NCBI GenBank assembly: GCA_903824185.1
Contig: CAIJVU010000074.1
Location: 62,001 to 126,000 of the forward strand
Length of the DNA stretch: 64,000 nt
Direction of reading: 5' to 3'
Source of the DNA: an uncultured Hyphomicrobiales bacterium
Lineage (GTDB): Bacteria; Pseudomonadota; Alphaproteobacteria; Rhizobiales; Beijerinckiaceae
Part shown: positions 1-64,000 of the stretch, in pieces
Layout of the letters: each line of letters starts with the position of its first letter
Position numbering within the stretch: position 1 is the first letter of the stretch
The notes under the pieces: model-generated
Database searches by the model: none
What the model was told of the DNA's origin: nothing
Seen by the model: only the letters and a program-made list of their open reading frames with translations
Made by a program: the position numbers and the translations under genes

Positions 1-1014
1 GTCGGCATCGACAATGTCAAGGCTGTGCCCTTCCAACGCGATCCCCAAACCGTTGCCGCCCCTGTGCTCACCTTGATCCAGAAACGCACACGGCTGGCCC
101 GCCGCGCGCTCGCCAGCCGCGGTCTGGTCGAAGCGGTGACATGGTCGTTCATCAGCAAAAGCGAAGCCGATTTATTCGGTGGCGGGGCCCCCGCGCTGGC
201 ACTGGCCAATCCCATTGCAGCGGATCTCTCCGACATGCGTCCAAGCCTGTTGCCCGGCTTGATCAAAGCAGCGCAACGCAATGCCAATCGTGGCTTTGCC
301 GATGTGGCGCTGTTTGAAGTGGGACAGGTGTTTGCCGGTGATGCGCCCGAAGACCAAACCATTCAGGCCGCCGCCATTCGCCGCGCGGCAGCACGTCCCA
401 CCCATCCCGGTCGCCATTGGGCTACCCCTGACGGACAGGTTGATTTTTATGATGCCAAAGCCGATGCCATGGCTTTGCTGGAAGCCTTGGGTGTGCCGAC
501 CGGTGGTTTGATGATCACATCCGGCGGCCCTTCCTATTTGCATCCCGGTCGTTCGGCGACACTGAAATTCGGCCCCAAAGCCGTGATCGGCTGTTTCGGT
601 GAACTGCATCCGCGCGCGCTTGAAGCGCTGGATGCCAAGGGGCCGCTGGTTGCCTTTGAAATTTGTCTCGATCGCTTGCTGCCGCCCAAAGCACGACCCA
701 CACGCATGAAACCGAAATTGGTGCTGTCTGATTTCCAGCCGGTGGAACGTGATTTTGCGTTCATCGTGGCGGAAGATGTCGCTGCAGGGGATGTGTTGAA
801 AGCAGCCCAATCAGCCGAGCGGTCATTGATTACCGATGTTCGTTTGTTTGATGTCTATCGTGGCCAAGGCATTGCGGACGGCGCGAAATCGCTGGCCATC
901 AGCGTCACATTGCAACCGCAAGACAAGACGTTGACGGATGCCGATATCGACGGCATTTCGCAAAAAATTATCGCTGAAGTCAAAAAGAAAACTGGCGCCG
1001 ACTTGCGCCTTTGA
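1..1014 (+). CDS. pheT: Phenylalanyl-tRNA synthetase beta subunit (3' part, 5' end outside window)
   Basis: The reading frame is open from base 1, so the true start lies upstream; 337 C-terminal residues are present. PheT with PheS forms the alpha2-beta2 enzyme that charges tRNA-Phe in the cytoplasm. The visible part covers the catalytic-like core (segment FISKSEADLF, then a LANPIAADLSDMRPSLLPGL stretch typical of the beta subunit) and ends in the anticodon-binding FDX-ACB domain (about the last 95 residues, beginning LSDFQPVERDFAF and finishing DKTLTDADIDG...GADLRL). The family identity is clear. It is followed after 28 bp by an unrelated lipoprotein gene on the same strand. The GTG at 25 is an internal codon, not the start. 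Confidence 0.95.
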   Translation, partial: VGIDNVKAVPFQRDPQTVAAPVLTLIQKRTRLARRALASRGLVEAVTWSFISKSEADLFGGGAPALALANPIAADLSDMRPSLLPGLIKAAQRNANRGFADVALFEVGQVFAGDAPEDQTIQAAAIRRAAARPTHPGRHWATPDGQVDFYDAKADAMALLEALGVPTGGLMITSGGPSYLHPGRSATLKFGPKAVIGCFGELHPRALEALDAKGPLVAFEICLDRLLPPKARPTRMKPKLVLSDFQPVERDFAFIVAEDVAAGDVLKAAQSAERSLITDVRLFDVYRGQGIADGAKSLAISVTLQPQDKTLTDADIDGISQKIIAEVKKKTGADLRL

Positions 1015-1042
1015 TGATTGTTTAAAAAAGATTGGTTTTGAA

Positions 1043-1705
1043 ATGAGCACGAAAGAAATCTGGTCACGCCGCGCTTTGTTACTGGGCATGACATCGGTTC
1101 TGGCCGCCTGCCAAAGCACACCTTACCCGCCTATCGAAACCTATCCGGAAGAGTTTGACGACAGCTGGTATATCGGCTCCATTCCCGACCAGCCTTTCGA
1201 TGTGCCCTTGGTTGACCGGTCGCGCATGCGTCCGGAATTGATGCGGCAGACCGTGCCTTACACCGAGAATGAAAAACCCGGCACCATCATCGTCAATATC
1301 GATGAACGCTTCCTCTATCTGGTGCAATCCGATCACACCGCTTTGCGCTATGGCATCGGCGTGGGCCGTCAGGGTTTTTCATGGCGTGGCACGGCTGAAA
1401 TCGGCCGCAAAGGCGTGTGGCCCGAATGGCGTCCCACCACCACCATGAAGCGGATTCTCAAAGGCCTGCCCGAACATATGGCCGGCGGTGTTGATAGTCC
1501 TTTGGGGGCGCGCGCTTTGTATCTGTACCAGAATGGCCATGACATCTTGTTCCGCATCCACGGCACCAATGAGCCTTGGTCGATTGGCGAGCAGGTGTCG
1601 TCCGGCTGTATCCGCATGCTCAACGAAGATATTTATGATCTCTATAAGCGCGTGAACACCGGCACCATTGTCAAAGTGCGCAAGCGCGGCGGCTGGTTCA
1701 ACTAA
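1043..1705 (+). CDS. L,D-transpeptidase (YkuD family) lipoprotein
   Basis: 220 residues. The ATG at 1043 gives a lipoprotein signal: basic RR at residues 9-10, a hydrophobic stretch, and lipobox LAAC near residue 20, so the enzyme should be lipid-anchored in the periplasm. The C-terminal half is a YkuD catalytic domain with the HGTNEPWSIG segment and the SSGCIRM motif that carries the nucleophilic Cys. Members make 3-3 peptidoglycan cross-links or attach proteins or polymers to meso-diaminopimelate. An in-frame upstream start at 938 would overlap pheT and add a non-signal-like extension, so I reject it. It sits 28 bp after pheT and is convergent with moeB. Which L,D-transpeptidase activity it has cannot be told from sequence. 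Confidence 0.9.
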   Translation: MSTKEIWSRRALLLGMTSVLAACQSTPYPPIETYPEEFDDSWYIGSIPDQPFDVPLVDRSRMRPELMRQTVPYTENEKPGTIIVNIDERFLYLVQSDHTALRYGIGVGRQGFSWRGTAEIGRKGVWPEWRPTTTMKRILKGLPEHMAGGVDSPLGARALYLYQNGHDILFRIHGTNEPWSIGEQVSSGCIRMLNEDIYDLYKRVNTGTIVKVRKRGGWFN

Positions 1706-1722
1706 GCACGTCTCGTGCTAGC

Positions 1723-2484
1723 TCAAACGGACGGCGAATTTTGCCGTTCGTAATGAATGGTTTCAAAGCGCATCGACAGCGCATCGACCATCAATAATTT
1801 TCCGATCAGGGCCTCACCAAACGGCGTAATAGCCCTGATCACTTCCAACGCCATCAATGATCCCATCACACCGGCCAAGGCCCCGAGCACGCCTGCTTCG
1901 GCGCAAGGGGCAACCGTGCCGTGCGGCGGCGGTTCGGGAAATAAACAACGATAGGTGGGGTTCCATGCGCCTTGCGCGTTTTTTTCATATCCGCGCAACG
2001 TGGTCAGCGTCGCGTCAAAACGACCCAGCGCTGCCGTGATCAAGGGACGCTTGGCCGCAAGGGCTGCATCGGCCACCGCATAGCGGGTTTCGAAATTATC
2101 AGAGCCGTCGGCCACCACATCATAGGCTTGCAATAAAGCAGGCAAGGTCTGTTCATCGGCCCGCACGGGATAGACGTCTATTTTCACCAGCGGGTTTAAA
2201 TCATTGAGGCGTTGCGCGGCGCTGTCTGTTTTCAAGCGGCCGATGGAAGGCGTGTCGTGAATGACTTGTCGCTGCAGATTGGACAGGCTGACCACATCAT
2301 CATCGACAATGCCGATATGCCCGACACCCGCAGCGGCAAGATAGAGAAGCAAGGGCGCGCCCAAGCCTCCCGCACCGATCACCAAGACACGCGCCTGCGC
2401 AAGCCTTTGTTGGCCAATGCCACCGATCTCGGGCAAGATGATGTGGCGTGCATAGCGTTCAATCGCTTCATCGCTCCCTGTCAT
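1723..2484 (-). CDS. moeB: MoeB/HesA/ThiF-type adenylyltransferase
   Basis: 253 residues. E1-like enzyme that adenylates the C-terminal glycine of a sulfur-carrier protein (MoaD in molybdopterin synthesis, or ThiS). It shows the nucleotide-binding GAGGLGAP motif (residues 37-44), the conserved DDDVVSLSNLQRQ segment, and DGSDNFETRY. ATG 2484 is preceded by AAGGA at about 9 nt. Two features differ from E. coli MoeB as I recall it: the first CxxC position reads PTYRC, with one Cys only, and the C-terminal CxxC is absent because the protein stops shortly after YERQNSPSV. The structural zinc site therefore appears missing. There is no rhodanese domain. It lies 30 bp downstream of the SDR on the same strand and may be its last co-transcribed gene. 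MoeB fits better than ThiF, since no thi genes are nearby. Confidence 0.82.
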   Translation of the reverse strand: MTGSDEAIERYARHIILPEIGGIGQQRLAQARVLVIGAGGLGAPLLLYLAAAGVGHIGIVDDDVVSLSNLQRQVIHDTPSIGRLKTDSAAQRLNDLNPLVKIDVYPVRADEQTLPALLQAYDVVADGSDNFETRYAVADAALAAKRPLITAALGRFDATLTTLRGYEKNAQGAWNPTYRCLFPEPPPHGTVAPCAEAGVLGALAGVMGSLMALEVIRAITPFGEALIGKLLMVDALSMRFETIHYERQNSPSV

Positions 2485-2514
2485 CGCCCAAGATCCTTTT
2501 TGAACAGTAGCCGC

Positions 2515-3276
2515 TTAACCGCGACCCACAAACGGCATTTTGGTCGCCATGACCGTGATGGTTTGCACATTGGCTTCCAAAGGCAGGCTGGCCATATAAA
2601 CCAGTGCATGCGCCACATGCGAAACATCCATCACAGGCTCTGGCGCCAATGTGCCATTGGCCTGCGGAACACCCGCGCTCATCGCAGACGTCATTGCCGA
2701 TGCCGCATTGCCGATATCGATCTGGCCACAGGCGATATCATATTTGCGGCCATCCAGAGAGGTGGATTTTGTCAGACCCGAAATGGCATGTTTGGTGGCC
2801 GCATAGCCGATGGAATTGGGACGCGGCGCATGCGCGGACACGGACCCGTTATTGATGATACGGCCACCGCGCGGGCTCTGCTCTTTCATCAGATGAAATG
2901 CCTGTTGGGTGCAATAAAAGGCAGCGGACAAATTGGTGTTCACAATGGTCTGCCAATCAGCAACAGACAAATCTTCCAGCAAAACGCCGGGCGGATTATT
3001 CACACCGGCATTGTTGAACAAGACATCGAGCCTGCCGAATTTTTTCTTCACATCGGCAAACAAGGTCTGCACTTGCGCGGGATCTGTAATATCGGCAGCC
3101 ATGGCATGGATATGCCCTTTCAGACCCTTTGCAGCCGTAACCGTCTCCTCAAGCGCCGACAGTCTGCGACCGGTGACAATGACCTCATAACCTTCCTTGG
3201 CCAGAGCCAGCGCGCATGCGCGGCCAACGCCTGATCCCGCACCGGTAATGAGAGCAATTTTAGCCTGTGTCGTCAT
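2515..3276 (-). CDS. Short-chain dehydrogenase/reductase (SDR)
   Basis: 253 residues, the usual classical SDR size. It has the Rossmann [10 protein letters not shown] motif (about residues 11-20), NNAGV (about 89-93), and the catalytic Ser/Tyr/Lys set, with Ser in NGSVSAHA and YAATK. It oxidises or reduces an alcohol or ketone with NAD(P). ATG 3276 has AAGGA about 8 nt upstream. It is 53 bp downstream of an IlvD/Edd-family dehydratase and transcribed the same way, which suggests a role in sugar or sugar-acid oxidation. The substrate is not readable from sequence. An aldose dehydrogenase or a keto-acid reductase are both possible. Confidence 0.88.
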
Positions 3277-3329
3277 GAACCAATTCCTTCTTTGACGTGA
3301 TCTTTAGCTATGATGGGTTTTTAAAAATT

Positions 3330-5039
3330 TTAATTTTTTTCAGGCACCTTGCGCATGAAATCAAAGTCGCAGCCTTCATCCGCTTGATTGACGGTTTTGA
3401 GATAAAGCGACAAATAGCCGCGCTCCGATCCCTCATGCGGAGGGGGCGGCTGATAGGTCTTGCGACGCTCAACAAGCTCGGCATCATCGACCAAAAGATT
3501 GATGGACCGATTGGCGACATCAAGCCTGATCCGGTCGCCGTTGCGCACCAGACCCAGCGGCCCGCCAATCGCCGCCTCGGGGGCGATATGCAAGACGATG
3601 GTTCCGAAAGCCGTGCCCGACATGCGCGCATCCGATATGCGCACCATATCTTTGACGCCCTGTTGCGCCAGCTTGCGCGGGATCGGCAAATAGCCGGCCT
3701 CCGGCATGCCGGGCGCTCCGACTGGCCCCGCATTGCGCAAAACCAAGACATCATCGGCTGTGACATCCAGATCGGGATCATCCATGCGGTTGGTCATATC
3801 CTCGACGCTGTCAAACACCACGGCGCGACCTTCATGCTGCATCAATGTGGGTGATGCCGCTGACTGTTTGATAATCGCGCCACGCGGCGCGAGATTGCCG
3901 TGCAGCACTGCCATAGCGCCCGATGCCTGCAAAGGATTGGCACGGCTGCGGATGATGGTTTGATTTGGCACCTCCTCGGCTTTTTCGATGGCAGCCGACA
4001 AGGGTTCACCGGTCACCGTCAAGGCCGTGCCGTCAATCAAATCCCCAAGCTCTTTGAGCAATTTCGGCATGCCGCCCGCCCAGTGGAAATGTTCCATATA
4101 ATGGGCGCCCGAAGGCTTCAAATCGATCAGGGTCGGAACCGTGCGGCCTAATTGATCAAAGGCATCAAAATCAATCTCGATGCCAAGCCGTCCGGCGAGG
4201 GCGGATAAATGCACAAGCCCGTTGGTTGAACCGCCGATGGCCTGCAAGACCGTCAGCGCATTATCAAAGGCTTTCTTGGTCAGGATTTCTGTGGGCTTGG
4301 GGCCGCCGCTTTTGGCCATGGCCACGGCGCGCGCACCCGATGCTTCCGCCGCCCGCAAACGATCCGCATGGGTGGCCGGAATGGATCCTGTACCGGGCAG
4401 TGCAATCCCCAGCGCTTCGGAAATGCAGGCCATGGTGCTGGCCGTGCCCATCACCATACAGGTGCCATTGGTGGGGGCCAAGCGACCGCTGACCACATCG
4501 ATTTCCGCTTCATCCATTTGCCCTGCACGATGCATGGCCCATAAGCGGCGGCAATCGGTGCAAGCGCCCAGCTCCTCCCCTTTATGATGGCCAACCAGCA
4601 TCGGGCCGGTGATCAGCAAAATGGTGGGAACATCGGCACTGGCCGCAGCCATCAATTGCGCGGGCACGGTTTTATCACACCCGCTAATCAGCACGACCGC
4701 ATCCATGGGTTGCGCGCGGATCATCTCCTCCGTGTCCATGGCCATCAGATTGCGCAGGAACATGGAGGTCGGATTGGAAAAACTTTCATGGATCGAAATG
4801 GTCGGAAAGGCCATCGGCAAACCACCAGCCAGCATGACGCCGCGTTTCACCGCCTCGATCAGTTGCGGCACATTGCCGTGACAGGGATTGTAATCGCTGA
4901 AGGTGTCGGTGATGCCGATAATCGGGCGCTCCAACGCATCGTCCGAAAAGCCCATGGCCTTGATAAAGGCACGCCGCAAAAACAATGAAAATCCGGGATC
5001 CCCGTAACTGGTCAATCCCTTGCGCATGCCTTTACTCAT
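3330..5039 (-). CDS. IlvD/Edd-family dehydratase, probably a sugar-acid dehydratase
   Basis: 569 residues from ATG 5039, chosen because GGGAG precedes it closely and a possible upstream extension (to 5198) runs into a terminator. The family dehydrates dihydroxy acids or aldonic acids with an Fe-S cluster. Cluster cysteines are visible in NPCHGN (Cys53), SGCDKT (Cys121) and NGTCMVMG (Cys194). Their spacing matches what I recall for L-arabinonate-type [2Fe-2S] dehydratases (59/127/200, all offset by 6) rather than branched-chain IlvD. A conserved Ser lies in DARMSGTAFG. The adjacent SDR gene and a distant KDG-kinase-like gene (24043) support a sugar-acid role. The exact aldonate is unknown, and branched-chain dihydroxy-acid dehydratase cannot be fully excluded. 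Confidence 0.88.
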   Translation of the reverse strand: MSKGMRKGLTSYGDPGFSLFLRRAFIKAMGFSDDALERPIIGITDTFSDYNPCHGNVPQLIEAVKRGVMLAGGLPMAFPTISIHESFSNPTSMFLRNLMAMDTEEMIRAQPMDAVVLISGCDKTVPAQLMAAASADVPTILLITGPMLVGHHKGEELGACTDCRRLWAMHRAGQMDEAEIDVVSGRLAPTNGTCMVMGTASTMACISEALGIALPGTGSIPATHADRLRAAEASGARAVAMAKSGGPKPTEILTKKAFDNALTVLQAIGGSTNGLVHLSALAGRLGIEIDFDAFDQLGRTVPTLIDLKPSGAHYMEHFHWAGGMPKLLKELGDLIDGTALTVTGEPLSAAIEKAEEVPNQTIIRSRANPLQASGAMAVLHGNLAPRGAIIKQSAASPTLMQHEGRAVVFDSVEDMTNRMDDPDLDVTADDVLVLRNAGPVGAPGMPEAGYLPIPRKLAQQGVKDMVRISDARMSGTAFGTIVLHIAPEAAIGGPLGLVRNGDRIRLDVANRSINLLVDDAELVERRKTYQPPPPHEGSERGYLSLYLKTVNQADEGCDFDFMRKVPEKN

Positions 5040-5153
5040 GATCGATCCTACTCCCGATAGATTACATTCTTCTTGTTGCCTATGGTTTTTAGCAGAACAG
5101 GAGGGCACTGCCCATCCATTCCTGTCATGCGCGCTCTTTATTTCATGCATGCC

Positions 5154-5188
5154 ATAAAAAAAGCCGGATGGGAAACATCCGGCTTTTC
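5154..5188 (-). terminator. Intrinsic terminator after the phosphomannomutase/phosphoglucomutase gene
   Basis: Arms AAGCCGGATG (5161-5170) and CATCCGGCTT (5176-5185) pair perfectly around a 5-nt GGAAA loop. Transcribed leftward, the stem is followed by a run of T (plus-strand A 5154-5160). It lies 26 bp past the stop codon of the gene at 5214-6719. Rightward transcription would also meet a short T tract. Confidence 0.85.
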
Positions 5189-5213
5189 GCAATTGCACAC
5201 AAGCGTTACGCGC

Positions 5214-6719
5214 TTAATCGGGCAGGGTCTGGTTATAGGCGCCGACACTGGGCTCCTGACGCAGCAAGGCATCGAGGTCTTCGAACATCGTCCGCATCCG
5301 CTGTTTGGAAACGGGGCTTTCGACCACAACCACCAGTTCCGGCTTGTTGGAGGAGGCACGCACCAGACCCCATGTTCCGTCTTCAACGCTGACGCGCACG
5401 CCATTGACCGTGACAACACTGGTAATGGACTGACCGGCTATTTTTTCGCCTTTGGCATGCATGGCCTGAATTTTGGCCACGACTCGATCCACGACATCAT
5501 ATTTGACCTCATCCGGACAATGCGGCGCCATGGTCGGCGAGCCATAGGTCACCGGCAAAGCGCGATAAAGATCCGCCATGCTCTTGTCGGGATTGCGATC
5601 GAGCATATCGAGCACGCACAAAGCGGTCACCAGACCATCATCATATCCGCGCCCGATCGGGGCGTTGAAAAAGAAATGGCCGGATTTTTCAAAGCCTGCC
5701 AAGGCTTTCAAATCCGTCACGCGCCGCTTGATATAAGAATGGCCGGTTTTCCAGAAATCGGTTTTTGCGCCATGGGCGATCAAGACAGGATCGGTGGCAA
5801 ACAGACCGGTTGATTTCACATCCGCAATGAAAATGGCATGGGGATGCAGGCTGGATAAATCACGCGCCAACATGACACCGATTTTATCCGCGAAAATCTC
5901 TTGGCCTTCATTATCAACCACACCGCAGCGGTCGCCATCGCCATCAAAGCCCAGAGCCAGATCGGCGCCGGTTTCGCGCACGCGATCGGCCATGGCATGC
6001 AGCATCTTCATGTCTTCGGGATTGGGGTTGTAATTGGGGAAGGTAAAGTCCGGTGTTGTATCCATTTCAATCAGATCGACACCGAGCGCCCGCAGGATTT
6101 GCGGCGCAAAGGCACCGGCCGTGCCATTGCCACAAGCTGCAATGGCTTTGATTTTGCGGGTGAAGGGTTTGCGATGGGTCAGGTCATGAATATAGCGTGC
6201 GGCAAAATTCTCGACAAAATGATAGGAGCCGCCCGCCGCCGCTTGATACGCACCCGATAAGACAATATCACGCAAGCGGCCCATTTCATCGGGGCCAAAG
6301 GTGACAGGGCGTTGTGCGCCCATTTTCACGCCCGTCCAGCCATTGTCATTATGCGAGGCGGTGACCATCGCCACACAGGGCACGTCGAGTTCAAATTGGG
6401 CGAAATAGGCCATGGGCGACATGGCAAGCCCGATGTCATGCACTTTGCAACCCGCATTCATCAATCCCGTGACCAAGGCCAATTTGATGGATTGTGAATA
6501 AGCGCGGTAATCATGCCCCACGACGATTTCGGGCTTGATGCCCATTTGCCGGATCAGAGTCCCGAGCCCCATGCCCAGCGCCTGTATCCCCATGAGGTTG
6601 ATTTCTTTTTCAAAATACCAGCGCGCATCATATTCACGAAAGCCCGTTGGCTTGACGAGCGGCGCATTTTCATAGGCGGCGGTATTATAGGCCAGAGAGG
6701 CAACGGGGGTTGGAAACAT
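5214..6719 (-). CDS. Phosphomannomutase/phosphoglucomutase
   Basis: 501 residues, alpha-D-phosphohexomutase family. It interconverts hexose 1- and 6-phosphates and supplies GDP-mannose or UDP-glucose precursors for envelope polysaccharides. The phosphoserine loop is TASHNDNGW (about residues 140-148), the magnesium loop is FDGDGDRCG (about 258-266), and the sugar-binding and phosphate-binding domains follow with a C-terminal RASSNKPELVV segment. ATG 6719 has AAGGA at about 6 nt. The length and the KxG..VTASHN layout fit the bifunctional PMM/PGM group more than GlmM. It is expressed alone, with its own terminator on the far side. The gene name (manB or algC) is not certain. Confidence 0.9.
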   Translation of the reverse strand: MFPTPVASLAYNTAAYENAPLVKPTGFREYDARWYFEKEINLMGIQALGMGLGTLIRQMGIKPEIVVGHDYRAYSQSIKLALVTGLMNAGCKVHDIGLAMSPMAYFAQFELDVPCVAMVTASHNDNGWTGVKMGAQRPVTFGPDEMGRLRDIVLSGAYQAAAGGSYHFVENFAARYIHDLTHRKPFTRKIKAIAACGNGTAGAFAPQILRALGVDLIEMDTTPDFTFPNYNPNPEDMKMLHAMADRVRETGADLALGFDGDGDRCGVVDNEGQEIFADKIGVMLARDLSSLHPHAIFIADVKSTGLFATDPVLIAHGAKTDFWKTGHSYIKRRVTDLKALAGFEKSGHFFFNAPIGRGYDDGLVTALCVLDMLDRNPDKSMADLYRALPVTYGSPTMAPHCPDEVKYDVVDRVVAKIQAMHAKGEKIAGQSITSVVTVNGVRVSVEDGTWGLVRASSNKPELVVVVESPVSKQRMRTMFEDLDALLRQEPSVGAYNQTLPD

Positions 6720-6831
6720 GGAAAATCCTTATAGGCAGGCCAAGATCTGATGGTCTTTTTATGGCTCTGATAGGCTTAACACAGAATGAACAAAACTTGA
6801 TCAGACCTACAATTTGGCGCGAAATACCGGC

Positions 6832-8439
6832 CTAGCCCAGGCTGTGATGCTCAAAAGCGGCGGCAAAGAGGGCTTTTGTATAAGCGCTTTGCGGGTTTTT
6901 CAGCATGTCTTCCGTCAAACCCGCCTCGACAACTTCCCCCTGCCGCAGCACGATCAACTGATGGGCCAAAGCGCGCACCACTTTCAGATCATGGCTGATA
7001 AACAAAAAGGCCATCTGCCGCCGCCGCTGGATGTCGCGCAGCAAAGTGACGATTTGGGCCTGCACCGACATATCGAGCGCCGAGGTCGGTTCATCGAGAA
7101 CAATGAATGTGGGATCAAGAGCAATGGCGCGCGCAATGGCGATGCGTTGACGCTGCCCGCCTGAAAATTCATGCGGGTAACGATCCATAGTCAGGGGATC
7201 AAGACCGACATCGATCATGGCTTGTGCGGCCATCTCGCGCCGTTTCAGAAGAGGCGGCGGATCGGGCATGACATCAAGCCCCTCGGTGATGATATCCGCC
7301 ACAGACATGCGCGGTGACAAAGCCCCGAACGGATCCTGAAACACAATCTGCATATGTTGGCGAAAGGCCCGCATGTCTTTGGCCGGCAGATCATCAATCC
7401 GCTGGCCCAGATAAACCACCTGCCCCTGTGCTTCGGTCAAGCGCAACAGTGCCAGTCCGAGGGTCGATTTACCGGAACCGGATTCACCCACAAGCCCGAC
7501 GGTTTCCCCCGCGCGCACCGACAAAGACACACCATTGACGGCTTTGACATGGCCGGTAACGCGTCTGAGAAAACCCTGTCTGATGGGGAACCAGACGCGG
7601 ATGTCTTTGGCTTCGACGACAATGGGTGCATCGGGGGACGGGATCAACGGCACGCCGCCGGGCTCTGCCGCCAACAGGCTTTGCGTATAGGGATGTTGCG
7701 GCTGGTGGAACACATCGGCCACCAAACCGGTTTCAACAATATGGCCCTTTTGCATGACCGCGACATGATCGGCCAATTTGCGCACAATGCCGAGATCATG
7801 CGTGATAAACAGCATCGCCATGCCACGCCGTTTCTGGATGCTTTGCAGCAATGCCAGAATTTGCGCCTGCACAGTCACATCCAGCGCTGTGGTCGGTTCA
7901 TCGGCAATCAGCAAATCTGGCTCATTGGCCAGAGCCATTGCAATCATCACGCGTTGCCGCTGGCCGCCGGATAATTGATGCGGATAGGCTTGCAACCGCC
8001 GTTCGGCCTCTTGAATCCCGACTTCCTGCAGCAATGCAATGATACGGGCGCGGGCTTCTTCGCCACGAATGGCTTTGTGCAAAAATAAAATTTCACCAAT
8101 CTGCTTTTCAATCGTATGCAGCGGATTGAGAGAGGTCATCGGCTCTTGAAAAATCATCGTCGCGGCATTGCCACGCAAAGCCCGCAAGGTCTCCTCATCG
8201 GCCTTTGTGAGATTTTCACCGGCAAACAACACATCGCCCGACACCTGTGCCGAAACCGGATCAAGCAGCCGCAACAAGGACAAAGCGGTGACGGATTTGC
8301 CTGAACCCGATTCACCCACCAGCGCCAAGGTTTCACCCCGCTGCAATGAAAAGCTGATGCTTTTGACAGCCTGCGTTTCCTGCCCGCCCTGACGGAAAGT
8401 AACGCTGAGATTGTTGACGGATAATAAGGGTTCGGTCAT
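6832..8439 (-). CDS. yejF: Peptide ABC transporter, fused double ATPase YejF
   Basis: 535 residues with two complete ABC domains in one chain. The first has [17 protein letters not shown] and a DEPTTALD Walker B; the second has [17 protein letters not shown] and DEPTSALD. It powers uptake of oligopeptides (including microcin-like peptides in enterics) with YejA, YejB and YejE. ATG 8439 is preferred: it gives the MTEPLLSV start usual in the family and has GGTGAG upstream. A GTG at 8448 overlapping the yejE stop is the alternative. It is the last gene of the yejABEF operon, and I saw no clear terminator beyond it. Confidence 0.92.
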
Positions 8440-8444
8440 CGGGC

Positions 8445-9599
8445 TCACCGGAATGTCTTGCGTGGATCAAAGGCATCACGCACCGCCTCGCCGATAAAAA
8501 TCAGCAAGGACAACATCAAGGCTATCACCAGAAATCCGGTGAGGCCGAGCCATGGTGCATTGAGATTGCTTTTTCCCTGCAACAGCAATTCTCCCAAAGA
8601 GGCTGTGCCGGGTGGCAACCCAAAGCCGAGAAAATCCAGTGAGGTCAAAGTGGTGATGGACCCATTCAACACAAAGGGCAGAAAGGTCAGTGTTGCCACC
8701 ATGGCATTGGGCAACACATGTTTATGCATGATCGTGAAATCGCTTAATCCCAAAGCGCGCGCTGCTTTGACATAATCAAAATTGCGGGTGCGTAAAAATT
8801 CGGCGCGCACCACATGCACCAAAGATACCCATGAAAACAGTAAGAGGATAAACAATAAAACGAAGAAGGAGGGTTCAAAGAAATTCGATAGGATCATCAA
8901 CAAATACAAAGTCGGGATCGCCGACCAGATTTCAATGAAGCGCTGCATGTAAAGATCAATGCGTCCGCCGAAATATCCCTGTACGGCCCCTGCGGCAATG
9001 CCGACCACCGATGAAATGCCCGCAAGCGCCAAGCCGAATAAAACGGAAATACGGAAACCATAAATGACGCGCGATAAAACATCGCGTCCGCCATCATCGG
9101 TTCCCAACCAATTCCATTCAAGATCACGACAGCCCGTGCCGCCTTTTTTCTCGGCGACAGGGCGGCATTTTTCATCACTGAGAAAATAGGTCGGCGGGGC
9201 GGGGGCAGGCACTGCGAGATCGAGATTGATTGTATTGGGTGCAAAACGGATAGGCGGCCAAATGGCAAAACCATGGCTTGTAATTTCATTGCTGATCACC
9301 GGATCTCGATAATCGGTGACAGCCAGAAAACCACCAAACACCTCTTCGGGATAGCTTACAAAAACCGGAAAAAGATGCTGGCCTTTATAGTGCACATAAA
9401 GAGGCTTATCATTGCAAATAAACTCGGCGCATAAAGTGAGCGCAAACAGAACCAGAAAAATCCAGAACGACCAATAGCCGCGCCGGTTGGATCTGAAATT
9501 ATCCATCCTGCGCTGATTGATCGGGGATAAATTGAACAGGCCCTTTTTCGGCAAAAGGGGCGCCAAAGACTGTTGTTGCTCTATGTGCATGTCTGACAT
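8445..9599 (-). CDS. yejE: Peptide ABC transporter permease YejE
   Basis: 384 residues. N-terminal OppC-type cytoplasmic extension with the SPINQRRMDNFRSNRRGYWS segment, one membrane helix, then a long periplasmic loop containing YFLSDEKCRPVAEKKGGTGCRDLEWNWLG. The C-terminal BPD_transp domain has about five helices and the EAA-type loop EFLRTRNFDYVKAARALGLSDF. The start codon overlaps the yejB stop by 1 bp, which indicates translational coupling. Partner of YejB in the inner-membrane channel. The periplasmic loop with its Cys pair is typical of YejE. Confidence 0.92.
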   Translation of the reverse strand: MSDMHIEQQQSLAPLLPKKGLFNLSPINQRRMDNFRSNRRGYWSFWIFLVLFALTLCAEFICNDKPLYVHYKGQHLFPVFVSYPEEVFGGFLAVTDYRDPVISNEITSHGFAIWPPIRFAPNTINLDLAVPAPAPPTYFLSDEKCRPVAEKKGGTGCRDLEWNWLGTDDGGRDVLSRVIYGFRISVLFGLALAGISSVVGIAAGAVQGYFGGRIDLYMQRFIEIWSAIPTLYLLMILSNFFEPSFFVLLFILLLFSWVSLVHVVRAEFLRTRNFDYVKAARALGLSDFTIMHKHVLPNAMVATLTFLPFVLNGSITTLTSLDFLGFGLPPGTASLGELLLQGKSNLNAPWLGLTGFLVIALMLSLLIFIGEAVRDAFDPRKTFR

Positions 9600-10708
9600 C
9601 AGCGCCCCTCGAAATCAATGCGCGGGTCAATCAGCATATAGACCATGTCCGACAGCAAATTCACGACAAGGCCAAGCAGCGAAAAAATATAGAGATTGGC
9701 AAACACCACCGGATAATCGCGATTGATGATGCTTTCAAAACTCAACAACCCCAGACCATCGAGTGAAAAAACGGTTTCGATGAGAAGCGAGCCTGTAAAA
9801 AAAGCATGGATGAAGGCTGCGGGAAATCCGGCAATGACAATCATCATGGCATTGCAAAACACATGCCCGTAAAGCACATCTGTTTCACTCAAGCCCTTCA
9901 TGCGGGCCGTGAGGACATATTGCTTTTTGATCTCGTCCAAAAAAGAATTTTTGGTCAGCAATGTCGATGTCGCAAAAGCACCCAAGGCCATGGCCAGAAT
10001 AGGCAATGTAATGTGATGGAGATAATCCAGTGCCTTGCTCCACCATGGCAGGCTGGCAAAATGCTCAGATGTTAAACCGCGCAATGGAAACAGCGGAAGA
10101 AAGGACGATCCCTCACCCAGCAAAACAATCAATAATATGGCAAACAGAAATCCAGGGATCGCATAGCCGATGATAATCACCGCCGATGTCCAGACATCAA
10201 AGCGCGAGCCGTCACGCATGGCTTTGCGAATGCCCAATGGAATGGAAATGCCATAAGACAACAGCGTCATCCAAAGACCGAGGGAAACAGATACCGGCAG
10301 TTTTTCTTTGATCAATTCCAGCACGGAAATGTCGCGGAAATAGCTTTTGCCGAAATCAAAGCGGGCATAGTTTTTCAGCATTTGCCAAAAGCGTTCGGGG
10401 GCCGGTTTGTCAAAGCCAAATTGCGCCTCAAGCTGTTTGATAAATTTGGTATCAAGACCTTGCGCACCGCGATATTTGCTGCCGCTGCCATCCGCCGCGC
10501 CCGGTTGCATCACGTTATTGCTTTGCGCGAGATCACCCGCCCCGCCTGTAAAGCGGGCCGTAGCCGATACGTCATTGCCTTGTAATTGCGCCAGTACCCG
10601 CTCGATCGGTCCGCCCGGTGCAAATTGCACAATGGTGAACGAGATCAGCATGATCCCGAACAGGGTCGGGATCATCAGCAAGAGTCTGCGCAAGACATAA
10701 GCAAGCAT
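9599..10708 (-). CDS. yejB: Peptide ABC transporter permease YejB
   Basis: 369 residues. DppB/OppB-like N-terminus ([19 protein letters not shown], first membrane helix), then a large periplasmic segment rich in Gly, Asn and Ala (about residues 35-95), and a transmembrane core with the EAA loop [22 protein letters not shown]. The long insert between the first and second helices is characteristic of YejB compared with OppB. It lies 3 bp after yejA and overlaps yejE by 1 bp, so yejABE should be translated as a unit. Confidence 0.92.
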
Positions 10709-10711
10709 GCT

Positions 10712-12565
10712 TTATCCGCCCTTTTTGGTGCGCGCTGCGCGGTCCGCATCATACCACCAAAGGGTGGGAAAGGCGGATGCGCCATAGAGGGGCAATTTTT
10801 CAGGACGGTCAAAGCGGTCCCAGCGGGCCGTGCGCTCATAATTATAGGTCCATTGCGGCACGACATAATCATGCATCAGCAAAACACGATCCAAAGCGTG
10901 GGTGGCTGCGATTTGCTCTTCGCGGTTCTTCGCCATCACGATCATTTCAATCAAGGTATCTATGGCGGAATTTTTAATACCGGCCGAATTGCGCGAGCCC
11001 GCACGGTCGGCTGATTTCGAGCCCCAATATTCACGCTGCTCATTGCCCGGCGACAGTGATTGCGGCCACAGATCCGTGGTCACATCAAAATCAAAATCCC
11101 GCATCCGGTTTTCATATTGGGAGGCATCCACCACTTTGACCACAACGCCAATGCCAAGCCGTTCAAGGGAGGGTTTTAAAAACAACAAAATCCGTTCGAA
11201 ACTGGAATCATAGGCCAGCAATTCAATTTTGAATGGCTGGCCCGCGGGCGTCATGCGTTTATTGTCTTTGACAATAAAGCCCGCCTCTTTCAGCAAACGA
11301 TCCGCTTCCCGTAAATTCGTGCGCACGGCGTCGGGACTTCCATTGACCGGATTGGTATAAGGCGTTGTGAAAATACTTGGCGGTACTTTGTCGCCGAGTT
11401 TTTCAAGCAGCTCTTTTTCAAGCCCTTTCGGCAGATCAGACGAGGCCAGATCCGTACCCTCGAAGAAACTTTTGATGCGCGTATATTGCCCGTAAAATAC
11501 GGTCTTGTTCATCTCTTCAAAATCAAAGGCCAGATTGAAGGCACGTCTCACGCGCTGGTCTTGAAAATGCTCCCGCCGCAGATTGAACACAAAAGCCTGC
11601 ATCCGGCCCGACGCGCGTTGCGGAAATTCTTCCCTGATGACTTTCCCGTCTTTCAAAGCAGGAAAGTCATAGGCTGTGGCCCAGTTCTTCGCGCTGTTTT
11701 CAAAGCGCACATCAATTTGATCACCCTTGAAGGCTTCCAGCAAAACCGTCGTGTCGCGGAAATAATCAAAGCGCTGCTGCTGGAATTGATTATGTCCGAT
11801 CCGCACCGGCAAAGCAGCACCCCAATAATTGGGTACGCGTTCATAAATGGTGGTATGGGGTGGGTCTGCTTGTTTTAATTGATAGGGCCCAGATCCCACA
11901 GGCGGCAGCAGAGTGGTTTGGGTGATATCGCGGGCTTTGCCGTCCGGCCCGTTTCCGGTCCAGATATGTTTCGGCAAAATCATGAATTGCCCGACAATTT
12001 GTGGCAGTTCCCGATTGCCCGGTTCATCGAAATAAAAGGTGATGTCGCGCTCACCGGTTTTTTCTGCAGCCCTGACATGCGCATAATAAAAAGCATATTG
12101 CGGACTATTGGTTTTAAAAGCATTGAAGGAAAAAATCACATCCTCTGGCGTCACAGGCAGGCCGTCATGCCAGCGCGCCTCTTTGCGCAAGCGATAGGTC
12201 ACAGAGGAAAAATCGGTGGCGACGCGCATGGCCTCAGCCAGCAAGCCATAGCTTGTCATCACCTCGTCTTGGGAGGGCACGGTCAATGTTTCATAGACAA
12301 GCGACAGACCCGCGGCTAACTGGCCTTTGATGCCGGAAACGACCGGATTGAAATTATCAAAACTGCCTTGTGCACCCATTCTCACAAGACCGCCCACAGG
12401 GGCTTTCGGATTCACATAATCAAAATGTTTGAAGTCCGCGCCATAACGCGGCTTTTCCAACAAAGAGAGCGCATGTTGCCACTCTTGCGCCTGACTGTTG
12501 AGAGAGCCCAGACCCAAAGCACAGAAAAGCAAAAGAGAGAATATCCGGCTTGTCTTTTTCATCAT
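10712..12565 (-). CDS. yejA: Peptide ABC transporter substrate-binding protein YejA
   Basis: 617 residues from ATG 12565 (second ATG at 12562), chosen because it begins a Sec signal peptide: MMKK, a hydrophobic core, and cleavage near SQAQ. AGGGA lies about 9 nt upstream. The family 5 (SBP_bac_5) fold is recognisable from segments such as KEARWHDGLPVTPEDV and RRAFNLAFDFEEMN. It captures extracytoplasmic peptides for YejBEF. It starts 28 bp after the recR stop, so it may be co-transcribed with the dnaX-ybaB-recR genes; the sequence shows no terminator between them. The extension to 12682 overlaps recR and lacks signal-peptide character. Confidence 0.92.
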   Translation of the reverse strand: MMKKTSRIFSLLLFCALGLGSLNSQAQEWQHALSLLEKPRYGADFKHFDYVNPKAPVGGLVRMGAQGSFDNFNPVVSGIKGQLAAGLSLVYETLTVPSQDEVMTSYGLLAEAMRVATDFSSVTYRLRKEARWHDGLPVTPEDVIFSFNAFKTNSPQYAFYYAHVRAAEKTGERDITFYFDEPGNRELPQIVGQFMILPKHIWTGNGPDGKARDITQTTLLPPVGSGPYQLKQADPPHTTIYERVPNYWGAALPVRIGHNQFQQQRFDYFRDTTVLLEAFKGDQIDVRFENSAKNWATAYDFPALKDGKVIREEFPQRASGRMQAFVFNLRREHFQDQRVRRAFNLAFDFEEMNKTVFYGQYTRIKSFFEGTDLASSDLPKGLEKELLEKLGDKVPPSIFTTPYTNPVNGSPDAVRTNLREADRLLKEAGFIVKDNKRMTPAGQPFKIELLAYDSSFERILLFLKPSLERLGIGVVVKVVDASQYENRMRDFDFDVTTDLWPQSLSPGNEQREYWGSKSADRAGSRNSAGIKNSAIDTLIEMIVMAKNREEQIAATHALDRVLLMHDYVVPQWTYNYERTARWDRFDRPEKLPLYGASAFPTLWWYDADRAARTKKGG

Positions 12566-12593
12566 GCGTGTGGTCCCTATGACTGAAACGACA

Positions 12594-13196
12594 TCACACA
12601 GCCGTGCGTTGACGGATTGCTGCATGCAATGTGCCTTCATCCAGATAATCAAGCTCGCCGCCCACCGGCACACCATGGGCAAGCCGTGTGACTGTGAGCG
12701 TATAAGTGCTCAGTAATTCGGTGATGTAATGCGCGGTGGTTTGTCCATCGACCGTTGCATTCAGCGCGAGGATCACCTCGCGGATTGTTCCTGTGGCAAT
12801 GCGTTGGATGAGACTTTCAATCGCCAGATCCTTAGGGCCTACACCATCAAGGGCTGACAGCACGCCCCCCAAGACATGATAGCGACCGGTGGTCACCTGC
12901 GCCCGTTCCAATGCCCATAGATCGGCCACATCCGCCACCACCACGATCAGGCTGTCATCACGGCGCGGATCACCACACAGCGTGCAAGGATTTTGCGTGT
13001 CGATATTACCGCAAGTCGTGCAGGTGATGATGCGTTCATGGGCTATTTGCATGGCATCTGCGAGTGGCTTCAACAAGGCTTCGCGCTTTTTCACAAGATG
13101 CAGCGCAGCCCGCCGTGCCGAACGCGGACCCAAGCCCGGAACACGTGCCAATAATTGAATCAACCGTTCGATTTCTGGTCCGGTTACGGCAGCCAT
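12594..13196 (-). CDS. recR: Recombination protein RecR
   Basis: 200 residues, the standard RecR length. N-terminal helix-hairpin-helix [19 protein letters not shown], then a four-Cys zinc finger [16 protein letters not shown] (about residues 59-74), then a Toprim domain beginning [15 protein letters not shown]. With RecF and RecO it loads RecA at single-stranded gaps. It lies 14 bp downstream of ybaB in the widely conserved dnaX-ybaB-recR order. Confidence 0.96.
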
Positions 13197-13210
13197 TCTG
13201 ATGGCTTCGC

Positions 13211-13531
13211 TTAAAACAATTTCAAGCCGGGAGGGATAGGCAGACCCGCGGTCAAGGCGCCCATCTTTTCCTGCATCAAGGCTTCGCCTTTGCTTTTGCC
13301 GTCATTGAAAGCCGCCGTAATCAAATCCTCCAAAATGTCTTTTTCGGAGGCTTGCAACAGGCTCTCGTCGATCTGCACGGATTTGGCTTGCCCTTTCGCC
13401 GTCATGGTAATCTTGACCATGCCACCACCGGAGCGGCCTTCCACATCCAGCGCTTCCATCTCGGCTTGCATGGTGGCAAATTTTTCTTGCATTGCCTGCA
13501 CTTGTTTCATCATGCCGAACATGTCTTTCAT
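13211..13531 (-). CDS. YbaB/EbfC family nucleoid-associated protein
   Basis: 106 residues. A small dimeric DNA-binding protein of the nucleoid. It starts [25 protein letters not shown] (an amphipathic helix), has the conserved [21 protein letters not shown] sheet, then [21 protein letters not shown] and a C-terminal [11 protein letters not shown] tail. It sits between dnaX (26 bp) and recR (14 bp), as in most bacteria. Its precise physiological role is not established for alphaproteobacteria. Confidence 0.95.
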
Positions 13532-13557
13532 CGCGCCCTCATGCTTGCTTCAATGGT

Positions 13558-15366
13558 TCAATCATCACTGTCTTGATCAAGCAGTGTGAAATCAAAATCA
13601 TCCCCCGCCTGATCGGTCACCTCGGCGGGCGTTTCAACCTCATCCGTAGCCCGCACATCGATGACGCGGGCACCGGGAAACTGCGCCAAAACGGCTTGCA
13701 CCAGCGGATCGCTTTTGGCATCGGCTAACAAAGTCGCGGTTTCACGATCCGCCACTTCCCGCAGCGTATCCGATCCCTTTTCACTCGATATAGCAATGAT
13801 CCAGCGACGACCGGTCCACTCCTGTAACTTGCGCCCTATTTCGGCCGCCAGATTATGGGGGGCCTCCGAGACAGGCGCGAATTCCAGTTTGCCGTCTTCA
13901 AAGCGAACCAGCCGCATTTCACTTTCAAGCGCGCGCTTCATCATGATGTCGCGCTTTTCGGTTGCCAAAGCGACCAGATCCTCAAAGCGATCAATCCGCA
14001 TCACCGGCGCGCCCTGTGCCAGCGGCGCTGCACGGGCGGCCTCTTGCTGGTGGGACACAATCAAGCGTGCGGCTGAAGCGCTTGCACCACCCCCGCCGCC
14101 GCGCGGCAGTGTGGGCGAACCCGCAGGGCCTTGGGGATTGGTTTCAAAAGCCTTCAATGCATCATCGGGGGTCTGGAGATCGGCGGCATAAGCCAGTCTG
14201 ATCAGCAACATTTCCGCCGCAGCCATGGGACGGGCAGCATCCAATACTTCACGGTGACCCTTCAACAACATCTGCCAGCAGCGGGACAATTCTCGCATCG
14301 ACAAAATACTCAAGGCCAGACCGCGCTCCCGCTCAACCGTTGTCACAGATCCGTCCTGTGCGGCTTCCGGCACCACTTTCAAGCGTGTGACAAAATGGGT
14401 GAAGGTCGCAAGATCACTGATGATGGTTGCGGGATCAGCGCCTTGATCATATTGCGCGCGCAATTCATGCAAGGCTTTGGCAATGTCGCCGCTCATCACC
14501 GATTCAAACAAATCAATAATGCGGCCGCGATCCGCAAGGCCCAGCATTTGCCGGACCGAATCCGCTTCCACATGATCCCCGCCATAGGCAATGGCCTGAT
14601 CAAGCAAGGACAAGGCATCACGCACCGATCCTTCGGAGGCACGCGCGATCATCGACAAGGCTTCGGCATCCACGCCAATCGCTTCGGCTGTGCAAATACG
14701 TTGCAAATGCGCAATCAATGTTTCAGCTTCCACGCGTCGCAAATCAAAGCGCTGGCAGCGCGATAAAATCGTCACAGGAACAGAGCGGATATCGGTGGTT
14801 GCAAAAATAAATTTTGCATGTGGCGGCGGCTCTTCCAGCGTTTTCAAAAAGGCATTGAACGCGCTTTTTGAAAGCATGTGCACTTCGTCGATAATATAGA
14901 CTTTGTAGCGTGCGGACACCGGTGCATAGCGCACGCTGTCATTGATCTGCCGGACGTCATCCACACTCGTATGGGAGGCGGCATCCATTTCCAGCACATC
15001 GATATGGCGGGATTCAATGATCGCGCGACAATGCACGCCTTCCATCGGCATCACCACGGTGGGACCACCGCCGCCAGCCGCTGTCTGGTAATTCAAGCCG
15101 CGCGCCAAAATCCGCGCCGTTGTGGTTTTGCCGACACCGCGCACACCGGTCAAAATCCAGGCCTGTGGAATCCGCCCGGCTGCAAAGGCATTGGACAAAG
15201 TCCGCACCATAGATTCCTGGCCGATCAAATCATCAAAGGTTTGCGGGCGATATTTGCGGGCCAAAACCCGATAGGGCACAGCGGGCGTTGCTGCTGGCTC
15301 AAAGCCCGGTAAAACCGGACCATCACTCAAAGCCTGTTCTGAAGGGGCGTGATCGAAATCAGACAT
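13558..15366 (-). CDS. dnaX: DNA polymerase III subunit gamma/tau
   Basis: 602 residues from ATG 15366. A GTG at 15378 with AAAGG 5 nt upstream is a real alternative and would add four residues. The clamp-loader ATPase shows Walker A GVRGVGKTT, Walker B IIDEVHML, sensor 1 FIFATTD and the SRC arginine finger (TILSRCQRF). The four zinc-finger cysteines of E. coli DnaX are largely absent; only one Cys (VHCRAI) remains in that loop, which I recall as common in alphaproteobacteria. The C-terminal part (about 400-602) is the tau-specific region. I saw no obvious programmed frameshift signal, so a separate gamma form is not supported. It heads the dnaX-ybaB-recR run. Confidence 0.95.
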   Translation of the reverse strand: MSDFDHAPSEQALSDGPVLPGFEPAATPAVPYRVLARKYRPQTFDDLIGQESMVRTLSNAFAAGRIPQAWILTGVRGVGKTTTARILARGLNYQTAAGGGGPTVVMPMEGVHCRAIIESRHIDVLEMDAASHTSVDDVRQINDSVRYAPVSARYKVYIIDEVHMLSKSAFNAFLKTLEEPPPHAKFIFATTDIRSVPVTILSRCQRFDLRRVEAETLIAHLQRICTAEAIGVDAEALSMIARASEGSVRDALSLLDQAIAYGGDHVEADSVRQMLGLADRGRIIDLFESVMSGDIAKALHELRAQYDQGADPATIISDLATFTHFVTRLKVVPEAAQDGSVTTVERERGLALSILSMRELSRCWQMLLKGHREVLDAARPMAAAEMLLIRLAYAADLQTPDDALKAFETNPQGPAGSPTLPRGGGGGASASAARLIVSHQQEAARAAPLAQGAPVMRIDRFEDLVALATEKRDIMMKRALESEMRLVRFEDGKLEFAPVSEAPHNLAAEIGRKLQEWTGRRWIIAISSEKGSDTLREVADRETATLLADAKSDPLVQAVLAQFPGARVIDVRATDEVETPAEVTDQAGDDFDFTLLDQDSDD

Positions 15367-15511
15367 CACCGGAAACACTGAACCTTTGTCGGATCAAAGC
15401 TGCCCCTGTCGGCCAAGAACCTTCAAGGAGCAACAGGCCTTTAGGAAATCAAAACGACAATCTTGCGGTTTCATTCAGCAAAGCCAATGCAACACTCATT
15501 GTCGGCTAAAA

Positions 15512-15610
15512 GGTGGGAGGCTGGACGGAGACCCGCCCGTTCTCGTTAGGGCTGCTTCCTTCCGGATCTGACCCGGTTGGCGAGTGGTACGTCCACCACC
15601 AACCTCCCGC
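15512..15610 (-). ncRNA. ffs: Signal recognition particle RNA (4.5S type)
   Basis: About 98 nt on the minus strand. The diagnostic apical domain reads GGTCAGATCCGGAAGGAAGC with its GGAA tetraloop (plus-strand complement about 15551-15573). The ends close with GGGAGGTTGG at the 5' side and CCAGCCTCCC at the 3' side, ten pairs with one G-U. This is the small bacterial form without an Alu domain. It binds Ffh to target membrane proteins. A T run follows the 3' end. It lies about 145 bp upstream of dnaX on the same strand, a common alphaproteobacterial arrangement. End positions are good to a few nucleotides. Confidence 0.93.
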
Positions 15611-15614
15611 TCCT

Positions 15615-15643
15615 TCTATCGCCGAAGGCGTCCCTAAAAACAA
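15615..15643 (-). promoter_or_regulatory. Possible promoter of the SRP RNA gene
   Basis: On the minus strand TTGTTT and GATAGA are separated by 17 nt and would place the start near 15608, where the RNA's closing helix begins. Both hexamers are weak matches to the sigma-70 type consensus. A nearby TTGACT has poor spacing (22 nt). Position is the main support. Confidence 0.3.
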
Positions 15644-15790
15644 GTCAAAACACCACTGCCATGCGTTCTTTGCAAGCGTTTTCGGACAAACAAAGCAAGA
15701 TTGGGGGATGACATCCCGCCCGTTTTCAGACACACACGCCCAACAGCCCGCTTAAACGGCGCGGCCTTGCTCAAATGGAAGGACGGCAGA

Positions 15791-16744
15791 GTGGCACAGG
15801 ATCAGACTCTCACCCGACAGGAACGCTCCTCTGCTTTGGGCTATGCCACCAATCCGCTCGATCGGGTTGCGCAATTTCGCGATAATCCCGCCAAACAATC
15901 CGAATTTGCCGCTGATCCGCGCCGTCTTGAGCTGATTTTGGAAGGCGATCATCCGTTTTTCCGGTTTGACGGCCAAGACTATGGCCTCTGGTTTACCCCC
16001 CAACAGGCCGATGCCATCGGCGCATCCCATCTGACTGTTTTTTTGGGTCTGCTGGACGGAATTCCCACCTTTGCCCGCGCCCATGCCGCAAGACAGCCCG
16101 AACAGCCAGCCCCCACGGGATATTTTACCAGTGATCTGCGCTCGATTGCCGTTCAAGGCCTGATGCCCGCGGCGGAACTCGGGATCTTGGCGCAAGCCAA
16201 AAGCCTGATTGGTTGGCACCGCGCGCATGCGTTTTGCGCAAAATGTGGCAGCGCCACCACCCCCGCAGGCGGTGGCTGGAAGCGTGAATGCACAAGCTGC
16301 AAAGCCCAGCATTTCCCGCGCACAGATCCTGTCTCCATCATGCTGGTGATTGACGGCGACCGCTGCCTGCTTGGTAGACAGGCGCATTTTGTCGCCCAAT
16401 CCTATTCCTGCCTCGCTGGTTTTATCGAACCCGGTGAAACGCTCGAAGATGCCGTCCGGCGCGAAGTCTATGAAGAGGCCGGTATCGAAGTGTCAGCCGT
16501 GCGCTATCTTTGCAACCAGCCTTGGCCCTTCCCCTCCTCTTTGATGATCGGCTGTCTGGCGCAAGCCAAGACCCATGACATCGTGATGGATGCCGAGGAA
16601 TTGGAAGATGCCCGCTGGTTCACGCGGGAGGATGTGCGCGGCATGCTGACCCGCACCCATCCTCAAGGCCTGATTTGCCCGCCGCCGATCGCCATTGCGC
16701 ATTCGCTGATGCAGGCTTGGGCTTTCGAAAATATCACCGTCTGA
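15791..16744 (+). CDS. nudC: NAD(+) diphosphatase NudC (Nudix)
   Basis: 317 residues from GTG 15791, which has GGAAGG upstream. A TTG at 15701 would add 30 residues that do not look conserved. NudC cleaves NAD(H), and in bacteria also removes NAD caps from RNA. A zinc ribbon (CAKCG ... CTSC, four Cys) precedes the Nudix box GFIEPGETLEDAVRREVYEEAGIE, which matches GX5EX7REUXEEXGU fully, and the SQPWPFPxS-type segment reads NQPWPFPSSLMIG. The LGYATNPLDR N-terminal motif is usual in alphaproteobacterial NudC. It is followed by a strong terminator and is convergent with pheA. Confidence 0.92.
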   Translation: MAQDQTLTRQERSSALGYATNPLDRVAQFRDNPAKQSEFAADPRRLELILEGDHPFFRFDGQDYGLWFTPQQADAIGASHLTVFLGLLDGIPTFARAHAARQPEQPAPTGYFTSDLRSIAVQGLMPAAELGILAQAKSLIGWHRAHAFCAKCGSATTPAGGGWKRECTSCKAQHFPRTDPVSIMLVIDGDRCLLGRQAHFVAQSYSCLAGFIEPGETLEDAVRREVYEEAGIEVSAVRYLCNQPWPFPSSLMIGCLAQAKTHDIVMDAEELEDARWFTREDVRGMLTRTHPQGLICPPPIAIAHSLMQAWAFENITV

Positions 16745-16751
16745 CCGCCTG

Positions 16752-16776
16752 AAGCAGGCCGAAGCCTGCTTTTTTT
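16752..16776 (+). terminator. Intrinsic terminator of nudC
   Basis: Arms AAGCAGGC (16752-16759) and GCCTGCTT (16764-16771) pair perfectly around the tetraloop CGAA, followed by a T tract to 16776. It starts 8 bp after the nudC stop. Confidence 0.92.
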
Positions 16777-16851
16777 GTGCAGATTCTGTGCAAAAAGCCT
16801 TAATTTTACTGGGAATAACCTGTGCAAAACCTGTGCATAATCTGTGCGCAA
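16776..16851. repeat. 11-bp-phased array of DnaA-box-like 9-mers
   Basis: TGTGCA-type motifs begin at 16776, 16787, 16821, 16832 and 16843, and a related TGGGAATAA begins at 16810. Spacings are 11, 23, 11, 11 and 11 bp, so all lie roughly on one face of the helix. On the minus strand the 9-mer at 16832 reads TTATGCACA, a perfect TTATNCACA DnaA box. Those at 16787 and 16821 (TTTTGCACA) and 16810 (TTATTCCCA) each differ by one base; those at 16776 and 16843 fit less well. The last three TGTGCA units form an imperfect 11-bp tandem repeat (16817-16849). The stretch between 16792 and 16810 is AT-rich. It lies in the convergent nudC-pheA gap. DnaA binding is an inference. Confidence 0.5.
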
Positions 16852-16860
16852 AAAGTCCAA

Positions 16861-17718
16861 TCATCCGGTTTTTTGCGTGGCAATGCGGAAGGGATGGGCT
16901 TTGTAACATCCCAAAATCCGTACTTCTTTCGAGAAAAAGTCCAGCTCTTCCAAGGCCCGTTTCACATGCGGATCATCGGGATGTCCGTCGACATCGGCCA
17001 AAAACTGCGTGGCAGAAAATTCCCCTTCCACCATATAGCTTTCAAGCTTGGTCATATTGACGCCATTGGTGGCAAAACCGCCCAGCGCTTTATACAAGGC
17101 CGCCGGCACGTTGCGAACGCGAAACACAAAGGTCGTCACCAGCGGATCTTGTCCGCGCTCTGCCCATTGGGCGGTTTTCGACAACACCACGAAACGGGTG
17201 GTGTTGTGCGTTTCGTCCTCGACATTCTCAGCCAAGATATCGAGACCATAAATCTCTGCGGCCAAAGCGGTGGCGAGCGATCCCTTGCTTTTATCTTTCC
17301 ATTCGGCGACTTCGCGGGCCGATCCGGCAGTATCCCCCGCCACAACCGGCTTTAATCCATGCTGGCGCAGGATTTTCCGGCATTGTCCCAAGGCATGGAC
17401 ATGCGAATGAACCGTCTTCAAGTCAGCGATGGTGCTGCCTTTGAGGCCCAGAAGCTGAAAATGGATCGGTAAAAAATATTCGCCGACAATATGCAGCCCC
17501 GACCGCGGTAAAAAATGATGAATATCGGCCACCCGTCCGGCAATCGAATTTTCGATCGGGATCATGCCCAAAGCGGCTGTGCCGTCGGAGAGGGCAGCAA
17601 AGGCATCTTCAAAAGACGCGCAGGGCAGAGGAGTCCAGTCCGGATAGACGTTCCGGCAGGCAATATCGGAATTGGCGCCGGGTTCACCCTGATAGGCAAT
17701 CAATGAAGATTTGGTCAT
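16861..17718 (-). CDS. pheA: Prephenate dehydratase
   Basis: 285 residues from ATG 17718 (a GTG at 17727 is possible). It converts prephenate to phenylpyruvate in phenylalanine synthesis. The catalytic domain starts IAYQGEPGANS and contains the NTTRFVVLS motif, whose Thr is catalytic. A C-terminal ACT domain with the TKLESYMVEGEF segment (the ESRP-type effector loop) should give phenylalanine feedback control. It has no chorismate mutase domain. It lies 32 bp downstream of kdsB on the same strand, a pair I recall as common in alphaproteobacteria. Confidence 0.94.
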   Translation of the reverse strand: MTKSSLIAYQGEPGANSDIACRNVYPDWTPLPCASFEDAFAALSDGTAALGMIPIENSIAGRVADIHHFLPRSGLHIVGEYFLPIHFQLLGLKGSTIADLKTVHSHVHALGQCRKILRQHGLKPVVAGDTAGSAREVAEWKDKSKGSLATALAAEIYGLDILAENVEDETHNTTRFVVLSKTAQWAERGQDPLVTTFVFRVRNVPAALYKALGGFATNGVNMTKLESYMVEGEFSATQFLADVDGHPDDPHVKRALEELDFFSKEVRILGCYKAHPFRIATQKTG

Positions 17719-17750
17719 TTGATTCACTTTTTTCTGAATTATTGGTGTTT

Positions 17751-18497
17751 TCAGTGCATTTTAGGGCGATTGGCCAGCACGAGACGGGCCCGTTCCAGAT
17801 CTTCCGGCGTATCGACCCCCAAGGGAACATCATCCACCTCGATGGCATCAATCCGCATCCCTGCTTCCAAGGCCCGCAATTGTTCCAGCCGTTCCCTTTT
17901 TTCAAGGGTCGAGGGTTGCAAGCTCACAAAGCGCGCCAATGCCCGCCGCCGCCAGGCATAAAGTCCGATATGATGATAGAGCGGGCCTTCTCCTGACGGG
18001 GCTGTGACCCGTGTAAAATAGAGCGCCCGATAATGCCGGTCTCCCAGCGGGGTTAAAATCGGTTTCACCACATTCGGATTGGTTTTTTCTTCGTCCCGGG
18101 TAATTTCAACGACCAAAGTGGCCAGATCAACCTCTGGATTGGCCAAAGGCAAGACCGAAGCGGCAATCGCTTTGGGATCAATGGTTGGCAAATCGCCCTG
18201 CACATTCACAATCACATCATGATGGCCTTCGGGATCCACTCTTTCGATGGCCTCAAAAATCCGATCCGAACCCGAGGGATGGTCCGAACGGGTCAAAACC
18301 GCAATTCCCCCAACCTTTTCAATAGCCTTGATGATGTCTGGTTCATCGGTAGCGACCACAACAGGCCCAAGACCCGCCTCCATCGCCCGCCGCCAGACAT
18401 GCACAATCATCGGTTCACCGCCAATATCGGCCAGCGGTTTGTTCGGGAGACGGACAGAGGCCATGCGGGCTGGGATGAGAATAATCGGATCAGACAT
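17751..18497 (-). CDS. kdsB: CMP-KDO synthetase (3-deoxy-manno-octulosonate cytidylyltransferase)
   Basis: 248 residues. It activates KDO with CTP for lipopolysaccharide inner core synthesis. It shows the nucleotide-binding start [19 protein letters not shown], the [11 protein letters not shown] motif, and [27 protein letters not shown]. The length fits the family. It is the first gene of a kdsB-pheA pair and is divergent from the cytochrome c gene at 18821. Confidence 0.94.
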
Positions 18498-18820
18498 CGT
18501 GTTTCCAAACCTGTGAGCGGGGCGCCAAGCAAAATATCAACTCATGATAAAGGAGTGTTGATTAATTGGCTCGGCAAAAGTAGTAAACATGTACGACACT
18601 TATACGAGTTGCCAAGCGGACGGCAAAGCGGGTAATCAGGACTTGATGCTCGTCATTGGTCGCACGGCCTGCAAGTTCTTGCGGGAATTTGGCGAAGCGG
18701 ACATAAGATGCGGCCACTTCTGAACGGACTGATTATCTAGGTGCTATTTTCCAAACGTTCCTGTATCACCTTCAGGACGTTTTTTAACGAGACGATGCTG
18801 TCAAGCTGCGGAGCATGAGC
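18498..18820. other. Intergenic region between kdsB and the cytochrome c gene
   Basis: 323 bp between divergent genes; it must hold both promoters. I found no RNA gene or convincing hexamer pair. TCAAC (18538-18542) and GTTGA (18558-18562) form a short inverted repeat near the kdsB side, too short to call. A 26-codon frame ending near 18635 follows GGAG but shows no recognisable product. Confidence 0.4.
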
Positions 18821-19375
18821 ATGGATTCCTTTGAACTAAACAAGATCGCCGGCGGTTTTTTGGCCACCCTGTTATTTATGATGGGGCTTGGTATTTTGTC
18901 GGATGCGATCTTCAAATCTAAGCATCCTGTTGTTGCAGGCTATGCCCTGCCTACAGCAGAAGCCGGCGCATCGGCTTCAGCGCCCGCAGCAGCAGCCGCA
19001 CCTGCAGAGCCCATCGCCGTTCGTTTGGCCAGTGCCGATCCCAAAAAAGGTGAAGCCACTGCAAAAGCCTGCACGGCGTGCCATTCTTTTGACAAAGGCG
19101 GCGCCAATAAAGTCGGTCCTGCCCTTTACGGTGTTGTCGAGCGCGGCAAAGGCGCTGTCGCCGGATTTAACTATTCAGCTGGCGTCAAGGAGCGGGCTGG
19201 CAAAGGCGAAAAGTGGGATTATGAATCGCTTGACGCATTCATTGCCAATCCGAAAGCCTATATTGCTGGCACGGCGATGAGCTATGCAGGTCTTGCCGAT
19301 CCTGCCAAGCGCGCCGATGTGGTCGCTTACTTGCGCAATCAGGCTGACACACCAGCGCCTCTTCCGGCCAAATAA
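18821..19375 (+). CDS. cycM: Membrane-anchored c-type cytochrome (CycM-like)
   Basis: 184 residues from ATG 18821, which has GGAG at 7 nt; ATG 18815 is too close to that site. An uncleaved N-terminal membrane helix (about residues 8-30) is followed by an Ala/Pro-rich linker and a class I cytochrome c domain. Haem attachment motif CTACH is near residue 86, and the distal Met is in GTAMSYAGL. Such cytochromes carry electrons from the bc1 complex to terminal oxidases in rhizobia and relatives. Location beside kdsB-pheA supports the CycM assignment. It is terminated by a bidirectional hairpin. Confidence 0.9.
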   Translation: MDSFELNKIAGGFLATLLFMMGLGILSDAIFKSKHPVVAGYALPTAEAGASASAPAAAAAPAEPIAVRLASADPKKGEATAKACTACHSFDKGGANKVGPALYGVVERGKGAVAGFNYSAGVKERAGKGEKWDYESLDAFIANPKAYIAGTAMSYAGLADPAKRADVVAYLRNQADTPAPLPAK

Positions 19376-19411
19376 GACCTTTCTCGGATCATTGATCCGG
19401 TTCAGACAAAC

Positions 19412-19441
19412 AAAAGACCGCCTTCTGGGCGGTCTTTTTTT
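19412..19441. terminator. Bidirectional intrinsic terminator between cytochrome c and infC
   Basis: Arms AAAAGACCGCC and GGCGGTCTTTT pair around TTCTG. Rightward it is followed by a run of T to 19441; leftward the stem is followed by TTTTGTTTG. It therefore serves both convergent genes. Confidence 0.92.
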
Positions 19442-19480
19442 CGGCTTTTTTCTGTCTATCCGGTCTTGTCGAACAAACCC

Positions 19481-20023
19481 TTAGCGAGGCGCCAAAATCA
19501 TAATCATCTGGCGACCTTCCAACATGGGTTCTGATTCAATTTTGGAAACATCGACCATTTCGGCTTTGACGCGTTCGAGCAATTTAATGCCGAGTTCTTG
19601 ATGGGCCATTTCGCGGCCGCGGAAGCGCAGGGTAATTTTGACCTTGTCACCTTCTTCGAAAAAGCGGCGAACGGCCTTCATTTTGACCTCGTAATCATGG
19701 TCATCAATGCCCGGACGCAATTTGATTTCCTTAACCTCGACGGTTTTTTGCTTTTTACGGGCTTCGGCAGCCTTTTTCTGCTGCTCGAATTTGAATTTGC
19801 CATAATCGAGTATTTTACAAACGGGGGGCGCGGCATTGGGAGAGATTTCAACGAGATCTAACCCGGCCTCTTCGGCCAATTTGAGCGCGTCGAAAAATGG
19901 TGTGATGCCTTGATTAGCGCCGGATTCATCAATCAATTGGACTTCGCGGACGCCGCGGATGTCACGATTGGCGCGCGGGCCCTCTTTTTGGGGTACCGGC
20001 GCAGTCCTTGTCGGTTTGCGAAT
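19481..20023 (-). CDS. infC: Translation initiation factor IF-3, AUU start codon
   Basis: 180 residues when read from the ATT at 20023, exactly the length of E. coli IF-3. No ATG, GTG or TTG start gives a complete N-domain; a TTG at 19936 would remove 29 conserved residues. AGGAG lies 9 nt before the ATT. The N-terminal part reads [21 protein letters not shown], then the linker [23 protein letters not shown], and the C-domain with [13 protein letters not shown] and [15 protein letters not shown]-3 discriminates against non-canonical start codons, so an AUU start allows autogenous control as known for E. coli infC. The C-terminus stops at LAPR. It shares a bidirectional terminator with the cytochrome gene. 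Confidence 0.93.
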
Positions 20024-20143
20024 GGTAGTAATCTCCTCTTTTAGGTCTTTTGAGCCTTCAACTCAGATCAAGACTCAACAATCCCTGTTGATACCATACA
20101 GAATGGGAAATTCGCAGAAGTTTCGCTGTTGTCAACTGCTCTA

Positions 20144-21355
20144 TCACGCCAACTGCAAAAGTTCTGCATAAACAGCCAAAGTATCCCCGACCATACGATC
20201 AAGGGAAAAGTGTTGCTCGACGTGGCGGCGGGCCCGTCCTGCCAAGGCATCGCATCCGCTCGCGCCCAATAACAAGGCCTCGGTCAAGGCATGCGACAAA
20301 GCCTCGGCATTGTCGGGGGGCACCCGCCAACCGCTGCGCTGCCGCGCCGTGACATCGGGCGGGGCCAAAACGGTTTCGGGAACAGCGCCCAATTCACTCA
20401 CCACAACGGGTGTTCCCATGGCCTGCGCTTCCACAGCCGAGCGCCCGAAGGCTTCGGGCTCGATCGACGGCACGGTCACAACCGATGCGGCCATAAAGGC
20501 AGCCGGCATATCACTGCAATGTCCGACGCGCAGCACTTGATCCTGCAAACCAAGGCGCGCAATCAAAGCATCGATTTCGCGCACATAGCCTTCACGTCCC
20601 TGCGGATCACCGGCCAAAACCACCACAACATCATCAAATCCGTTGTCTTTCAGGCGTTCCATCGCCTCGATCAGCACGATCTGGCCTTTCCAACGGGTGA
20701 GACGGGCCGCCAGCAAGATGATGCGCTGATGCGGTTTGACAGCCCAAGCCCTGCGCAACCGGTCAATCCGCTCATGCGCCACCGCAGCCGGCGTAAATTG
20801 CTGCAAATCGGTGCCGCGATGGATCACCCGAAGCCGTTGCGGATCGGTTTGATGCGCGGAACGGATCAAATCCGCCGTATAATAGGAATTGGCAATAACA
20901 ATATCGCCGCGGGCCATGACCGAATTGTAAAAAACTTTGGGGGCCGAGCGACCCGAATAGCTGCCATGATAGGTTGTGACATAGGGCAGGCCCAGAATAC
21001 GGGCCGCCGCCAAAGCGCTCCAAGCGGGTGCGCGGGAACGGGCATGGATCAGGCTGACCCCTTCATCCCGGCAAACGGTTACCAAACGCCCGATATTCAG
21101 CAGCATTTTCAAAGGATTTTTGGTTTTCACCGGCAAAGGCACGGCGATGCCGCCTTTGGCCTGTAATTCCCCGACCAAACGTCCGCCTTGGCTGACCACG
21201 AGACCGCGCGCGCCCACGGCTGCCAATCCCGCTGCAATATCAATGGCTGTGCGCTCCGCGCCGCCCGCATCAAGCTCCGGCACCACCTGCAAAATGGTAT
21301 GGCCGGACAAAGGCGAGCTTCCGGCTCGGGTATAATTGGGGGGGCGCTGGCGCAT
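20144..21355 (-). CDS. Glycosyltransferase family 4
   Basis: 403 residues, GT-B fold. The N-terminal domain starts HTILQVVPELDAGGAERTAID, typical of GT4 enzymes. The C-terminal domain has LLAARLTRWKGQIVLIEAM and the nucleotide-sugar site EPEAFGRSAVEAQAMGTPV (the E-x7-E pair). It transfers a sugar from an NDP-sugar, probably to lipopolysaccharide core or another envelope glycan; the acceptor is unknown. It is divergent from the hydrolase at 21436 and ends 120 bp before infC. ATG 21355 follows GAGGA closely. Confidence 0.85.
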   Translation of the reverse strand: MRQRPPNYTRAGSSPLSGHTILQVVPELDAGGAERTAIDIAAGLAAVGARGLVVSQGGRLVGELQAKGGIAVPLPVKTKNPLKMLLNIGRLVTVCRDEGVSLIHARSRAPAWSALAAARILGLPYVTTYHGSYSGRSAPKVFYNSVMARGDIVIANSYYTADLIRSAHQTDPQRLRVIHRGTDLQQFTPAAVAHERIDRLRRAWAVKPHQRIILLAARLTRWKGQIVLIEAMERLKDNGFDDVVVVLAGDPQGREGYVREIDALIARLGLQDQVLRVGHCSDMPAAFMAASVVTVPSIEPEAFGRSAVEAQAMGTPVVVSELGAVPETVLAPPDVTARQRSGWRVPPDNAEALSHALTEALLLGASGCDALAGRARRHVEQHFSLDRMVGDTLAVYAELLQLA

Positions 21356-21435
21356 TCATCCTCAATCGCGTTAGATGATACAAATCAACCGAATCAACGA
21401 CAATTTGTCACTGATTCTAGGGTTTAAGGTGTAGA

Positions 21436-22203
21436 ATGACTGAGAGCAAACCTCAATTTTTGTCTGTCGGCAGCGGGCCCCATCCCCGCCAGATCGCCTA
21501 TCGCCACAGGACCGGCAAAGGGCCGACCGTTGTCTGGCTGGGCGGGTTCCGCTCGGATATGGTTTCCACCAAAGCCACTGTGTTGGATGCGTGGGCTGCC
21601 AAAGCGCAGCAGGGCTTTTTGCGCTTTGATTACAGCGGCAATGGCGAATCCTCAGGGGATTTCAACGACGCCTGCTTGTCGCATTGGCTTGAAGAGGCCA
21701 TTGAAATCATTGAAAAATTAACCAAGGGGCCGATCTTGTTGGTCGGCTCCTCGATGGGCGGATGGATTGCGCTGTTGGTGGCCAAAGCCTTATCCCAAGC
21801 GGGGTCCGATCGGTTGAAAGGGCTGGTGCTGATTGCGCCAGCCGTTGATTTTACAGAAGAATTGATGTGGGATCTGTTTCCCGACCCCGTCAAAAAAGCC
21901 ATTCTCACCGACGGCTTTTACATGCATCAATCCGAATACGGGCCTTATCCGATCACCCGTCTTTTGATCGAGGATGGCCGCACCCACCGGCTGTTCGGCT
22001 CGGAAATCCAACCCCAGTGTCCGGTGCATATTTTACAGGGCATGCAGGACGAGCCGGTTCCGTGGCAGCATGCGATGCGGTTGATCGATCACATGCCGCA
22101 GGACGAGGTGGTCCTGACCCTGATCAAAGACGGCGACCACCGGCTGTCGCGCGAGAGCGATCTGGCCTTGCTGGTGGAAGCGGTCGAGCGTCTTTGCGGC
22201 TAA
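21436..22203 (+). CDS. Alpha/beta hydrolase
   Basis: 255 residues. Nucleophile elbow GSSMGG (Ser near residue 102), oxyanion region WLGGFRSDM, the FDYSGNGESSG loop, and a late GDHRLSR His give the catalytic triad set. AAGGTG precedes the ATG. The cytosolic serine hydrolase group includes carboxylesterases and depalmitoylase-like (ABHD10-type) proteins, which I recall carrying the same F/W-GF-SDM and DYSGHG motifs. The substrate is not identifiable. It stands alone and is convergent with the DUF1150 gene. Confidence 0.85.
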   Translation: MTESKPQFLSVGSGPHPRQIAYRHRTGKGPTVVWLGGFRSDMVSTKATVLDAWAAKAQQGFLRFDYSGNGESSGDFNDACLSHWLEEAIEIIEKLTKGPILLVGSSMGGWIALLVAKALSQAGSDRLKGLVLIAPAVDFTEELMWDLFPDPVKKAILTDGFYMHQSEYGPYPITRLLIEDGRTHRLFGSEIQPQCPVHILQGMQDEPVPWQHAMRLIDHMPQDEVVLTLIKDGDHRLSRESDLALLVEAVERLCG

Positions 22204-22335
22204 AACGGGCCGGATAGGAGCAAAAAATCCGCCCGAACTAGACTGGTCCGGCTAAAAATTCCTCTATCCCGCCCTCACTCAAGGTCTATCCAGCCCTGTT
22301 TCCGATGTGGCCATTCTGGGGTTTTTGAAGGAGCC

Positions 22336-22611
22336 TCAATGCAGGCTGACGGTGACGAGATCATGGTTCCAGGCATTGGCCACTGCCGCCTGTTCGCTGT
22401 CGGCAATCACCAGCGGCGACCCATCGGCGGCCAGCAAAACAAAGATGGGTTGCTCCGGCGCGATCTGGGGCGCCTGCGGAAATAATGTGCTGAGATCTTT
22501 GCCGCGCATGGTGCGCACATAGGCGATTTTTCCGCCGCCCAAGGCCGCGAGATCATGGGTTGAAATCGGTGTCTGCGGAAGTGCGATCGTCACGATGTCT
22601 TTCGGGGTCAT
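22336..22611 (-). CDS. DUF1150 family protein
   Basis: 91 residues, unknown function. The core GGGKIAYVRTMRGKDLSTLFPQAP and the ADGSPLVIADSEQAAVANAWNHDL segment match the DUF1150 family as I recall it from alphaproteobacteria. ATG 22611 has AAGGA about 9 nt upstream. It lies 36 bp downstream of hsp20 on the same strand, a recurring arrangement, so it is probably heat-induced with it. A stress role is inference from the neighbour only. Confidence 0.88.
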   Translation of the reverse strand: MTPKDIVTIALPQTPISTHDLAALGGGKIAYVRTMRGKDLSTLFPQAPQIAPEQPIFVLLAADGSPLVIADSEQAAVANAWNHDLVTVSLH

Positions 22612-22647
22612 GACTTCATTCCTTTGCTTGTTCCAACGCCGCGCGGA

Positions 22648-23073
22648 TCAGCCGCGGGCGACAATCTCGATCCGCCGCTGCAGCCGCTGCGGCTCTGGCC
22701 GCACCAGATCAATCGACAGCAATCCGTTTTCCAAAACGGCTTCTTTGACCTCGATGCCCTCGACCAGCAAAAAGGTTTTCTGGAACTGGCGGGCCGCAAT
22801 GCCGCGATGTAGATAGTGACGCTCTTTGTCGTCCGTCTGCCGGCCTTTGATCACAAGATGGTTTTCTTCGAGCACGATCTCGATCTGGTCGCGGCTGAAC
22901 CCCGCCACGGCCAGCGTGATCCGCAAACGTTCGGGCGCACCTTCCCCCGACAGCCGTTCGATATTGTAAGGCGGATAACCGTCATTGGCGCTTTTGGTCA
23001 CACGATCCAAAGCGCGTTCGATTTCATCAAATCCCAGCAAAAGCGGGGACGAAAAAGGAGATAATCGCGACAT
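22648..23073 (-). CDS. Small heat-shock protein, Hsp20/alpha-crystallin family
   Basis: 141 residues from ATG 23073, which has AGGG at 7 nt; a GTG directly before it is less likely. ATP-independent holdase that binds unfolding proteins. N-terminal SPLLLGFDEIERALDRV, then the alpha-crystallin beta-sandwich with GEGAPERLRITLAVAGFSRDQIEI and the conserved GIAARQFQKTFLL (the A-x-x-F-x-x-F-x-L element). IbpA-like class. An RpoH-type promoter and a hairpin covering the ribosome site lie upstream. It is co-directional with DUF1150. Confidence 0.94.
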   Translation of the reverse strand: MSRLSPFSSPLLLGFDEIERALDRVTKSANDGYPPYNIERLSGEGAPERLRITLAVAGFSRDQIEIVLEENHLVIKGRQTDDKERHYLHRGIAARQFQKTFLLVEGIEVKEAVLENGLLSIDLVRPEPQRLQRRIEIVARG

Positions 23074-23077
23074 CACG

Positions 23078-23099
23078 AAGCCCTCTCATTGGCACTTCA
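23078..23099 (-). promoter_or_regulatory. Possible RNA-thermometer hairpin over the hsp20 ribosome-binding site
   Basis: On the minus strand GAAGUGC and GGGCUUC can pair across an 8-nt loop: four Watson-Crick pairs, one G-U, a G-G mismatch and a final C-G. The right arm contains the AGGG ribosome site. A G-G pair opposite the Shine-Dalgarno is a hallmark of ROSE thermometers in rhizobial small heat-shock genes. The stem is short, so this is tentative. Confidence 0.3.
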
Positions 23100-23161
23100 T
23101 TTTTTTCAGACACGTCCAAAACCAGCGCCCGAAACCTTGGCACGCCTGTTTGCATCAAAGG

Positions 23162-23190
23162 ATATGGGAAGAACCAAGCCGCTGTGCAAG
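23162..23190 (-). promoter_or_regulatory. RpoH (sigma-32) type promoter of hsp20
   Basis: Minus strand CTTG (23187-23190) and CCCATAT (23162-23168) are separated by 18 nt. This fits the alphaproteobacterial RpoH pattern CTTG-N17/18-CYTATNT at all but one position. It would give a leader of about 80 nt before the ATG. Confidence 0.65.
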
Positions 23191-23240
23191 AGGGGGGCTT
23201 GCAAGGGATTTGCCCGCAGCCTTGTCAGCAGAAGATCTTA

Positions 23241-23292
23241 TCAAGCGATAATATCGCTTGATTTTTGAAGAAATTGCGCGATATATCGCTTG
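23241..23292. promoter_or_regulatory. Palindromic operators of the toxin-antitoxin module
   Basis: TCAAGCGATA and TATCGCTTGA form a perfect 10-bp inverted repeat with one central base (23241-23261). A second perfect palindrome GCGATATATCGC spans 23278-23289. The half-site ATATCGCTTG occurs at 23251-23260 and again at 23283-23292, 32 bp apart (about three helical turns), the second copy reaching the toxin start codon. This is the expected layout for binding by the Xre-type antitoxin. Confidence 0.75.
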
Positions 23293-23543
23293 TGAAGACA
23301 ATCATTTTCACCAAGCAAGCCGCCAAAGATCTTGATGCGCTGGCAACGGATGAAAAGGCTTTTGTGACGGCTGGATTGACAGACTATGCCGTGACGGGGC
23401 GCGGTGATGTGAAAGCTTTGGTGGGGCGCGATGGTTTCCGTTTACGGGTGGGCGCTTATCGTGTCATTTTCGACGAAGACGCGACCACCATCTTGGCCAT
23501 TTATGTCGGCCGAAGGCAGACGGCCACCTATAAACGCAAGTGA
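23292..23543 (+). CDS. RelE/ParE-superfamily toxin
   Basis: 83 residues from GTG 23292. An in-frame TTG at 23265 would place the operator inside the gene. The N-terminal MKTIIFTKQAAKDLDALA and the strand KALVGRDGFRLRVGAYRVIFDEDATTILAIYVGRRQTATY match the RelE fold: basic, with a conserved R-x-R-V-x-x-Y-R core and Y near the C-terminus. RelE-type toxins cut mRNA on the ribosome; ParE-type hit gyrase. The RLRVGAYRVIF pattern favours RelE. Toxin before antitoxin is a HigBA-like order. The stop is 9 bp from the antitoxin start. Confidence 0.85.
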   Translation: MKTIIFTKQAAKDLDALATDEKAFVTAGLTDYAVTGRGDVKALVGRDGFRLRVGAYRVIFDEDATTILAIYVGRRQTATYKRK

Positions 23544-23552
23544 GGGACTGTG

Positions 23553-23942
23553 ATGGTCACGATCGAACCGAAATATATTGAAACAGAAGGCGCTGAATTA
23601 GTGCTGCTGACGCGTGCCGAATTCGATCACCTCATGGCGATTGCCGAAGAGGCAGAGGAAAATGCGGCTGATATTGCCCTCTATGTTGCACGCAAAGCGG
23701 AAATCGCTGCCGAGACCCACAGCATTCTGCCGCAGGAGGTCTCGGCCATGCTTTTGCGCGGGGATAGCCTGTTAAAAGCGCTTCGAAAATGGCGGGGCAT
23801 GACGCAAGTCCATCTCGCCTCCAAAACCGGATTGGCGCAAGGCTATCTGAGCGATCTTGAGTCAGGTCGTCGGACGGGCACAGAAGAAACCCTCAAGCTC
23901 ATTGCAACCCATCTTGAGATCGATCCATCTTGGCTCGTCTAA
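23553..23942 (+). CDS. Xre-family antitoxin (HTH) of the RelE-type module
   Basis: 129 residues from ATG 23553, with GAGGG at 6 nt. The first 55 residues are acidic (EAEENAADIALYVARKAEI) and probably wrap the toxin. The C-terminal half is a Cro/C1 helix-turn-helix: ALRKWRGMTQVHLASKTGLAQGYLSDLESGRRTGTEETLKLIATHLEI. It should neutralise the toxin and repress the operon through the palindromes at 23241-23292. The pair sits between hsp20 and a sugar kinase gene with no transposase near. Confidence 0.87.
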   Translation: MVTIEPKYIETEGAELVLLTRAEFDHLMAIAEEAEENAADIALYVARKAEIAAETHSILPQEVSAMLLRGDSLLKALRKWRGMTQVHLASKTGLAQGYLSDLESGRRTGTEETLKLIATHLEIDPSWLV

Positions 23943-24042
23943 CGCGACACTTTTTTGCAGAGCCATCCCCCCTTCCCGCCTGCCCGCAGGTGCGCTAGAG
24001 ATTTTTCGAGGACATGGCTCTGGGCAGAACGGGGATAAAGGC

Positions 24043-24978
24043 GTGAACAAGCAGATTGATCTTGTGGGTTTTGGCGAGCCCTTGATGGAATTTTCCGCCG
24101 TCACACGCCAGAGCGAAGCGCTTTATTTGCCCGGCCATGGTGGCGATACCTCCAATGCGACCATTGCAGCCGCCCGCCAAGGCGCCAAAACAGCCTATTT
24201 CACCTTTATGGGCGATGATGCCTTTGGCCGTGATTTTCTCACCCTCTGGGCGCAAGAAGGCGTTGACCATTCCGCCGTCCAATGTCCCCAAGGCACGCGC
24301 TCGGGCATTTATTTTATTTCGCATGGTCCGGACGGCCATGAATTCAGCTATTTCCGCGCGGGGTCCGCGGCCAGTCTGGTCACCCCCGCCGATGTGCCGG
24401 AAGCGCTGATTGCCCAAGCCAAAATCCTGCATGTCTCGGGCATCAGCCAAGGCATTTCGCTTTCGGCCTGTGATGCGGTGTTTGCCGCCATGGACCTTGC
24501 GCAAAAACACCAGACGCTGATCAGTTACGACACCAATTTGCGCTTGCGCCTGTGGCCGCTGGACCGCGCCCGTGCGGTGATCCATGCCGCTTTGCACAAG
24601 GCCGATTTTGCTTTGCCGGGTCTTGATGATGCGCAGCAATTGACGGGCCTGCAGCGTCCCGAAGATATTTGTGATCTCTATCTCAGCTTCGGTTGTTCGG
24701 TGGTGGCGCTGACCATGGGCAAAAACGGCACGATGGTGGCGACAGGCAAGGAGCGCCAGATCATTCCCGCCCATCCTGTTCAGGCCATTGATGCGACAGG
24801 GGCAGGGGATACTTTTGACGGTGCCTTCTTGGCCAATTGGCTGGTCAATGGACACGACCCGTTTGCTGCGGCCAATTATGCCAATGCAGCAGCAGCCCTT
24901 TCCACTCTGGGTTACGGGGCTGTCGGCCCCATTCCTCGCCAGACCGAGGTGATGCATTTTCTGCAAGCCGGCCGCTGA
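24043..24978 (+). CDS. kdgK: PfkB-family carbohydrate kinase, probably 2-keto-3-deoxygluconate kinase
   Basis: 311 residues from GTG 24043; an upstream extension overlaps the antitoxin. Ribokinase fold: N-terminal DLVGFGEPLMEFS, substrate loop PGHGGDTSNATIAAARQGA, and the catalytic DATGAGDTFDGAFLANWL near residue 250, whose Asp is the base. The GEPLMEF start and the FRAGSAASL segment resemble KDG kinases, which phosphorylate 2-keto-3-deoxygluconate for cleavage to pyruvate and glyceraldehyde 3-phosphate. The sugar-acid dehydratase at 3330 would make such a keto acid. The symbol is a best guess. Confidence 0.75.
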   Translation: MNKQIDLVGFGEPLMEFSAVTRQSEALYLPGHGGDTSNATIAAARQGAKTAYFTFMGDDAFGRDFLTLWAQEGVDHSAVQCPQGTRSGIYFISHGPDGHEFSYFRAGSAASLVTPADVPEALIAQAKILHVSGISQGISLSACDAVFAAMDLAQKHQTLISYDTNLRLRLWPLDRARAVIHAALHKADFALPGLDDAQQLTGLQRPEDICDLYLSFGCSVVALTMGKNGTMVATGKERQIIPAHPVQAIDATGAGDTFDGAFLANWLVNGHDPFAAANYANAAAALSTLGYGAVGPIPRQTEVMHFLQAGR

Positions 24979-24989
24979 CCACAAATGGG

Positions 24990-25307
24990 TCAGCGCACAC
25001 CGGCATTCACGGCAGGTTTTTTGGTGGAATGAATGTTGTCCGGCTTCGGAACATCGGTCCGGTGCAAGGACATATGGACGATCCATAAGGACAGACCGAA
25101 CAGCACAACAAAGCCAAAAGTAACCAGATAACGTTTTACACAGGGTAAAAGACCATTTTCATCAGTTTTTAACGGATCGGTTTTACACTTGAATTTCAAC
25201 TGGCAGACCTGACATAATTTTTTCAGTGGATTGCGATAAGAACGGCTATCTTTAAGGCCATAAAGATTTATGCCGGAACAAATCTGACAAGCGTGTTGCG
25301 TCACCAT
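24990..25307 (-). CDS. Unknown Cys-rich single-pass membrane protein
   Basis: 105 residues; I do not recognise a family. ATG 25307 has an excellent GGAGG 6 nt upstream, so it is probably real. Cysteines: CQIC near residues 8-11, then CQVC and a further Cys at about 33-42, and one in LPCVKRY, suggesting a zinc ribbon or knuckle in the cytoplasm. One hydrophobic helix (LVTFGFVVLFGLSLWIV, about 62-78) is followed by a short polar tail. It is divergent from msrP across a 275-bp region with tandem repeats and convergent with the sugar kinase. A membrane-tethered metal or redox sensor is conceivable but unproven. Confidence 0.6.
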   Translation of the reverse strand: MVTQHACQICSGINLYGLKDSRSYRNPLKKLCQVCQLKFKCKTDPLKTDENGLLPCVKRYLVTFGFVVLFGLSLWIVHMSLHRTDVPKPDNIHSTKKPAVNAGVR

Positions 25308-25340
25308 TTTTGCCTCCTTGATACAACAACACCGGACAAA

Positions 25341-25378
25341 GCTGAGCCTAGCTCACGATGCTGAGCCAAGTTCACGAT
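25341..25378. repeat. Tandem 19-bp direct repeat upstream of msrP
   Basis: GCTGAGCCTAGCTCACGAT (25341-25359) is followed at once by GCTGAGCCAAGTTCACGAT (25360-25378), two mismatches. The first copy contains the inverted repeat TGAGC-N3-GCTCA, the second a decayed version. It lies 34 bp upstream of the start of the Cys-rich membrane protein gene and about 200 bp upstream of msrP. It looks like a double operator. Confidence 0.6.
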
Positions 25379-25500
25379 GGAGACCATGCTGCGCCCCTTT
25401 TAACCGTCTCGTAACTGTGAATTTGGACGGGTAAATTGCTTATTTGGTGTTTTTTGACTTGACTTTCGTCTATTCCTTAATTTGGCCCGAATCGTTGTAT

Positions 25501-25520
25501 AGGCTTGATCCGTCAAGCCT
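25501..25520. promoter_or_regulatory. Perfect inverted repeat in the msrP upstream region
   Basis: AGGCTTGA and TCAAGCCT flank TCCG, an 8-bp perfect stem, ending 62 bp before the msrP ATG. A TTGACT-N17-TTAATT pair (25454-25482) lies just upstream and could be a weak promoter, which would put the hairpin in the leader. It could be an operator or an RNA stem; there is no T run, so not a terminator. Confidence 0.45.
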
Positions 25521-25582
25521 CGTGCGTTCCAAAAATCCCTTTACTCCAAAAATTCCCTTATTCATTGAGAGGCAAGAAGACG

Positions 25583-26578
25583 ATGTCTGATTTTTCAAAG
25601 CACGACGCCATCCAATCCCCTCGATTGATCAAAAGCCTGCGCTATCCGGTACCGGCAGGATCTGAGATCACGCCGGAAGCGGTCTATCTCAACCGCCGCG
25701 CGCTGCTGGGCATGATGGGTGCCGGTCTCGCCTCCGTCGCGCTGCCGGAAGAAAGCAAGGCGGCCTCCAAGATCGAACCGCTTGCTGCGCAAAAAAATGC
25801 AAAATTTCTGCCGCCCAGTGATCCGCCCACCGATATCAAACTGGCTACCAGCTATAATAATTACTACGAATTCGGCACGTCGAAATCAGCGCCCGCCCGT
25901 GAAGCCGAGAGCCTGACGGTCAGGCCTTGGACGGTGGAGGTCACCGGCGAGGTCATGAAACCCCGCCGCATCGATCTGGAAGAGCTGATGCGCCTGCAGC
26001 TGGAGGAACGGATTTATCGTTTCCGCTGCGTCGAAGCCTGGTCCATGGTGGTGCCGTGGATTGGTTTTGAATTCCGCCAGCTCGCCGCCTTGGTCGAACC
26101 CACCAGCAAAGCGAAATATGTGCGCTTCACAACCGTTGCGCGACCAGAGGAGATGAGCGGCCTACGCGCCAAACTGCCCTCCCTTGACTGGCCCTATACC
26201 GACGGCTTGCGGATGGACGAGGCCATGCATCCGCTGACCCTGATGGTGGTGGGCATGTATGGCCAAACCCTGCCCAATCAAAACGGTGCGCCTCTGCGCC
26301 TGATGGTGCCGTGGAAATACGGCTTCAAAAATGTCAAATCGATTGTGAAAATCGAATTTTTGGAAAAACAGCCCGAGGGGTCTTGGACCAAGGCCGCCTC
26401 GAATGAATATGGCTTTTATTCGAATGTGAATCCGCAGGTCGATCACCCCCGCTGGAGCCAGAAACGGGAACGCCTGTTGCCCGCATTATTTGCCAGCCGT
26501 GAAACGGAACTGTTCAACGGCTATGGCGAACAAGTAGCCTCGCTATATGCGGGCATGAATTTGCGGTTCAATTACTGA
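25583..26578 (+). CDS. msrP: Periplasmic methionine sulfoxide reductase catalytic subunit MsrP
   Basis: 331 residues from ATG 25583. Molybdopterin enzyme that reduces oxidised methionines in periplasmic proteins. A twin-arginine signal [18 protein letters not shown] is near residue 40. The molybdenum-ligating Cys is in [18 protein letters not shown], followed by the [39 protein letters not shown] region typical of YedY. The start 78 bp upstream (25505) lacks a ribosome site. The stop overlaps the msrQ start as TGATG. Electrons come from MsrQ. Confidence 0.95.
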
Positions 26579-27255
26579 TGGATGCCGTCTCCCCCCCATC
26601 CAAAGCGCCCTTTTCTCTGACCCAACGGCTTGATGAGGCTTTGAAACAGCCGAAACTTGTGCGGGTCTTGAAACTGATGCTTTTTGTGGCCTGCCTGTGG
26701 CCGATGGTGGAGCCGCCTTTGCATCTTTATCTGGACCCCTTGGCCTTGGGGGCCAATCCGGCTGAACATATCATCCGTGACTGGGGTGATTGGGCCTTGC
26801 AGCTTTTATTGCTGACCCTGCTGGTCACCCCGTTGCGGCTGTGGCTCGGGGTGGGAGGATTGCTGCGCTTTCGCCGCATGCTCGGCCTGTTCGCTTTTGC
26901 AGCTTTGTGCCTGCATGTTCTGGCCTATCTGGGCTTTGACCGGTTTTTTATCTGGGACGAGATTTGGGCCGATCTGCTCAAACGCCCCTTCATCACTTTA
27001 GGGATGATCGGCTTTGTATTGCTGCTGGCACTGGCGCTGACCTCCTCCCGCGCCATGGTGCTGCGGCTGGGCGGCGCGCTTTGGACCCGCATCCACAAAC
27101 TGATCTATCCGGCGGCCATTCTGGCCGTCATCCATTATTGGCTGATGGTTAAACGCGATGTGACGGAACCCCTCCTCTATGCCTGCCTGCTTTTCATGCT
27201 TTTGGCCGCCCGCCTGCCACAGGTGCGGCCCTGGTTAAAAAAACGGCGCAGTTAA
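26578..27255 (+). CDS. msrQ: MsrQ, haem-binding membrane subunit for MsrP
   Basis: 225 residues, ferric-reductase-like transmembrane domain with about six helices. Haem ligands are expected among His in LCLHVLAYLGFDRFF and the IHKLIYPAAILAVIHYWLMVKRD segment. It passes electrons from the cytoplasm or quinones to MsrP. The ATG overlaps the msrP stop by one base, so translation is coupled. The N-terminal [12 protein letters not shown] tail is short and polar. Confidence 0.94.
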   Translation: MDAVSPPSKAPFSLTQRLDEALKQPKLVRVLKLMLFVACLWPMVEPPLHLYLDPLALGANPAEHIIRDWGDWALQLLLLTLLVTPLRLWLGVGGLLRFRRMLGLFAFAALCLHVLAYLGFDRFFIWDEIWADLLKRPFITLGMIGFVLLLALALTSSRAMVLRLGGALWTRIHKLIYPAAILAVIHYWLMVKRDVTEPLLYACLLFMLLAARLPQVRPWLKKRRS

Positions 27256-27345
27256 CAGTGGGACAAGGGCGCCGCGTTTAAAAAAGCCATTTCAAAACCG
27301 GCCAAGACTTCCTATTCTCCTGTGTAGAAAAGGAGTATTCGAGAC

Positions 27346-27786
27346 GTGAACGTTGTTTCCCAGATAAAAGACATCAGACAGACCGGTGCGATCCCCGTGA
27401 TGACGGATCAGCAGGGTCAGCTGGCTGTGATTTTGGTGACAACGCGCGGCTCGGGGCGCTGGACCATTCCCAAAGGCAATTTGATGACGGGATTGCCGGA
27501 CCACCGCTCCGCCGAAATCGAAGCGCTGGAGGAAGCGGGGCTGATCGGCACCATCAGCGAAAAACCTTTGGGCCATTACCAGTTCTGGAAGCGGCAGGAC
27601 GCCCATTGGGCCTTGGCCGATGTCACCGTCTTTTTGCTGCGGGTGACCGCACAGGCCGAGGCCTTCAAGGAAAAGGGCCAGCGCGATATTCGGGCTTTCA
27701 GCTTCGAGGATGCAGCAGACAATGTCTATGAAGCGGGCCTGTCGGCGCTGATCCTGAAAGCCCGCGACGCTTATTTGCAAGCCTGA
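27346..27786 (+). CDS. Nudix hydrolase, DIPP-like
   Basis: 146 residues from GTG 27346, with AGGAG about 10 nt upstream. The Nudix region reads PKGNLMTGLPDHRSAEIEALEEAGL: the EEAG end is kept, but the first Glu of the GX5E box is Leu and the RE pair is IE. Similar degenerate boxes with an SGRWTIPKGN start occur in the diphosphoinositol-phosphatase-like group of alphaproteobacteria, as I recall. The substrate is unknown, and the changed residues leave activity in doubt. It is convergent with dppF. Confidence 0.8.
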   Translation: MNVVSQIKDIRQTGAIPVMTDQQGQLAVILVTTRGSGRWTIPKGNLMTGLPDHRSAEIEALEEAGLIGTISEKPLGHYQFWKRQDAHWALADVTVFLLRVTAQAEAFKEKGQRDIRAFSFEDAADNVYEAGLSALILKARDAYLQA

Positions 27787-27795
27787 AACGAGTTT

Positions 27796-28755
27796 CTACT
27801 CAACCATCCAGCAGGAGACGGCGCGACCGGCTTTGAGCTGCAAAGCGGGGGCTTCCCCCTTGCAGCGGTCTTGCGCCAAAGCGCAGCGCGGATGGAAGGC
27901 GCAACCGGACGGCGGATGGAAGGGCGAGGGCATTTCCCCCTGCAAGACAATGCGCTCTTTTTTGGCACCGGGTTCGGCAATCGGCGTCGCTGACAACAAG
28001 GCCTTGGTATAGGGATGTTGCGGATGGGCAAACAGGCTTTTGGCCGAACCCAATTCAACCACATGGCCGAGATAGATCACCATCACCTCATCGGCGATAT
28101 GACGCACCACCGAGAGATCATGGCTGATAAAGACATAGGCCAGTCCGAACTCTTTTTGCAGCTCTGCCAGCAAATTCAAAACCTGCGCGCGGATCGACAC
28201 ATCAAGCGCCGACACCGGCTCATCCAGCACCAGAATTTTCGGACGCAGCATCAAAGCGCGCGCGATGGCGATGCGCTGGCGCTGACCGCCCGAAAACATA
28301 TGCGGATAGCGATCGGCATATTCGGGCCGCAGACCCACCCGCTCCATCATGCGCGCGACCGCCTGCTTGCGTTCGCCGCTTGAAAGCGCGGTATTGATGA
28401 TCAGCGGTTCTTCCAAAGCCTGTTGAATGGTCTTGCGCGGATTGAGCGAGCCATAGGGATTTTGAAACACAATTTGCACGGAACTGCGCAGGCTGCGCTT
28501 TTGCTCCGCAGTGGCGGTGATGATGTCGATCCCGTCAATCGAAAGCGCGCCGCTGCTGGGGGTTTCGATCATGGTCAGCAACCGGCCCAAGGTCGATTTG
28601 CCCGAACCCGATTCCCCCACGACCGCCAAGGTCCGGCCGGCGATCAATTCGAAACTGGCACTCGACAAAGCCTGCACCACGGCATCGGCTTTGAACAAGC
28701 CGCGCGAGACGGTGTAATGGCGGCTCAGATCTTTGGCTTCAAGCACAACACTCAT
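27796..28755 (-). CDS. dppF: Dipeptide ABC transporter ATP-binding protein DppF
   Basis: 319 residues from ATG 28755, which overlaps the dppD stop as ATGA. ABC ATPase with Walker [10 protein letters not shown], signature FSGGQRQRI, Walker B VLDEPVSALD, and the oligo_HPY C-terminal extension with FHPRCALAQDRC, the Cys-containing stretch found in DppD/DppF-type ATPases. It pairs with DppD to drive the DppBC channel. Last gene of the operon. Confidence 0.93.
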   Translation of the reverse strand: MSVVLEAKDLSRHYTVSRGLFKADAVVQALSSASFELIAGRTLAVVGESGSGKSTLGRLLTMIETPSSGALSIDGIDIITATAEQKRSLRSSVQIVFQNPYGSLNPRKTIQQALEEPLIINTALSSGERKQAVARMMERVGLRPEYADRYPHMFSGGQRQRIAIARALMLRPKILVLDEPVSALDVSIRAQVLNLLAELQKEFGLAYVFISHDLSVVRHIADEVMVIYLGHVVELGSAKSLFAHPQHPYTKALLSATPIAEPGAKKERIVLQGEMPSPFHPPSGCAFHPRCALAQDRCKGEAPALQLKAGRAVSCWMVE

Positions 28756-29741
28756 GCGGCACCTTTGGGCTGATGGGCGTGGCCATGCAAGGGATAGAAA
28801 CACAAAGCGTGACCCGACACCGCATCGGCATGGGTGGGTTTTTCACGCAGGCAACGCGGCTGCACATGGCTGCAACGCGGCGCGAACAAACAGCCCTGCG
28901 GCCGGTCGAACTGCCCCGGCACCACGCCCGGAATGGAGGGCAGAACGCCCTTGGCTTGGGCGCGTTCCGGCAAAGCTGCGAGCAAAGCCGCGGTATAGGG
29001 ATGACGCGGATTTTGAAACAAAGGCACCGTGTCCTGCACCTCGACCTGCTGCCCCGCATATTGCACGACAACCCGCTGCGCGGTTTCCGCCACCACGCCC
29101 ATGTCATGGGTGATGAGCACGAGGCCCATGCCGTTTTGTTTCTGGATCGACATCAGCAAATCCAGAATCTGCGCCTGAATGGTGACATCAAGCGCCGTGG
29201 TGGGCTCATCGGCGATCAGCAATTTGGGTTGGGAGGCCAGCGCCATGGCGATCATCACCCGCTGGCTCATGCCGCCCGATAATTGATGCGGGAAGGCGCT
29301 GAGCCTTTGTTCGGGATCGGTCATGCCGACCGCCTCCAAAAGTTCGATGGAGCGCTTGCGCCGCGCTGCCCGATCGAGACCCAAATGGGTTTTCAAACTC
29401 TCGCCGATTTGAAAGCCGACCGTGAAGCAGGGATTGAGCGATGTCATCGGCTCTTGGAAAATCATCGCCACATCTTTGCGCAACCGTTTGCGGCGATCCC
29501 TGTCGGACAAGGTCAGCAAATCCAACCCGTCAAAACGCATGACATCGGCGGTGATGGTCGCGGTCCATGGCAACAGACCCATCACCGCCAGCATGGCCAC
29601 CGATTTGCCCGATCCCGACTCACCGACGATCGAGACAATTTCATTGCGGTTGACGCTGAGATTTATGCCGTCCACCGCCATGAAAGCACCGGCGCGGGTT
29701 GCAAAAGAGACCGATAAATTGCGGATTTCAAGCAGGCTCAT
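28752..29741 (-). CDS. dppD: Dipeptide ABC transporter ATP-binding protein DppD
   Basis: 329 residues. Walker A GESGSGKS, signature LSGGMSQRV, Walker [11 protein letters not shown], and the oligo_HPY tail with [12 protein letters not shown]. In this family that Cys-rich tail can hold an Fe-S cluster or metal. It lies 4 bp after dppC and overlaps dppF by 4 bp, so translation is coupled on that side. Confidence 0.93.
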
Positions 29742-29745
29742 CGGA

Positions 29746-30633
29746 TCAGCTCCGCTTCAATTTGGGATCAAGCGCATCCCGCAATCCGTCGCCAAACAGA
29801 TTGATGGAAATCACGGTCACCAGAATGGCCAGACCCGGCAAGGTCACGATCCACGGATTGGAGCGGATGAATTCGCGGCTGTCGGCCAGCATCGCGCCCC
29901 ATTCGGCAATCGGCGGTTGCGCGCCCAGTCCGAGAAAGCCCAGAGCGGCGGCTTCCAAAATCGCCTCGGACACGCCCAAGGCCGCTTGCACGATCAAGGG
30001 AGCGAGACAATTGGGCAGCACCGCAACCAGCATCAACCGCAAGGGGCCAGCGCCTGCCACTTTCGAGGCAATGACATAATCCTTGCCGAGCTCCGACAAA
30101 GCCGAGGCGCGCACAAGCCTGACATAGCGCGGCAAAAACACCACCGTCACCGCGACAATCGTATTGGTGAGATTGGGGCCAAGCACCGCGACAATCAAAA
30201 TCGCCAGCACCAGACCCGGCACCGACAAAATCAGATCCATGATGCGCATGATGGCGACATCCAGCAGACCGCCGACCGAGGCCGCCAAGAGCCCCAGCAA
30301 AATGCCGGCAATGATCGAGACCACCATCACGGTGAGACCGATAAACAGCGAGATGCGCGCACCATAGATCAGCCGTGACAACGTATCGCGGCCCAAGGCA
30401 TCGGTGCCAAACAGATAATGTATATTGCCGCCTTCCACCCAGAAGGGCGGCAATTTGGTGAAATCACGAAATTGCTCGATCGGCGAATAAGGCGCGACCC
30501 AATCGGCAAAGACCGCCAGCCCGATGATGAAGAGCAAGACAATCAGACCTGCCACGGCGCCGCGGTTTTCACAAAACTGCACCCAGAAGGCCCGCAAAGG
30601 GGACGGCGGTTGTTGGGTTGTGTCACTGGCCAT
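29746..30633 (-). CDS. dppC: Dipeptide ABC transporter permease DppC
   Basis: 295 residues. N-terminal OppC-type helix (FCENRGAVAGLIVLLFIIGLAVFADWVAPYSP), a short periplasmic loop containing HYLFGTDALGRDTLSRLIYGARISL, and a BPD_transp core with the EAA loop ASALSELGKDYVIASKVAGAGPLRLM. It forms the channel with DppB, whose 3' end it overlaps by 11 bp. Confidence 0.93.
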   Translation of the reverse strand: MASDTTQQPPSPLRAFWVQFCENRGAVAGLIVLLFIIGLAVFADWVAPYSPIEQFRDFTKLPPFWVEGGNIHYLFGTDALGRDTLSRLIYGARISLFIGLTVMVVSIIAGILLGLLAASVGGLLDVAIMRIMDLILSVPGLVLAILIVAVLGPNLTNTIVAVTVVFLPRYVRLVRASALSELGKDYVIASKVAGAGPLRLMLVAVLPNCLAPLIVQAALGVSEAILEAAALGFLGLGAQPPIAEWGAMLADSREFIRSNPWIVTLPGLAILVTVISINLFGDGLRDALDPKLKRS

Positions 30634-31636
30634 GACGAATTCTCGGATTGATGAAACCGTAAAGCGCGTCCACGGTCAGATTGACAAAAATCACAACGGA
30701 AGAGATGAGCAAAATGCCCCCTTGCAAAGCGGGATAATCACGCCGGCCAATGGACTCGATCAGCCATTTGCCGACCCCCGGCCATGAAAAAATCGTCTCG
30801 GTCAACACAGCCCCCGCCATCAAGCCGCCGATCTGCAAACCGATGATGGTGACAACCGGAATCAACGCATTGCGCAAGGCATGCAGACCCACCACGCGGA
30901 ACGGCGACAGGCCTTTGGCATGGGCGGTGCGGACATAATCCTCGCCCAAGACTTCCAACATGGAAGAGCGCGTCATACGCGCCAAAGTGGCCAAAGGCTG
31001 CGTGCCCAAAACCACCATGGGCAGCACGAGATGATGAAAGGCCGATTTCACCGCACCCGCCTGATCGGACAAGAAGGCATCGACGATCATGAAGCCGGTG
31101 ACCGGCTCGAAATAGAATTTAATGAGATCAATCCGCCCCGAAACCGGTGTCCAGCCTAAACGCTCCGATACAAACATGATGAGCAACAGACCCCACCAGA
31201 AAATCGGCATCGAGAAGCCCGTCAGGGACAGACCCATCAAAGCCTGATCGTAAACACTGCCGCGCTTCAAAGCGGCGACAACGCCTGCCGGAATTCCCAA
31301 CAGGATGGCAAAGATCATCGCAAAAAAAGCGAGTTCCAAAGTGGCCGGAAACAGCTGCAAAAATTCCGTCAGCACTTTTTCATTGGTGACGACCGAAGTA
31401 CCGAAATCCCCGTGCACAAGGCCAGTGGCATAATCGAGAAACTGTTTCCAGACCGGTTGGTCCAGACCCAGCTCATGCCGAAATTGCGCGAGCCGTTCGG
31501 GGGAAATGCCGCGCTCGCCCGTCCTGACCTCGACAGGGTCACCGGGCACAAGCCGGATCGCCACAAAGGTAATGAACATCAGTGCCACAAAGGTGGGCAC
31601 GGTCAGCGCCAATCGCCGAAGAAGATAAGCGAACAT
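30623..31636 (-). CDS. dppB: Dipeptide ABC transporter permease DppB
   Basis: 337 residues. Starts MFAYLLRRLALTVPTFVALMF (first helix), has the conserved LDQPVWKQFLDYATGLVHGDFGTS periplasmic segment, and the EAA loop DYVRTAHAKGLSPFRVVGLHALRNALIPV. Six membrane helices are expected. It follows dppA after a 113-bp gap that contains a strong hairpin and overlaps dppC by 11 bp. Confidence 0.93.
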   Translation of the reverse strand: MFAYLLRRLALTVPTFVALMFITFVAIRLVPGDPVEVRTGERGISPERLAQFRHELGLDQPVWKQFLDYATGLVHGDFGTSVVTNEKVLTEFLQLFPATLELAFFAMIFAILLGIPAGVVAALKRGSVYDQALMGLSLTGFSMPIFWWGLLLIMFVSERLGWTPVSGRIDLIKFYFEPVTGFMIVDAFLSDQAGAVKSAFHHLVLPMVVLGTQPLATLARMTRSSMLEVLGEDYVRTAHAKGLSPFRVVGLHALRNALIPVVTIIGLQIGGLMAGAVLTETIFSWPGVGKWLIESIGRRDYPALQGGILLISSVVIFVNLTVDALYGFINPRIRHGQ

Positions 31637-31705
31637 AAAAATCCTGACGTGAAGACAATATCACATCTTCATAACCCGCATCGGGTCGGGAAGCGAAGGG
31701 AAACA

Positions 31706-31731
31706 ATGATGGGGGCCAAAGCCCCCATCAT
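31706..31731 (-). terminator. Strong hairpin between dppA and dppB (partial terminator or mRNA stabiliser)
   Basis: ATGATGGGGGC and GCCCCCATCAT pair perfectly over 11 bp around a 4-nt loop. No T tract follows in the leftward direction (TGTTTCCC). Such stems after a binding-protein gene usually protect its mRNA and lower expression of the downstream permeases. Confidence 0.65.
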
Positions 31732-31749
31732 CACAACTCAGGCAGACGA

Positions 31750-33345
31750 TTATTTAATATCGACGCCAATGAATTTATGGCCGCCGAGCGGGCTTTGCTT
31801 ATAGCCCTCGACTTCCTTGCGCATCACCTCGAACACGATGGAATGGGCAATGGTCATATCAGGCGCTTCTTCCTTCATGATGACCTGCATTTCCTCGTAA
31901 AGCTTGGTGCGCTCTTTGACATCGGACAGCAGGGCTGCCTTTTTCAAACGGGAATCAAATTCCTCATTGCACCATTTGGTGATGTTCTGACCACCGGCAC
32001 GCGCGCCTGCACAACCACGCAGGAAGAAGAAGTTGTCGGGATCGCCATTGTCACCGGTCCAGCCGAGCTGGGCTGTGGTGTGCTCACCCTGCTGGGCGCG
32101 CTTGCGGTATTCACCCCATTCATAGGTCACCAATTTGGCGGTGACGCCGATCTTGGCCAGATCCGCCTGCATCATTTCCGCAATGCGCTTGGCATTAGGG
32201 TTATAGGGACGCTGTACGGGCATATACCAGAGATCGATTTCGATCGGGGTGGTGACACCGGCCTCTTTCAACAAAGCCTGTGCCTTGGCAGGATCATAGG
32301 GATAATCCTTCACCGCATCATTATAGGACCACAAAGTGGGCGGGATCATATTCTTGGCCGCCGTGCCTGCACCGAGATAGACGTCCCGCATGATGGCGGC
32401 CTTGTCGATCGCCATATTCATGGCCTGACGGACACGCTTGTCGTCAAACGGCTTTTTGGTGACGTTGAAGGCCCAATAGGCAATGTTCAAACCCGATTGG
32501 CTGATGACTTTGAGCGCCGGATCTTTCTGCATTTCGGCCAGATCGGCCGGACGCGGATAAGGCACGAACTGGCACTCATTGGCTTTCAGCTTGGAATAGC
32601 GGGCGGTCGGATCGGGCGTGATCGCATAGACCAGATCGTCGATCAAAGGCTTTTCACCCCAGAACTCTTTATTGGCCTTGAAGCGGATCACCGCGTCTTT
32701 CTGATACATCACGAAGGAGAAAGGACCGGTACCGACAGGAACCTGATCGAACTGTTCGGGCTTGCCGGCCTTCAAGAGGCTGTCGGCATATTCAGCGGAA
32801 TGGATCGATGCAAAGTCCATTGCCAGATTGGCCATGATCGGTGCATTCGGCTCGCTCAAGGTCATGACAACGGTATAGTCGTCTTTTTTGACAAGGCTTT
32901 TGAGCAATTTGGTCATGCCCATATCGGCAAAATAGTCATACTTGCCGCCGGACACTTTGGCATAGGGATGGTCGGGCTTGGATTGACGTTCAAAGGAGAA
33001 CAGCACGTCATCGGCATTGAAATCACGGCTGGGCTTATAGCCTGCAACCGCATGCCATTTGACACCCTTGCGCAGTTTGAAGGTTATTTCGAGACCGTCA
33101 GCCGAGGTGGTCCAGCTTTCCGCCAGACCCGGAATGACTTTGGTGGAGCCGCGTTCGAATTCAACCAGCTGGTTATAGACCGGACGCGCCGCGTCAAAAC
33201 TGGTGCCGGTTGTATTCAAGGCCGGTGTGAAATTTTCCGGCGACCCTTCGGAACAATAAACCAGTGTTTTCGCCGAAAGAGATGTGGCGCCCAACAGCAA
33301 CGCCATGCTGATGCCAGCCAAGCCGGCTTTCAAATATGTCTTCAT
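31750..33345 (-). CDS. dppA: Dipeptide ABC transporter substrate-binding protein DppA
   Basis: 531 residues from ATG 33345. Sec signal peptide MKTYLKAGLAGISMALLLGATSLSAKTLVY, cleaved near LSA. SBP_bac_5 fold with KTLVYCSEGSPENFTPAL, the FKLRKGVKWH and NADDVLFSFERQ segments, and the VRQAMNMAIDKAAI region. Segments such as QLGWTGDNGDPDNFFFLRGCAGARAGGQNI are typical of DppA. It binds di- and tripeptides, possibly also haem in some species. The alternative start at 33381 has no signal character. First gene of dppABCDF. Confidence 0.94.
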   Translation of the reverse strand: MKTYLKAGLAGISMALLLGATSLSAKTLVYCSEGSPENFTPALNTTGTSFDAARPVYNQLVEFERGSTKVIPGLAESWTTSADGLEITFKLRKGVKWHAVAGYKPSRDFNADDVLFSFERQSKPDHPYAKVSGGKYDYFADMGMTKLLKSLVKKDDYTVVMTLSEPNAPIMANLAMDFASIHSAEYADSLLKAGKPEQFDQVPVGTGPFSFVMYQKDAVIRFKANKEFWGEKPLIDDLVYAITPDPTARYSKLKANECQFVPYPRPADLAEMQKDPALKVISQSGLNIAYWAFNVTKKPFDDKRVRQAMNMAIDKAAIMRDVYLGAGTAAKNMIPPTLWSYNDAVKDYPYDPAKAQALLKEAGVTTPIEIDLWYMPVQRPYNPNAKRIAEMMQADLAKIGVTAKLVTYEWGEYRKRAQQGEHTTAQLGWTGDNGDPDNFFFLRGCAGARAGGQNITKWCNEEFDSRLKKAALLSDVKERTKLYEEMQVIMKEEAPDMTIAHSIVFEVMRKEVEGYKQSPLGGHKFIGVDIK

Positions 33346-33432
33346 CGATGTCCCCAATTTGATCACAGTCCCATTGACCACGCCGCGGTCAACAAGTGGA
33401 TTTGCTCCACCTTGGGTCTATCGAACCCTTTT

Positions 33433-34221
33433 TTAACGAAAGTTGCAAGGCATAACGCCATGAATCTGCAGGTTGTGTCCCTGAGCGTCTGCAGACAGGC
33501 GGGCCGACAGGCCAAAGACATCGGCCAGAACATCTTCTGTGAGAACCGTTTCCACAGGGCCGTGCGCTACCGCCAAGCCCTGATGCAGCAACAAAATCCT
33601 GTCGGCAAAACGGGCGGCCAAGGCCAGATCATGCAGCACAACCAAAACAGTGCGGCCCCGCCGCACCTGATCTTGCAACATGGCCATGACCAGAAATTGC
33701 TGGCGCGGATCAAGCCCCGCCACGGGTTCATCAAGCAAAAGCCATGCTGCGCCGGTGGCCAAAGCCCGCGCCAATAAAGCCCGCGCCCGCTCACCGCCCG
33801 ATAATTCTGTGACCAAACGATCAGCCCAATCCCCTATCCCTGTGGCCTGCATGGCCTCATCCACGGCCTTCTCATCAATGCTGGTTGCAGTCTCAAGACT
33901 GGAACCATGGGGATGACGCCCCAGCATCACCACCTCCCGCACCCTCAGAGGCCAGACCAGTTCCCGCTCTTGCGCGAGATAGGCGATTTGGCGGGCTTTT
34001 TCAAAACGGTTGAACTTTTCAAGCGCCTGACCATGCAAGTGCACCGTGCCGCTTTGTTTGGTAAGCACGCCCGCGAGATGCCGCAACAACGTGGATTTGC
34101 CCGCCCCGTTGGGACCGGCCAGAACATGCAGGCACTGCGGCTCAAAAACGGCATCGAGCGGTCCCAAGACGGTTTTTTCACCATAGCCGATACGTAAATG
34201 CTCAAGCGTCAAATCCCTCAT
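33433..34221 (-). CDS. btuD: Cobalamin ABC transporter ATP-binding protein
   Basis: 262 residues. ABC ATPase of the FecE/BtuD/HmuV type: Walker A GPNGAGKST, signature ELSGGERARA, Walker B LLLDEPVAGLD, with the LGRHPHGSS segment of metal-chelate importers. It overlaps btuC by 4 bp. By sequence alone it could be a haem or siderophore ATPase; the cobalamin riboswitch at the head of the operon is the reason for naming it BtuD. Confidence 0.85.
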   Translation of the reverse strand: MRDLTLEHLRIGYGEKTVLGPLDAVFEPQCLHVLAGPNGAGKSTLLRHLAGVLTKQSGTVHLHGQALEKFNRFEKARQIAYLAQERELVWPLRVREVVMLGRHPHGSSLETATSIDEKAVDEAMQATGIGDWADRLVTELSGGERARALLARALATGAAWLLLDEPVAGLDPRQQFLVMAMLQDQVRRGRTVLVVLHDLALAARFADRILLLHQGLAVAHGPVETVLTEDVLADVFGLSARLSADAQGHNLQIHGVMPCNFR

Positions 34222-35234
34222 GCCTGACGCCCCTGTCCGGTTTCACGCCGCACCGCGAGCAGATAAAGCGGTGCCCCCAAAAGGGCGGTCAGCGCGCCGA
34301 CTTTGATCTCGCTTTGGGCGGGAATGAGCCGCACCGCAACATCGGCCAGTTCCAATAACAAGGCCCCTGTCAAAGCCGAGGGCCCTAAAATCTGTTTGGG
34401 ATCAGATGAGAGAAACCGCCGCATGATTTGCGGCGCCGCCAAACCGATAAAGCCGATGGCCCCCGCCACCGCGACCGAGGCACCGACCCCCAAAGCCACC
34501 GCCAAAAGGGTGACATGTCTGACCACATCCAGATCGACGCCCAGTGACAAAGCCGTCTCTTCGCCCAAAGCCAGCGCACGATAGGCATTGCCCTGCGCGA
34601 GCAAAAGACCCATGGCCAGCATGATAAAGGGAGCCGCCAAAACCACATGCTGCATGGAGCGGTTTTCAAACGAGCCCATCAGCCAGAACACAATCTCTGT
34701 GATGGCAAAGGGATTGGGGGACAAAGCAATCAGAATGGAGGTGGCAGCGCCCGCCAAACTGCCCACGGCCAGTCCTGCCAACAAGAGCACAAAGACCTGC
34801 GCGCGCTGGCCCGCCAATAAAAGCAACAGCCATAAAGACAGCATGGCCATGGCCATGGCGGCCAGCGGCAGAACCCAAGACAAAGCCCCCGCCAATCCCG
34901 TATAGAGCACCGCCACCGCACCCAAAGCCGCCGATTGCGGCGCGCCGAAAATACTGGCATCGGCCAGCGGATTGCGCAGCAAAGCCTGAAGAGCCGCGCC
35001 GGACAATCCCAATACCGCGCCCACCAACAAAGCCAGCACAGTCCGCGGCAGACGGATTTCATAAATAATCAGGCCCGCCACACTCTCGTGACCAAACAAT
35101 CCTTTCAGACTGTCCGACAGGCTCAAGCCTGCCTCGCCAATCAAAAGCGAGGCCAGCGAAACCATAGCCAATAAAACAAGCAGGATGACAACAACCCTGC
35201 GCAAGCGGGCCTGTGCCATCGACCGCGCCTTCAT
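34218..35234 (-). CDS. btuC: Cobalamin ABC transporter permease (FecCD/BtuC family)
   Basis: 338 residues from ATG 35234, 4 bp after the btuB stop; ATG 35219 is another possibility. About ten membrane helices. Family motifs: LPRTVLALLVGAVLGLSGAALQALLRNPLAD, GAPQSAALGAV, and GFIGLAAPQIMRRF near the C-terminus. It forms the inner-membrane channel with BtuD. A longer reading to 35579 would lie inside btuB and is rejected. Confidence 0.88.
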   Translation of the reverse strand: MKARSMAQARLRRVVVILLVLLAMVSLASLLIGEAGLSLSDSLKGLFGHESVAGLIIYEIRLPRTVLALLVGAVLGLSGAALQALLRNPLADASIFGAPQSAALGAVAVLYTGLAGALSWVLPLAAMAMAMLSLWLLLLLAGQRAQVFVLLLAGLAVGSLAGAATSILIALSPNPFAITEIVFWLMGSFENRSMQHVVLAAPFIMLAMGLLLAQGNAYRALALGEETALSLGVDLDVVRHVTLLAVALGVGASVAVAGAIGFIGLAAPQIMRRFLSSDPKQILGPSALTGALLLELADVAVRLIPAQSEIKVGALTALLGAPLYLLAVRRETGQGRQA

Positions 35235-35238
35235 CGCC

Positions 35239-37257
35239 TCACCATGTGGCTTTCGCCCCGACATAAAAAGCACGGCCGGTGATGCCGTAATTATAAATGT
35301 CCTGATAATGCGCATTGGTGAGATTTTCAGCGCGGATATAGGCGCTGACAGTCTCGGTGATTTTGTAACTGCTGCGCAGATCGAAACGGGCATAAGGCGC
35401 AAGACGGGTGCGGATCGAGGAGAAGCTCGCATCATCCCAATAGGAATCCGCACGATGTCCGACGAGATAAAGACGCGGTTCGATTTCCAGGCGCTCAAAG
35501 CCCGTATAAACCAGACTGACCATGCCCTGATGTTGCGGCCGCCGTAGCAAGGCCTGATGGCTCGCCTCGTCTTGCGCAATCTGGAATGTATAACTGGATT
35601 TCAATTGCAGCTGATCGGGGATAAGCGCCACAGTCATGGACTGTTCGAAGCCGTAACTATGGGCGCGATCGACATTAAAATAACAGCCGCCCAAAGTATT
35701 GTTTTGAAAAGTGGTGCAGGTGGTGGATTGGCCGTAATTGATCAGATTGTCATAGCGTAAATCAAACCATGTGAAGCTGGCTGTGACACGCTTGTTGAAC
35801 AGATCCTGATCAAAGCCTGCATCTATCCCGAGATTTTTTTCAGGCTGTAATAGGTTGGAACCATAGGCGCTGAAGCGTTGGTAGAGAGAGGGTGACTTGG
35901 CACCCGTGCCGACACTGGCGCGCAATTTCGTATCGGTTTCCGGCAGGAGATAGGCCGCCGTTGTGCGCCATGTCGCAAAATCATTGATCTCGGTATGATC
36001 CACGCGACCACCCAAAGACAGGCTCAAGCGATCCCCCAAGGGGATTTGATGAATGGCATAAACAGACTGCGTGGATTGGGAGGCATCGCCTGTGACATAA
36101 AGCGTGGACGAGCGGCGCGGCAAAGCCTCATTGGTGCTGTAGGCGGTTTCGGTTTCCGTTGTCGCGCCCAACACCATTTTGCCGAGCGCGCCGAGCTTCA
36201 CATCATTTTGCCAATCAATGCCATAGCGCTCGCCGCGATAGTCGAGGGCATTGGCCCCAAACAGCGAATAATCAGGAGAGTAATAACCGACATTGCCGGA
36301 CAAACGATCCGTGCGATTGGCAAATAATTTGACGGCACTGCGCCATTGGCCGTCCATGAAATCCATGCTGCCTTTGGTCCAGGCCTGCATGGTGCGATTG
36401 CGCGTGCGGTTGAAGGGATCATCATAAACGGTGAGATAATTGCTATCCGACCCGAAGTCATAATGATTGTTGTTCATCATGGCGATGATACCGGCATCAA
36501 GCCGGATGGTCTCTTGCGGCTGCCAACCGACCCGCGCCGACAGGCTGGCTTTTTCCGCTGGATCTTTTTCCAGAGGCGCTGTCAGATTGCGGGTGATCCG
36601 CGGAATGTTATGGCCGTAATTGGAAAAGCCATCGGTTGAAAAACCACTGACCGAAAGCGCGTAATCTGTCTCGCTGGTACCGCCGCTGACAGAGGCCGTG
36701 GCGGCGCGTGTGCCATAGCTGCCACCTTCCACACTGACGCTGGCTTTGGCATCGCGCTTGCCTTTGCGGGTGATGATATTGACCACGCCGCCCATCGCCT
36801 CCGACCCATACAAAGCCGATTGCGGTCCGCGCAAAATTTCGATGCGCTCGATGTCATTGGCTGCCAGTGCCGAAAAATCAAATTCGCCGCCGGTTGAGGA
36901 GGGATCGCCGATCCGCACGCCATCGAGCATCACCATGGAATGACGCGCTTCCGCACCGCGCAGTCGCAATGTGGCAAGGCCCGCCGGTCCGCCATTTTGC
37001 GTCACCGATACGCCGGGGACGGCGCGCAACACATCGGCAAGCGATTGCGCGCCCCATTTTTCGATCTCCTCGCGCTTGATCACGGTGACGGCACTGCCGA
37101 CCTGACCAATGCTGGTTTCAGAGCGAAAGGGTGTCACCACAATTTCATTGCCGGATGACGCGCTTGGCATTTGGCTTTGGGACAAAGCGGCTTGCGGTAA
37201 CAACAGACAAGCCAACAACGCAGGCCGCACGGCCTTGCGCACAAGAATCATAGACAC
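35239..37257 (-). CDS. btuB: TonB-dependent outer-membrane cobalamin receptor
   Basis: 672 residues from GTG 37257, which has GGAGG 7 nt upstream; ATG 37251 is possible but too far from that site. Signal peptide to about residue 26. TonB box-like NEIVVTPFRSE, plug domain VGSAVTVIKREEIEKWGAQSLADVLRAVPGVSV with SALYGSEAMGGVVNIIT, then a 22-strand barrel ending in an aromatic residue (VGAKATW). It imports cobalamin across the outer membrane using TonB energy. The cobalamin riboswitch directly upstream supports the specificity. First gene of btuBCD. Confidence 0.92.
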   Translation of the reverse strand: MSMILVRKAVRPALLACLLLPQAALSQSQMPSASSGNEIVVTPFRSETSIGQVGSAVTVIKREEIEKWGAQSLADVLRAVPGVSVTQNGGPAGLATLRLRGAEARHSMVMLDGVRIGDPSSTGGEFDFSALAANDIERIEILRGPQSALYGSEAMGGVVNIITRKGKRDAKASVSVEGGSYGTRAATASVSGGTSETDYALSVSGFSTDGFSNYGHNIPRITRNLTAPLEKDPAEKASLSARVGWQPQETIRLDAGIIAMMNNNHYDFGSDSNYLTVYDDPFNRTRNRTMQAWTKGSMDFMDGQWRSAVKLFANRTDRLSGNVGYYSPDYSLFGANALDYRGERYGIDWQNDVKLGALGKMVLGATTETETAYSTNEALPRRSSTLYVTGDASQSTQSVYAIHQIPLGDRLSLSLGGRVDHTEINDFATWRTTAAYLLPETDTKLRASVGTGAKSPSLYQRFSAYGSNLLQPEKNLGIDAGFDQDLFNKRVTASFTWFDLRYDNLINYGQSTTCTTFQNNTLGGCYFNVDRAHSYGFEQSMTVALIPDQLQLKSSYTFQIAQDEASHQALLRRPQHQGMVSLVYTGFERLEIEPRLYLVGHRADSYWDDASFSSIRTRLAPYARFDLRSSYKITETVSAYIRAENLTNAHYQDIYNYGITGRAFYVGAKATW

Positions 37258-37302
37258 AGCAATGCCTCCATCCGTCCCGCCGACGGTGTTGCGGTTACAA
37301 GG

Positions 37303-37509
37303 ACGTTGGCCGGTCTCCTGGCTCGCGGCGTTTGTCTGTTTTCCGCCTTCCCGATCCTGACACCATCCAGGGTGTGCTCAATCAGTGGCATAGTGGAAAA
37401 CGACCAACCGCTTACAGTTGCGGGGGCAGCTGCGGCATGAAAACAAAGCCTTAAACAAAGCCTGTTTCGGCACCGCATTCCCGTTTCACCCCTTGCGGGG
37501 CACCAACGT
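37303..37509 (-). promoter_or_regulatory. Cobalamin riboswitch (AdoCbl aptamer)
   Basis: On the minus strand the conserved parts appear in order: GGTGCCCCGCAAGGGGTGAA with AACGGGAATGCGGTGCCG, then GCTGCCCCCGCAACTGTAAG, then the B12 box AGCCAGGAGACCGGCC (plus 37308-37323). Closing helix P1 is perfect: ACGTTGG at the 5' end (37503-37509) with CCAACGT at the 3' end (37303-37309). The downstream leader carries a small GC hairpin and the btuB GGAGG, so control is probably at translation initiation. It represses btuBCD when cobalamin is plentiful. Confidence 0.96.
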
Positions 37510-37510
37510 T

Positions 37511-37539
37511 TTGTCAGGCTAGGGGATGTGCTTTATAAT
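37511..37539 (+). promoter_or_regulatory. Promoter of btuF, probably leaderless
   Basis: TTGTCA (37511-37516), a 17-nt spacer and a perfect TATAAT (37534-37539). The predicted start is 7 nt after the -10, which is the A of the btuF ATG at 37546. Confidence 0.75.
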
Positions 37540-37544
37540 AGCAA
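37516..37544 (-). promoter_or_regulatory. Probable promoter of the btuB riboswitch transcript
   Basis: Minus strand TTGCTA (37539-37544), a 17-nt spacer and TAGCCT (37516-37521). The predicted start falls at about 37509, the first base of riboswitch helix P1. The hexamers are mediocre, but the position fits. It overlaps the btuF promoter completely. Confidence 0.5.
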
Positions 37545-37545
37545 G

Positions 37546-38385
37546 ATGCCCCATCGCGCTTTCATCCGACTCTTTTGGCTATGTCTTTTTGCGCTGACCG
37601 CAAGCCCCGTGCTGGCGCAAAAACCGCCGCAACGCGTCGTCTCGCTCAATCTGTGTGCCGACCAATTGTTGCAAAGTCTGGCTGATCCCAGCCAGATTGC
37701 CGGACTGTCGCCTCTGGCGCGCGATCCCTCCCTCTCCCTCTTTGCCAAAGAGGCGGACAACCTGCCGGTGCTATCACCCAAAAGCGAAACATTGTTTCTC
37801 GTCAAACCGGATCTGGTTTTGCTCGCCCCCTATGAACACGGGCTGCTGCGCGAACGCCTAGCGAGAGACAAGATCGAGATCTTCATGCTGCCAAGCTGGA
37901 CCTCGCTTGAGGAGGGGGAAGCGCAAATCCGCGCCCTCGCCCAACGGCTCGGGCAAGAGGCCCGCGGCGATCAATTGATCCTTGAAATCACGCACGCCTT
38001 GCAAAACAGCCAAGCCAAAGCCTTGGGCCGCACAAAGCCCGTTTTGGAAATCGAGCGCAGGCTTTACACGCCCGGCCATACCAGTCTGATTGCGGCCTTG
38101 CTCGCACGCTGGCACATGCCCAATCTTGCCGATGATCTGGGATTATCAAAAGGTGGGTTTGTGGCTTTGGAAAAACTGGTTTTACTGAAACCGGAGCGGC
38201 TCGTCATCAGCAATGGCCAAGAAGCGGGATCCCATGCGCCCGATGATATGGGGCTCGCTTTGCTGCGCCACCCAGCCTTGCAGGCAACATCGGTGAAAAC
38301 CATCACGCTCCCGGCCCGCCTCACTTTATGCGGCGGACCTGCAACACCGATGCTGATTGAAGCGCTGTCATCAGCGCTTCAATAA
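37546..38385 (+). CDS. btuF: Periplasmic cobalamin-binding protein
   Basis: 279 residues from ATG 37546; a GTG at 37528 would sit only 2 nt after AGGGG and upstream of the predicted transcript start. Signal peptide MPHRAFIRLFWLCLFALTASPVLA. Helical-backbone metal-receptor fold (BtuF/FhuD type): PPQRVVSLNLCADQLLQSLADPSQIAGLSPL at the N-terminus, KPDLVLLAPYEHGLLRERL, and a C-terminal lobe with DLGLSKGGFVALEKLVLLKPERL. It delivers cobalamin to BtuCD. It is divergent from btuB and so not under the riboswitch. Specificity is inferred from location. Confidence 0.85.
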   Translation: MPHRAFIRLFWLCLFALTASPVLAQKPPQRVVSLNLCADQLLQSLADPSQIAGLSPLARDPSLSLFAKEADNLPVLSPKSETLFLVKPDLVLLAPYEHGLLRERLARDKIEIFMLPSWTSLEEGEAQIRALAQRLGQEARGDQLILEITHALQNSQAKALGRTKPVLEIERRLYTPGHTSLIAALLARWHMPNLADDLGLSKGGFVALEKLVLLKPERLVISNGQEAGSHAPDDMGLALLRHPALQATSVKTITLPARLTLCGGPATPMLIEALSSALQ

Positions 38386-38393
38386 CTCAGTAA

Positions 38394-40214
38394 TTAGGCC
38401 GCGCTTTCGCGGGATTTTTCGGCGCGCTTGCGATCATTCGGATCAAGATGGATTTTGCGCAACCGGATGGATTTCGGTGTCACTTCAACCAGCTCGTCGT
38501 CTTGAATATAAGCGAGGGATTTTTCCAAAGTCATGCGGATGGGCGGAGTAAGGCGCACGGCCTCGTCCTTGCCAGCCGCGCGGACATTGGTCAGTTTCTT
38601 GCCCTTGAGCACATTGATCTCAAGATCGTTTTCGCGGGTATGCTCGCCGACAATCATCCCCTGATAAACTTTCCAGCCCGGCTCGATCATCATCGGGCCG
38701 CGATCTTCCAGATTCCACAAGGCATAGGCCACGGCCTCGCCCGCATCATTGGAAATCAACACACCGTTGCGGCGTCCCTGAATATCGCCCTTATAGGGCA
38801 GATAGGCATGGAACAAACGGTTCATGATCGCGGTGCCACGGGTATCGGTGAGCAATTCACCGAGATAGCCGATCAGACCGCGGGTCGGTGCATGGAACAC
38901 GAGACGCTGACGATTGCCGCCCGACGGCTTCATTTCGATCAGGTCGGCGCGACGCTCCGACAATTTCTGCACCACGACGCCGGAATGTTCTTCATCCACG
39001 TCGATCACCACTTCTTCGAAGGGCTCGAGCATCTGGCCCTGATCGTCACGGGTAAACACCACCTTGGGACGTGAAACGGCCAGTTCAAAACCTTCGCGAC
39101 GCATGGTCTCGATCAAAATCGCCAGCTGCAATTCGCCGCGACCTGCCACTTCGAAGGAATCCTTGTCCGACGATTCAGTGATGCTGAGCGCGATATTGCC
39201 TTCGGCCTCTTTCATCAAACGGTCGCGGATCATGCGGCTCGTCACCTTGTCGCCTTCGGTACCAGCGAGCGGCGAGTCATTGACGCGGAATTGCATGACG
39301 ACGGTGGGCGGATCAATCGGCTGGGCGACAATCGCCACTTCGACTGAGGGATCACAGAAGGTGTCAGCCACGGTGCCTTTGACCATGCCCGCAATGGCGA
39401 CGATGTCACCGGCCTGTGCCTCGTCCACCGGCACGCGCTCAAGACCACGGAAGCCCAGCACTTTGGAAATGCGGCCTTGCTCGATCAAGGTTCCGTCACC
39501 CGACAACACTTTGAACGCCTGATTGGGCTTCACGCTGCCGGAGGTGATCCGGCCCGTGATGATGCGGCCCAAATAAGGATTGGCTTCCAAAATGGTGCCC
39601 AGCAACCGGAACGGGCCTTCTTCGGTGTGCGGCGGTTCGACATGGCGCAGCACCATATCAAAGAGCGGGGCGAGATCGACCTGCGGACCTTCGGGGCTTT
39701 CGGCCATCCAGCCGTTTTTGGCAGAGCCGTAAAGGATCGGGAATTCCAATTGCTCGTCTGTCGCATCAAGCGCTGCAAACAGATCAAATACTTCATTGAT
39801 GACTTCGGAGGCCCGTTGCTCGGGCTTGTCGATCTTGTTGATGGCAACAATCGGACGCAGGCCCAGCTTCAAGGCCTTGCTGACCACGAATTTGGTTTGC
39901 GGCATCGGGCCTTCGGCCGCGTCCACCAACACAATCACGCCATCCACCATATTGAGGATACGCTCGACTTCGCCGCCGAAATCGGCATGGCCGGGAGTGT
40001 CGACAATATTGATACGGGTGTCTTTCCATTGCACCGAGGTGCATTTGGCCAAAATGGTGATACCGCGCTCGCGCTCGAGATCATTGGAGTCCATCGCACG
40101 TTCGGCGACTTTCTGGTTTTCACGGAATGTGCCGGATTGGGCCAGCAACTTATCCACCAGCGTTGTTTTGCCGTGGTCAACGTGCGCGATGATCGCGATA
40201 TTGCGCAAATCCAT
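38394..40214 (-). CDS. typA: Ribosome-associated GTPase TypA/BipA
   Basis: 606 residues. Translational GTPase: G1 IIAHVDHGKTTL, G2 region RERGITI, G3 DTPGHADF, G4 NKID, followed by the EF-G-like domains and the BipA-specific C-terminal domain (GIIGYLGE-type segment reads GLIGYLGELLTDTRGTAIMNR). It helps 50S assembly and stress growth, notably in the cold. TGAGGA lies upstream of ATG 40214. A terminator-like hairpin sits only about 15 nt before the ATG. It is convergent with btuF, 8 bp apart. Confidence 0.96.
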   Translation of the reverse strand: MDLRNIAIIAHVDHGKTTLVDKLLAQSGTFRENQKVAERAMDSNDLERERGITILAKCTSVQWKDTRINIVDTPGHADFGGEVERILNMVDGVIVLVDAAEGPMPQTKFVVSKALKLGLRPIVAINKIDKPEQRASEVINEVFDLFAALDATDEQLEFPILYGSAKNGWMAESPEGPQVDLAPLFDMVLRHVEPPHTEEGPFRLLGTILEANPYLGRIITGRITSGSVKPNQAFKVLSGDGTLIEQGRISKVLGFRGLERVPVDEAQAGDIVAIAGMVKGTVADTFCDPSVEVAIVAQPIDPPTVVMQFRVNDSPLAGTEGDKVTSRMIRDRLMKEAEGNIALSITESSDKDSFEVAGRGELQLAILIETMRREGFELAVSRPKVVFTRDDQGQMLEPFEEVVIDVDEEHSGVVVQKLSERRADLIEMKPSGGNRQRLVFHAPTRGLIGYLGELLTDTRGTAIMNRLFHAYLPYKGDIQGRRNGVLISNDAGEAVAYALWNLEDRGPMMIEPGWKVYQGMIVGEHTRENDLEINVLKGKKLTNVRAAGKDEAVRLTPPIRMTLEKSLAYIQDDELVEVTPKSIRLRKIHLDPNDRKRAEKSRESAA

Positions 40215-40228
40215 AAAAAAGCATCCTC

Positions 40229-40285
40229 AAAAAAATCAGGACAATGATCCTGAACGCCAAAACCCGGCCCCTGCGAGACCGGGTT
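40229..40285 (-). terminator. Two tandem terminator-like hairpins in the typA leader
   Basis: Leftward, the first stem pairs AACCCGG (40279-40285) with CCGGGTT (40261-40267), followed by TTGG. The second pairs TCAGGA with TCCTGA (40236-40253) and runs straight into seven T (40229-40235), a standard intrinsic terminator. The typA ribosome site and ATG follow at once. Either they end the argG transcript 240 bp past its stop, or they attenuate typA. Confidence 0.7.
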
Positions 40286-40524
40286 AAACCCTCATGCCAA
40301 TGGTTGAAAACTCAGGTTCGAAAACCAGTGAGGCGGAAAACCACTAACGATAAAACCCTTTTGCAAATCCCGCCGGACATGGTGAATCCCGCAAGACTTA
40401 TTGCGCTGCACATAATAGATTTGCAGGCAAAAGGCAACCGAAAGCCGTGCATGGCTCCCGTAAAGCCTATGCAGGGACAGTCCCTCCGCCAGAAAGCGAA
40501 GGGTCCGACCCCGATAGGGGGCTT
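40286..40524. other. Upstream part of the argG-typA intergenic region
   Basis: 239 bp with no supported gene. GGGAC-A-GTCCC (40473-40483) is a small perfect inverted repeat. TTGCCT and TATTAT occur on the minus strand but only 14 nt apart, too close for a good promoter. A stem GGGGCTTT/AAAGCCCC overlaps the argG stop, without a T tract. Confidence 0.4.
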
Positions 40525-41757
40525 TTAAAGCCCCATTTTGCGCTTGCGCTGGCCCAAAGTGCGCAGCCGCAAGGCATTAAGGCGGATAAAGCCCTGCGCA
40601 TCGCGGTGATCATAGGCGACCGCCCCTTCTTCAAAGGTGACAAGGTCTTGATCATACAAGGAATAAGGGCTTTCACGCCCGACAACCCAGGCATTGCCCT
40701 TATAGAGATTGAGGGTAACGCGGCCCGTCACGCATTCCTGCGACTTGTCGATCATGACCTGCAACATCTCGCGTTCGGGCGAGAACCAGAAGCCGTTATA
40801 GATGAGCTCCGCATAACGCGGCATCAGCTCGTCTTTCAAATGCGCCGCGCCGCGATCCAGCGTGATAGACTCAATGCCGCGATGCGCCACCAGCAAGATT
40901 GTGCCGCCGGGGGTTTCATACATGCCGCGGGATTTCATGCCGACAAAGCGGTTTTCCACGAGATCCAAGCGGCCAATACCGTTTTCACGCCCCAAAGCGT
41001 TCAAGTGGGTCAGCAGCATGGCGGGAGACAATTTCTCGCCATTGATGGCCACCGCATCGCCTTTTTCGAAATCAATGGTGATGGTGGTGATTTTATCGGG
41101 TGCCTGTTCCGGCCCGATGGTGCGGGAATAGACATAATCGGGCACCTGAACCGCCGGATCTTCCAGCACTTTTCCTTCCGACGAGGCATGCAAGAGATTG
41201 GCGTCCACCGAGAAGGGGGCTTCGCCGCGCTTGTCCTTGGCAATCGGGATTTGATTCTGCTCGGCAAATTCCAAAAGCTTGGTGCGCGAGGTCAGATCCC
41301 ATTCGCGCCACGGGGCGATGATGGTGATATCGGGCTTGAGGGCATAATAGCCCAATTCAAAGCGCACCTGATCATTGCCTTTGCCGGTGGCGCCATGGGA
41401 AACCGCGTCAGCCCCGACTTTTTCGGCAATTTCAATCTGTTTTTTGGCAATCAAGGGCCGTGCGATGGAGGTGCCGAGCAAATAGACGCCTTCATAGACC
41501 GCATTGGCGCGGAACATCGGGAAGACGTAATCGCGGACAAATTCCTCGCGGACATCCTCGATAAAAATATTTTCAGGCTTGATGCCGAGCAGCAAGGCCT
41601 TGTCGCGCGCTGGCCCCAATTCCTCGCCCTGACCCAGATCGGCGGTAAAGGTGACAACCTCGCAGCCATAGGTGGTTTGCAGCCATTTCAGGATAATGGA
41701 TGTATCGAGGCCGCCGGAATAAGCGAGAACGACTTTTTTAACGGGCTTGCTGGACAT
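40525..41757 (-). CDS. argG: Argininosuccinate synthase
   Basis: 410 residues from ATG 41757, with AGAGG about 8 nt upstream; the GTG at 41766 overlaps that site. It joins citrulline and aspartate with ATP in arginine synthesis. N-terminal PP-loop [18 protein letters not shown], then the [13 protein letters not shown] motif, the [15 protein letters not shown] segment, and [10 protein letters not shown]. Length matches the family. It is divergent from the M17 peptidase gene. Confidence 0.96.
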
Positions 41758-41827
41758 GGTTTTCACCTCTCTGGATTGCGGCGCGCATCATAGGCAAGCT
41801 TTACTCAGGCGCAAGCCTAGCGTCCAG

Positions 41828-41857
41828 ATCCGTCCTGCAAGAATCCGTCCTGCAAGA
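41828..41857. repeat. Perfect tandem 15-bp repeat between argG and the M17 peptidase gene
   Basis: ATCCGTCCTGCAAGA occurs twice in a row (41828-41842 and 41843-41857) without mismatch. About 30 bp away TAGGCAAGC (41791-41799) and GCAAGCCTA (41811-41819) form an imperfect inverted repeat. Both lie in the 184-bp divergent promoter region. The 15-bp unit would shift a binding site by about 1.4 helical turns, so it may equally be a recent duplication. Confidence 0.6.
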
Positions 41858-41941
41858 AATGTCATCCACCATCAGGTCTTGCCAAAACAGAAGCGTTCAT
41901 GCTCGCTTAGGACAAATCCATCCTCTGCTGCGAGCGCGATC

Positions 41942-43354
41942 ATGACCCCTGAAGCGACCCCATCCGATCCTTTGCTGCATCCAGCCTTGCTGGCCGATCA
42001 CCCGCAGGCGATCCCCTTGCATGCCGTGACCCCGCAAAACTGGGAGGATCGCGCAAAATCCGTCGGGCCGCTGGCGCAAACCTATGCCAAACAGCAGGGT
42101 TTTGCCGGTCAGGACGGACAAATCATCCAGCTTCCTGCGCAAGACGGCCAAGTGGCGGCGGTTTTGCTGGGGGTCGATGCACATAAAAACGAAGACAGTG
42201 TGTTTGCCGCAGGGCGGCTGGCGCAAAGCCTGCCCACGGGCGATTATTGTCTCGGGGAGGGGTGGAGCGATCAAAATGCCGCTGCTTTGGCCTTTTTATT
42301 GAGCCTTTACCGCTTTGAACGCTATAAAAAGCCCGATCCGAAGATCCGGCGTCTGGTTTTGCCGCAAGGCTGCGATGGCCATGCTTTGACCGTCATGTCG
42401 CAATCCATCGCGTGGGGGCGCGATCTGATCAATACGCCCGCCAATGATATGGGCCCGCACCATATCGAAGCGGCCGCCCGCTGGCTGGCCGGTCTCTATG
42501 GTGCCACCATCGCCTGCATCGAGGGGCAGGCCCTGCTAACGCAAAATTTCCCGATGATCCATGCGGTGGGCCGCGCCTCGACCCGCGCGCCGCGCCTGAT
42601 CGATCTGACATGGGGTGACCCCGCCCATAAAAAGGTGACGCTGATCGGCAAGGGCGTGGCCTTTGACACCGGCGGCCTCAATATCAAACCCGATGCCTCG
42701 ATGTTGCTGATGAAAAAAGACATGGGCGGGGCAGCCACGGCCTTGGCCACGGCCCGCATGGTGATGGGGCTGGGTTTGAAAATCCGGCTGCGCGTGCTGA
42801 TTCCGGCGGTTGAAAATGCCATTTCCGGTTCGGCCTTCCGACCCGGTGACGTGTTGCAAAGCCGCAAGGGGTTAACGGTTGAAATCGGCAATACGGATGC
42901 GGAAGGGCGGCTCATTCTGGCCGATGCCTTGGCACTGGCCGATGAGGACAGTCCCGACCTGATCGTGCAATTCGCCACGTTAACGGGTGCGGCCCGTGTG
43001 GCGCTTGGACCGGACCTGCCGCCTTTCTACACCAAGAACGATACGCTCGCGAAACGGATTCAGGAATTGGGGCTTGCCGTTCATGATCCGGTCTGGAACC
43101 TGCCGCTCTGGAACCGCTACCGCATGATGCTGGACTCCAAAATCGCCGATATCAATCATATTTCCAGCGGGGGCTTTGCCGGTTCCATCACCGCAGCGCT
43201 GTTTTTGGACCGTTTTGTGGAACAGGCGAAAGATTATGTGCATTTTGACATTTTCGGATGGACGCCCACCGCCCGTCCGGGGCGCAGCGAAGGCGGCGAA
43301 CCACAGGCCGCGCGGCTGATTTTTGAGCTTTTGAAACGAGATTTCAGCGCCTGA
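41942..43354 (+). CDS. Leucyl aminopeptidase family (M17) protein
   Basis: 470 residues from ATG 41942; a longer reading from 41747 would extend back into the argG coding region. Two-zinc aminopeptidase: catalytic domain motifs GKGVAFDTGGLNIKPDASMLLMKKDMGGA (metal Lys and Asp) and the signature NTDAEGRLILADAL with the bicarbonate-site Arg. The N-terminal domain is shorter and diverged, as in the PepB-like subfamily. It removes N-terminal residues from peptides in the cytoplasm. It is followed by marR and an NlpC/P60 gene, which suggests peptide or muropeptide processing. Confidence 0.9.
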   Translation: MTPEATPSDPLLHPALLADHPQAIPLHAVTPQNWEDRAKSVGPLAQTYAKQQGFAGQDGQIIQLPAQDGQVAAVLLGVDAHKNEDSVFAAGRLAQSLPTGDYCLGEGWSDQNAAALAFLLSLYRFERYKKPDPKIRRLVLPQGCDGHALTVMSQSIAWGRDLINTPANDMGPHHIEAAARWLAGLYGATIACIEGQALLTQNFPMIHAVGRASTRAPRLIDLTWGDPAHKKVTLIGKGVAFDTGGLNIKPDASMLLMKKDMGGAATALATARMVMGLGLKIRLRVLIPAVENAISGSAFRPGDVLQSRKGLTVEIGNTDAEGRLILADALALADEDSPDLIVQFATLTGAARVALGPDLPPFYTKNDTLAKRIQELGLAVHDPVWNLPLWNRYRMMLDSKIADINHISSGGFAGSITAALFLDRFVEQAKDYVHFDIFGWTPTARPGRSEGGEPQAARLIFELLKRDFSA

Positions 43355-43385
43355 CCCCTGACAAATCCATTGCGAAGCAGGCAGG

Positions 43386-43413
43386 ACTGTTTCTATAACG
43401 GATACGAAACAGT
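43386..43413. promoter_or_regulatory. MarR-type operator overlapping its own promoter
   Basis: ACTGTTTC (43386-43393) and GAAACAGT (43406-43413) form a perfect 8-bp inverted repeat with 12 bp between, 20 bp centre to centre (two helical turns). The spacer begins with TATAAC, a good -10 with TTGCGA 18 nt upstream. It ends 12 bp before the marR ATG, as expected for autorepression. Confidence 0.7.
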
Positions 43414-43425
43414 ACTGGGATTGTC

Positions 43426-43776
43426 ATGACATCCGGCCTTAAATCCGCTCAAGCTTTGTCTTTGTGGAACCATTGCATGCTGGATCTGGTCCGGCTGGAT
43501 CAATCTGGCCTGACCCTGCGGCAATTATCGATCCTTTTGACGGTCTATCTGGAATTGCCGCCCCATACCGTGCGCGGATTGGCGGAACGGCTGCATGTGG
43601 CGAAACCCGTGATCAGCCGCGCGCTGGATACGCTGGGACGGCAGGATCTGATCCTGCGCAAGCGTGATCCGAGCGACCGCCGCAATGTGCTGGTGCAGCG
43701 CACCGTCAAAGGCGCTCTGTTTGTTGAAAATCTGGGGGATATTATGATGACCCATGCCAAAGGCCTGATCGCATGA
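43426..43776 (+). CDS. MarR-family transcriptional regulator
   Basis: 116 residues, short for MarR. Winged helix-turn-helix: LTLRQLSILLTVYLELPPHTVRGLAERLHVAKPVISRALDTLGRQDLILRKRDPSDRRNVLVQRTVKG, with the DxRxx wing (DPSDRRNVLV). The dimerisation helices at both ends are brief. Its stop overlaps the NlpC/P60 start by 4 bp (ATGA), so both are made together. The perfect inverted repeat at 43386-43413 is its likely operator. Confidence 0.88.
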   Translation: MTSGLKSAQALSLWNHCMLDLVRLDQSGLTLRQLSILLTVYLELPPHTVRGLAERLHVAKPVISRALDTLGRQDLILRKRDPSDRRNVLVQRTVKGALFVENLGDIMMTHAKGLIA

Positions 43777-44627
43777 GTGCCTTTGATCCCCGTGTGACGC
43801 TTGCCCGTCCCGATCTGGCTTCAGAAACCCTGCGGGGCCAGATCACCGCCGCCCATTATGCTGCGGGCCAAACCATGCGCGTCATCACGGCCACAAGCCC
43901 CTTGTTTTCCGAACCCCGCGCCGACGGCGCCCTGCAAAGCGAAGCCTTGTTCGGGGAAAGCCTGACCATTTTGGAGCAATCGCCGGAGGGGTGGAGTTGG
44001 GGTCAATCGGATCTCGATGGCTATGTCGGCTATCTCCCGAGCGACCATTTGACGGCAGCCCTGCTGCCACCGACCCATCGGGTGACCAGTCTGCGCAGTT
44101 TTGTCTATGCCGGTCCCAGTATCAAAGGCGTGCCCATGACCGCCTTGTCCTTCGGGGCGCGGGTTCAGGTCACCGCTCAGCAAGACCAGTTCAGCCGTCT
44201 GGCCGATGGCGGCTTTGTCATCAGCACGCATCTGACCCCCCTCGACAGCGAGACGGATGATCCCGCAGGTTGGGCGGAGCTGTTTTTGCACACACCTTAT
44301 TTATGGGGCGGACGCTCAAGCCTCGGTCTTGATTGTTCGGCTCTGGTGCAACTGGCCTGGCAGGCCTGCGGGCGGCGTTGCCCGCGCGACAGCGATCAGC
44401 AGGAGCGCGCGCTCGGTGAACGGCTTCATGATCACACTCCCCTCGAACGCAATGATCTGGTGTTCTGGAAGGGCCATGTCGGGATCATGCTGGATTCCGA
44501 CACATTGCTGCATGCCAGCGGCCATCATATGACGGTGGTTCGGGAGCCATTGGAGGAAGCGCGCGCGCGGATTCTAACCAAAACCGGTCAGGACATTACG
44601 ACCCGCAAGCGGTTTCAGCCTCAATAA
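43773..44627 (+). CDS. NlpC/P60 (C40) peptidase with SH3 domains
   Basis: 284 residues. Two bacterial SH3-like domains (about 30-90 and 100-150) precede the C40 domain. Catalytic Cys is in GLDCSALVQLAW, His in GHVGIML, and the third polar residue near LLHASGHHMTV. The family cleaves gamma-D-Glu-diaminopimelate bonds in peptidoglycan fragments. No signal peptide is seen, so it may act on recycled muropeptides in the cytoplasm, like YkfC. Translationally coupled to marR; its 3' end overlaps ghrA by 7 bp on the opposite strand. Confidence 0.9.
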   Translation: MSAFDPRVTLARPDLASETLRGQITAAHYAAGQTMRVITATSPLFSEPRADGALQSEALFGESLTILEQSPEGWSWGQSDLDGYVGYLPSDHLTAALLPPTHRVTSLRSFVYAGPSIKGVPMTALSFGARVQVTAQQDQFSRLADGGFVISTHLTPLDSETDDPAGWAELFLHTPYLWGGRSSLGLDCSALVQLAWQACGRRCPRDSDQQERALGERLHDHTPLERNDLVFWKGHVGIMLDSDTLLHASGHHMTVVREPLEEARARILTKTGQDITTRKRFQPQ

Positions 44628-45565
44628 CCGCGCGCAATCTCGACCTGATGCAACAAAGCCTCGCCGCGCTCGAACCGCGCGATTTGCTCGACCACCAATT
44701 TGCCGATGGCATCGGGGGCGGACATCGCCGCATTATGCGGGGTGACGGTCACCGCGGGATGCGTCCATAAGGGGGAGGTTTCTGGCAGAGGTTCGGTTTC
44801 AAACACATCCAGAACCGCTTCCATCAGACTGCCTTCGGCCAGACAGGTCAGAATATCCGCCTCACTTTGCAAGCCACCGCGACCGGCATTGATCAAAACC
44901 GGACCGCCCAAAGCGCCGTCTTGCGCCAAACCACGCAACAGATCGGCCTTGATCAAGCCGCGTGTGTCCTGCGTGAGCGGCAATAAAACCACCAGAATAT
45001 CGGTTTGCGCCAGAAAGTCCGGCAAGCCCTCATCGCCCGCAAAACAGCGGATGGAGTCCAATTGGCGCGGGGTCCGGCTCCAGCCCGATACCTGAAAGCC
45101 CATCATCCGCAATTTGCCCAGCGCATCCTGTCCCAAAACGCCCAGACCCATCACGCCGACCCGCACATCGGATGCCGCCGGCTGGTCGCGGTCATCAAAC
45201 CATAATTTTTGCCGCTGTTGCTCTTGATAGCGCTTTTGCTGCCGCAAGGCCGACAGACAATGCAGCACGATATATTCACTCATGCGGGCGGTGAGATCGG
45301 GATCGACCACCCGCGCCACCGGCACATGCGGCAAAGCGGGATCATGCAGCAAATGATCGACCCCCGCACCCAGCGAGAAAATCGCTTTCAGATTGGGAAG
45401 ATTTTGCAAGGAGCCCGGCGGATGTTTCCAGCTCATCACATAGTGAATGTCAGCGGGATCATAGTCCTGACCCAACGCAACAATTGTCCTGTTCGGCAAC
45501 AGGCGGCGAAACCGCTCCTGCCAATGATCGACGTCCCATCCCGTGATTGCCAATAAAACCGACAT
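44621..45565 (-). CDS. ghrA: Glyoxylate/hydroxypyruvate reductase A
   Basis: 314 residues, D-2-hydroxyacid dehydrogenase family. NAD(P)-binding GVMGLGVLGQDALGKLRMMGFQVSGWSRTP, substrate Arg in LINAGRGGLQ, and catalytic His in HPAVTVTPHNAAMS. GhrA-type enzymes reduce glyoxylate and hydroxypyruvate with NADPH. The short N-terminal domain (LLAITGWDVDHWQERFRRLLP) is typical of the GhrA subgroup. The convergent 3' overlap of 7 bp with the C40 gene is odd but small. Confidence 0.88.
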   Translation of the reverse strand: MSVLLAITGWDVDHWQERFRRLLPNRTIVALGQDYDPADIHYVMSWKHPPGSLQNLPNLKAIFSLGAGVDHLLHDPALPHVPVARVVDPDLTARMSEYIVLHCLSALRQQKRYQEQQRQKLWFDDRDQPAASDVRVGVMGLGVLGQDALGKLRMMGFQVSGWSRTPRQLDSIRCFAGDEGLPDFLAQTDILVVLLPLTQDTRGLIKADLLRGLAQDGALGGPVLINAGRGGLQSEADILTCLAEGSLMEAVLDVFETEPLPETSPLWTHPAVTVTPHNAAMSAPDAIGKLVVEQIARFERGEALLHQVEIARGY

Positions 45566-45640
45566 CTTTGCCCTAGCCCCTTGATCCTTGTTGCGACCCT
45601 AAACCCTCATCGCGAGAATTCAACCCGTCCCCCTCAGGTT

Positions 45641-48127
45641 TCAGCTGCGCGCTTTCACCCGCGTGGTGGGCGCCGTATGGGCGGGGTCATCCGGCCAGAC
45701 ATGTTTGGGATAGCGCCCCTTCATCTCGGATTTAACCGCAGCCCATGAGCCTGACCAGAAACCGGGGAGATCCCGCGTGATCTGGATCGGGCGATGGGCG
45801 GGCGACAAGAGATGCAAGGTCAGGGGGATCTTTCCCCCAGCCAACGCCGGATGGTGTTTCAATCCGAATAATTCCTGCACGCGGATCGACAAAACCGGCC
45901 CGTCCTCGCCCCCGTAATCGATCGCATGGCTTTGGCCGGTCGGCGCCACAAAATGGGACGGCGCTTGGCTGTCGAGTGCGCGTTTTTGCGCGTGATCGAG
46001 CCTGTTGTGCAAAGCCTGTTCGAGCTGATCGGATGAGATGTCAGACAAAGCGGTCACCCCGTCCAGATAAGGTTGCAGCCACGCCATGTGATCGTGCAGC
46101 AAGCCTTCTTCAGAACAATCCGGCCATGCTGCATCGATGCTGCGCAAAAATTCCACCCGCGCGCACCAGAAATGCAAGGCCTTTGTCCAGGGCAGACAGG
46201 CCAGTCCCAAAGCAGCAATGCCCTCGGCCAGAACGCGCGGCCCGTCGCTGTTGCGCGCAATCGGCAACATCCGTTCGGACAGGGTGATCGCCCCCAACTG
46301 CCGCTTTTCGCGGTTGCGCAAGGCGCGCGCCTGCCGGTCAAATGTCAGGCTTTGCTGCGCGCTGATCTGCAAAAGCGGATGATGTTCAACCTCGGCAAGC
46401 GTGATCGGGGCCGCCGCGACAATGCGGGCGGATTGGGCCTTGCCGATGATATCCGCAACAACAAGCCACGCCTGTCCCGCCAGAGCCGAGGTGTCGGGCA
46501 GCTGGGCCGCCCGACCATTGGCGAGCAAAAACTGGCCTTTGACCGATCGCGCCTTGGCTACACGATCCGGAAAGGCAAAGGCCAATAACCCCCCCAAAGA
46601 CAAAGCCGTTTCTTGGGATGCTGCGGATTGCTGCGCCTTTTGTGCGGACTTTGCCCATTCAGACGCCATGCGCCGAATGGTTTTGGCCCGCGGAGACGCC
46701 TCCCGCTTGGCCCGCTCGAAGCGATGGCTCAAATCCGCATCATCCCCGCCAAAACCGCGTTCCGACAGCAAAGCAGCCAGCAAAGCCGCCTCTTCGGCCT
46801 GATCGCTGGCGGCCGCCCGCATGATCATGGCGGCCAGACGGGGGGACAGGCCAAAGGAGCGGATGGCTGTGCCCAAATCCGTCATCCGGCCTTGGTTGTC
46901 AAAAGCCCCCAAGGCTTTGAGCATGGACACCGCCTCTTTCAAAGCGGGTTCGGGCGGGGGATCCAGAAACGCCAGACGGCGCGGATCCAATTCCCCCCAT
47001 GCCGCACAATCGAGCACGAAGGAGGACAAATCGCTGGTCAGAATTTCTGGTTTTTGAAAGGGCTCAAGCGCGCCATCGGCTGCTTCGGCCCAGAGCCGAT
47101 AGGCAATCCCTGCCGCCACACGACCGGCGCGACCTCGTCTTTGATCGGCACTGGCGCGCGACACGCGCACCGTTTCCAACCGCGTCAAACCGAGATCGGG
47201 CTCATAACGCGGGACGCGTGCCAAACCGCTGTCAATGACAATGCGCACATCCTCGATGGTCAGCGAAGTTTCGGCAATGGCGGTGGCCAGCACGATTTTG
47301 CGCCGCCCTTGCGGACAGGGCTTGATGGCAAGATCCTGCGCTTTGGGATCCATGACCCCGTAAAGCGGGGCTATCAATAAGGTGTCGTCTTTTACCCATC
47401 CGCTCAGACGCTCTGCCATGCGCAGGATTTCGGCCTGACCGGGCAGAAACACCAAAATCGACCCTGTTTCTGTCTGCACCGCCTCGCTGATGGCGGCAAA
47501 AACCGCCTCTTCCACCGGCTGGTGCGGATCGCGCGGGCGATAGCGGGTCTCGACCGGATAAGATCGCCCTTGGCTCTCGATCACTGTGGCGTCCTGCCCT
47601 TTGACATCTTGCAACAGACCGGCAACCCGCGCCCCGTCAAGCGTTGCCGACATCACAAGGATCCGCAAAGCGGGATTGAAATGACGCTGGGCCTCCAGCG
47701 CCAAAGCAAGCCCCAAATCCGCATCGAGCGAGCGTTCATGGAATTCGTCAAACACAATAGCAGCCACATCCGCCAATTCCGGATCATCCAGAATCATGCG
47801 GGTGAAAATGCCTTCCGTGATCACTTCAAGGCGGGTTTTGGGCCCGATCCGGCTTTCGAGCCGCACCCGTAACCCGACCACATCGCCCAAACCACCCCCC
47901 GTCTGGTCAGCAAGGCGTTGGGCCGCGGCACGGGCAGCCAAGCGGCGCGGCTCCAGAACCAAAATCCGCTTTCCCGCGCGCCATGGGGCCTCCAACATGG
48001 CCAAAGGCACGCGGGTTGTTTTCCCAGCGCCTGGCGGAGCGACCAAAACCGCACAATTTTGCGTCTCCAATGTCTGCAACAAAGGATCCAGCACATCATC
48101 AATCGGCAAGGGGTCGGAAAAACGCAT
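45641..48127 (-). CDS. hrpB: ATP-dependent helicase HrpB
   Basis: 828 residues from ATG 48127, close to the usual size. DEAH/RHA helicase: motif I APPGAGKTTRVPLAML, motif II VFDEFHERSLDADLGL (DEFH), motif III VMSATLDGA, motif VI QRRGRAGRVAAG. The C-terminal HrpB domain ends with the GFWSGSWAAVKSEMKGRYPKHVWPDDP block diagnostic of HrpB. Role: RNA or DNA unwinding of unclear target. It is divergent from mutS. Confidence 0.94.
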   Translation of the reverse strand: MRFSDPLPIDDVLDPLLQTLETQNCAVLVAPPGAGKTTRVPLAMLEAPWRAGKRILVLEPRRLAARAAAQRLADQTGGGLGDVVGLRVRLESRIGPKTRLEVITEGIFTRMILDDPELADVAAIVFDEFHERSLDADLGLALALEAQRHFNPALRILVMSATLDGARVAGLLQDVKGQDATVIESQGRSYPVETRYRPRDPHQPVEEAVFAAISEAVQTETGSILVFLPGQAEILRMAERLSGWVKDDTLLIAPLYGVMDPKAQDLAIKPCPQGRRKIVLATAIAETSLTIEDVRIVIDSGLARVPRYEPDLGLTRLETVRVSRASADQRRGRAGRVAAGIAYRLWAEAADGALEPFQKPEILTSDLSSFVLDCAAWGELDPRRLAFLDPPPEPALKEAVSMLKALGAFDNQGRMTDLGTAIRSFGLSPRLAAMIMRAAASDQAEEAALLAALLSERGFGGDDADLSHRFERAKREASPRAKTIRRMASEWAKSAQKAQQSAASQETALSLGGLLAFAFPDRVAKARSVKGQFLLANGRAAQLPDTSALAGQAWLVVADIIGKAQSARIVAAAPITLAEVEHHPLLQISAQQSLTFDRQARALRNREKRQLGAITLSERMLPIARNSDGPRVLAEGIAALGLACLPWTKALHFWCARVEFLRSIDAAWPDCSEEGLLHDHMAWLQPYLDGVTALSDISSDQLEQALHNRLDHAQKRALDSQAPSHFVAPTGQSHAIDYGGEDGPVLSIRVQELFGLKHHPALAGGKIPLTLHLLSPAHRPIQITRDLPGFWSGSWAAVKSEMKGRYPKHVWPDDPAHTAPTTRVKARS

Positions 48128-48298
48128 GACCTGTCTATAGCCAGTGTCCGCCCAAATTTGAATGGCGAAGATCAGCCGTCCAAGGCTCGGGCCATGACAG
48201 CGCGTGTTTTGACGCAAAAACCAATTTATCCTGTGAGAAGCCTTTTTTAACCCGACTTTGACCGTGAAAGCAGGGCTCAGCTTTGCTAGATCAAAGGC

Positions 48299-50998
48299 AT
48301 GATCGAAAAATTGCCCCTGTCAGAGCCAAGCCCTGTTGCCCATCCGGTCACGCCGATGATGGCGCAATATATTGAAATCAAGGCGGCCAATCCGGGTTCC
48401 CTGTTGTTTTACCGGATGGGGGATTTTTACGAGCTGTTTTTCCACGATGCCGAAATAGCGTCCCGCACGCTTGGCATTGTTTTGACCAAACGCGGCAAGC
48501 ATCAAGGCGATGATATTCCGATGTGCGGCGTTCCGGTGGAACGGGCCGATGATTATTTGCAACGATTGATTGCCGCCGGACATCGCGTGGCGGTCTGCGA
48601 GCAAACGGAAGATCCGGCGGAAGCGAAAAAGCGCGGGGCCAAATCGGTGGTGCGCCGCGATGTGGTCCGGCTGGTGACGCCCGGCACGCTGACAGAAGAG
48701 ACCCTGCTTGATCCGGGCTCGGCCAATTGGCTGGCGGCCATTGCCCGCATCCGCCGCCCAGATGGCGGATGGCTCTATGGCTTTGCCGCCTGCGATATTT
48801 CCACGGGCCGTTTTGTCACCCGCGAGGTGGATGAATTGGCCTTGGGGGCCGAGATCGCCCGCTATATGCCACGCGAATTATTGCTGCCCGATAGCCTGCT
48901 GGATGAAAAAGAGCTGCAACCGCTCTGGCGCGAAACCGGTGCCTCGCTGACCCCGCTTGCCAAAGACGGGTTTGATTTTGCGTCCTCCGAAAAACGGCTG
49001 ATGACCTATTTCGGGGTCAGCACGCTGGCAGGATTCGGGACTTTGGGTCGTTGCGAAATCATCGCCGCCGCCACCGTCTTGCTCTATGTCGAACGCACCC
49101 AATTGGGGGCGCGTCCGCCTTTGTCGCCCCCGCAATCGGATTCGAGTGCTGGCGGCATGCGGCTCGATGCCGCGACCCGCGCCAATCTCGAACTGACCCG
49201 CACGCTGTCGGGCGACAAGCAGGGCAGTCTTCTGGCCATCATCGACCGCACCATCACACCCGGCGGCGCGCGCTTATTGGCCGAACGCCTGTCGGGTCCG
49301 CTGACCGACCCAGAGATCATCACCGAGCGATTGGACAGCATCACCTGTCTGATCACCCATCCCGATCTGCGCCATACCATCCGCAGCCATTTGAAAGGCG
49401 CGCCCGATCTGGCGCGGGCTTTGTCAAGGCTCGCTATGGGACGGGGGGGGCCGCGTGATCTCGCAGCCTTGCGCGATGGTTTGGCCGCCATGGCGTCGAT
49501 TGCCCGCGTGCTTGATCCCGATCCCTCGCTGCCCAGTGAAATGGCCCTTGCCTGTCGGCACCTGCAACAGATCGATCCGCAGCTTCAGATGAAACTGGAC
49601 GAGGCGCTGTCGGACAGTCTGCCGCTCAAAGCCCGTGATGGCGGTTTCATCAAGGCGCATTATCTGCCCGAACTCGACGAGACCCGTGCCTTACGCGACG
49701 AAAGCCGACAGGTGATTGCCGGTTTGCAGGCCCAGTATGCGGAACTGACGGGCGCGCGCACCTTGCGCATCAAACACAATAATTTTCTCGGCTATTTTGT
49801 CGAAGTGCCGCAAGCGGTCGGGGAAGAACTGGTCAAGCCGCCGCATCAGGCTTTGTTTGTCCACCGCCAGACCATGCAAGGTGCCATGCGCTTTTCAACC
49901 ACCGAATTGGGGGAGCTGGAAAGCAAGATCGCCTCTGCCGCCGATCGGGCTTTGGCGCTTGAACTGTCGCTGTTTGAATCTTTGTCTCTTCTCGTTCTGC
50001 AGCATGAGAGTGTACTCAAACAAGCCGCCGATGCCTTGGCTGTTTTGGATGTGGCTTCGGCTTTGGCGGAGCGGGCGGAGGAGGGGCGATGGACCCGGCC
50101 CAAAATCGATACCTCTCTTGCCTTTGATATCAAAGGCGGACGCCATCCGGTGGTTGAAGCGGCGCTCAAACGCGACGGCCATGCCTTTGTCGCCAACGAT
50201 ACCCATCTCAGTCTGGATGACGGCCATCAGACCGGTTGCATCGCCTTGATGACCGGCCCGAATATGGCGGGGAAATCCACCTTCCTGCGGCAAAATGCCC
50301 TGCTGGCCATTCTGGCGCAAATGGGCAGTTTTGTGCCCGCCGATGAAGCGCATCTCGGGTTGATCGACCGGCTGTTCTCGCGCGTTGGGGCCGCCGATGA
50401 TCTGGCGCGCGGCCGCTCGACCTTCATGGTCGAGATGATCGAAACCGCCACCATTTTGCATCAGGCCACCGAACGGTCTTTGGTGATCTTGGATGAAATC
50501 GGGCGCGGCACCGCAACCTATGACGGTTTGTCGATTGCCTGGGCGACAATCGAGCATTTGCATGAAAGCAATCGCTGCCGCGGCTTATTCGCCACGCATT
50601 TTCATGAACTGACCGCTCTGGCACAAAAACTCACCCGCTTGCGCTTGCTGACCTTGCGCGTCGCCGACCACAAAGGCGAGGTGGTGTTTTTGCATGAGGT
50701 CATCGCGGGAACCGCTGATCGCAGCTACGGCATTCAAGTGGCGCGGCTGGCCGGATTGCCACAACCGGTGATCGAACGGGCGCGGCTGATTTTGGAAGAA
50801 CTCGAAGCGCAAGACCGCCGCAATCCGGTTGAGAAAATGGTCGATGATCTGCCGCTGTTTTCCATCCAGACACCTGTTGCGCCAGCGGCTGCCCCCAGTC
50901 ACGATGTCTTGCGTGAGACCCTTTCCAGCATCGATCCCGATCAAATGACGCCGCGCGAGGCGATGGATGCGCTTTACAAACTCAAATCCATGTCCTGA
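48299..50998 (+). CDS. mutS: DNA mismatch repair protein MutS
   Basis: 899 residues. The mismatch-sensing F-x-E motif appears as [16 protein letters not shown] at the N-terminus, followed by connector, lever and clamp domains, and the ATPase with [17 protein letters not shown], the [18 protein letters not shown] Walker B region and a [11 protein letters not shown] motif. It recognises mismatches and recruits MutL. No good ribosome site precedes ATG 48299, so the exact start is less sure. A weak terminator follows. Confidence 0.96.
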
Positions 50999-51028
50999 AA
51001 CACCCTGTCGCTTTTCACAGGGGTGTTT
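50998..51028 (+). terminator. Probable terminator after mutS
   Basis: AAACACCCTGT and ACAGGGGTGTTT pair with a single bulged G around an 8-nt loop, starting at the last base of the mutS stop codon. Only three T follow within the arm, so efficiency is doubtful. Confidence 0.5.
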
Positions 51029-51076
51029 CTGATCAAGCCTGTTATTTTGGGTGTTTTGAGATGATCAGGCACGCCC

Positions 51077-52609
51077 ATGACAGCACGTGTAAGCACCGTT
51101 GCCTTTTCCGGCATTGATGCGCAAAAAGTCGATGTTCAAGTCCAGATTGCACCGGGACGCATTATTTTCATGATTGTCGGTCTGGCCGACAAGGCGGTGG
51201 CCGAATCCCGCGAACGGGTGCGTGCGGCTTTGACCGCATCGGGTCTTGCCCTGCCGCTCAAACGGATCACCGTCAATCTGGCCCCTGCGAATTTACCGAA
51301 AGAAGGGAGCCATTATGATTTGCCGATCGCGCTCGCCATTATGGCGGCGATTGGCGCTATTCCCTCCGATGCTTTGAATGCTTTTATGGTCATGGGAGAA
51401 CTGGCGCTGGACGGATCGATCACCTCCGTGGCCGGTGTTTTGCCCGCAGCCATCGCCGCCAACCAGCATCATCTCGGTTTGATCTGTCCCGAGGCCTGCG
51501 GGCCGGAAGCCGCTTGGGCGTCCAGTGATCTGCCGATTCTCGCCCCGGCCTCTTTGCTGCAACTGGCCAATCATTTCAAAGGCACGCAAGTGATGCGAAG
51601 ACCCGAACCCGCCATCCGGCATGAGGGATCGAGCCTGCCCGATCTCGCCGATGTCAAAGGACAAGACACGGCCAGACGGGCTTTGGAAATTGCCGCAGCG
51701 GGTGGCCATAATCTTTTGCTCAATGGTCCGCCGGGGGCGGGCAAAAGCATGTTGGCGGCCCGATTGCCCTCCATTCTGCCGCCCTTGCTGCCGCATGAAT
51801 TATTGGAAGTGTCGATGATCCATTCGGTGGCAGGTCTGCTGGCCAATGGCGCGCTGACCCCCCACCGTCCGTTTCGCGCGCCCCATCATTCCGCCTCCAT
51901 GCCCGCTTTGGTCGGAGGCGGCTTGCATGCAAGACCGGGGGAAGCCTCTTTGGCGCATCACGGCGTGTTGTTTCTGGATGAATTGGCCGAATTTCAACCG
52001 CAAGTGCTTGATAGTCTACGCCAGCCCTTGGAAAGCGGCGAAATCATCATCGCCCGCGCCAATCACCGCATCGCCTATCCCGCACGGTTTCAATTGATCG
52101 CGGCCATGAATCCCTGTCGCTGCGGCAGGGCCTTGGAAGCCGGTTATGCCTGCAAACGCGCTCCCAATGACAAATGCATGGCGCAATATCAAGCGCGTTT
52201 ATCGGGGCCGTTTCTCGACCGCATGGATCTCAGGCTCGACGTGCCTGCGGTGCGGGCCAGCGATTTGCTGACCCATCAGCCCAGTGAATCCTCGCACAAT
52301 GTGGCCAAGCGTGTTTCCTCCGCAAGGCAACGGCAAAAACAACGCTTTGACCAGCTTGGTCATCCAAAGCTGACGACCAATGCCCAATGTCCGACCGCCT
52401 TGATTACCGATATCATCCACGCGGATCAGGCAGGATTGTCTTTGTTAAGCCAAGCGGCCGCCCAAAAACATCTGACGGCCCGCAGCTATCACCGCTTGTT
52501 GAAAGTAGCGCGCACCATTGCCGATCTCGATGACAGTGAAACCGTAAGCCGCCCGCATATCGCCGAGGCCCTGTCTTACCGGTCTGACAGTCTCGGTGGC
52601 GCGGAATGA
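51077..52609 (+). CDS. comM: YifB/ComM-family Mg-chelatase-like AAA+ ATPase
   Basis: 510 residues. N-terminal Lon-protease-like ChlI domain (VQIAPGRIIFMIVGLADKAVAESRERVRAAL), AAA+ core with Walker A LLNGPPGAGKSMLAARL, Walker B GVLFLDELAEF, and the four-Cys region NPCRCGRALEAGYACKRAPNDKC. In naturally competent bacteria ComM is a branch-migration helicase in recombination of taken-up DNA. Its role in alphaproteobacteria is less clear. It lies 78 bp after mutS. Confidence 0.9.
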   Translation: MTARVSTVAFSGIDAQKVDVQVQIAPGRIIFMIVGLADKAVAESRERVRAALTASGLALPLKRITVNLAPANLPKEGSHYDLPIALAIMAAIGAIPSDALNAFMVMGELALDGSITSVAGVLPAAIAANQHHLGLICPEACGPEAAWASSDLPILAPASLLQLANHFKGTQVMRRPEPAIRHEGSSLPDLADVKGQDTARRALEIAAAGGHNLLLNGPPGAGKSMLAARLPSILPPLLPHELLEVSMIHSVAGLLANGALTPHRPFRAPHHSASMPALVGGGLHARPGEASLAHHGVLFLDELAEFQPQVLDSLRQPLESGEIIIARANHRIAYPARFQLIAAMNPCRCGRALEAGYACKRAPNDKCMAQYQARLSGPFLDRMDLRLDVPAVRASDLLTHQPSESSHNVAKRVSSARQRQKQRFDQLGHPKLTTNAQCPTALITDIIHADQAGLSLLSQAAAQKHLTARSYHRLLKVARTIADLDDSETVSRPHIAEALSYRSDSLGGAE

Positions 52610-52719
52610 CCCGCTCTAAGCCAAGGCTGGCAAGACCAAAACGATGTCACGAAATTTTCATGCAGCTTTGCTAGTTCTGTCATGATACGCATGAGTCGTG
52701 CGTCAAGGAGACCGCCACA

Positions 52720-53634
52720 ATGGCTGCACCCGCTTTTTTACAAGACGCGTTCAAACCCGGTTTTGCCAAAGACCTGTTCTTCAAAATGCTGCCCAAAAAA
52801 GTCGAGTCCGAGTTGTTGGGTAAATCCGGCTCGCTTGAGGTTCGCTTGGCACGGTCTCCCAAAGATATCAAACGCGCGCAAAAACTGCGCTATCGCGTTT
52901 TTTTCAACGAAATGTCGGCCATTCCGGATTTTGCCAGCCGTTTGAAACGGCGCGACATGGATCCCTTTGATGCCATTTGCGATCATCTTCTGGTGATCGA
53001 TACCGCAGCACCTGCCAAAAAGAAGGCGGGCTTGCCAAGCCTGCCGCACAAGCCGCGGGTGGTGGGTACCTATCGTTTGCTGCGCCAAGACATTGCCGAA
53101 CAACATGGCGGTTTTTATTCCGCGCAGGAATTTGATCTGGTCCCCTTGCTGGAACGCCATAAAGGCATGCGCTTTCTGGAACTGGGCCGCTCTTGCGTCG
53201 AGCCCGCTTATCGCGACAAGCGCACGGTTGAATTATTGTGGCACGGCATCTGGGCCTATGTCCGCAAGCATAAAATCGATGCCATGTTCGGTTGCGCCAG
53301 TTTTGCCGGAACCGATCCCGACAAGCTGGCTTTGCCTTTAAGCTTTTTGCACCATCATGCCCAAGCGAAACCCGAATGGTTGGCGCATGCGCAAAAATCG
53401 CGCGCAGTTTCCCTGAACCGTCTGCCGCTCGAGCAGGTTGAGTTGAAAGCCGCCATGCATGAAATGCCGCCTTTGATCAAAGGCTATATGCGGGTCGGGG
53501 CGCGCTTTGGCGCCGATGCTGTCATTGATCATCAATTCGGCACGATCGACGTTTTGGTGATGTTGCCGGTCTCTGACATTCATCCCAAATATCTCGGCTA
53601 TTTCGGCAGTGACGGCCACCGCTACGCAGCCTGA
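52720..53634 (+). CDS. olsB: Ornithine lipid synthesis N-acyltransferase OlsB
   Basis: 304 residues from ATG 52720, with AAGGAG 9 nt upstream. GNAT-fold acyltransferase: RYRVFFNEM, the DAICDHLLVID segment, VVGTYRLLRQDIAEQHGGFYSAQEFD, and LELGRSCVEPAYRDKRTVELLWHGIWAYVRKHKID with the FGCASFAGTDP block. It transfers a 3-hydroxyacyl group from acyl-ACP to ornithine, the first step to phosphate-free ornithine lipids. The usual partner olsA is not in this window next to it. It is convergent with the epimerase gene. Confidence 0.87.
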   Translation: MAAPAFLQDAFKPGFAKDLFFKMLPKKVESELLGKSGSLEVRLARSPKDIKRAQKLRYRVFFNEMSAIPDFASRLKRRDMDPFDAICDHLLVIDTAAPAKKKAGLPSLPHKPRVVGTYRLLRQDIAEQHGGFYSAQEFDLVPLLERHKGMRFLELGRSCVEPAYRDKRTVELLWHGIWAYVRKHKIDAMFGCASFAGTDPDKLALPLSFLHHHAQAKPEWLAHAQKSRAVSLNRLPLEQVELKAAMHEMPPLIKGYMRVGARFGADAVIDHQFGTIDVLVMLPVSDIHPKYLGYFGSDGHRYAA

Positions 53635-53649
53635 AAAGGGTCGGGGGTC

Positions 53650-54516
53650 TTAGCGACCCTCCCCCGCCGCATACAGCGCATCAATCCCCTGCCGATAGGT
53701 CGGATAGGCCAGAGTAACGCCAAGCGCCTCTTTGATGAGCGCGTTTGAAACGCGTTTGTTTTCGCCATAAAAACTCAAAGCCATCGGCGATAAATTGGCC
53801 TTCTCAAACGGCATTTCAGGGGGTAACGGATATCCGCTTTTTTGCGCAGCATAGGCCACCACATCTTGCGGCGGCGAGGGCTCGTCATCGCTCACATTAT
53901 AGATGGCTTGGGCGTGCGGTTTCTGCAAAGACGCCTTGAGCACCGCAGCAATGTCTTCGACATGGATCCGGTTGAACACCTGACCCTCTTTGATGACACG
54001 TTTGGCGGTTCCTTGTTGCAGATTGACCAAGGCATTCTGGCCCGGTCCGTAAATGCCCGCGAGCCGGAACACATGCACCGGCAATCCGGTCTGTTGCCCA
54101 AAATCAAGCCAGGCCTGCTCTGCCTCAACGCGGCGTTTCGACCGCTCGCTGTGCGGATAAAGCGGCGTGCGCTCATCGACCCATTTGCCCTGATGATCGC
54201 CATACACACCGACCGTTGAAAGATAGCCAAGCCAACGCAGATTTTGATTCTGGGCGAGCAAATCCGAAAAGGCATCCAAGACAGGATCACCGCGTTCATC
54301 GGGCGGCACCGACACCAAAACAGCCTCGGCCTCCATCACCGCCTGATGCAAAACCGGATCGGCATCCACCCCGTCAAACCGCAAGAGCTTAACCAAACCT
54401 GATTGTTTGGAATGGGGTTTACGGCTTGTCCCGAAAAAAGTGGTGAAGTCATCTTGAACCGCCTCGACAAAGACGCGCGCGGTATAACCGTAACCAAATA
54501 TCAAAAGCGACGACAT
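53650..54516 (-). CDS. NAD-dependent epimerase/dehydratase-like protein
   Basis: 288 residues from ATG 54516, with GGAGGG upstream; a longer reading to 54579 overlaps queG. Extended-SDR/YeeZ-like fold: N-terminal LLIFGYGYTARVFVEAV with an atypical glycine motif, the YLSTVGVYGDHQGKWVDE segment, and RLAGIYGPGQNAL. The YxxxK catalytic motif is not obvious, so catalysis is uncertain. Third gene of the fzlA-queG operon, 35 bp after queG. Confidence 0.82.
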   Translation of the reverse strand: MSSLLIFGYGYTARVFVEAVQDDFTTFFGTSRKPHSKQSGLVKLLRFDGVDADPVLHQAVMEAEAVLVSVPPDERGDPVLDAFSDLLAQNQNLRWLGYLSTVGVYGDHQGKWVDERTPLYPHSERSKRRVEAEQAWLDFGQQTGLPVHVFRLAGIYGPGQNALVNLQQGTAKRVIKEGQVFNRIHVEDIAAVLKASLQKPHAQAIYNVSDDEPSPPQDVVAYAAQKSGYPLPPEMPFEKANLSPMALSFYGENKRVSNALIKEALGVTLAYPTYRQGIDALYAAGEGR

Positions 54517-54551
54517 GATCCCCTCCGCCGAAGTCATGCCCTGATGGGCTG

Positions 54552-55679
54552 TCAGACCTTTCGCAACGCGTCTTGCCATTCCGCCAAAACAGTTTCGTCT
54601 TTCTCAGAATGACATAATTTTTGATGCGCGTCTTCTATTTCAGTGCGGGTTGCCAGACAGGACAGAGCCCATATCGCGGCCCCGCGAAGCAAAGGCTCCT
54701 GATGCGACAGATAAGGGGTCAAATCAGACAACAAAGCGGGCTCGCCGGAATTGCCCACCGCAATCAAAACATTGCGCATGAAGCGCGCATAGCCGGTTCT
54801 TTTCACCGGCGTTGTGGCAAAGAGCGTGCGAAATGCTGCATCATCCAAGTGCAGCAAATCCTGCAAGGACAGATCCGCGAGACCCGGCTTTGTTTCCCGC
54901 CGTCTTTGCTCGCCCAATAGGGCAAATTTATTCCACGGGCAGACTGCAAGACAATCATCACAACCGAAAATCCGGTTGCCGATGGCTTTGCGAAACTCCT
55001 GCGGAATGGGGCCTTTATGTTCCACCGTCAGATAGGTGATGCACCGCCGCGCATCCAATTGATAAGGCGCGGGGAAAGCCTTTGTGGGACAAATATCGAG
55101 ACACCGCCGGCAGGATCCGCAATGATCGCGCTCCGTCTCATCGACGGGCAGATCCGCCGTCGTCAGAATGAGGCCGAGCAATAACCAATTGCCATGATCG
55201 CGGCTGACCAGAACCGTATGTTTGCCCTGCCAGCCCAAGCCTGCCTGTCGGGCCAAGGGTTTTTCCATCACAGGAGCTGTGTCGGTAAACACTTTGACCG
55301 CATGGCCATGGGCGGCCAACACAGCAGCGCATTGTTTGAGCTTGCCTTTGATCTCGTCATGATAATCGCGCGAGCGGGCATAGGCGGAAATCAAACCGCG
55401 TTCTTTCCATGACAATGCCTCCAAAGGATTGTCATCGGGGGCATAGCTCATGCCCAGAACAATCACCGAGCGCGCCTCTGGCCATAAAGATTTGGGATGC
55501 TTGCGGCGCTCCAGCGTTTCCGCCATCCAATCCATCTCGCCGTGATAGCCCTGCGTCACATAATCGCTGAGCCCTTCGGCGTCACTTTCAGGCAGATCGG
55601 CGGTGGTGATGCGCGCCACAATGAAACCAAGGCTGTCCGCCCGTTGAAGCAGTGCTTTTTTGAGCGTTTCCGGCTTCAA
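54552..55679 (-). CDS. queG: Epoxyqueuosine reductase QueG
   Basis: 375 residues. Cobalamin-dependent iron-sulfur enzyme for the last step of queuosine tRNA modification. Two 4Fe-4S clusters: CGSCRRCLDICPTKAF and CDDCLAVCPWNKFA, each sharing one Cys with the other as in QueG. C-terminal HEAT-like repeats follow. The start overlaps the fzlA stop by 4 bp. A cobalamin requirement fits the B12 uptake locus at 33-38 kb, though they are far apart. Confidence 0.95.
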   Translation of the reverse strand: MKPETLKKALLQRADSLGFIVARITTADLPESDAEGLSDYVTQGYHGEMDWMAETLERRKHPKSLWPEARSVIVLGMSYAPDDNPLEALSWKERGLISAYARSRDYHDEIKGKLKQCAAVLAAHGHAVKVFTDTAPVMEKPLARQAGLGWQGKHTVLVSRDHGNWLLLGLILTTADLPVDETERDHCGSCRRCLDICPTKAFPAPYQLDARRCITYLTVEHKGPIPQEFRKAIGNRIFGCDDCLAVCPWNKFALLGEQRRRETKPGLADLSLQDLLHLDDAAFRTLFATTPVKRTGYARFMRNVLIAVGNSGEPALLSDLTPYLSHQEPLLRGAAIWALSCLATRTEIEDAHQKLCHSEKDETVLAEWQDALRKV

Positions 55680-56368
55680 AAATCCAAATCCGCATAATGA
55701 TCAGCCGGAGGCATGCCGGTGATCCGATCCATCAATAAAGGACGAAAAGACGGGCGCGATTTAATCCGCGCATACCATTGCTTGGCCTGTTCGTTTTCCT
55801 GCCACGGCACATCACCGAGATAATCGGCGCAGGATAATTGCGCGGCCGCCGCCAGATCGGCATAGGACAAACGATCACCGGCCAGCCAATTACGGCTGCG
55901 CATCAAGAAACCGATATAGGCCAGATGATAGCGGATATTGTTGCGGCCCGCGCGCATGGCGGCGACATCGGGTGCCCCGCCGCCCAAATTCTGTGGCATC
56001 AAGCGCTTGAACACGCGTTCTGTCACGAGATAATCGGTCACTTCCGCAAACATCTTGACGTTGAACCAGTCCAGCAAGCGGCGGACCTCGACCCTGCCGC
56101 GCGGATCATCCGGCAAGAGCCGGCGGTCTCCCAAAGCGAGCCCGCGCGTTTCATCAAGATATTCGGCGATCACGCTGGCACCGGGCACCGCGCCGATTTG
56201 TCCTTCGACAAAAACCGGCGTGCGGCCTTGGGGATCAAGCTGCAAGAAGGCCTCGCTGCGCTCCCAGACCTGCTCTTCCACAAGATCGGCATCGAGCCCG
56301 AACTCACCCAAAACAAGGCGAATAAAGCGCGAATGGGGACACAAGGGATGATGATGAAGCGTCGCCAT
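55676..56368 (-). CDS. fzlA: FtsZ-localised protein A, GST-like
   Basis: 230 residues, glutathione-S-transferase fold but probably without GST activity. N-terminal thioredoxin-like domain starts LHHHPLCPHSRFIRLVLGEFGL; the helical domain holds LGGGAPDVAAMRAGRNNIRYHL and WLAGDRLSYADLAAAAQLSCADYLGDVPW. It ends ADHYADLDF, matching the conserved YADLDF tail of FzlA, which in Caulobacter is needed for signalling to FtsW and FtsI. FzlA curves FtsZ filaments and is essential for constriction in Caulobacter. First gene of an operon with queG and the epimerase-like gene. Confidence 0.82.
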   Translation of the reverse strand: MATLHHHPLCPHSRFIRLVLGEFGLDADLVEEQVWERSEAFLQLDPQGRTPVFVEGQIGAVPGASVIAEYLDETRGLALGDRRLLPDDPRGRVEVRRLLDWFNVKMFAEVTDYLVTERVFKRLMPQNLGGGAPDVAAMRAGRNNIRYHLAYIGFLMRSRNWLAGDRLSYADLAAAAQLSCADYLGDVPWQENEQAKQWYARIKSRPSFRPLLMDRITGMPPADHYADLDF

Positions 56369-56491
56369 GATTTCGACGGTTCTCGCTAATCAATGAGAGG
56401 ACAAGGGATAATCGGATCAAAAATGGTCATAACCATTCCCGACTCCATGCAGACAGCCCCTATAAAGTCGGTTTTGGCGCGACGCAACAGA

Positions 56492-57211
56492 TCAAACCCC
56501 CCGCGCCTCGCTTTTCGGTTCGAATGGACAAAGATCCGTTAACGGGCAGCGCCAGCATTCGGGGGAGCGTGCCTTGCACACATAGCGTCCGTGCAAAATC
56601 AACCAGTGATGCGCATGCATGGCGAATTCCTCAGGCACGCGTTTTTCCAGTTTGACCTCGACCTCTTCAACCGTTTTTCCCGGTGCCATCATCAAACGGT
56701 TGGCCAGACGAAAGACATGCGTGTCCACCGCCATGGTCGGCTGGCCAAAAGCCATATTCAGCACAACATTGGCGGTTTTGCGGCCAACACCGGGCAGCGA
56801 TTGTAACAAATCCCGATCAGCGGGCACTTCCCCGCCATAATCGCGCAACAGGATTTCCGACAAAGCGATCACATTCTTGGCTTTGGTTCGAAACAGGCCA
56901 ATGGTTTGAATGGCCTCGCGCAATTTGTCTTCGCCCAAAGCAAGCATGGCCTTGGGGGTTTTGATTTTTTTGAACAAAGGCCGCGTGGCCTTGTTCACGC
57001 CCGCATCGGTGGCTTGGGCCGACAGCACCACCGCAACCAGCAATGTATAGGCGTTGACATGTTCCAATTCGCCCTTGGGTTCGGGCTCAATCGCATGAAG
57101 CCGCGCAAAAACCTCGTGAACTTGGGCGTCCGTCAGTTGTTTGGTGCTTTTTTTTGCAGGCTTGCGCGTTTTGGTGACGGATTTGATTGAGCGATCCGAT
57201 ATTTTTGCCAT
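56492..57211 (-). CDS. nth: Endonuclease III
   Basis: 239 residues from ATG 57211; a start at 57346 would run into the divergent DUF2244 gene. DNA glycosylase/AP lyase for oxidised pyrimidines. Helix-hairpin-helix LPGVGRKTANVVL with catalytic Lys, catalytic Asp in MAVDTHVFRL, and the 4Fe-4S loop CKARSPECWRCPLTDLC (C-X6-C-X2-C-X5-C). The first 30 residues are Lys/Thr-rich and not conserved in E. coli Nth. Divergent from DUF2244 across 39 bp. Confidence 0.95.
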   Translation of the reverse strand: MAKISDRSIKSVTKTRKPAKKSTKQLTDAQVHEVFARLHAIEPEPKGELEHVNAYTLLVAVVLSAQATDAGVNKATRPLFKKIKTPKAMLALGEDKLREAIQTIGLFRTKAKNVIALSEILLRDYGGEVPADRDLLQSLPGVGRKTANVVLNMAFGQPTMAVDTHVFRLANRLMMAPGKTVEEVEVKLEKRVPEEFAMHAHHWLILHGRYVCKARSPECWRCPLTDLCPFEPKSEARGV

Positions 57212-57250
57212 AATCAGAATTGCCTTTGCATCCTTGGGGGTCCGACCATC

Positions 57251-57796
57251 ATGGAAATACAGTCTTTCGCACATGTACCCGATCGCGCAAGTCAGGAGGA
57301 GGTTAATTCCTTGGCTCCCTTGTTTTCGGCGGTTTTGCGGCCCCATCGTTCTTTAACACCCAACCGCATCCGCACCATGATCGGGCTTGTGGCGCTGGCC
57401 GGTTTTTTTGCCGCCATCCCCTTTATTGTCATGGGGTTCTGGCCGGTGGCTGGTTTCTATGGTCTTGATATTGCTTTGCTTTATTGGGCATTCCGCTACA
57501 ATATGCGCGATGCCGAAGCCTTTGAGGAAATCACCCTCTCCGCGCTGAACCTGTCCATTCGCAAAGTCGATCCGCAAGGCCGTGAACGCTTTTGGTCTTT
57601 TACCCCGCTCTGGACACGGCTGGAACGCGATCTGGGCAGTGATCAGGAGATCCGGCATTTGCGTCTGGTGTGCCGCGGCGTCACCCTGACAATTGCCGAA
57701 TGTTTGTCGCAAGAAGATCGTCAGGATTTTGGCGACAGTCTGTCGCTGGCTTTGCGGGATGCGCGCAAAGGGCCGGTTTTTCAAAATTCTTTTTGA
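57251..57796 (+). CDS. DUF2244 membrane protein
   Basis: 181 residues, unknown function. Two closely spaced membrane helices (about 41-85) follow the SLTPNRIRTMIGLVAL motif, then YNMRDAEAFEEITLSALNLSIRKVDPQGRERFWSFTPLWTRLE, typical of DUF2244. I recall that it often sits beside nth and an Ada-type gene in alphaproteobacteria, as here. The small cytoplasmic domain resembles a bound beta-rich module. No signal peptide is seen. Confidence 0.88.
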   Translation: MEIQSFAHVPDRASQEEVNSLAPLFSAVLRPHRSLTPNRIRTMIGLVALAGFFAAIPFIVMGFWPVAGFYGLDIALLYWAFRYNMRDAEAFEEITLSALNLSIRKVDPQGRERFWSFTPLWTRLERDLGSDQEIRHLRLVCRGVTLTIAECLSQEDRQDFGDSLSLALRDARKGPVFQNSF

Positions 57797-57887
57797 AGCC
57801 AAATTTTTTCCATTCATCCGCGTTTTCGGGTGGGAGCCTCACGCTTTCCGCCTTAAAAAGGGGGATTGCTGATGTCAGGATCAACCC

Positions 57888-58787
57888 ATGCCGCAATCCG
57901 CCACGCCGCTTTTGTCTCCGTCCGACCGTCTGAAAATCGCGCAAGACGATTATGATCATGTCCGCAAGGCCCTGACATTTATCGGCACACATTGGCGCGA
58001 TCAGCCTGATTTGGAAGAAATTGCCAGCCATACCGGCCTGTCTTCCGCGCATTTGCGGCATTTATTCCAGCGCTGGGCCGGTTTGTCGCCGAAAGCTTTT
58101 TTGCAGGCCATTACCATTGAACATGCCCGCACTTTATTAAATGACGCCGCCAGCGTCTTGGAAACCTCGCTGGAACTGGGCCTGTCGGGGCCGGGCCGTT
58201 TGCATGATCTCTTTGTCAATCACGAGGCCTTGAGTCCGGGCGAATGGAAAAGCAAGGCGGCAGGCCTCGACCTCCATTACGGGTTTCATCCCTCTCCCTT
58301 CGGTGAAACTATCTTGGTGACCACACCGCGCGGCCTGTCAGGTCTCGGCTTTGTCGATGACGGCGACCGGATGACCGCCTTGGCCGATATGAAACGCCGC
58401 TGGCCGCTGGCCCGTTTCACCCCATCGCAAGAGGCCACGCTGCCCTTCGCCAACCGGATTTTCTGTCAGGATCGCTGGATGGCCGACCAGCCCTTGCGGC
58501 TGGTTTTCATCGGATCGGATTTTGAAGTGGAGGTCTGGGAGGCTTTGCTGAAAATTCCGCTCGGGCAGGCCACGACCTATTCCGATCTGGCGCGCCATAT
58601 CGGCAGGCCCAAAGCAGCCAGGGCGGTCGGGGCGGCGGTGGGCCGCAACCCCATTTCCTTTGTGGTGCCCTGTCATCGGGTTTTGGGAAAATCGGGTGCC
58701 CTGACCGGCTATCACTGGGGCATCACCCGCAAACAGGCCATGCTGGGTTGGGAAGCGGGTTGCGTCACCAGCCCGCAAAACCCGTAG
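57888..58787 (+). CDS. ada: Ada-type bifunctional AraC regulator/O6-methylguanine-DNA methyltransferase
   Basis: 299 residues. N-terminal AraC helix-turn-helix ([33 protein letters not shown]), then a ribonuclease-like fold and the DNA methyltransferase domain with active site [18 protein letters not shown]. Cys in PCHRV accepts the methyl group from O6-methylguanine. The N-terminal zinc Ada domain that senses methylphosphotriesters is missing, so it is the shorter form common in alphaproteobacteria; how it is induced is unclear. It follows DUF2244 by 91 bp. Confidence 0.92.
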
Positions 58788-58870
58788 GTCAATCGCCGTC
58801 GGATCGATTTAAAAAGACTCGTGATTTTGCATTTTTTTGCAATTTTCTGGCCTTTCGGCCTTTAACGCTC

Positions 58871-58899
58871 CTTGTAGCGGAAACCACGCCTTCATATAT
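58871..58899 (+). promoter_or_regulatory. RpoH (sigma-32) type promoter of dnaK
   Basis: CTTG (58871-58874) and CATATAT (58893-58899) are 18 nt apart, one mismatch from CTTG-N17/18-CYTATNT. It gives a leader of about 145 nt before the dnaK ATG. The same spacing is seen upstream of hsp20. Confidence 0.65.
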
Positions 58900-59050
58900 A
58901 GCGGGAGAACCGGAAGGCCCTTGCGGTCTTTCGACAGGATTTTGGAGATCGGTCCAAACCCGCTTCAAGGCATTGATTTTGACGCGATTGGATCTCTGGC
59001 TGGTGCCGCTTCGGGGCAGGGCGATCTCGCTGAAAAAAGGAATAAAGACG

Positions 59051-61000
59051 ATGGCTAAAGTAATCGGTATCGACCTCGGAACCACCAATTCATGCGTTGC
59101 AGTCATGGAAGGTTCGACCCCCCGCGTGATTGAAAATGCGGAAGGCGCACGCACCACACCCTCTGTTGTGGCTTTCTCAAATTCTGACGAGCGTCTGGTG
59201 GGCCAGCCCGCCAAGCGGCAGGCCGTGACCAACCCCGAAGGCACCTTTTTTGCCATTAAGCGCCTGATCGGCCGCACCTATAGCGACCCGATGACCCAAA
59301 AAGACAAGGGTCTGGTTCCCTATGAAATCATCAATGCCAAAAACGGCGATGCCTGGGTCCGCGCTCAAGACACGGATTATTCGCCTTCGCAGATTTCCGC
59401 TTTCATTTTGCAAAAAATGAAAGAAACCGCCGAATCCTTCCTCGGCCAGACCGTCACCCAAGCGGTGATCACGGTTCCTGCTTATTTCAATGATGCCCAG
59501 CGTCAGGCCACCAAAGATGCCGGCAAGATCGCGGGCCTCGAAGTCCTGCGCATCATCAACGAGCCTACAGCCGCCGCACTGGCTTATGGTCTCGACAAGA
59601 AATCAGGCACCATTGCCGTTTACGATTTGGGCGGCGGCACCTTCGACGTTTCGATTTTGGAAATTGGCGACGGCGTTTTCGAAGTCAAATCAACCAATGG
59701 CGATACGTTCTTGGGTGGTGAAGACTTTGACATGCGTCTGGTCGAATATTTGGCCGACGAGTTCAAAAAAGAGCAGGGCATGGACCTGCGCAATGACAAG
59801 CTTGCCTTGCAGCGCCTGAAAGAGGCCGCTGAAAAAGCCAAGATCGAATTGTCATCGACCAATCAGACCGAAATCAACCTGCCTTATATTACGGCTGATG
59901 CCACCGGCCCGAAGCATTTGACGCTGAAACTGACCCGCGCCAAATTCGAAGCCTTGGTGGACGATCTGGTGCAACGCACCATCGAGCCCTGCAAAAAAGC
60001 CCTCAAAGATGCCGGTCTGTCCGCCGGTGAAATCGACGAGGTGATCTTGGTCGGCGGCATGACCCGCATGCCGAAAGTGCAGGATGTCGTCAAACAATTC
60101 TTTGGCAAAGAGCCCCATAAAGGCGTCAATCCGGATGAAGTGGTCGCCATCGGCGCTGCCGTTCAGGCCGGCGTCTTGCAAGGCGATGTGAAAGACGTCT
60201 TGTTGCTCGACGTCACCCCGCTTTCCCTCGGGATTGAGACGCTGGGTGGGGTGTTTACCCGTCTGATCGACCGCAACACCACCATCCCGACCAAAAAGAG
60301 TCAGGTTTTCTCGACAGCCGAAGACAACCAGACCGCTGTGACCATCCGCGTTTTCCAAGGGGAACGTGAAATGGCCGCCGACAATAAAATGCTCGGTCAG
60401 TTTGATCTGGTCGGCCTGCCGCCCGCCCCGCGCGGGGTGCCGCAGGTGGAAGTGATCTTCGATATCGATGCCAACGGCATTGTCAGCGTCACGGCCAAGG
60501 ACAAGGCCACCGGCAAAGAACAGCAGATCCGGATTCAGGCCTCAGGCGGTCTGTCGGATGGCGATATTGAAAAAATGGTCAAGGACGCGGAAGCGCATGC
60601 AGCCGAAGACAAGCAGCGGCGTGAATTGGTCGAGGCACGCAATCAGGGCGAAAGCCTGATGCACCAGACCGAAAAGTCCCTGTCCGAACATGGTGACAAG
60701 GTCGGCGAAACGGAAAAAGCCAATGTCCGTTCAGCTCTGGATGCCTTGAAAGCCACACTCGACAAGGATGATCCCGAAGCCATCAAAACCAAGACAACGG
60801 AATTGATGCAGGCCTCGATGAAGCTGGGCGAAGCGGCCTATGCTGCGCAGCAATCGGACGGTGACCATCACGAAGATCACCACCATGATGACCATGGGGC
60901 CGGTCACGCAGGCGGACATGGCGCAGGCCATGGCAAAGATGATGTAATTGATGCCGATTTCCGTGAAGTCGGCGACGACGACAAGAAAAAACGGGCTTAA
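59051..61000 (+). CDS. dnaK: Molecular chaperone DnaK (Hsp70)
   Basis: 649 residues from ATG 59051. Nucleotide-binding domain starts [17 protein letters not shown], with the phosphate loops [13 protein letters not shown] and [11 protein letters not shown]; the linker [19 protein letters not shown] leads to the peptide-binding domain and lid. The C-terminal tail is unusual: residues 603-627 hold nine His among Asp and Gly (bases 60857-60931), before the normal VIDADFREV end. Most DnaK tails are acidic without His. An RpoH-type promoter is upstream and dnaJ follows. Confidence 0.97.
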
Positions 61001-61030
61001 TCAACTGGGTCCGGCTCAATCTTAAGCACA

Positions 61031-61057
61031 AAACCCGATGCCCCGCGCATCGGGTTT
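61031..61057 (+). terminator. Hairpin between dnaK and dnaJ
   Basis: AAACCCGATG and CATCGGGTTT pair perfectly over 10 bp around CCCCGCG. Only three T end the stem, so termination is probably partial; it may instead reduce dnaJ relative to dnaK or protect the dnaK mRNA. Confidence 0.6.
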
Positions 61058-61123
61058 CCTGCATGATCGGAGCCCTGTTTAAAACCGTTTTTTTCAATTT
61101 TTCTGCCCACCGGTCCTTAAGCC

Positions 61124-62251
61124 ATGAGCAAACGCGACTATTACGAGATTTTAGGGGTCGCCCGCACTGCGGATGAAGCCGAATTGAAATCGGCTTTCCG
61201 CAAGCTGGCCATGAAATGGCATCCCGACCGCAATCCCGGCAATGAAGAAGCGGAAGTCCGCTTCAAAGAGCTCAATGAAGCCTATCAAACCCTTTCAGAT
61301 CCGCAAAAACGCGGAGCCTATGACCGCTTCGGTCATGCCGCCTTTGAACAAGGCGGCGGCATGGGCGGATTCTCCAATGATTTCGGCAGCAGCATGTCGG
61401 ATATTTTCGAGGATTTGTTCGGGGAAATGACCGGACGCGGGCGTCGCCAGCAAGCGGGCGGGCGCGAGCGGGGATCGGATTTACGTTATAATCTCGAAAT
61501 TTCACTGGAAGATGCCTATCGCGGCAAAGCCGCCACCATCACCATTCCGGTGGCCATCAGTTGTGAAGCCTGTAGCGGCAGCGGCGCCAAATCCGGCAGC
61601 AAGCCCAAGCCCTGTGCCACCTGCGGCGGCCATGGTCGGGTGCGGGCCTCGCAAGGCTTTTTCTCGGTTGAACGCACCTGCCCGCATTGTCAGGGACGCG
61701 GCGAGACCATCGACAATCCCTGCAGCAATTGCGGCGGGTCGGGTCGCTCGACCCGCGAACGCACTTTGTCGGTGAATGTGCCATCGGGGGTTGAAGACGG
61801 CACCCGTATCCGGCTCGCGGGGGAAGGCGAGGGTGGTTTACGCGGTGGCCCTCCCGGGGATTTGTATATTTTCCTCTCCATCAAAGCCCATAGTGTTTTC
61901 CAAAGAGACGGCGCTGATCTTTATTGCCGCGTGCCGATTTCGATGGTGACGGCGGCTCTGGGCGGGGAAATCCGCATGCCGACTTTGTCCGGCGATGAAA
62001 AAGTGGTGACCATTCCCGAAGGCACGCAAACCGGCAAACAATTCCGGCTGCGCGGTCAGGGCATGCCCATTTTGCGTTCGCGCGATGTGGGTGATCTTTA
62101 TTTGCAGGCGGTTGTGGAAACTCCGCAAAAGCTCACAAGCCGACAAAAAGAATTGCTGCGCGAATTCGCGGGTCACAGCTCATCCGAAACCCAGCCGGAA
62201 AGTGATAATTTCTTTTCCAAAATCAAAGAGTTTTTCTCCAACGCCTCCTGA
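61124..62251 (+). CDS. dnaJ: Co-chaperone DnaJ (Hsp40)
   Basis: 375 residues. J domain with HPD ([10 protein letters not shown]), Gly/Phe-rich linker, zinc domain of four CxxCxGxG repeats ([32 protein letters not shown]), then the substrate-binding C-terminal domains. It delivers substrates to DnaK and stimulates its ATPase. No clear ribosome site precedes ATG 61124, although the N-terminus [12 protein letters not shown] is canonical. Separated from dnaK by 123 bp with a strong hairpin. Confidence 0.97.
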
Positions 62252-62369
62252 TCAAATCCTGTCTTTTTGTCACATATTCAGGCAGCGATCGGCCGGACGG
62301 GGGAGAAGACTTTTCCCATTCTCTATGCCATAGAGGGGTTCAAGTGTTTGACAGTCGGACTTTGACCCC

Positions 62370-63077
62370 ATGCAAATTGCTGCACGTGACCAATTAATTG
62401 TTGCACTCGATGTTCCCCAAGTGGATCAGGCCCGACAGCTTGTTGAAACCCTTGGCGAAGCCGTGTCCTTCTACAAAGTCGGCATGGAACTGATTTACGG
62501 CAATGGCTTTGGTTTTGTCAGTGAATTGACGCGGGCCGGTAAAAAAGTCTTTCTCGACCTCAAACTGCATGACATCCCCAATACGGTGCAAAAAGCCACC
62601 GAACAGGTCGCGCATTTGGGTGTGACCTTTCTCACCGTTCACGCCTATCCGCAAACCATGCGCGCGGCCAAAGCCGGATGCCTGAATTCCCAGATGCAAA
62701 TTTTGGGAGTTACGGTCATGACCTCTTATGACGATCAGGATCTGCGCGATGCGGGCTATGACAAAAGCGTGCAGGATGTTGTGCGCATCCGCGCGGAAGC
62801 CGCACGCGATATAGGCATTGGTGGCTTGATCCTGTCTGCGGAAGAAGTGGCGGCTATGCGGCTTCATATCGGCAAAGATCTCTTGCTCGTCACCCCCGGC
62901 ATTCGCCCCGCTGACAGTGACAGCCATGATCAAAAACGTTTCATGACGCCGAAAGACGCCATCCTTGCCGGTGCCAATCATCTGGTTGTCGGGCGGCCGG
63001 TCACGCAGGCTAAAAATCCGAAAGCCGCGGCCTTATCCATTATTCAAGAAATTCATACAACCAATCAAAAAATCTGA
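62370..63077 (+). CDS. pyrF: Orotidine 5'-phosphate decarboxylase
   Basis: 235 residues, TIM barrel. It makes UMP from OMP. Catalytic motif KVFLDLKLHDIPNTV (Asp-Lys-x-x-Asp), and the phosphate-binding TPGIRPADSDSHDQKR and HLVVGRPVTQA segments. Length is normal for the bacterial enzyme. It lies 118 bp after dnaJ and 18 bp before the DUF1330 gene, with which it probably forms an operon. Confidence 0.95.
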   Translation: MQIAARDQLIVALDVPQVDQARQLVETLGEAVSFYKVGMELIYGNGFGFVSELTRAGKKVFLDLKLHDIPNTVQKATEQVAHLGVTFLTVHAYPQTMRAAKAGCLNSQMQILGVTVMTSYDDQDLRDAGYDKSVQDVVRIRAEAARDIGIGGLILSAEEVAAMRLHIGKDLLLVTPGIRPADSDSHDQKRFMTPKDAILAGANHLVVGRPVTQAKNPKAAALSIIQEIHTTNQKI

Positions 63078-63095
63078 TCTGAGGGAGAAAGTGTC

Positions 63096-63401
63096 ATGAG
63101 TAAAGGCTATTGGGTTGTTCGCGTTGAAGTGACCAATATGGACGAATACAAAAATTATGTTGCCTTGAACGGAGAGGCTTTCTCCAAATACGGCGCGCAT
63201 TTTCTGGTGCGGGGCGGCGCGTTCGAAGTGGCCGAAGGCGGTGCGAAAAGCCGCAATGTTGTCATTGAATTTCCAAGCTATGAACAGGCCGTGGCTTGTT
63301 ACCATTCCCCCGAATATGCGAAAGCGATTGCGGCGCGCAAAAATGCCGCCTTTGCCGATCTGATTATCATCGAAGGCTATAACGGGCCGCAACCCAGTTA
63401 A
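63096..63401 (+). CDS. DUF1330 family protein
   Basis: 101 residues, GGGAG upstream of the ATG. Small ferredoxin-like fold of the dimeric alpha-beta barrel type: GYWVVRVEVTNMDEYKNYV, a central FLVRGGAFEVAEG, and VIEFPSYEQAVACYHSPEYAKAIAARK. Function is unknown, though some such proteins bind small aromatic or fatty compounds. It lies between pyrF and dapB in one direction. Confidence 0.9.
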   Translation: MSKGYWVVRVEVTNMDEYKNYVALNGEAFSKYGAHFLVRGGAFEVAEGGAKSRNVVIEFPSYEQAVACYHSPEYAKAIAARKNAAFADLIIIEGYNGPQPS

Positions 63402-63428
63402 TTTTTCACTCAAGCAAGGCATGAAGTC

Positions 63429-64000
63429 ATGGCGTTACCTCTCAAAATTGCAATTGCTGGTGCTTCCGGTCGCATGGGGCGCATGTTGGTCAAAGCGGCC
63501 AGTCAACAGCCGGGTTTGAAACTCATTGCAGCCCTTGATGGCCCACATTCGGAATTTTTGGGAGAGGATTCAGGCCTGCTTGCCGGGATTGCCGCCAATC
63601 AGATTGTGTTGCAATCGCATTTTCCGACCGAGCCTTTTGATGCCTTGCTTGATTTTACGACACCTGTCGCCACAAAAGTCTATCTGGAGCACAGTTCCAA
63701 ACTGGGTCTGATCCATGTCATCGGCACCACCGGTTTCAGTGCGGCGGATCTAGCTTTGATCCAGCAAAAATCGGAAACATGCTGCATCATCCGCTCCGGC
63801 AATATGAGCCTTGGCGTCAATCTCTTGGCAGCGCTTGTCAAAAAAGCCGCGCAATCGCTGGATCCGAGCTTCGACATTGAAATTGTCGAAATGCATCACC
63901 GCATGAAAATCGACGCGCCATCCGGAACAGCTCTGCTTCTTGGCGAGGCCGCCGCGGAAGGACGTCATATTTCACTCAGCGATCATTCTGTTCGGGTGCG
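63429..64000 (+). CDS. dapB: 4-hydroxy-tetrahydrodipicolinate reductase (5' part, cut by window end)
   Basis: 190 residues are present from ATG 63429 and the frame is open at base 64000, so the gene is truncated only by the window. It reduces the dipicolinate precursor with NAD(P)H for lysine and diaminopimelate. NAD(P) loop KIAIAGASGRMGRMLVKA, the DFTTPVAT segment, GTTGFS, and the catalytic EMHHRMKIDAPSGTALLLGEA (His-His and Lys). AAGG lies 9 nt upstream. It completes a pyrF-DUF1330-dapB run. Confidence 0.93.
   Translation, partial: MALPLKIAIAGASGRMGRMLVKAASQQPGLKLIAALDGPHSEFLGEDSGLLAGIAANQIVLQSHFPTEPFDALLDFTTPVATKVYLEHSSKLGLIHVIGTTGFSAADLALIQQKSETCCIIRSGNMSLGVNLLAALVKKAAQSLDPSFDIEIVEMHHRMKIDAPSGTALLLGEAAAEGRHISLSDHSVRV

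Follow-up and report, generated by a model that had tools for sequence, protein, structure and literature searches.

Predicted interleaved divergent promoters at a B12-uptake locus of an uncultured Hyphomicrobiales bacterium: probably a compact arrangement rather than a switch

We conclude, with a probability of roughly 0.6, that a B12-uptake locus in the 64,000-nucleotide stretch of DNA analysed here (the window) is served by two housekeeping (sigma-70 type) promoters interleaved over 34 bp; that transcription of the riboswitch and btuBCD would begin from the leftward one, on the first base of helix P1 of the riboswitch; that the rightward one, near-consensus in this species, would start a leaderless btuF mRNA at its ATG; and that, with one polymerase bound at a time, the stronger rightward promoter may slightly and constantly damp leftward initiation, B12 control coming later, through the riboswitch and on the btuB side only. 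The anatomy of this arrangement is well supported; its reading as a regulatory switch is not. Comparison with related sequences supports the position and conservation of the leftward elements, the adjacency of P1 to the predicted leftward start and, within the genus, the spacing between the rightward -10 and the btuF ATG; we infer where transcription starts, how strong each promoter is, that btuF is translated without a leader, and any damping.

The gene identities at the locus (TonB receptor, FecCD permease, ABC ATPase and Peripla_BP_2 protein) fit a role in B12 uptake. The features are as follows.

33433-34221, reverse strand: btuD-type ABC ATPase
34218-35579, reverse strand: btuC-type FecCD permease ORF, true start uncertain
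35239-37257, reverse strand: btuB-type TonB-dependent receptor, GTG start
37291-37522, reverse strand: cobalamin riboswitch aptamer RF00174, covariance model, 123.7 bits against a gathering score of 31.5
37303-37310, reverse strand: 3' strand of riboswitch P1, GCCAACGT
37502-37509, reverse strand: 5' strand of riboswitch P1, ACGTTGGT, an 8-bp helix
37546-38385, forward strand: btuF-type periplasmic binding protein, Peripla_BP_2

The riboswitch is the single RF00174 match across the source genome (2.8 Mb, 82 contigs). Folding of the stretch 3' of the aptamer gave no signal of an expression platform (z-score +0.94). Elsewhere in the window lies a small bacterial SRP RNA (RF00169, 15512-15608, reverse strand, 49.4 bits).

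Between the riboswitch and btuF, the promoter elements and predicted starts are arranged as follows.

37509, reverse strand: leftward +1 as predicted, on the first base of P1
37511-37516, forward strand: rightward -35, TTGTCA, 5/6 match, just outside the 8-bp P1
37516-37521, reverse strand: leftward -10, TAGCCT, 17-bp spacer, TA in 25/25 non-redundant loci
37534-37539, forward strand: rightward -10, TATAAT, 6/6 match, 17-bp spacer from its -35
37539-37544, reverse strand: leftward -35, TTGCTA, TTG at the same place in 25/25 non-redundant loci, window included
37546, forward strand: rightward +1 as predicted, on the A of the ATG of btuF, 6-nt discriminator AGCAAG

Read directly from the sequence, both hexamer pairs lie where the initial annotation had placed them, interleaved over 34 bp, and each -10 does touch the opposite -35, with one base in common per pair (37516 and 37539). 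The core elements of two divergent promoters are thus interleaved, as in overlapping divergent promoters generally. Each promoter covers elements of the other, so that simultaneous occupancy of both by polymerase is physically excluded, as had been proposed. The leftward start also falls where it had been predicted: a 6-nt discriminator leads to 37509, the outermost base of the ACGTTGGT/GCCAACGT helix. The description of the promoters as overlapping and face-to-face holds in its first part only, since the two transcripts diverge without overlapping, from predicted starts 37 bp apart; "overlapping divergent" fits the arrangement better.

Taken by itself, the leftward site is unremarkable. TTGCTA-N17-TAGCCT matches 7/12 positions of the E. 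coli consensus, and sites of at least 7/12 number 29 per kb per strand; with its score at chance level, that consensus was discarded as an uninformative yardstick. We therefore turned to relatives. They were confirmed by an alignment-based scan; a single-protein scan of named genomes confirmed none. Scanning 92 loci around btuF relatives for riboswitches (L089-L108 left out) gave 46 cobalamin matches. Loci were kept where the riboswitch was divergent from btuF and within 1 kb of it; three same-strand cases (L048, L061, L065), two lying beyond 1 kb (L083, L087) and ten same-genome repeats (L003, L006, L010, L011, L012, L113, L115, L116, L117, L122) were dropped, leaving 31 relatives, or 32 loci with the window. 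Merging rows at 75% identity reduced these to 25, which are not fully independent, as related Microvirga rows remain.

All 32 loci carry TTG-N16..18-TA with the TA within -6 to +5 of the Rfam start. The motif persists in 25/25 loci after merging and in 23/23 without the window's genus, even though those 23 are just 29-43% identical to the window over -50 to +6. The pattern had been noticed before its statistical test, a point against these counts. In first-order Markov resampling (500 rounds) the mean was 0.35 and the maximum 2 of 25, and each of five shifted offsets gave 0/25. Of the 25 loci, 20 have a 17-bp spacer and 5 an 18-bp one, 20 carry C as the fourth base of the -35, and one relative (L133) has the same -10 as the window, TAGCCT. 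The genus alignment shows no change in GCTA of the leftward -10 or in GCAAGATG, which comprises the leftward -35 and the start; TATA differs in a single case, and the spacer has diverged over much of its length. The motif is also retained in the seven loci in which the chosen btuF start lies 60-106 nt away, implying that btuF coding does not account for it. Among other cobalamin riboswitches of the host's family, Beijerinckiaceae in the GTDB sense, drawn from 29 of the 30 best-scoring loci (L139-L168) of a longer list and merged to 26 (L141, the same site as L069, was dropped), the motif occurs in 16 (control mean 0.43, maximum 4) and is absent from 10.

The leftward site also has the alphaproteobacterial sigma-70 pattern of TTGNNN, about 17 bp, TANNNN and a discriminator of about 6 nt. 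The mapped sigma-A consensus of Zymomonas, as given in the part of the study consulted, is TTGNNN-N17-TANNNN with a 6-bp discriminator (PMC7566282). More than 60% of -10s in the alphaproteobacteria covered by the excerpted analysis lack the T at -7 (PMC8407463), which would explain the low 12-letter score of the leftward site. In the Methylosinus data available from PMC12403871, a TYGMSV -35 and spacings of 17 and 6 nt agree with the leftward motif, and the -10, TATAHT, keeps its last T. This last point speaks against our reading: many relatives' leftward -10s lack that T (it is present in just 9/25), and Methylosinus is by name closer to the host's family. Could the leftward promoter lie elsewhere? 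Other reverse-strand 7/12 sites exist, for example those starting at 37565, 37564 and 37559, and TATTAT at 37540-37535, with TGAAAG upstream, is the better -10 under E. coli rules. Yet TTG-N16..18-TA adjoins P1 in 25/25 loci, and we give such an alternative hardly any credence. The leftward site proposed here, then, looks like a real promoter, significant by comparison with relatives and not by its own score. A 7/12 promoter guess can hold when judged by the alphaproteobacterial consensus and by relatives.

Ten Microvirga-type loci (L038, L043, L039, L051, L053, L059, L119, L123, L126, L131) show a peculiarity of their own. Their btuF opens with ATG-CCG/CTG-CAA, and codons 2-3 carry the leftward -35 (TTGCGG/TTGCAG), which perhaps constrains the N-terminus.

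The position of the leftward motif suggests that, in the host's family, the B12 riboswitch transcript appears to lack a leader and to start directly with helix P1. For a discriminator of 6 nt, the predicted +1 falls within -1 to +2 of the outermost P1 pair in 21/24 loci (24 of the 25 non-redundant loci, L081 left out), a count whose informative part is the tightness of the fit to P1 alone, as the motif search window already ties the -10 loosely to the riboswitch start. The exceptions are L008 and L125, at -22 and -21, where the script picked another helix, and L057 at -3. For the other riboswitches, the same test covers only the 16 that bear the motif: the predicted +1 is within -1 to +1 of P1 in 10/16, at -2 in one and further off in five. 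Mapped starts in other alphaproteobacteria agree in part. In the section of the Magnetospirillum study used here, one condition gives a start at 530,905, 16 nt inside an Rfam cobalamin match beginning at 530,889, and another condition gives a different start 88 nt upstream of the cobalamin riboswitch (PMC9549626); the window's predicted leftward +1 sits, comparably, 13 nt inside its Rfam match. Gluconobacter, in the portion of the report consulted, has a cobalamin riboswitch with no detected start (PMC5756330). We regard the P1-at-+1 rule for B12 riboswitches of the host's family as the most useful by-product of this analysis and as a rule worth testing.

The rightward promoter presents the opposite picture, strong in its own sequence and sparsely shared. 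TTGTCA-N17-TATAAT matches 11/12 positions and is the sole site of at least 11/12 (spacer 16-18) on either strand of the 64-kb window, in which sites of at least 10/12 number two, itself included; between 36500 and 38500 it is the sole promoter-like site found. Such near-consensus hexamers stand above chance and have the make-up of a sigma-70 promoter. The -10 ends 6 nt before the btuF ATG, placing the predicted +1 on the A of that ATG, a coincidence that the initial annotation had not pointed out; the btuF mRNA is therefore probably leaderless. Consistent with this, no Shine-Dalgarno sequence was seen before the window's btuF ATG. Leaderless mRNAs are known in alphaproteobacteria (PMC9320726, PMC7566282, PMC4842269) and amount to 7% in Methylorubrum.

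Within the genus, a TA ending 6 nt before the btuF ATG is found in 5/5 genomes. Near-consensus rightward hexamers occur in 1/5 and TATAAT in the window alone; the -10 reads TATAGG in three of the others and TAGAGG in one, with mostly poorer -35s. TTG-N17-TA in the same register is present in 2/5 (the window and L005), and the rightward hexamers reach 7/12 in L029, L030 and L005, with no site of that score in L004. The four other members also have AGGTG before the ATG, a possible Shine-Dalgarno sequence, and their btuF may consequently be leadered. The weak matches and the AGGTG in these four raise the alternative that the rightward site is not the main btuF promoter and that translation of btuF uses a longer mRNA or a different start, as do the ten Microvirga-type loci, none of which has a rightward TTG/TA site in the 150 nt before the assumed btuF ATG. 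We consider this unlikely for the window, given that the site in this species matches at 11/12 positions and is exactly spaced from the ATG, and given the lack of a Shine-Dalgarno sequence and an encoded N-terminus that, by eye, looks like a full signal peptide.

Beyond the genus, in a comparison that covers 26 of the 32 loci and rests on btuF start codons that we chose, a similar interleaved layout is seen in L069 (TTTACA-N17-TAGGCT, 8/12, 5 nt before the ATG). In these 26 loci, a recognisable overlapping rightward promoter turned up only within the genus, where it is weak outside the window, and in L069. Six of the seven loci with long intergenic gaps (L044, L120, L125, L132, L133 and L033, not L047) have a TA 5-9 nt before the chosen btuF start; this is a hint that the short leader of btuF is of long standing, with the proviso that a TA in a five-position window is not rare and that the one in L125 may belong to a Shine-Dalgarno sequence. 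Separately, an inverted repeat of the type GTGGC..GCCAC was seen by eye near the presumed btuF -35 in three of these long-gap relatives (L132, L133, L044) and, less clearly, in L120; it is possibly an operator.

A further element lies inside btuF.

37566-37581, forward strand: DNA-level conserved block CCGACTCTTTYGGCTA, from the third base of btuF codon 7 through codon 12

In a 299-column alignment of the five btuF genes of the genus, codons 8-10 form the only run of at least three codon-identical columns, near the N-terminus; across the same genes, invariant six-codon residues keep their codon in only 8/50 cases. Relative to the predicted leftward +1, the block is centred some 64 bp upstream. 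At up to one mismatch, CCGACTCTTTYGGCTA occurs in btuF only, once in each of the five genus genomes. The idea that it is a regulon motif or shared operator was rejected: matches at up to two mismatches number 4-5 per genome, fewer than the 7-13 of the backwards control. More speculatively, P1, the promoter of btuBCD and the start of a leaderless btuF mRNA might form a 40-bp module in which competition between polymerases fixes the ratio of receptor/permease to binding-protein output, with low noise, the btuF promoter braking the btuB side and the codon 7-12 block tuning it; we find this doubtful.

What, then, does the overlap do? The initial annotation had proposed that receptor/permease and binding-protein transcription are mutually exclusive. 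That proposal does not follow from the geometry, as exclusion at one instant is not exclusion over time in a cell, and the overlap is not widely conserved: all 32 loci have the leftward elements, and of the 26 compared for an overlapping rightward promoter, only those of the genus and L069 show a recognisable one. A device that switches between making receptor/permease and making binding protein, for which the mutual covering of promoter elements might be cited, would be odd, as BtuF works together with BtuBCD in the uptake pathway. Moreover, RNA synthesis is already under way when a riboswitch acts, that is, after initiation, and B12 should therefore not choose which promoter is occupied. The bidirectional promoters tested in E. 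coli also behave otherwise: in the sections of PMC12825309 drawn on here, five of them showed little competition at basal activity, and competition became substantial only with high transcription in one direction. We consider a switch highly improbable.

The same basal-level result favours pure compaction, in which both promoters are real and fire too rarely to interfere, leaving the overlap with no regulatory effect. So does the distribution of the rightward promoter, seen to overlap in the genus and L069 only, though the chosen btuF start is within 30 nt of the riboswitch start in 19/26 loci. Against it stand the near-consensus rightward site and the finding, in the same excerpts, that strengthening one -35 greatly reduced transcription in the opposite direction, the bdcR construct not being stimulated (PMC12825309). 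That argument holds by analogy, as those promoters share one -10 and the window's do not. We regard pure compaction as possible, if on the unlikely side. A near-consensus rightward promoter paired with a weaker leftward one predicts at most a constant, one-sided damping. Most likely, the two are overlapping constitutive promoters, with that of btuF at most damping that of btuB, and the overlap probably reflects compactness and not an on/off switch.

Overlapping divergent (back-to-back) promoters are a known bacterial class, and the locus is a new example of it: two divergent sigma-70 promoters have interleaved cores, of which only one can be occupied at a time. No btuF/btuB promoter overlap of this kind appeared among the open-access titles and abstract openings listed, including those on overlapping divergent promoters. 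The riboswitch resembles RF00174 aptamers upstream of btuB elsewhere, in that a full-length aptamer precedes the TonB receptor and permease genes; the aptamer itself does not differ, and what stands out is the predicted transcript start at P1. The probable btuF start resembles alphaproteobacterial leaderless mRNAs (PMC9320726, PMC7566282, PMC4842269), in that a -10 ends 6 nt before the ATG and no Shine-Dalgarno sequence was seen there, the btuF case being a prediction. The bidirectional promoters with a shared symmetric -10 (PMC12825309) are likewise short sequences that give divergent transcripts of functionally linked genes under steric exclusion; their starts, however, lie around that one -10, at a distance that is most often 18 bp and commonly also 10 or 23 bp, and the window, with two separate -10s and predicted starts 37 bp apart, falls outside that class. 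The locus offers a natural case of polymerase competition in which one product is riboswitch-controlled after initiation. Unlike other overlapping divergent promoters, those of the window are predicted to give transcripts that begin, on one side, with the helix of a B12 riboswitch and, on the other, with a start codon.
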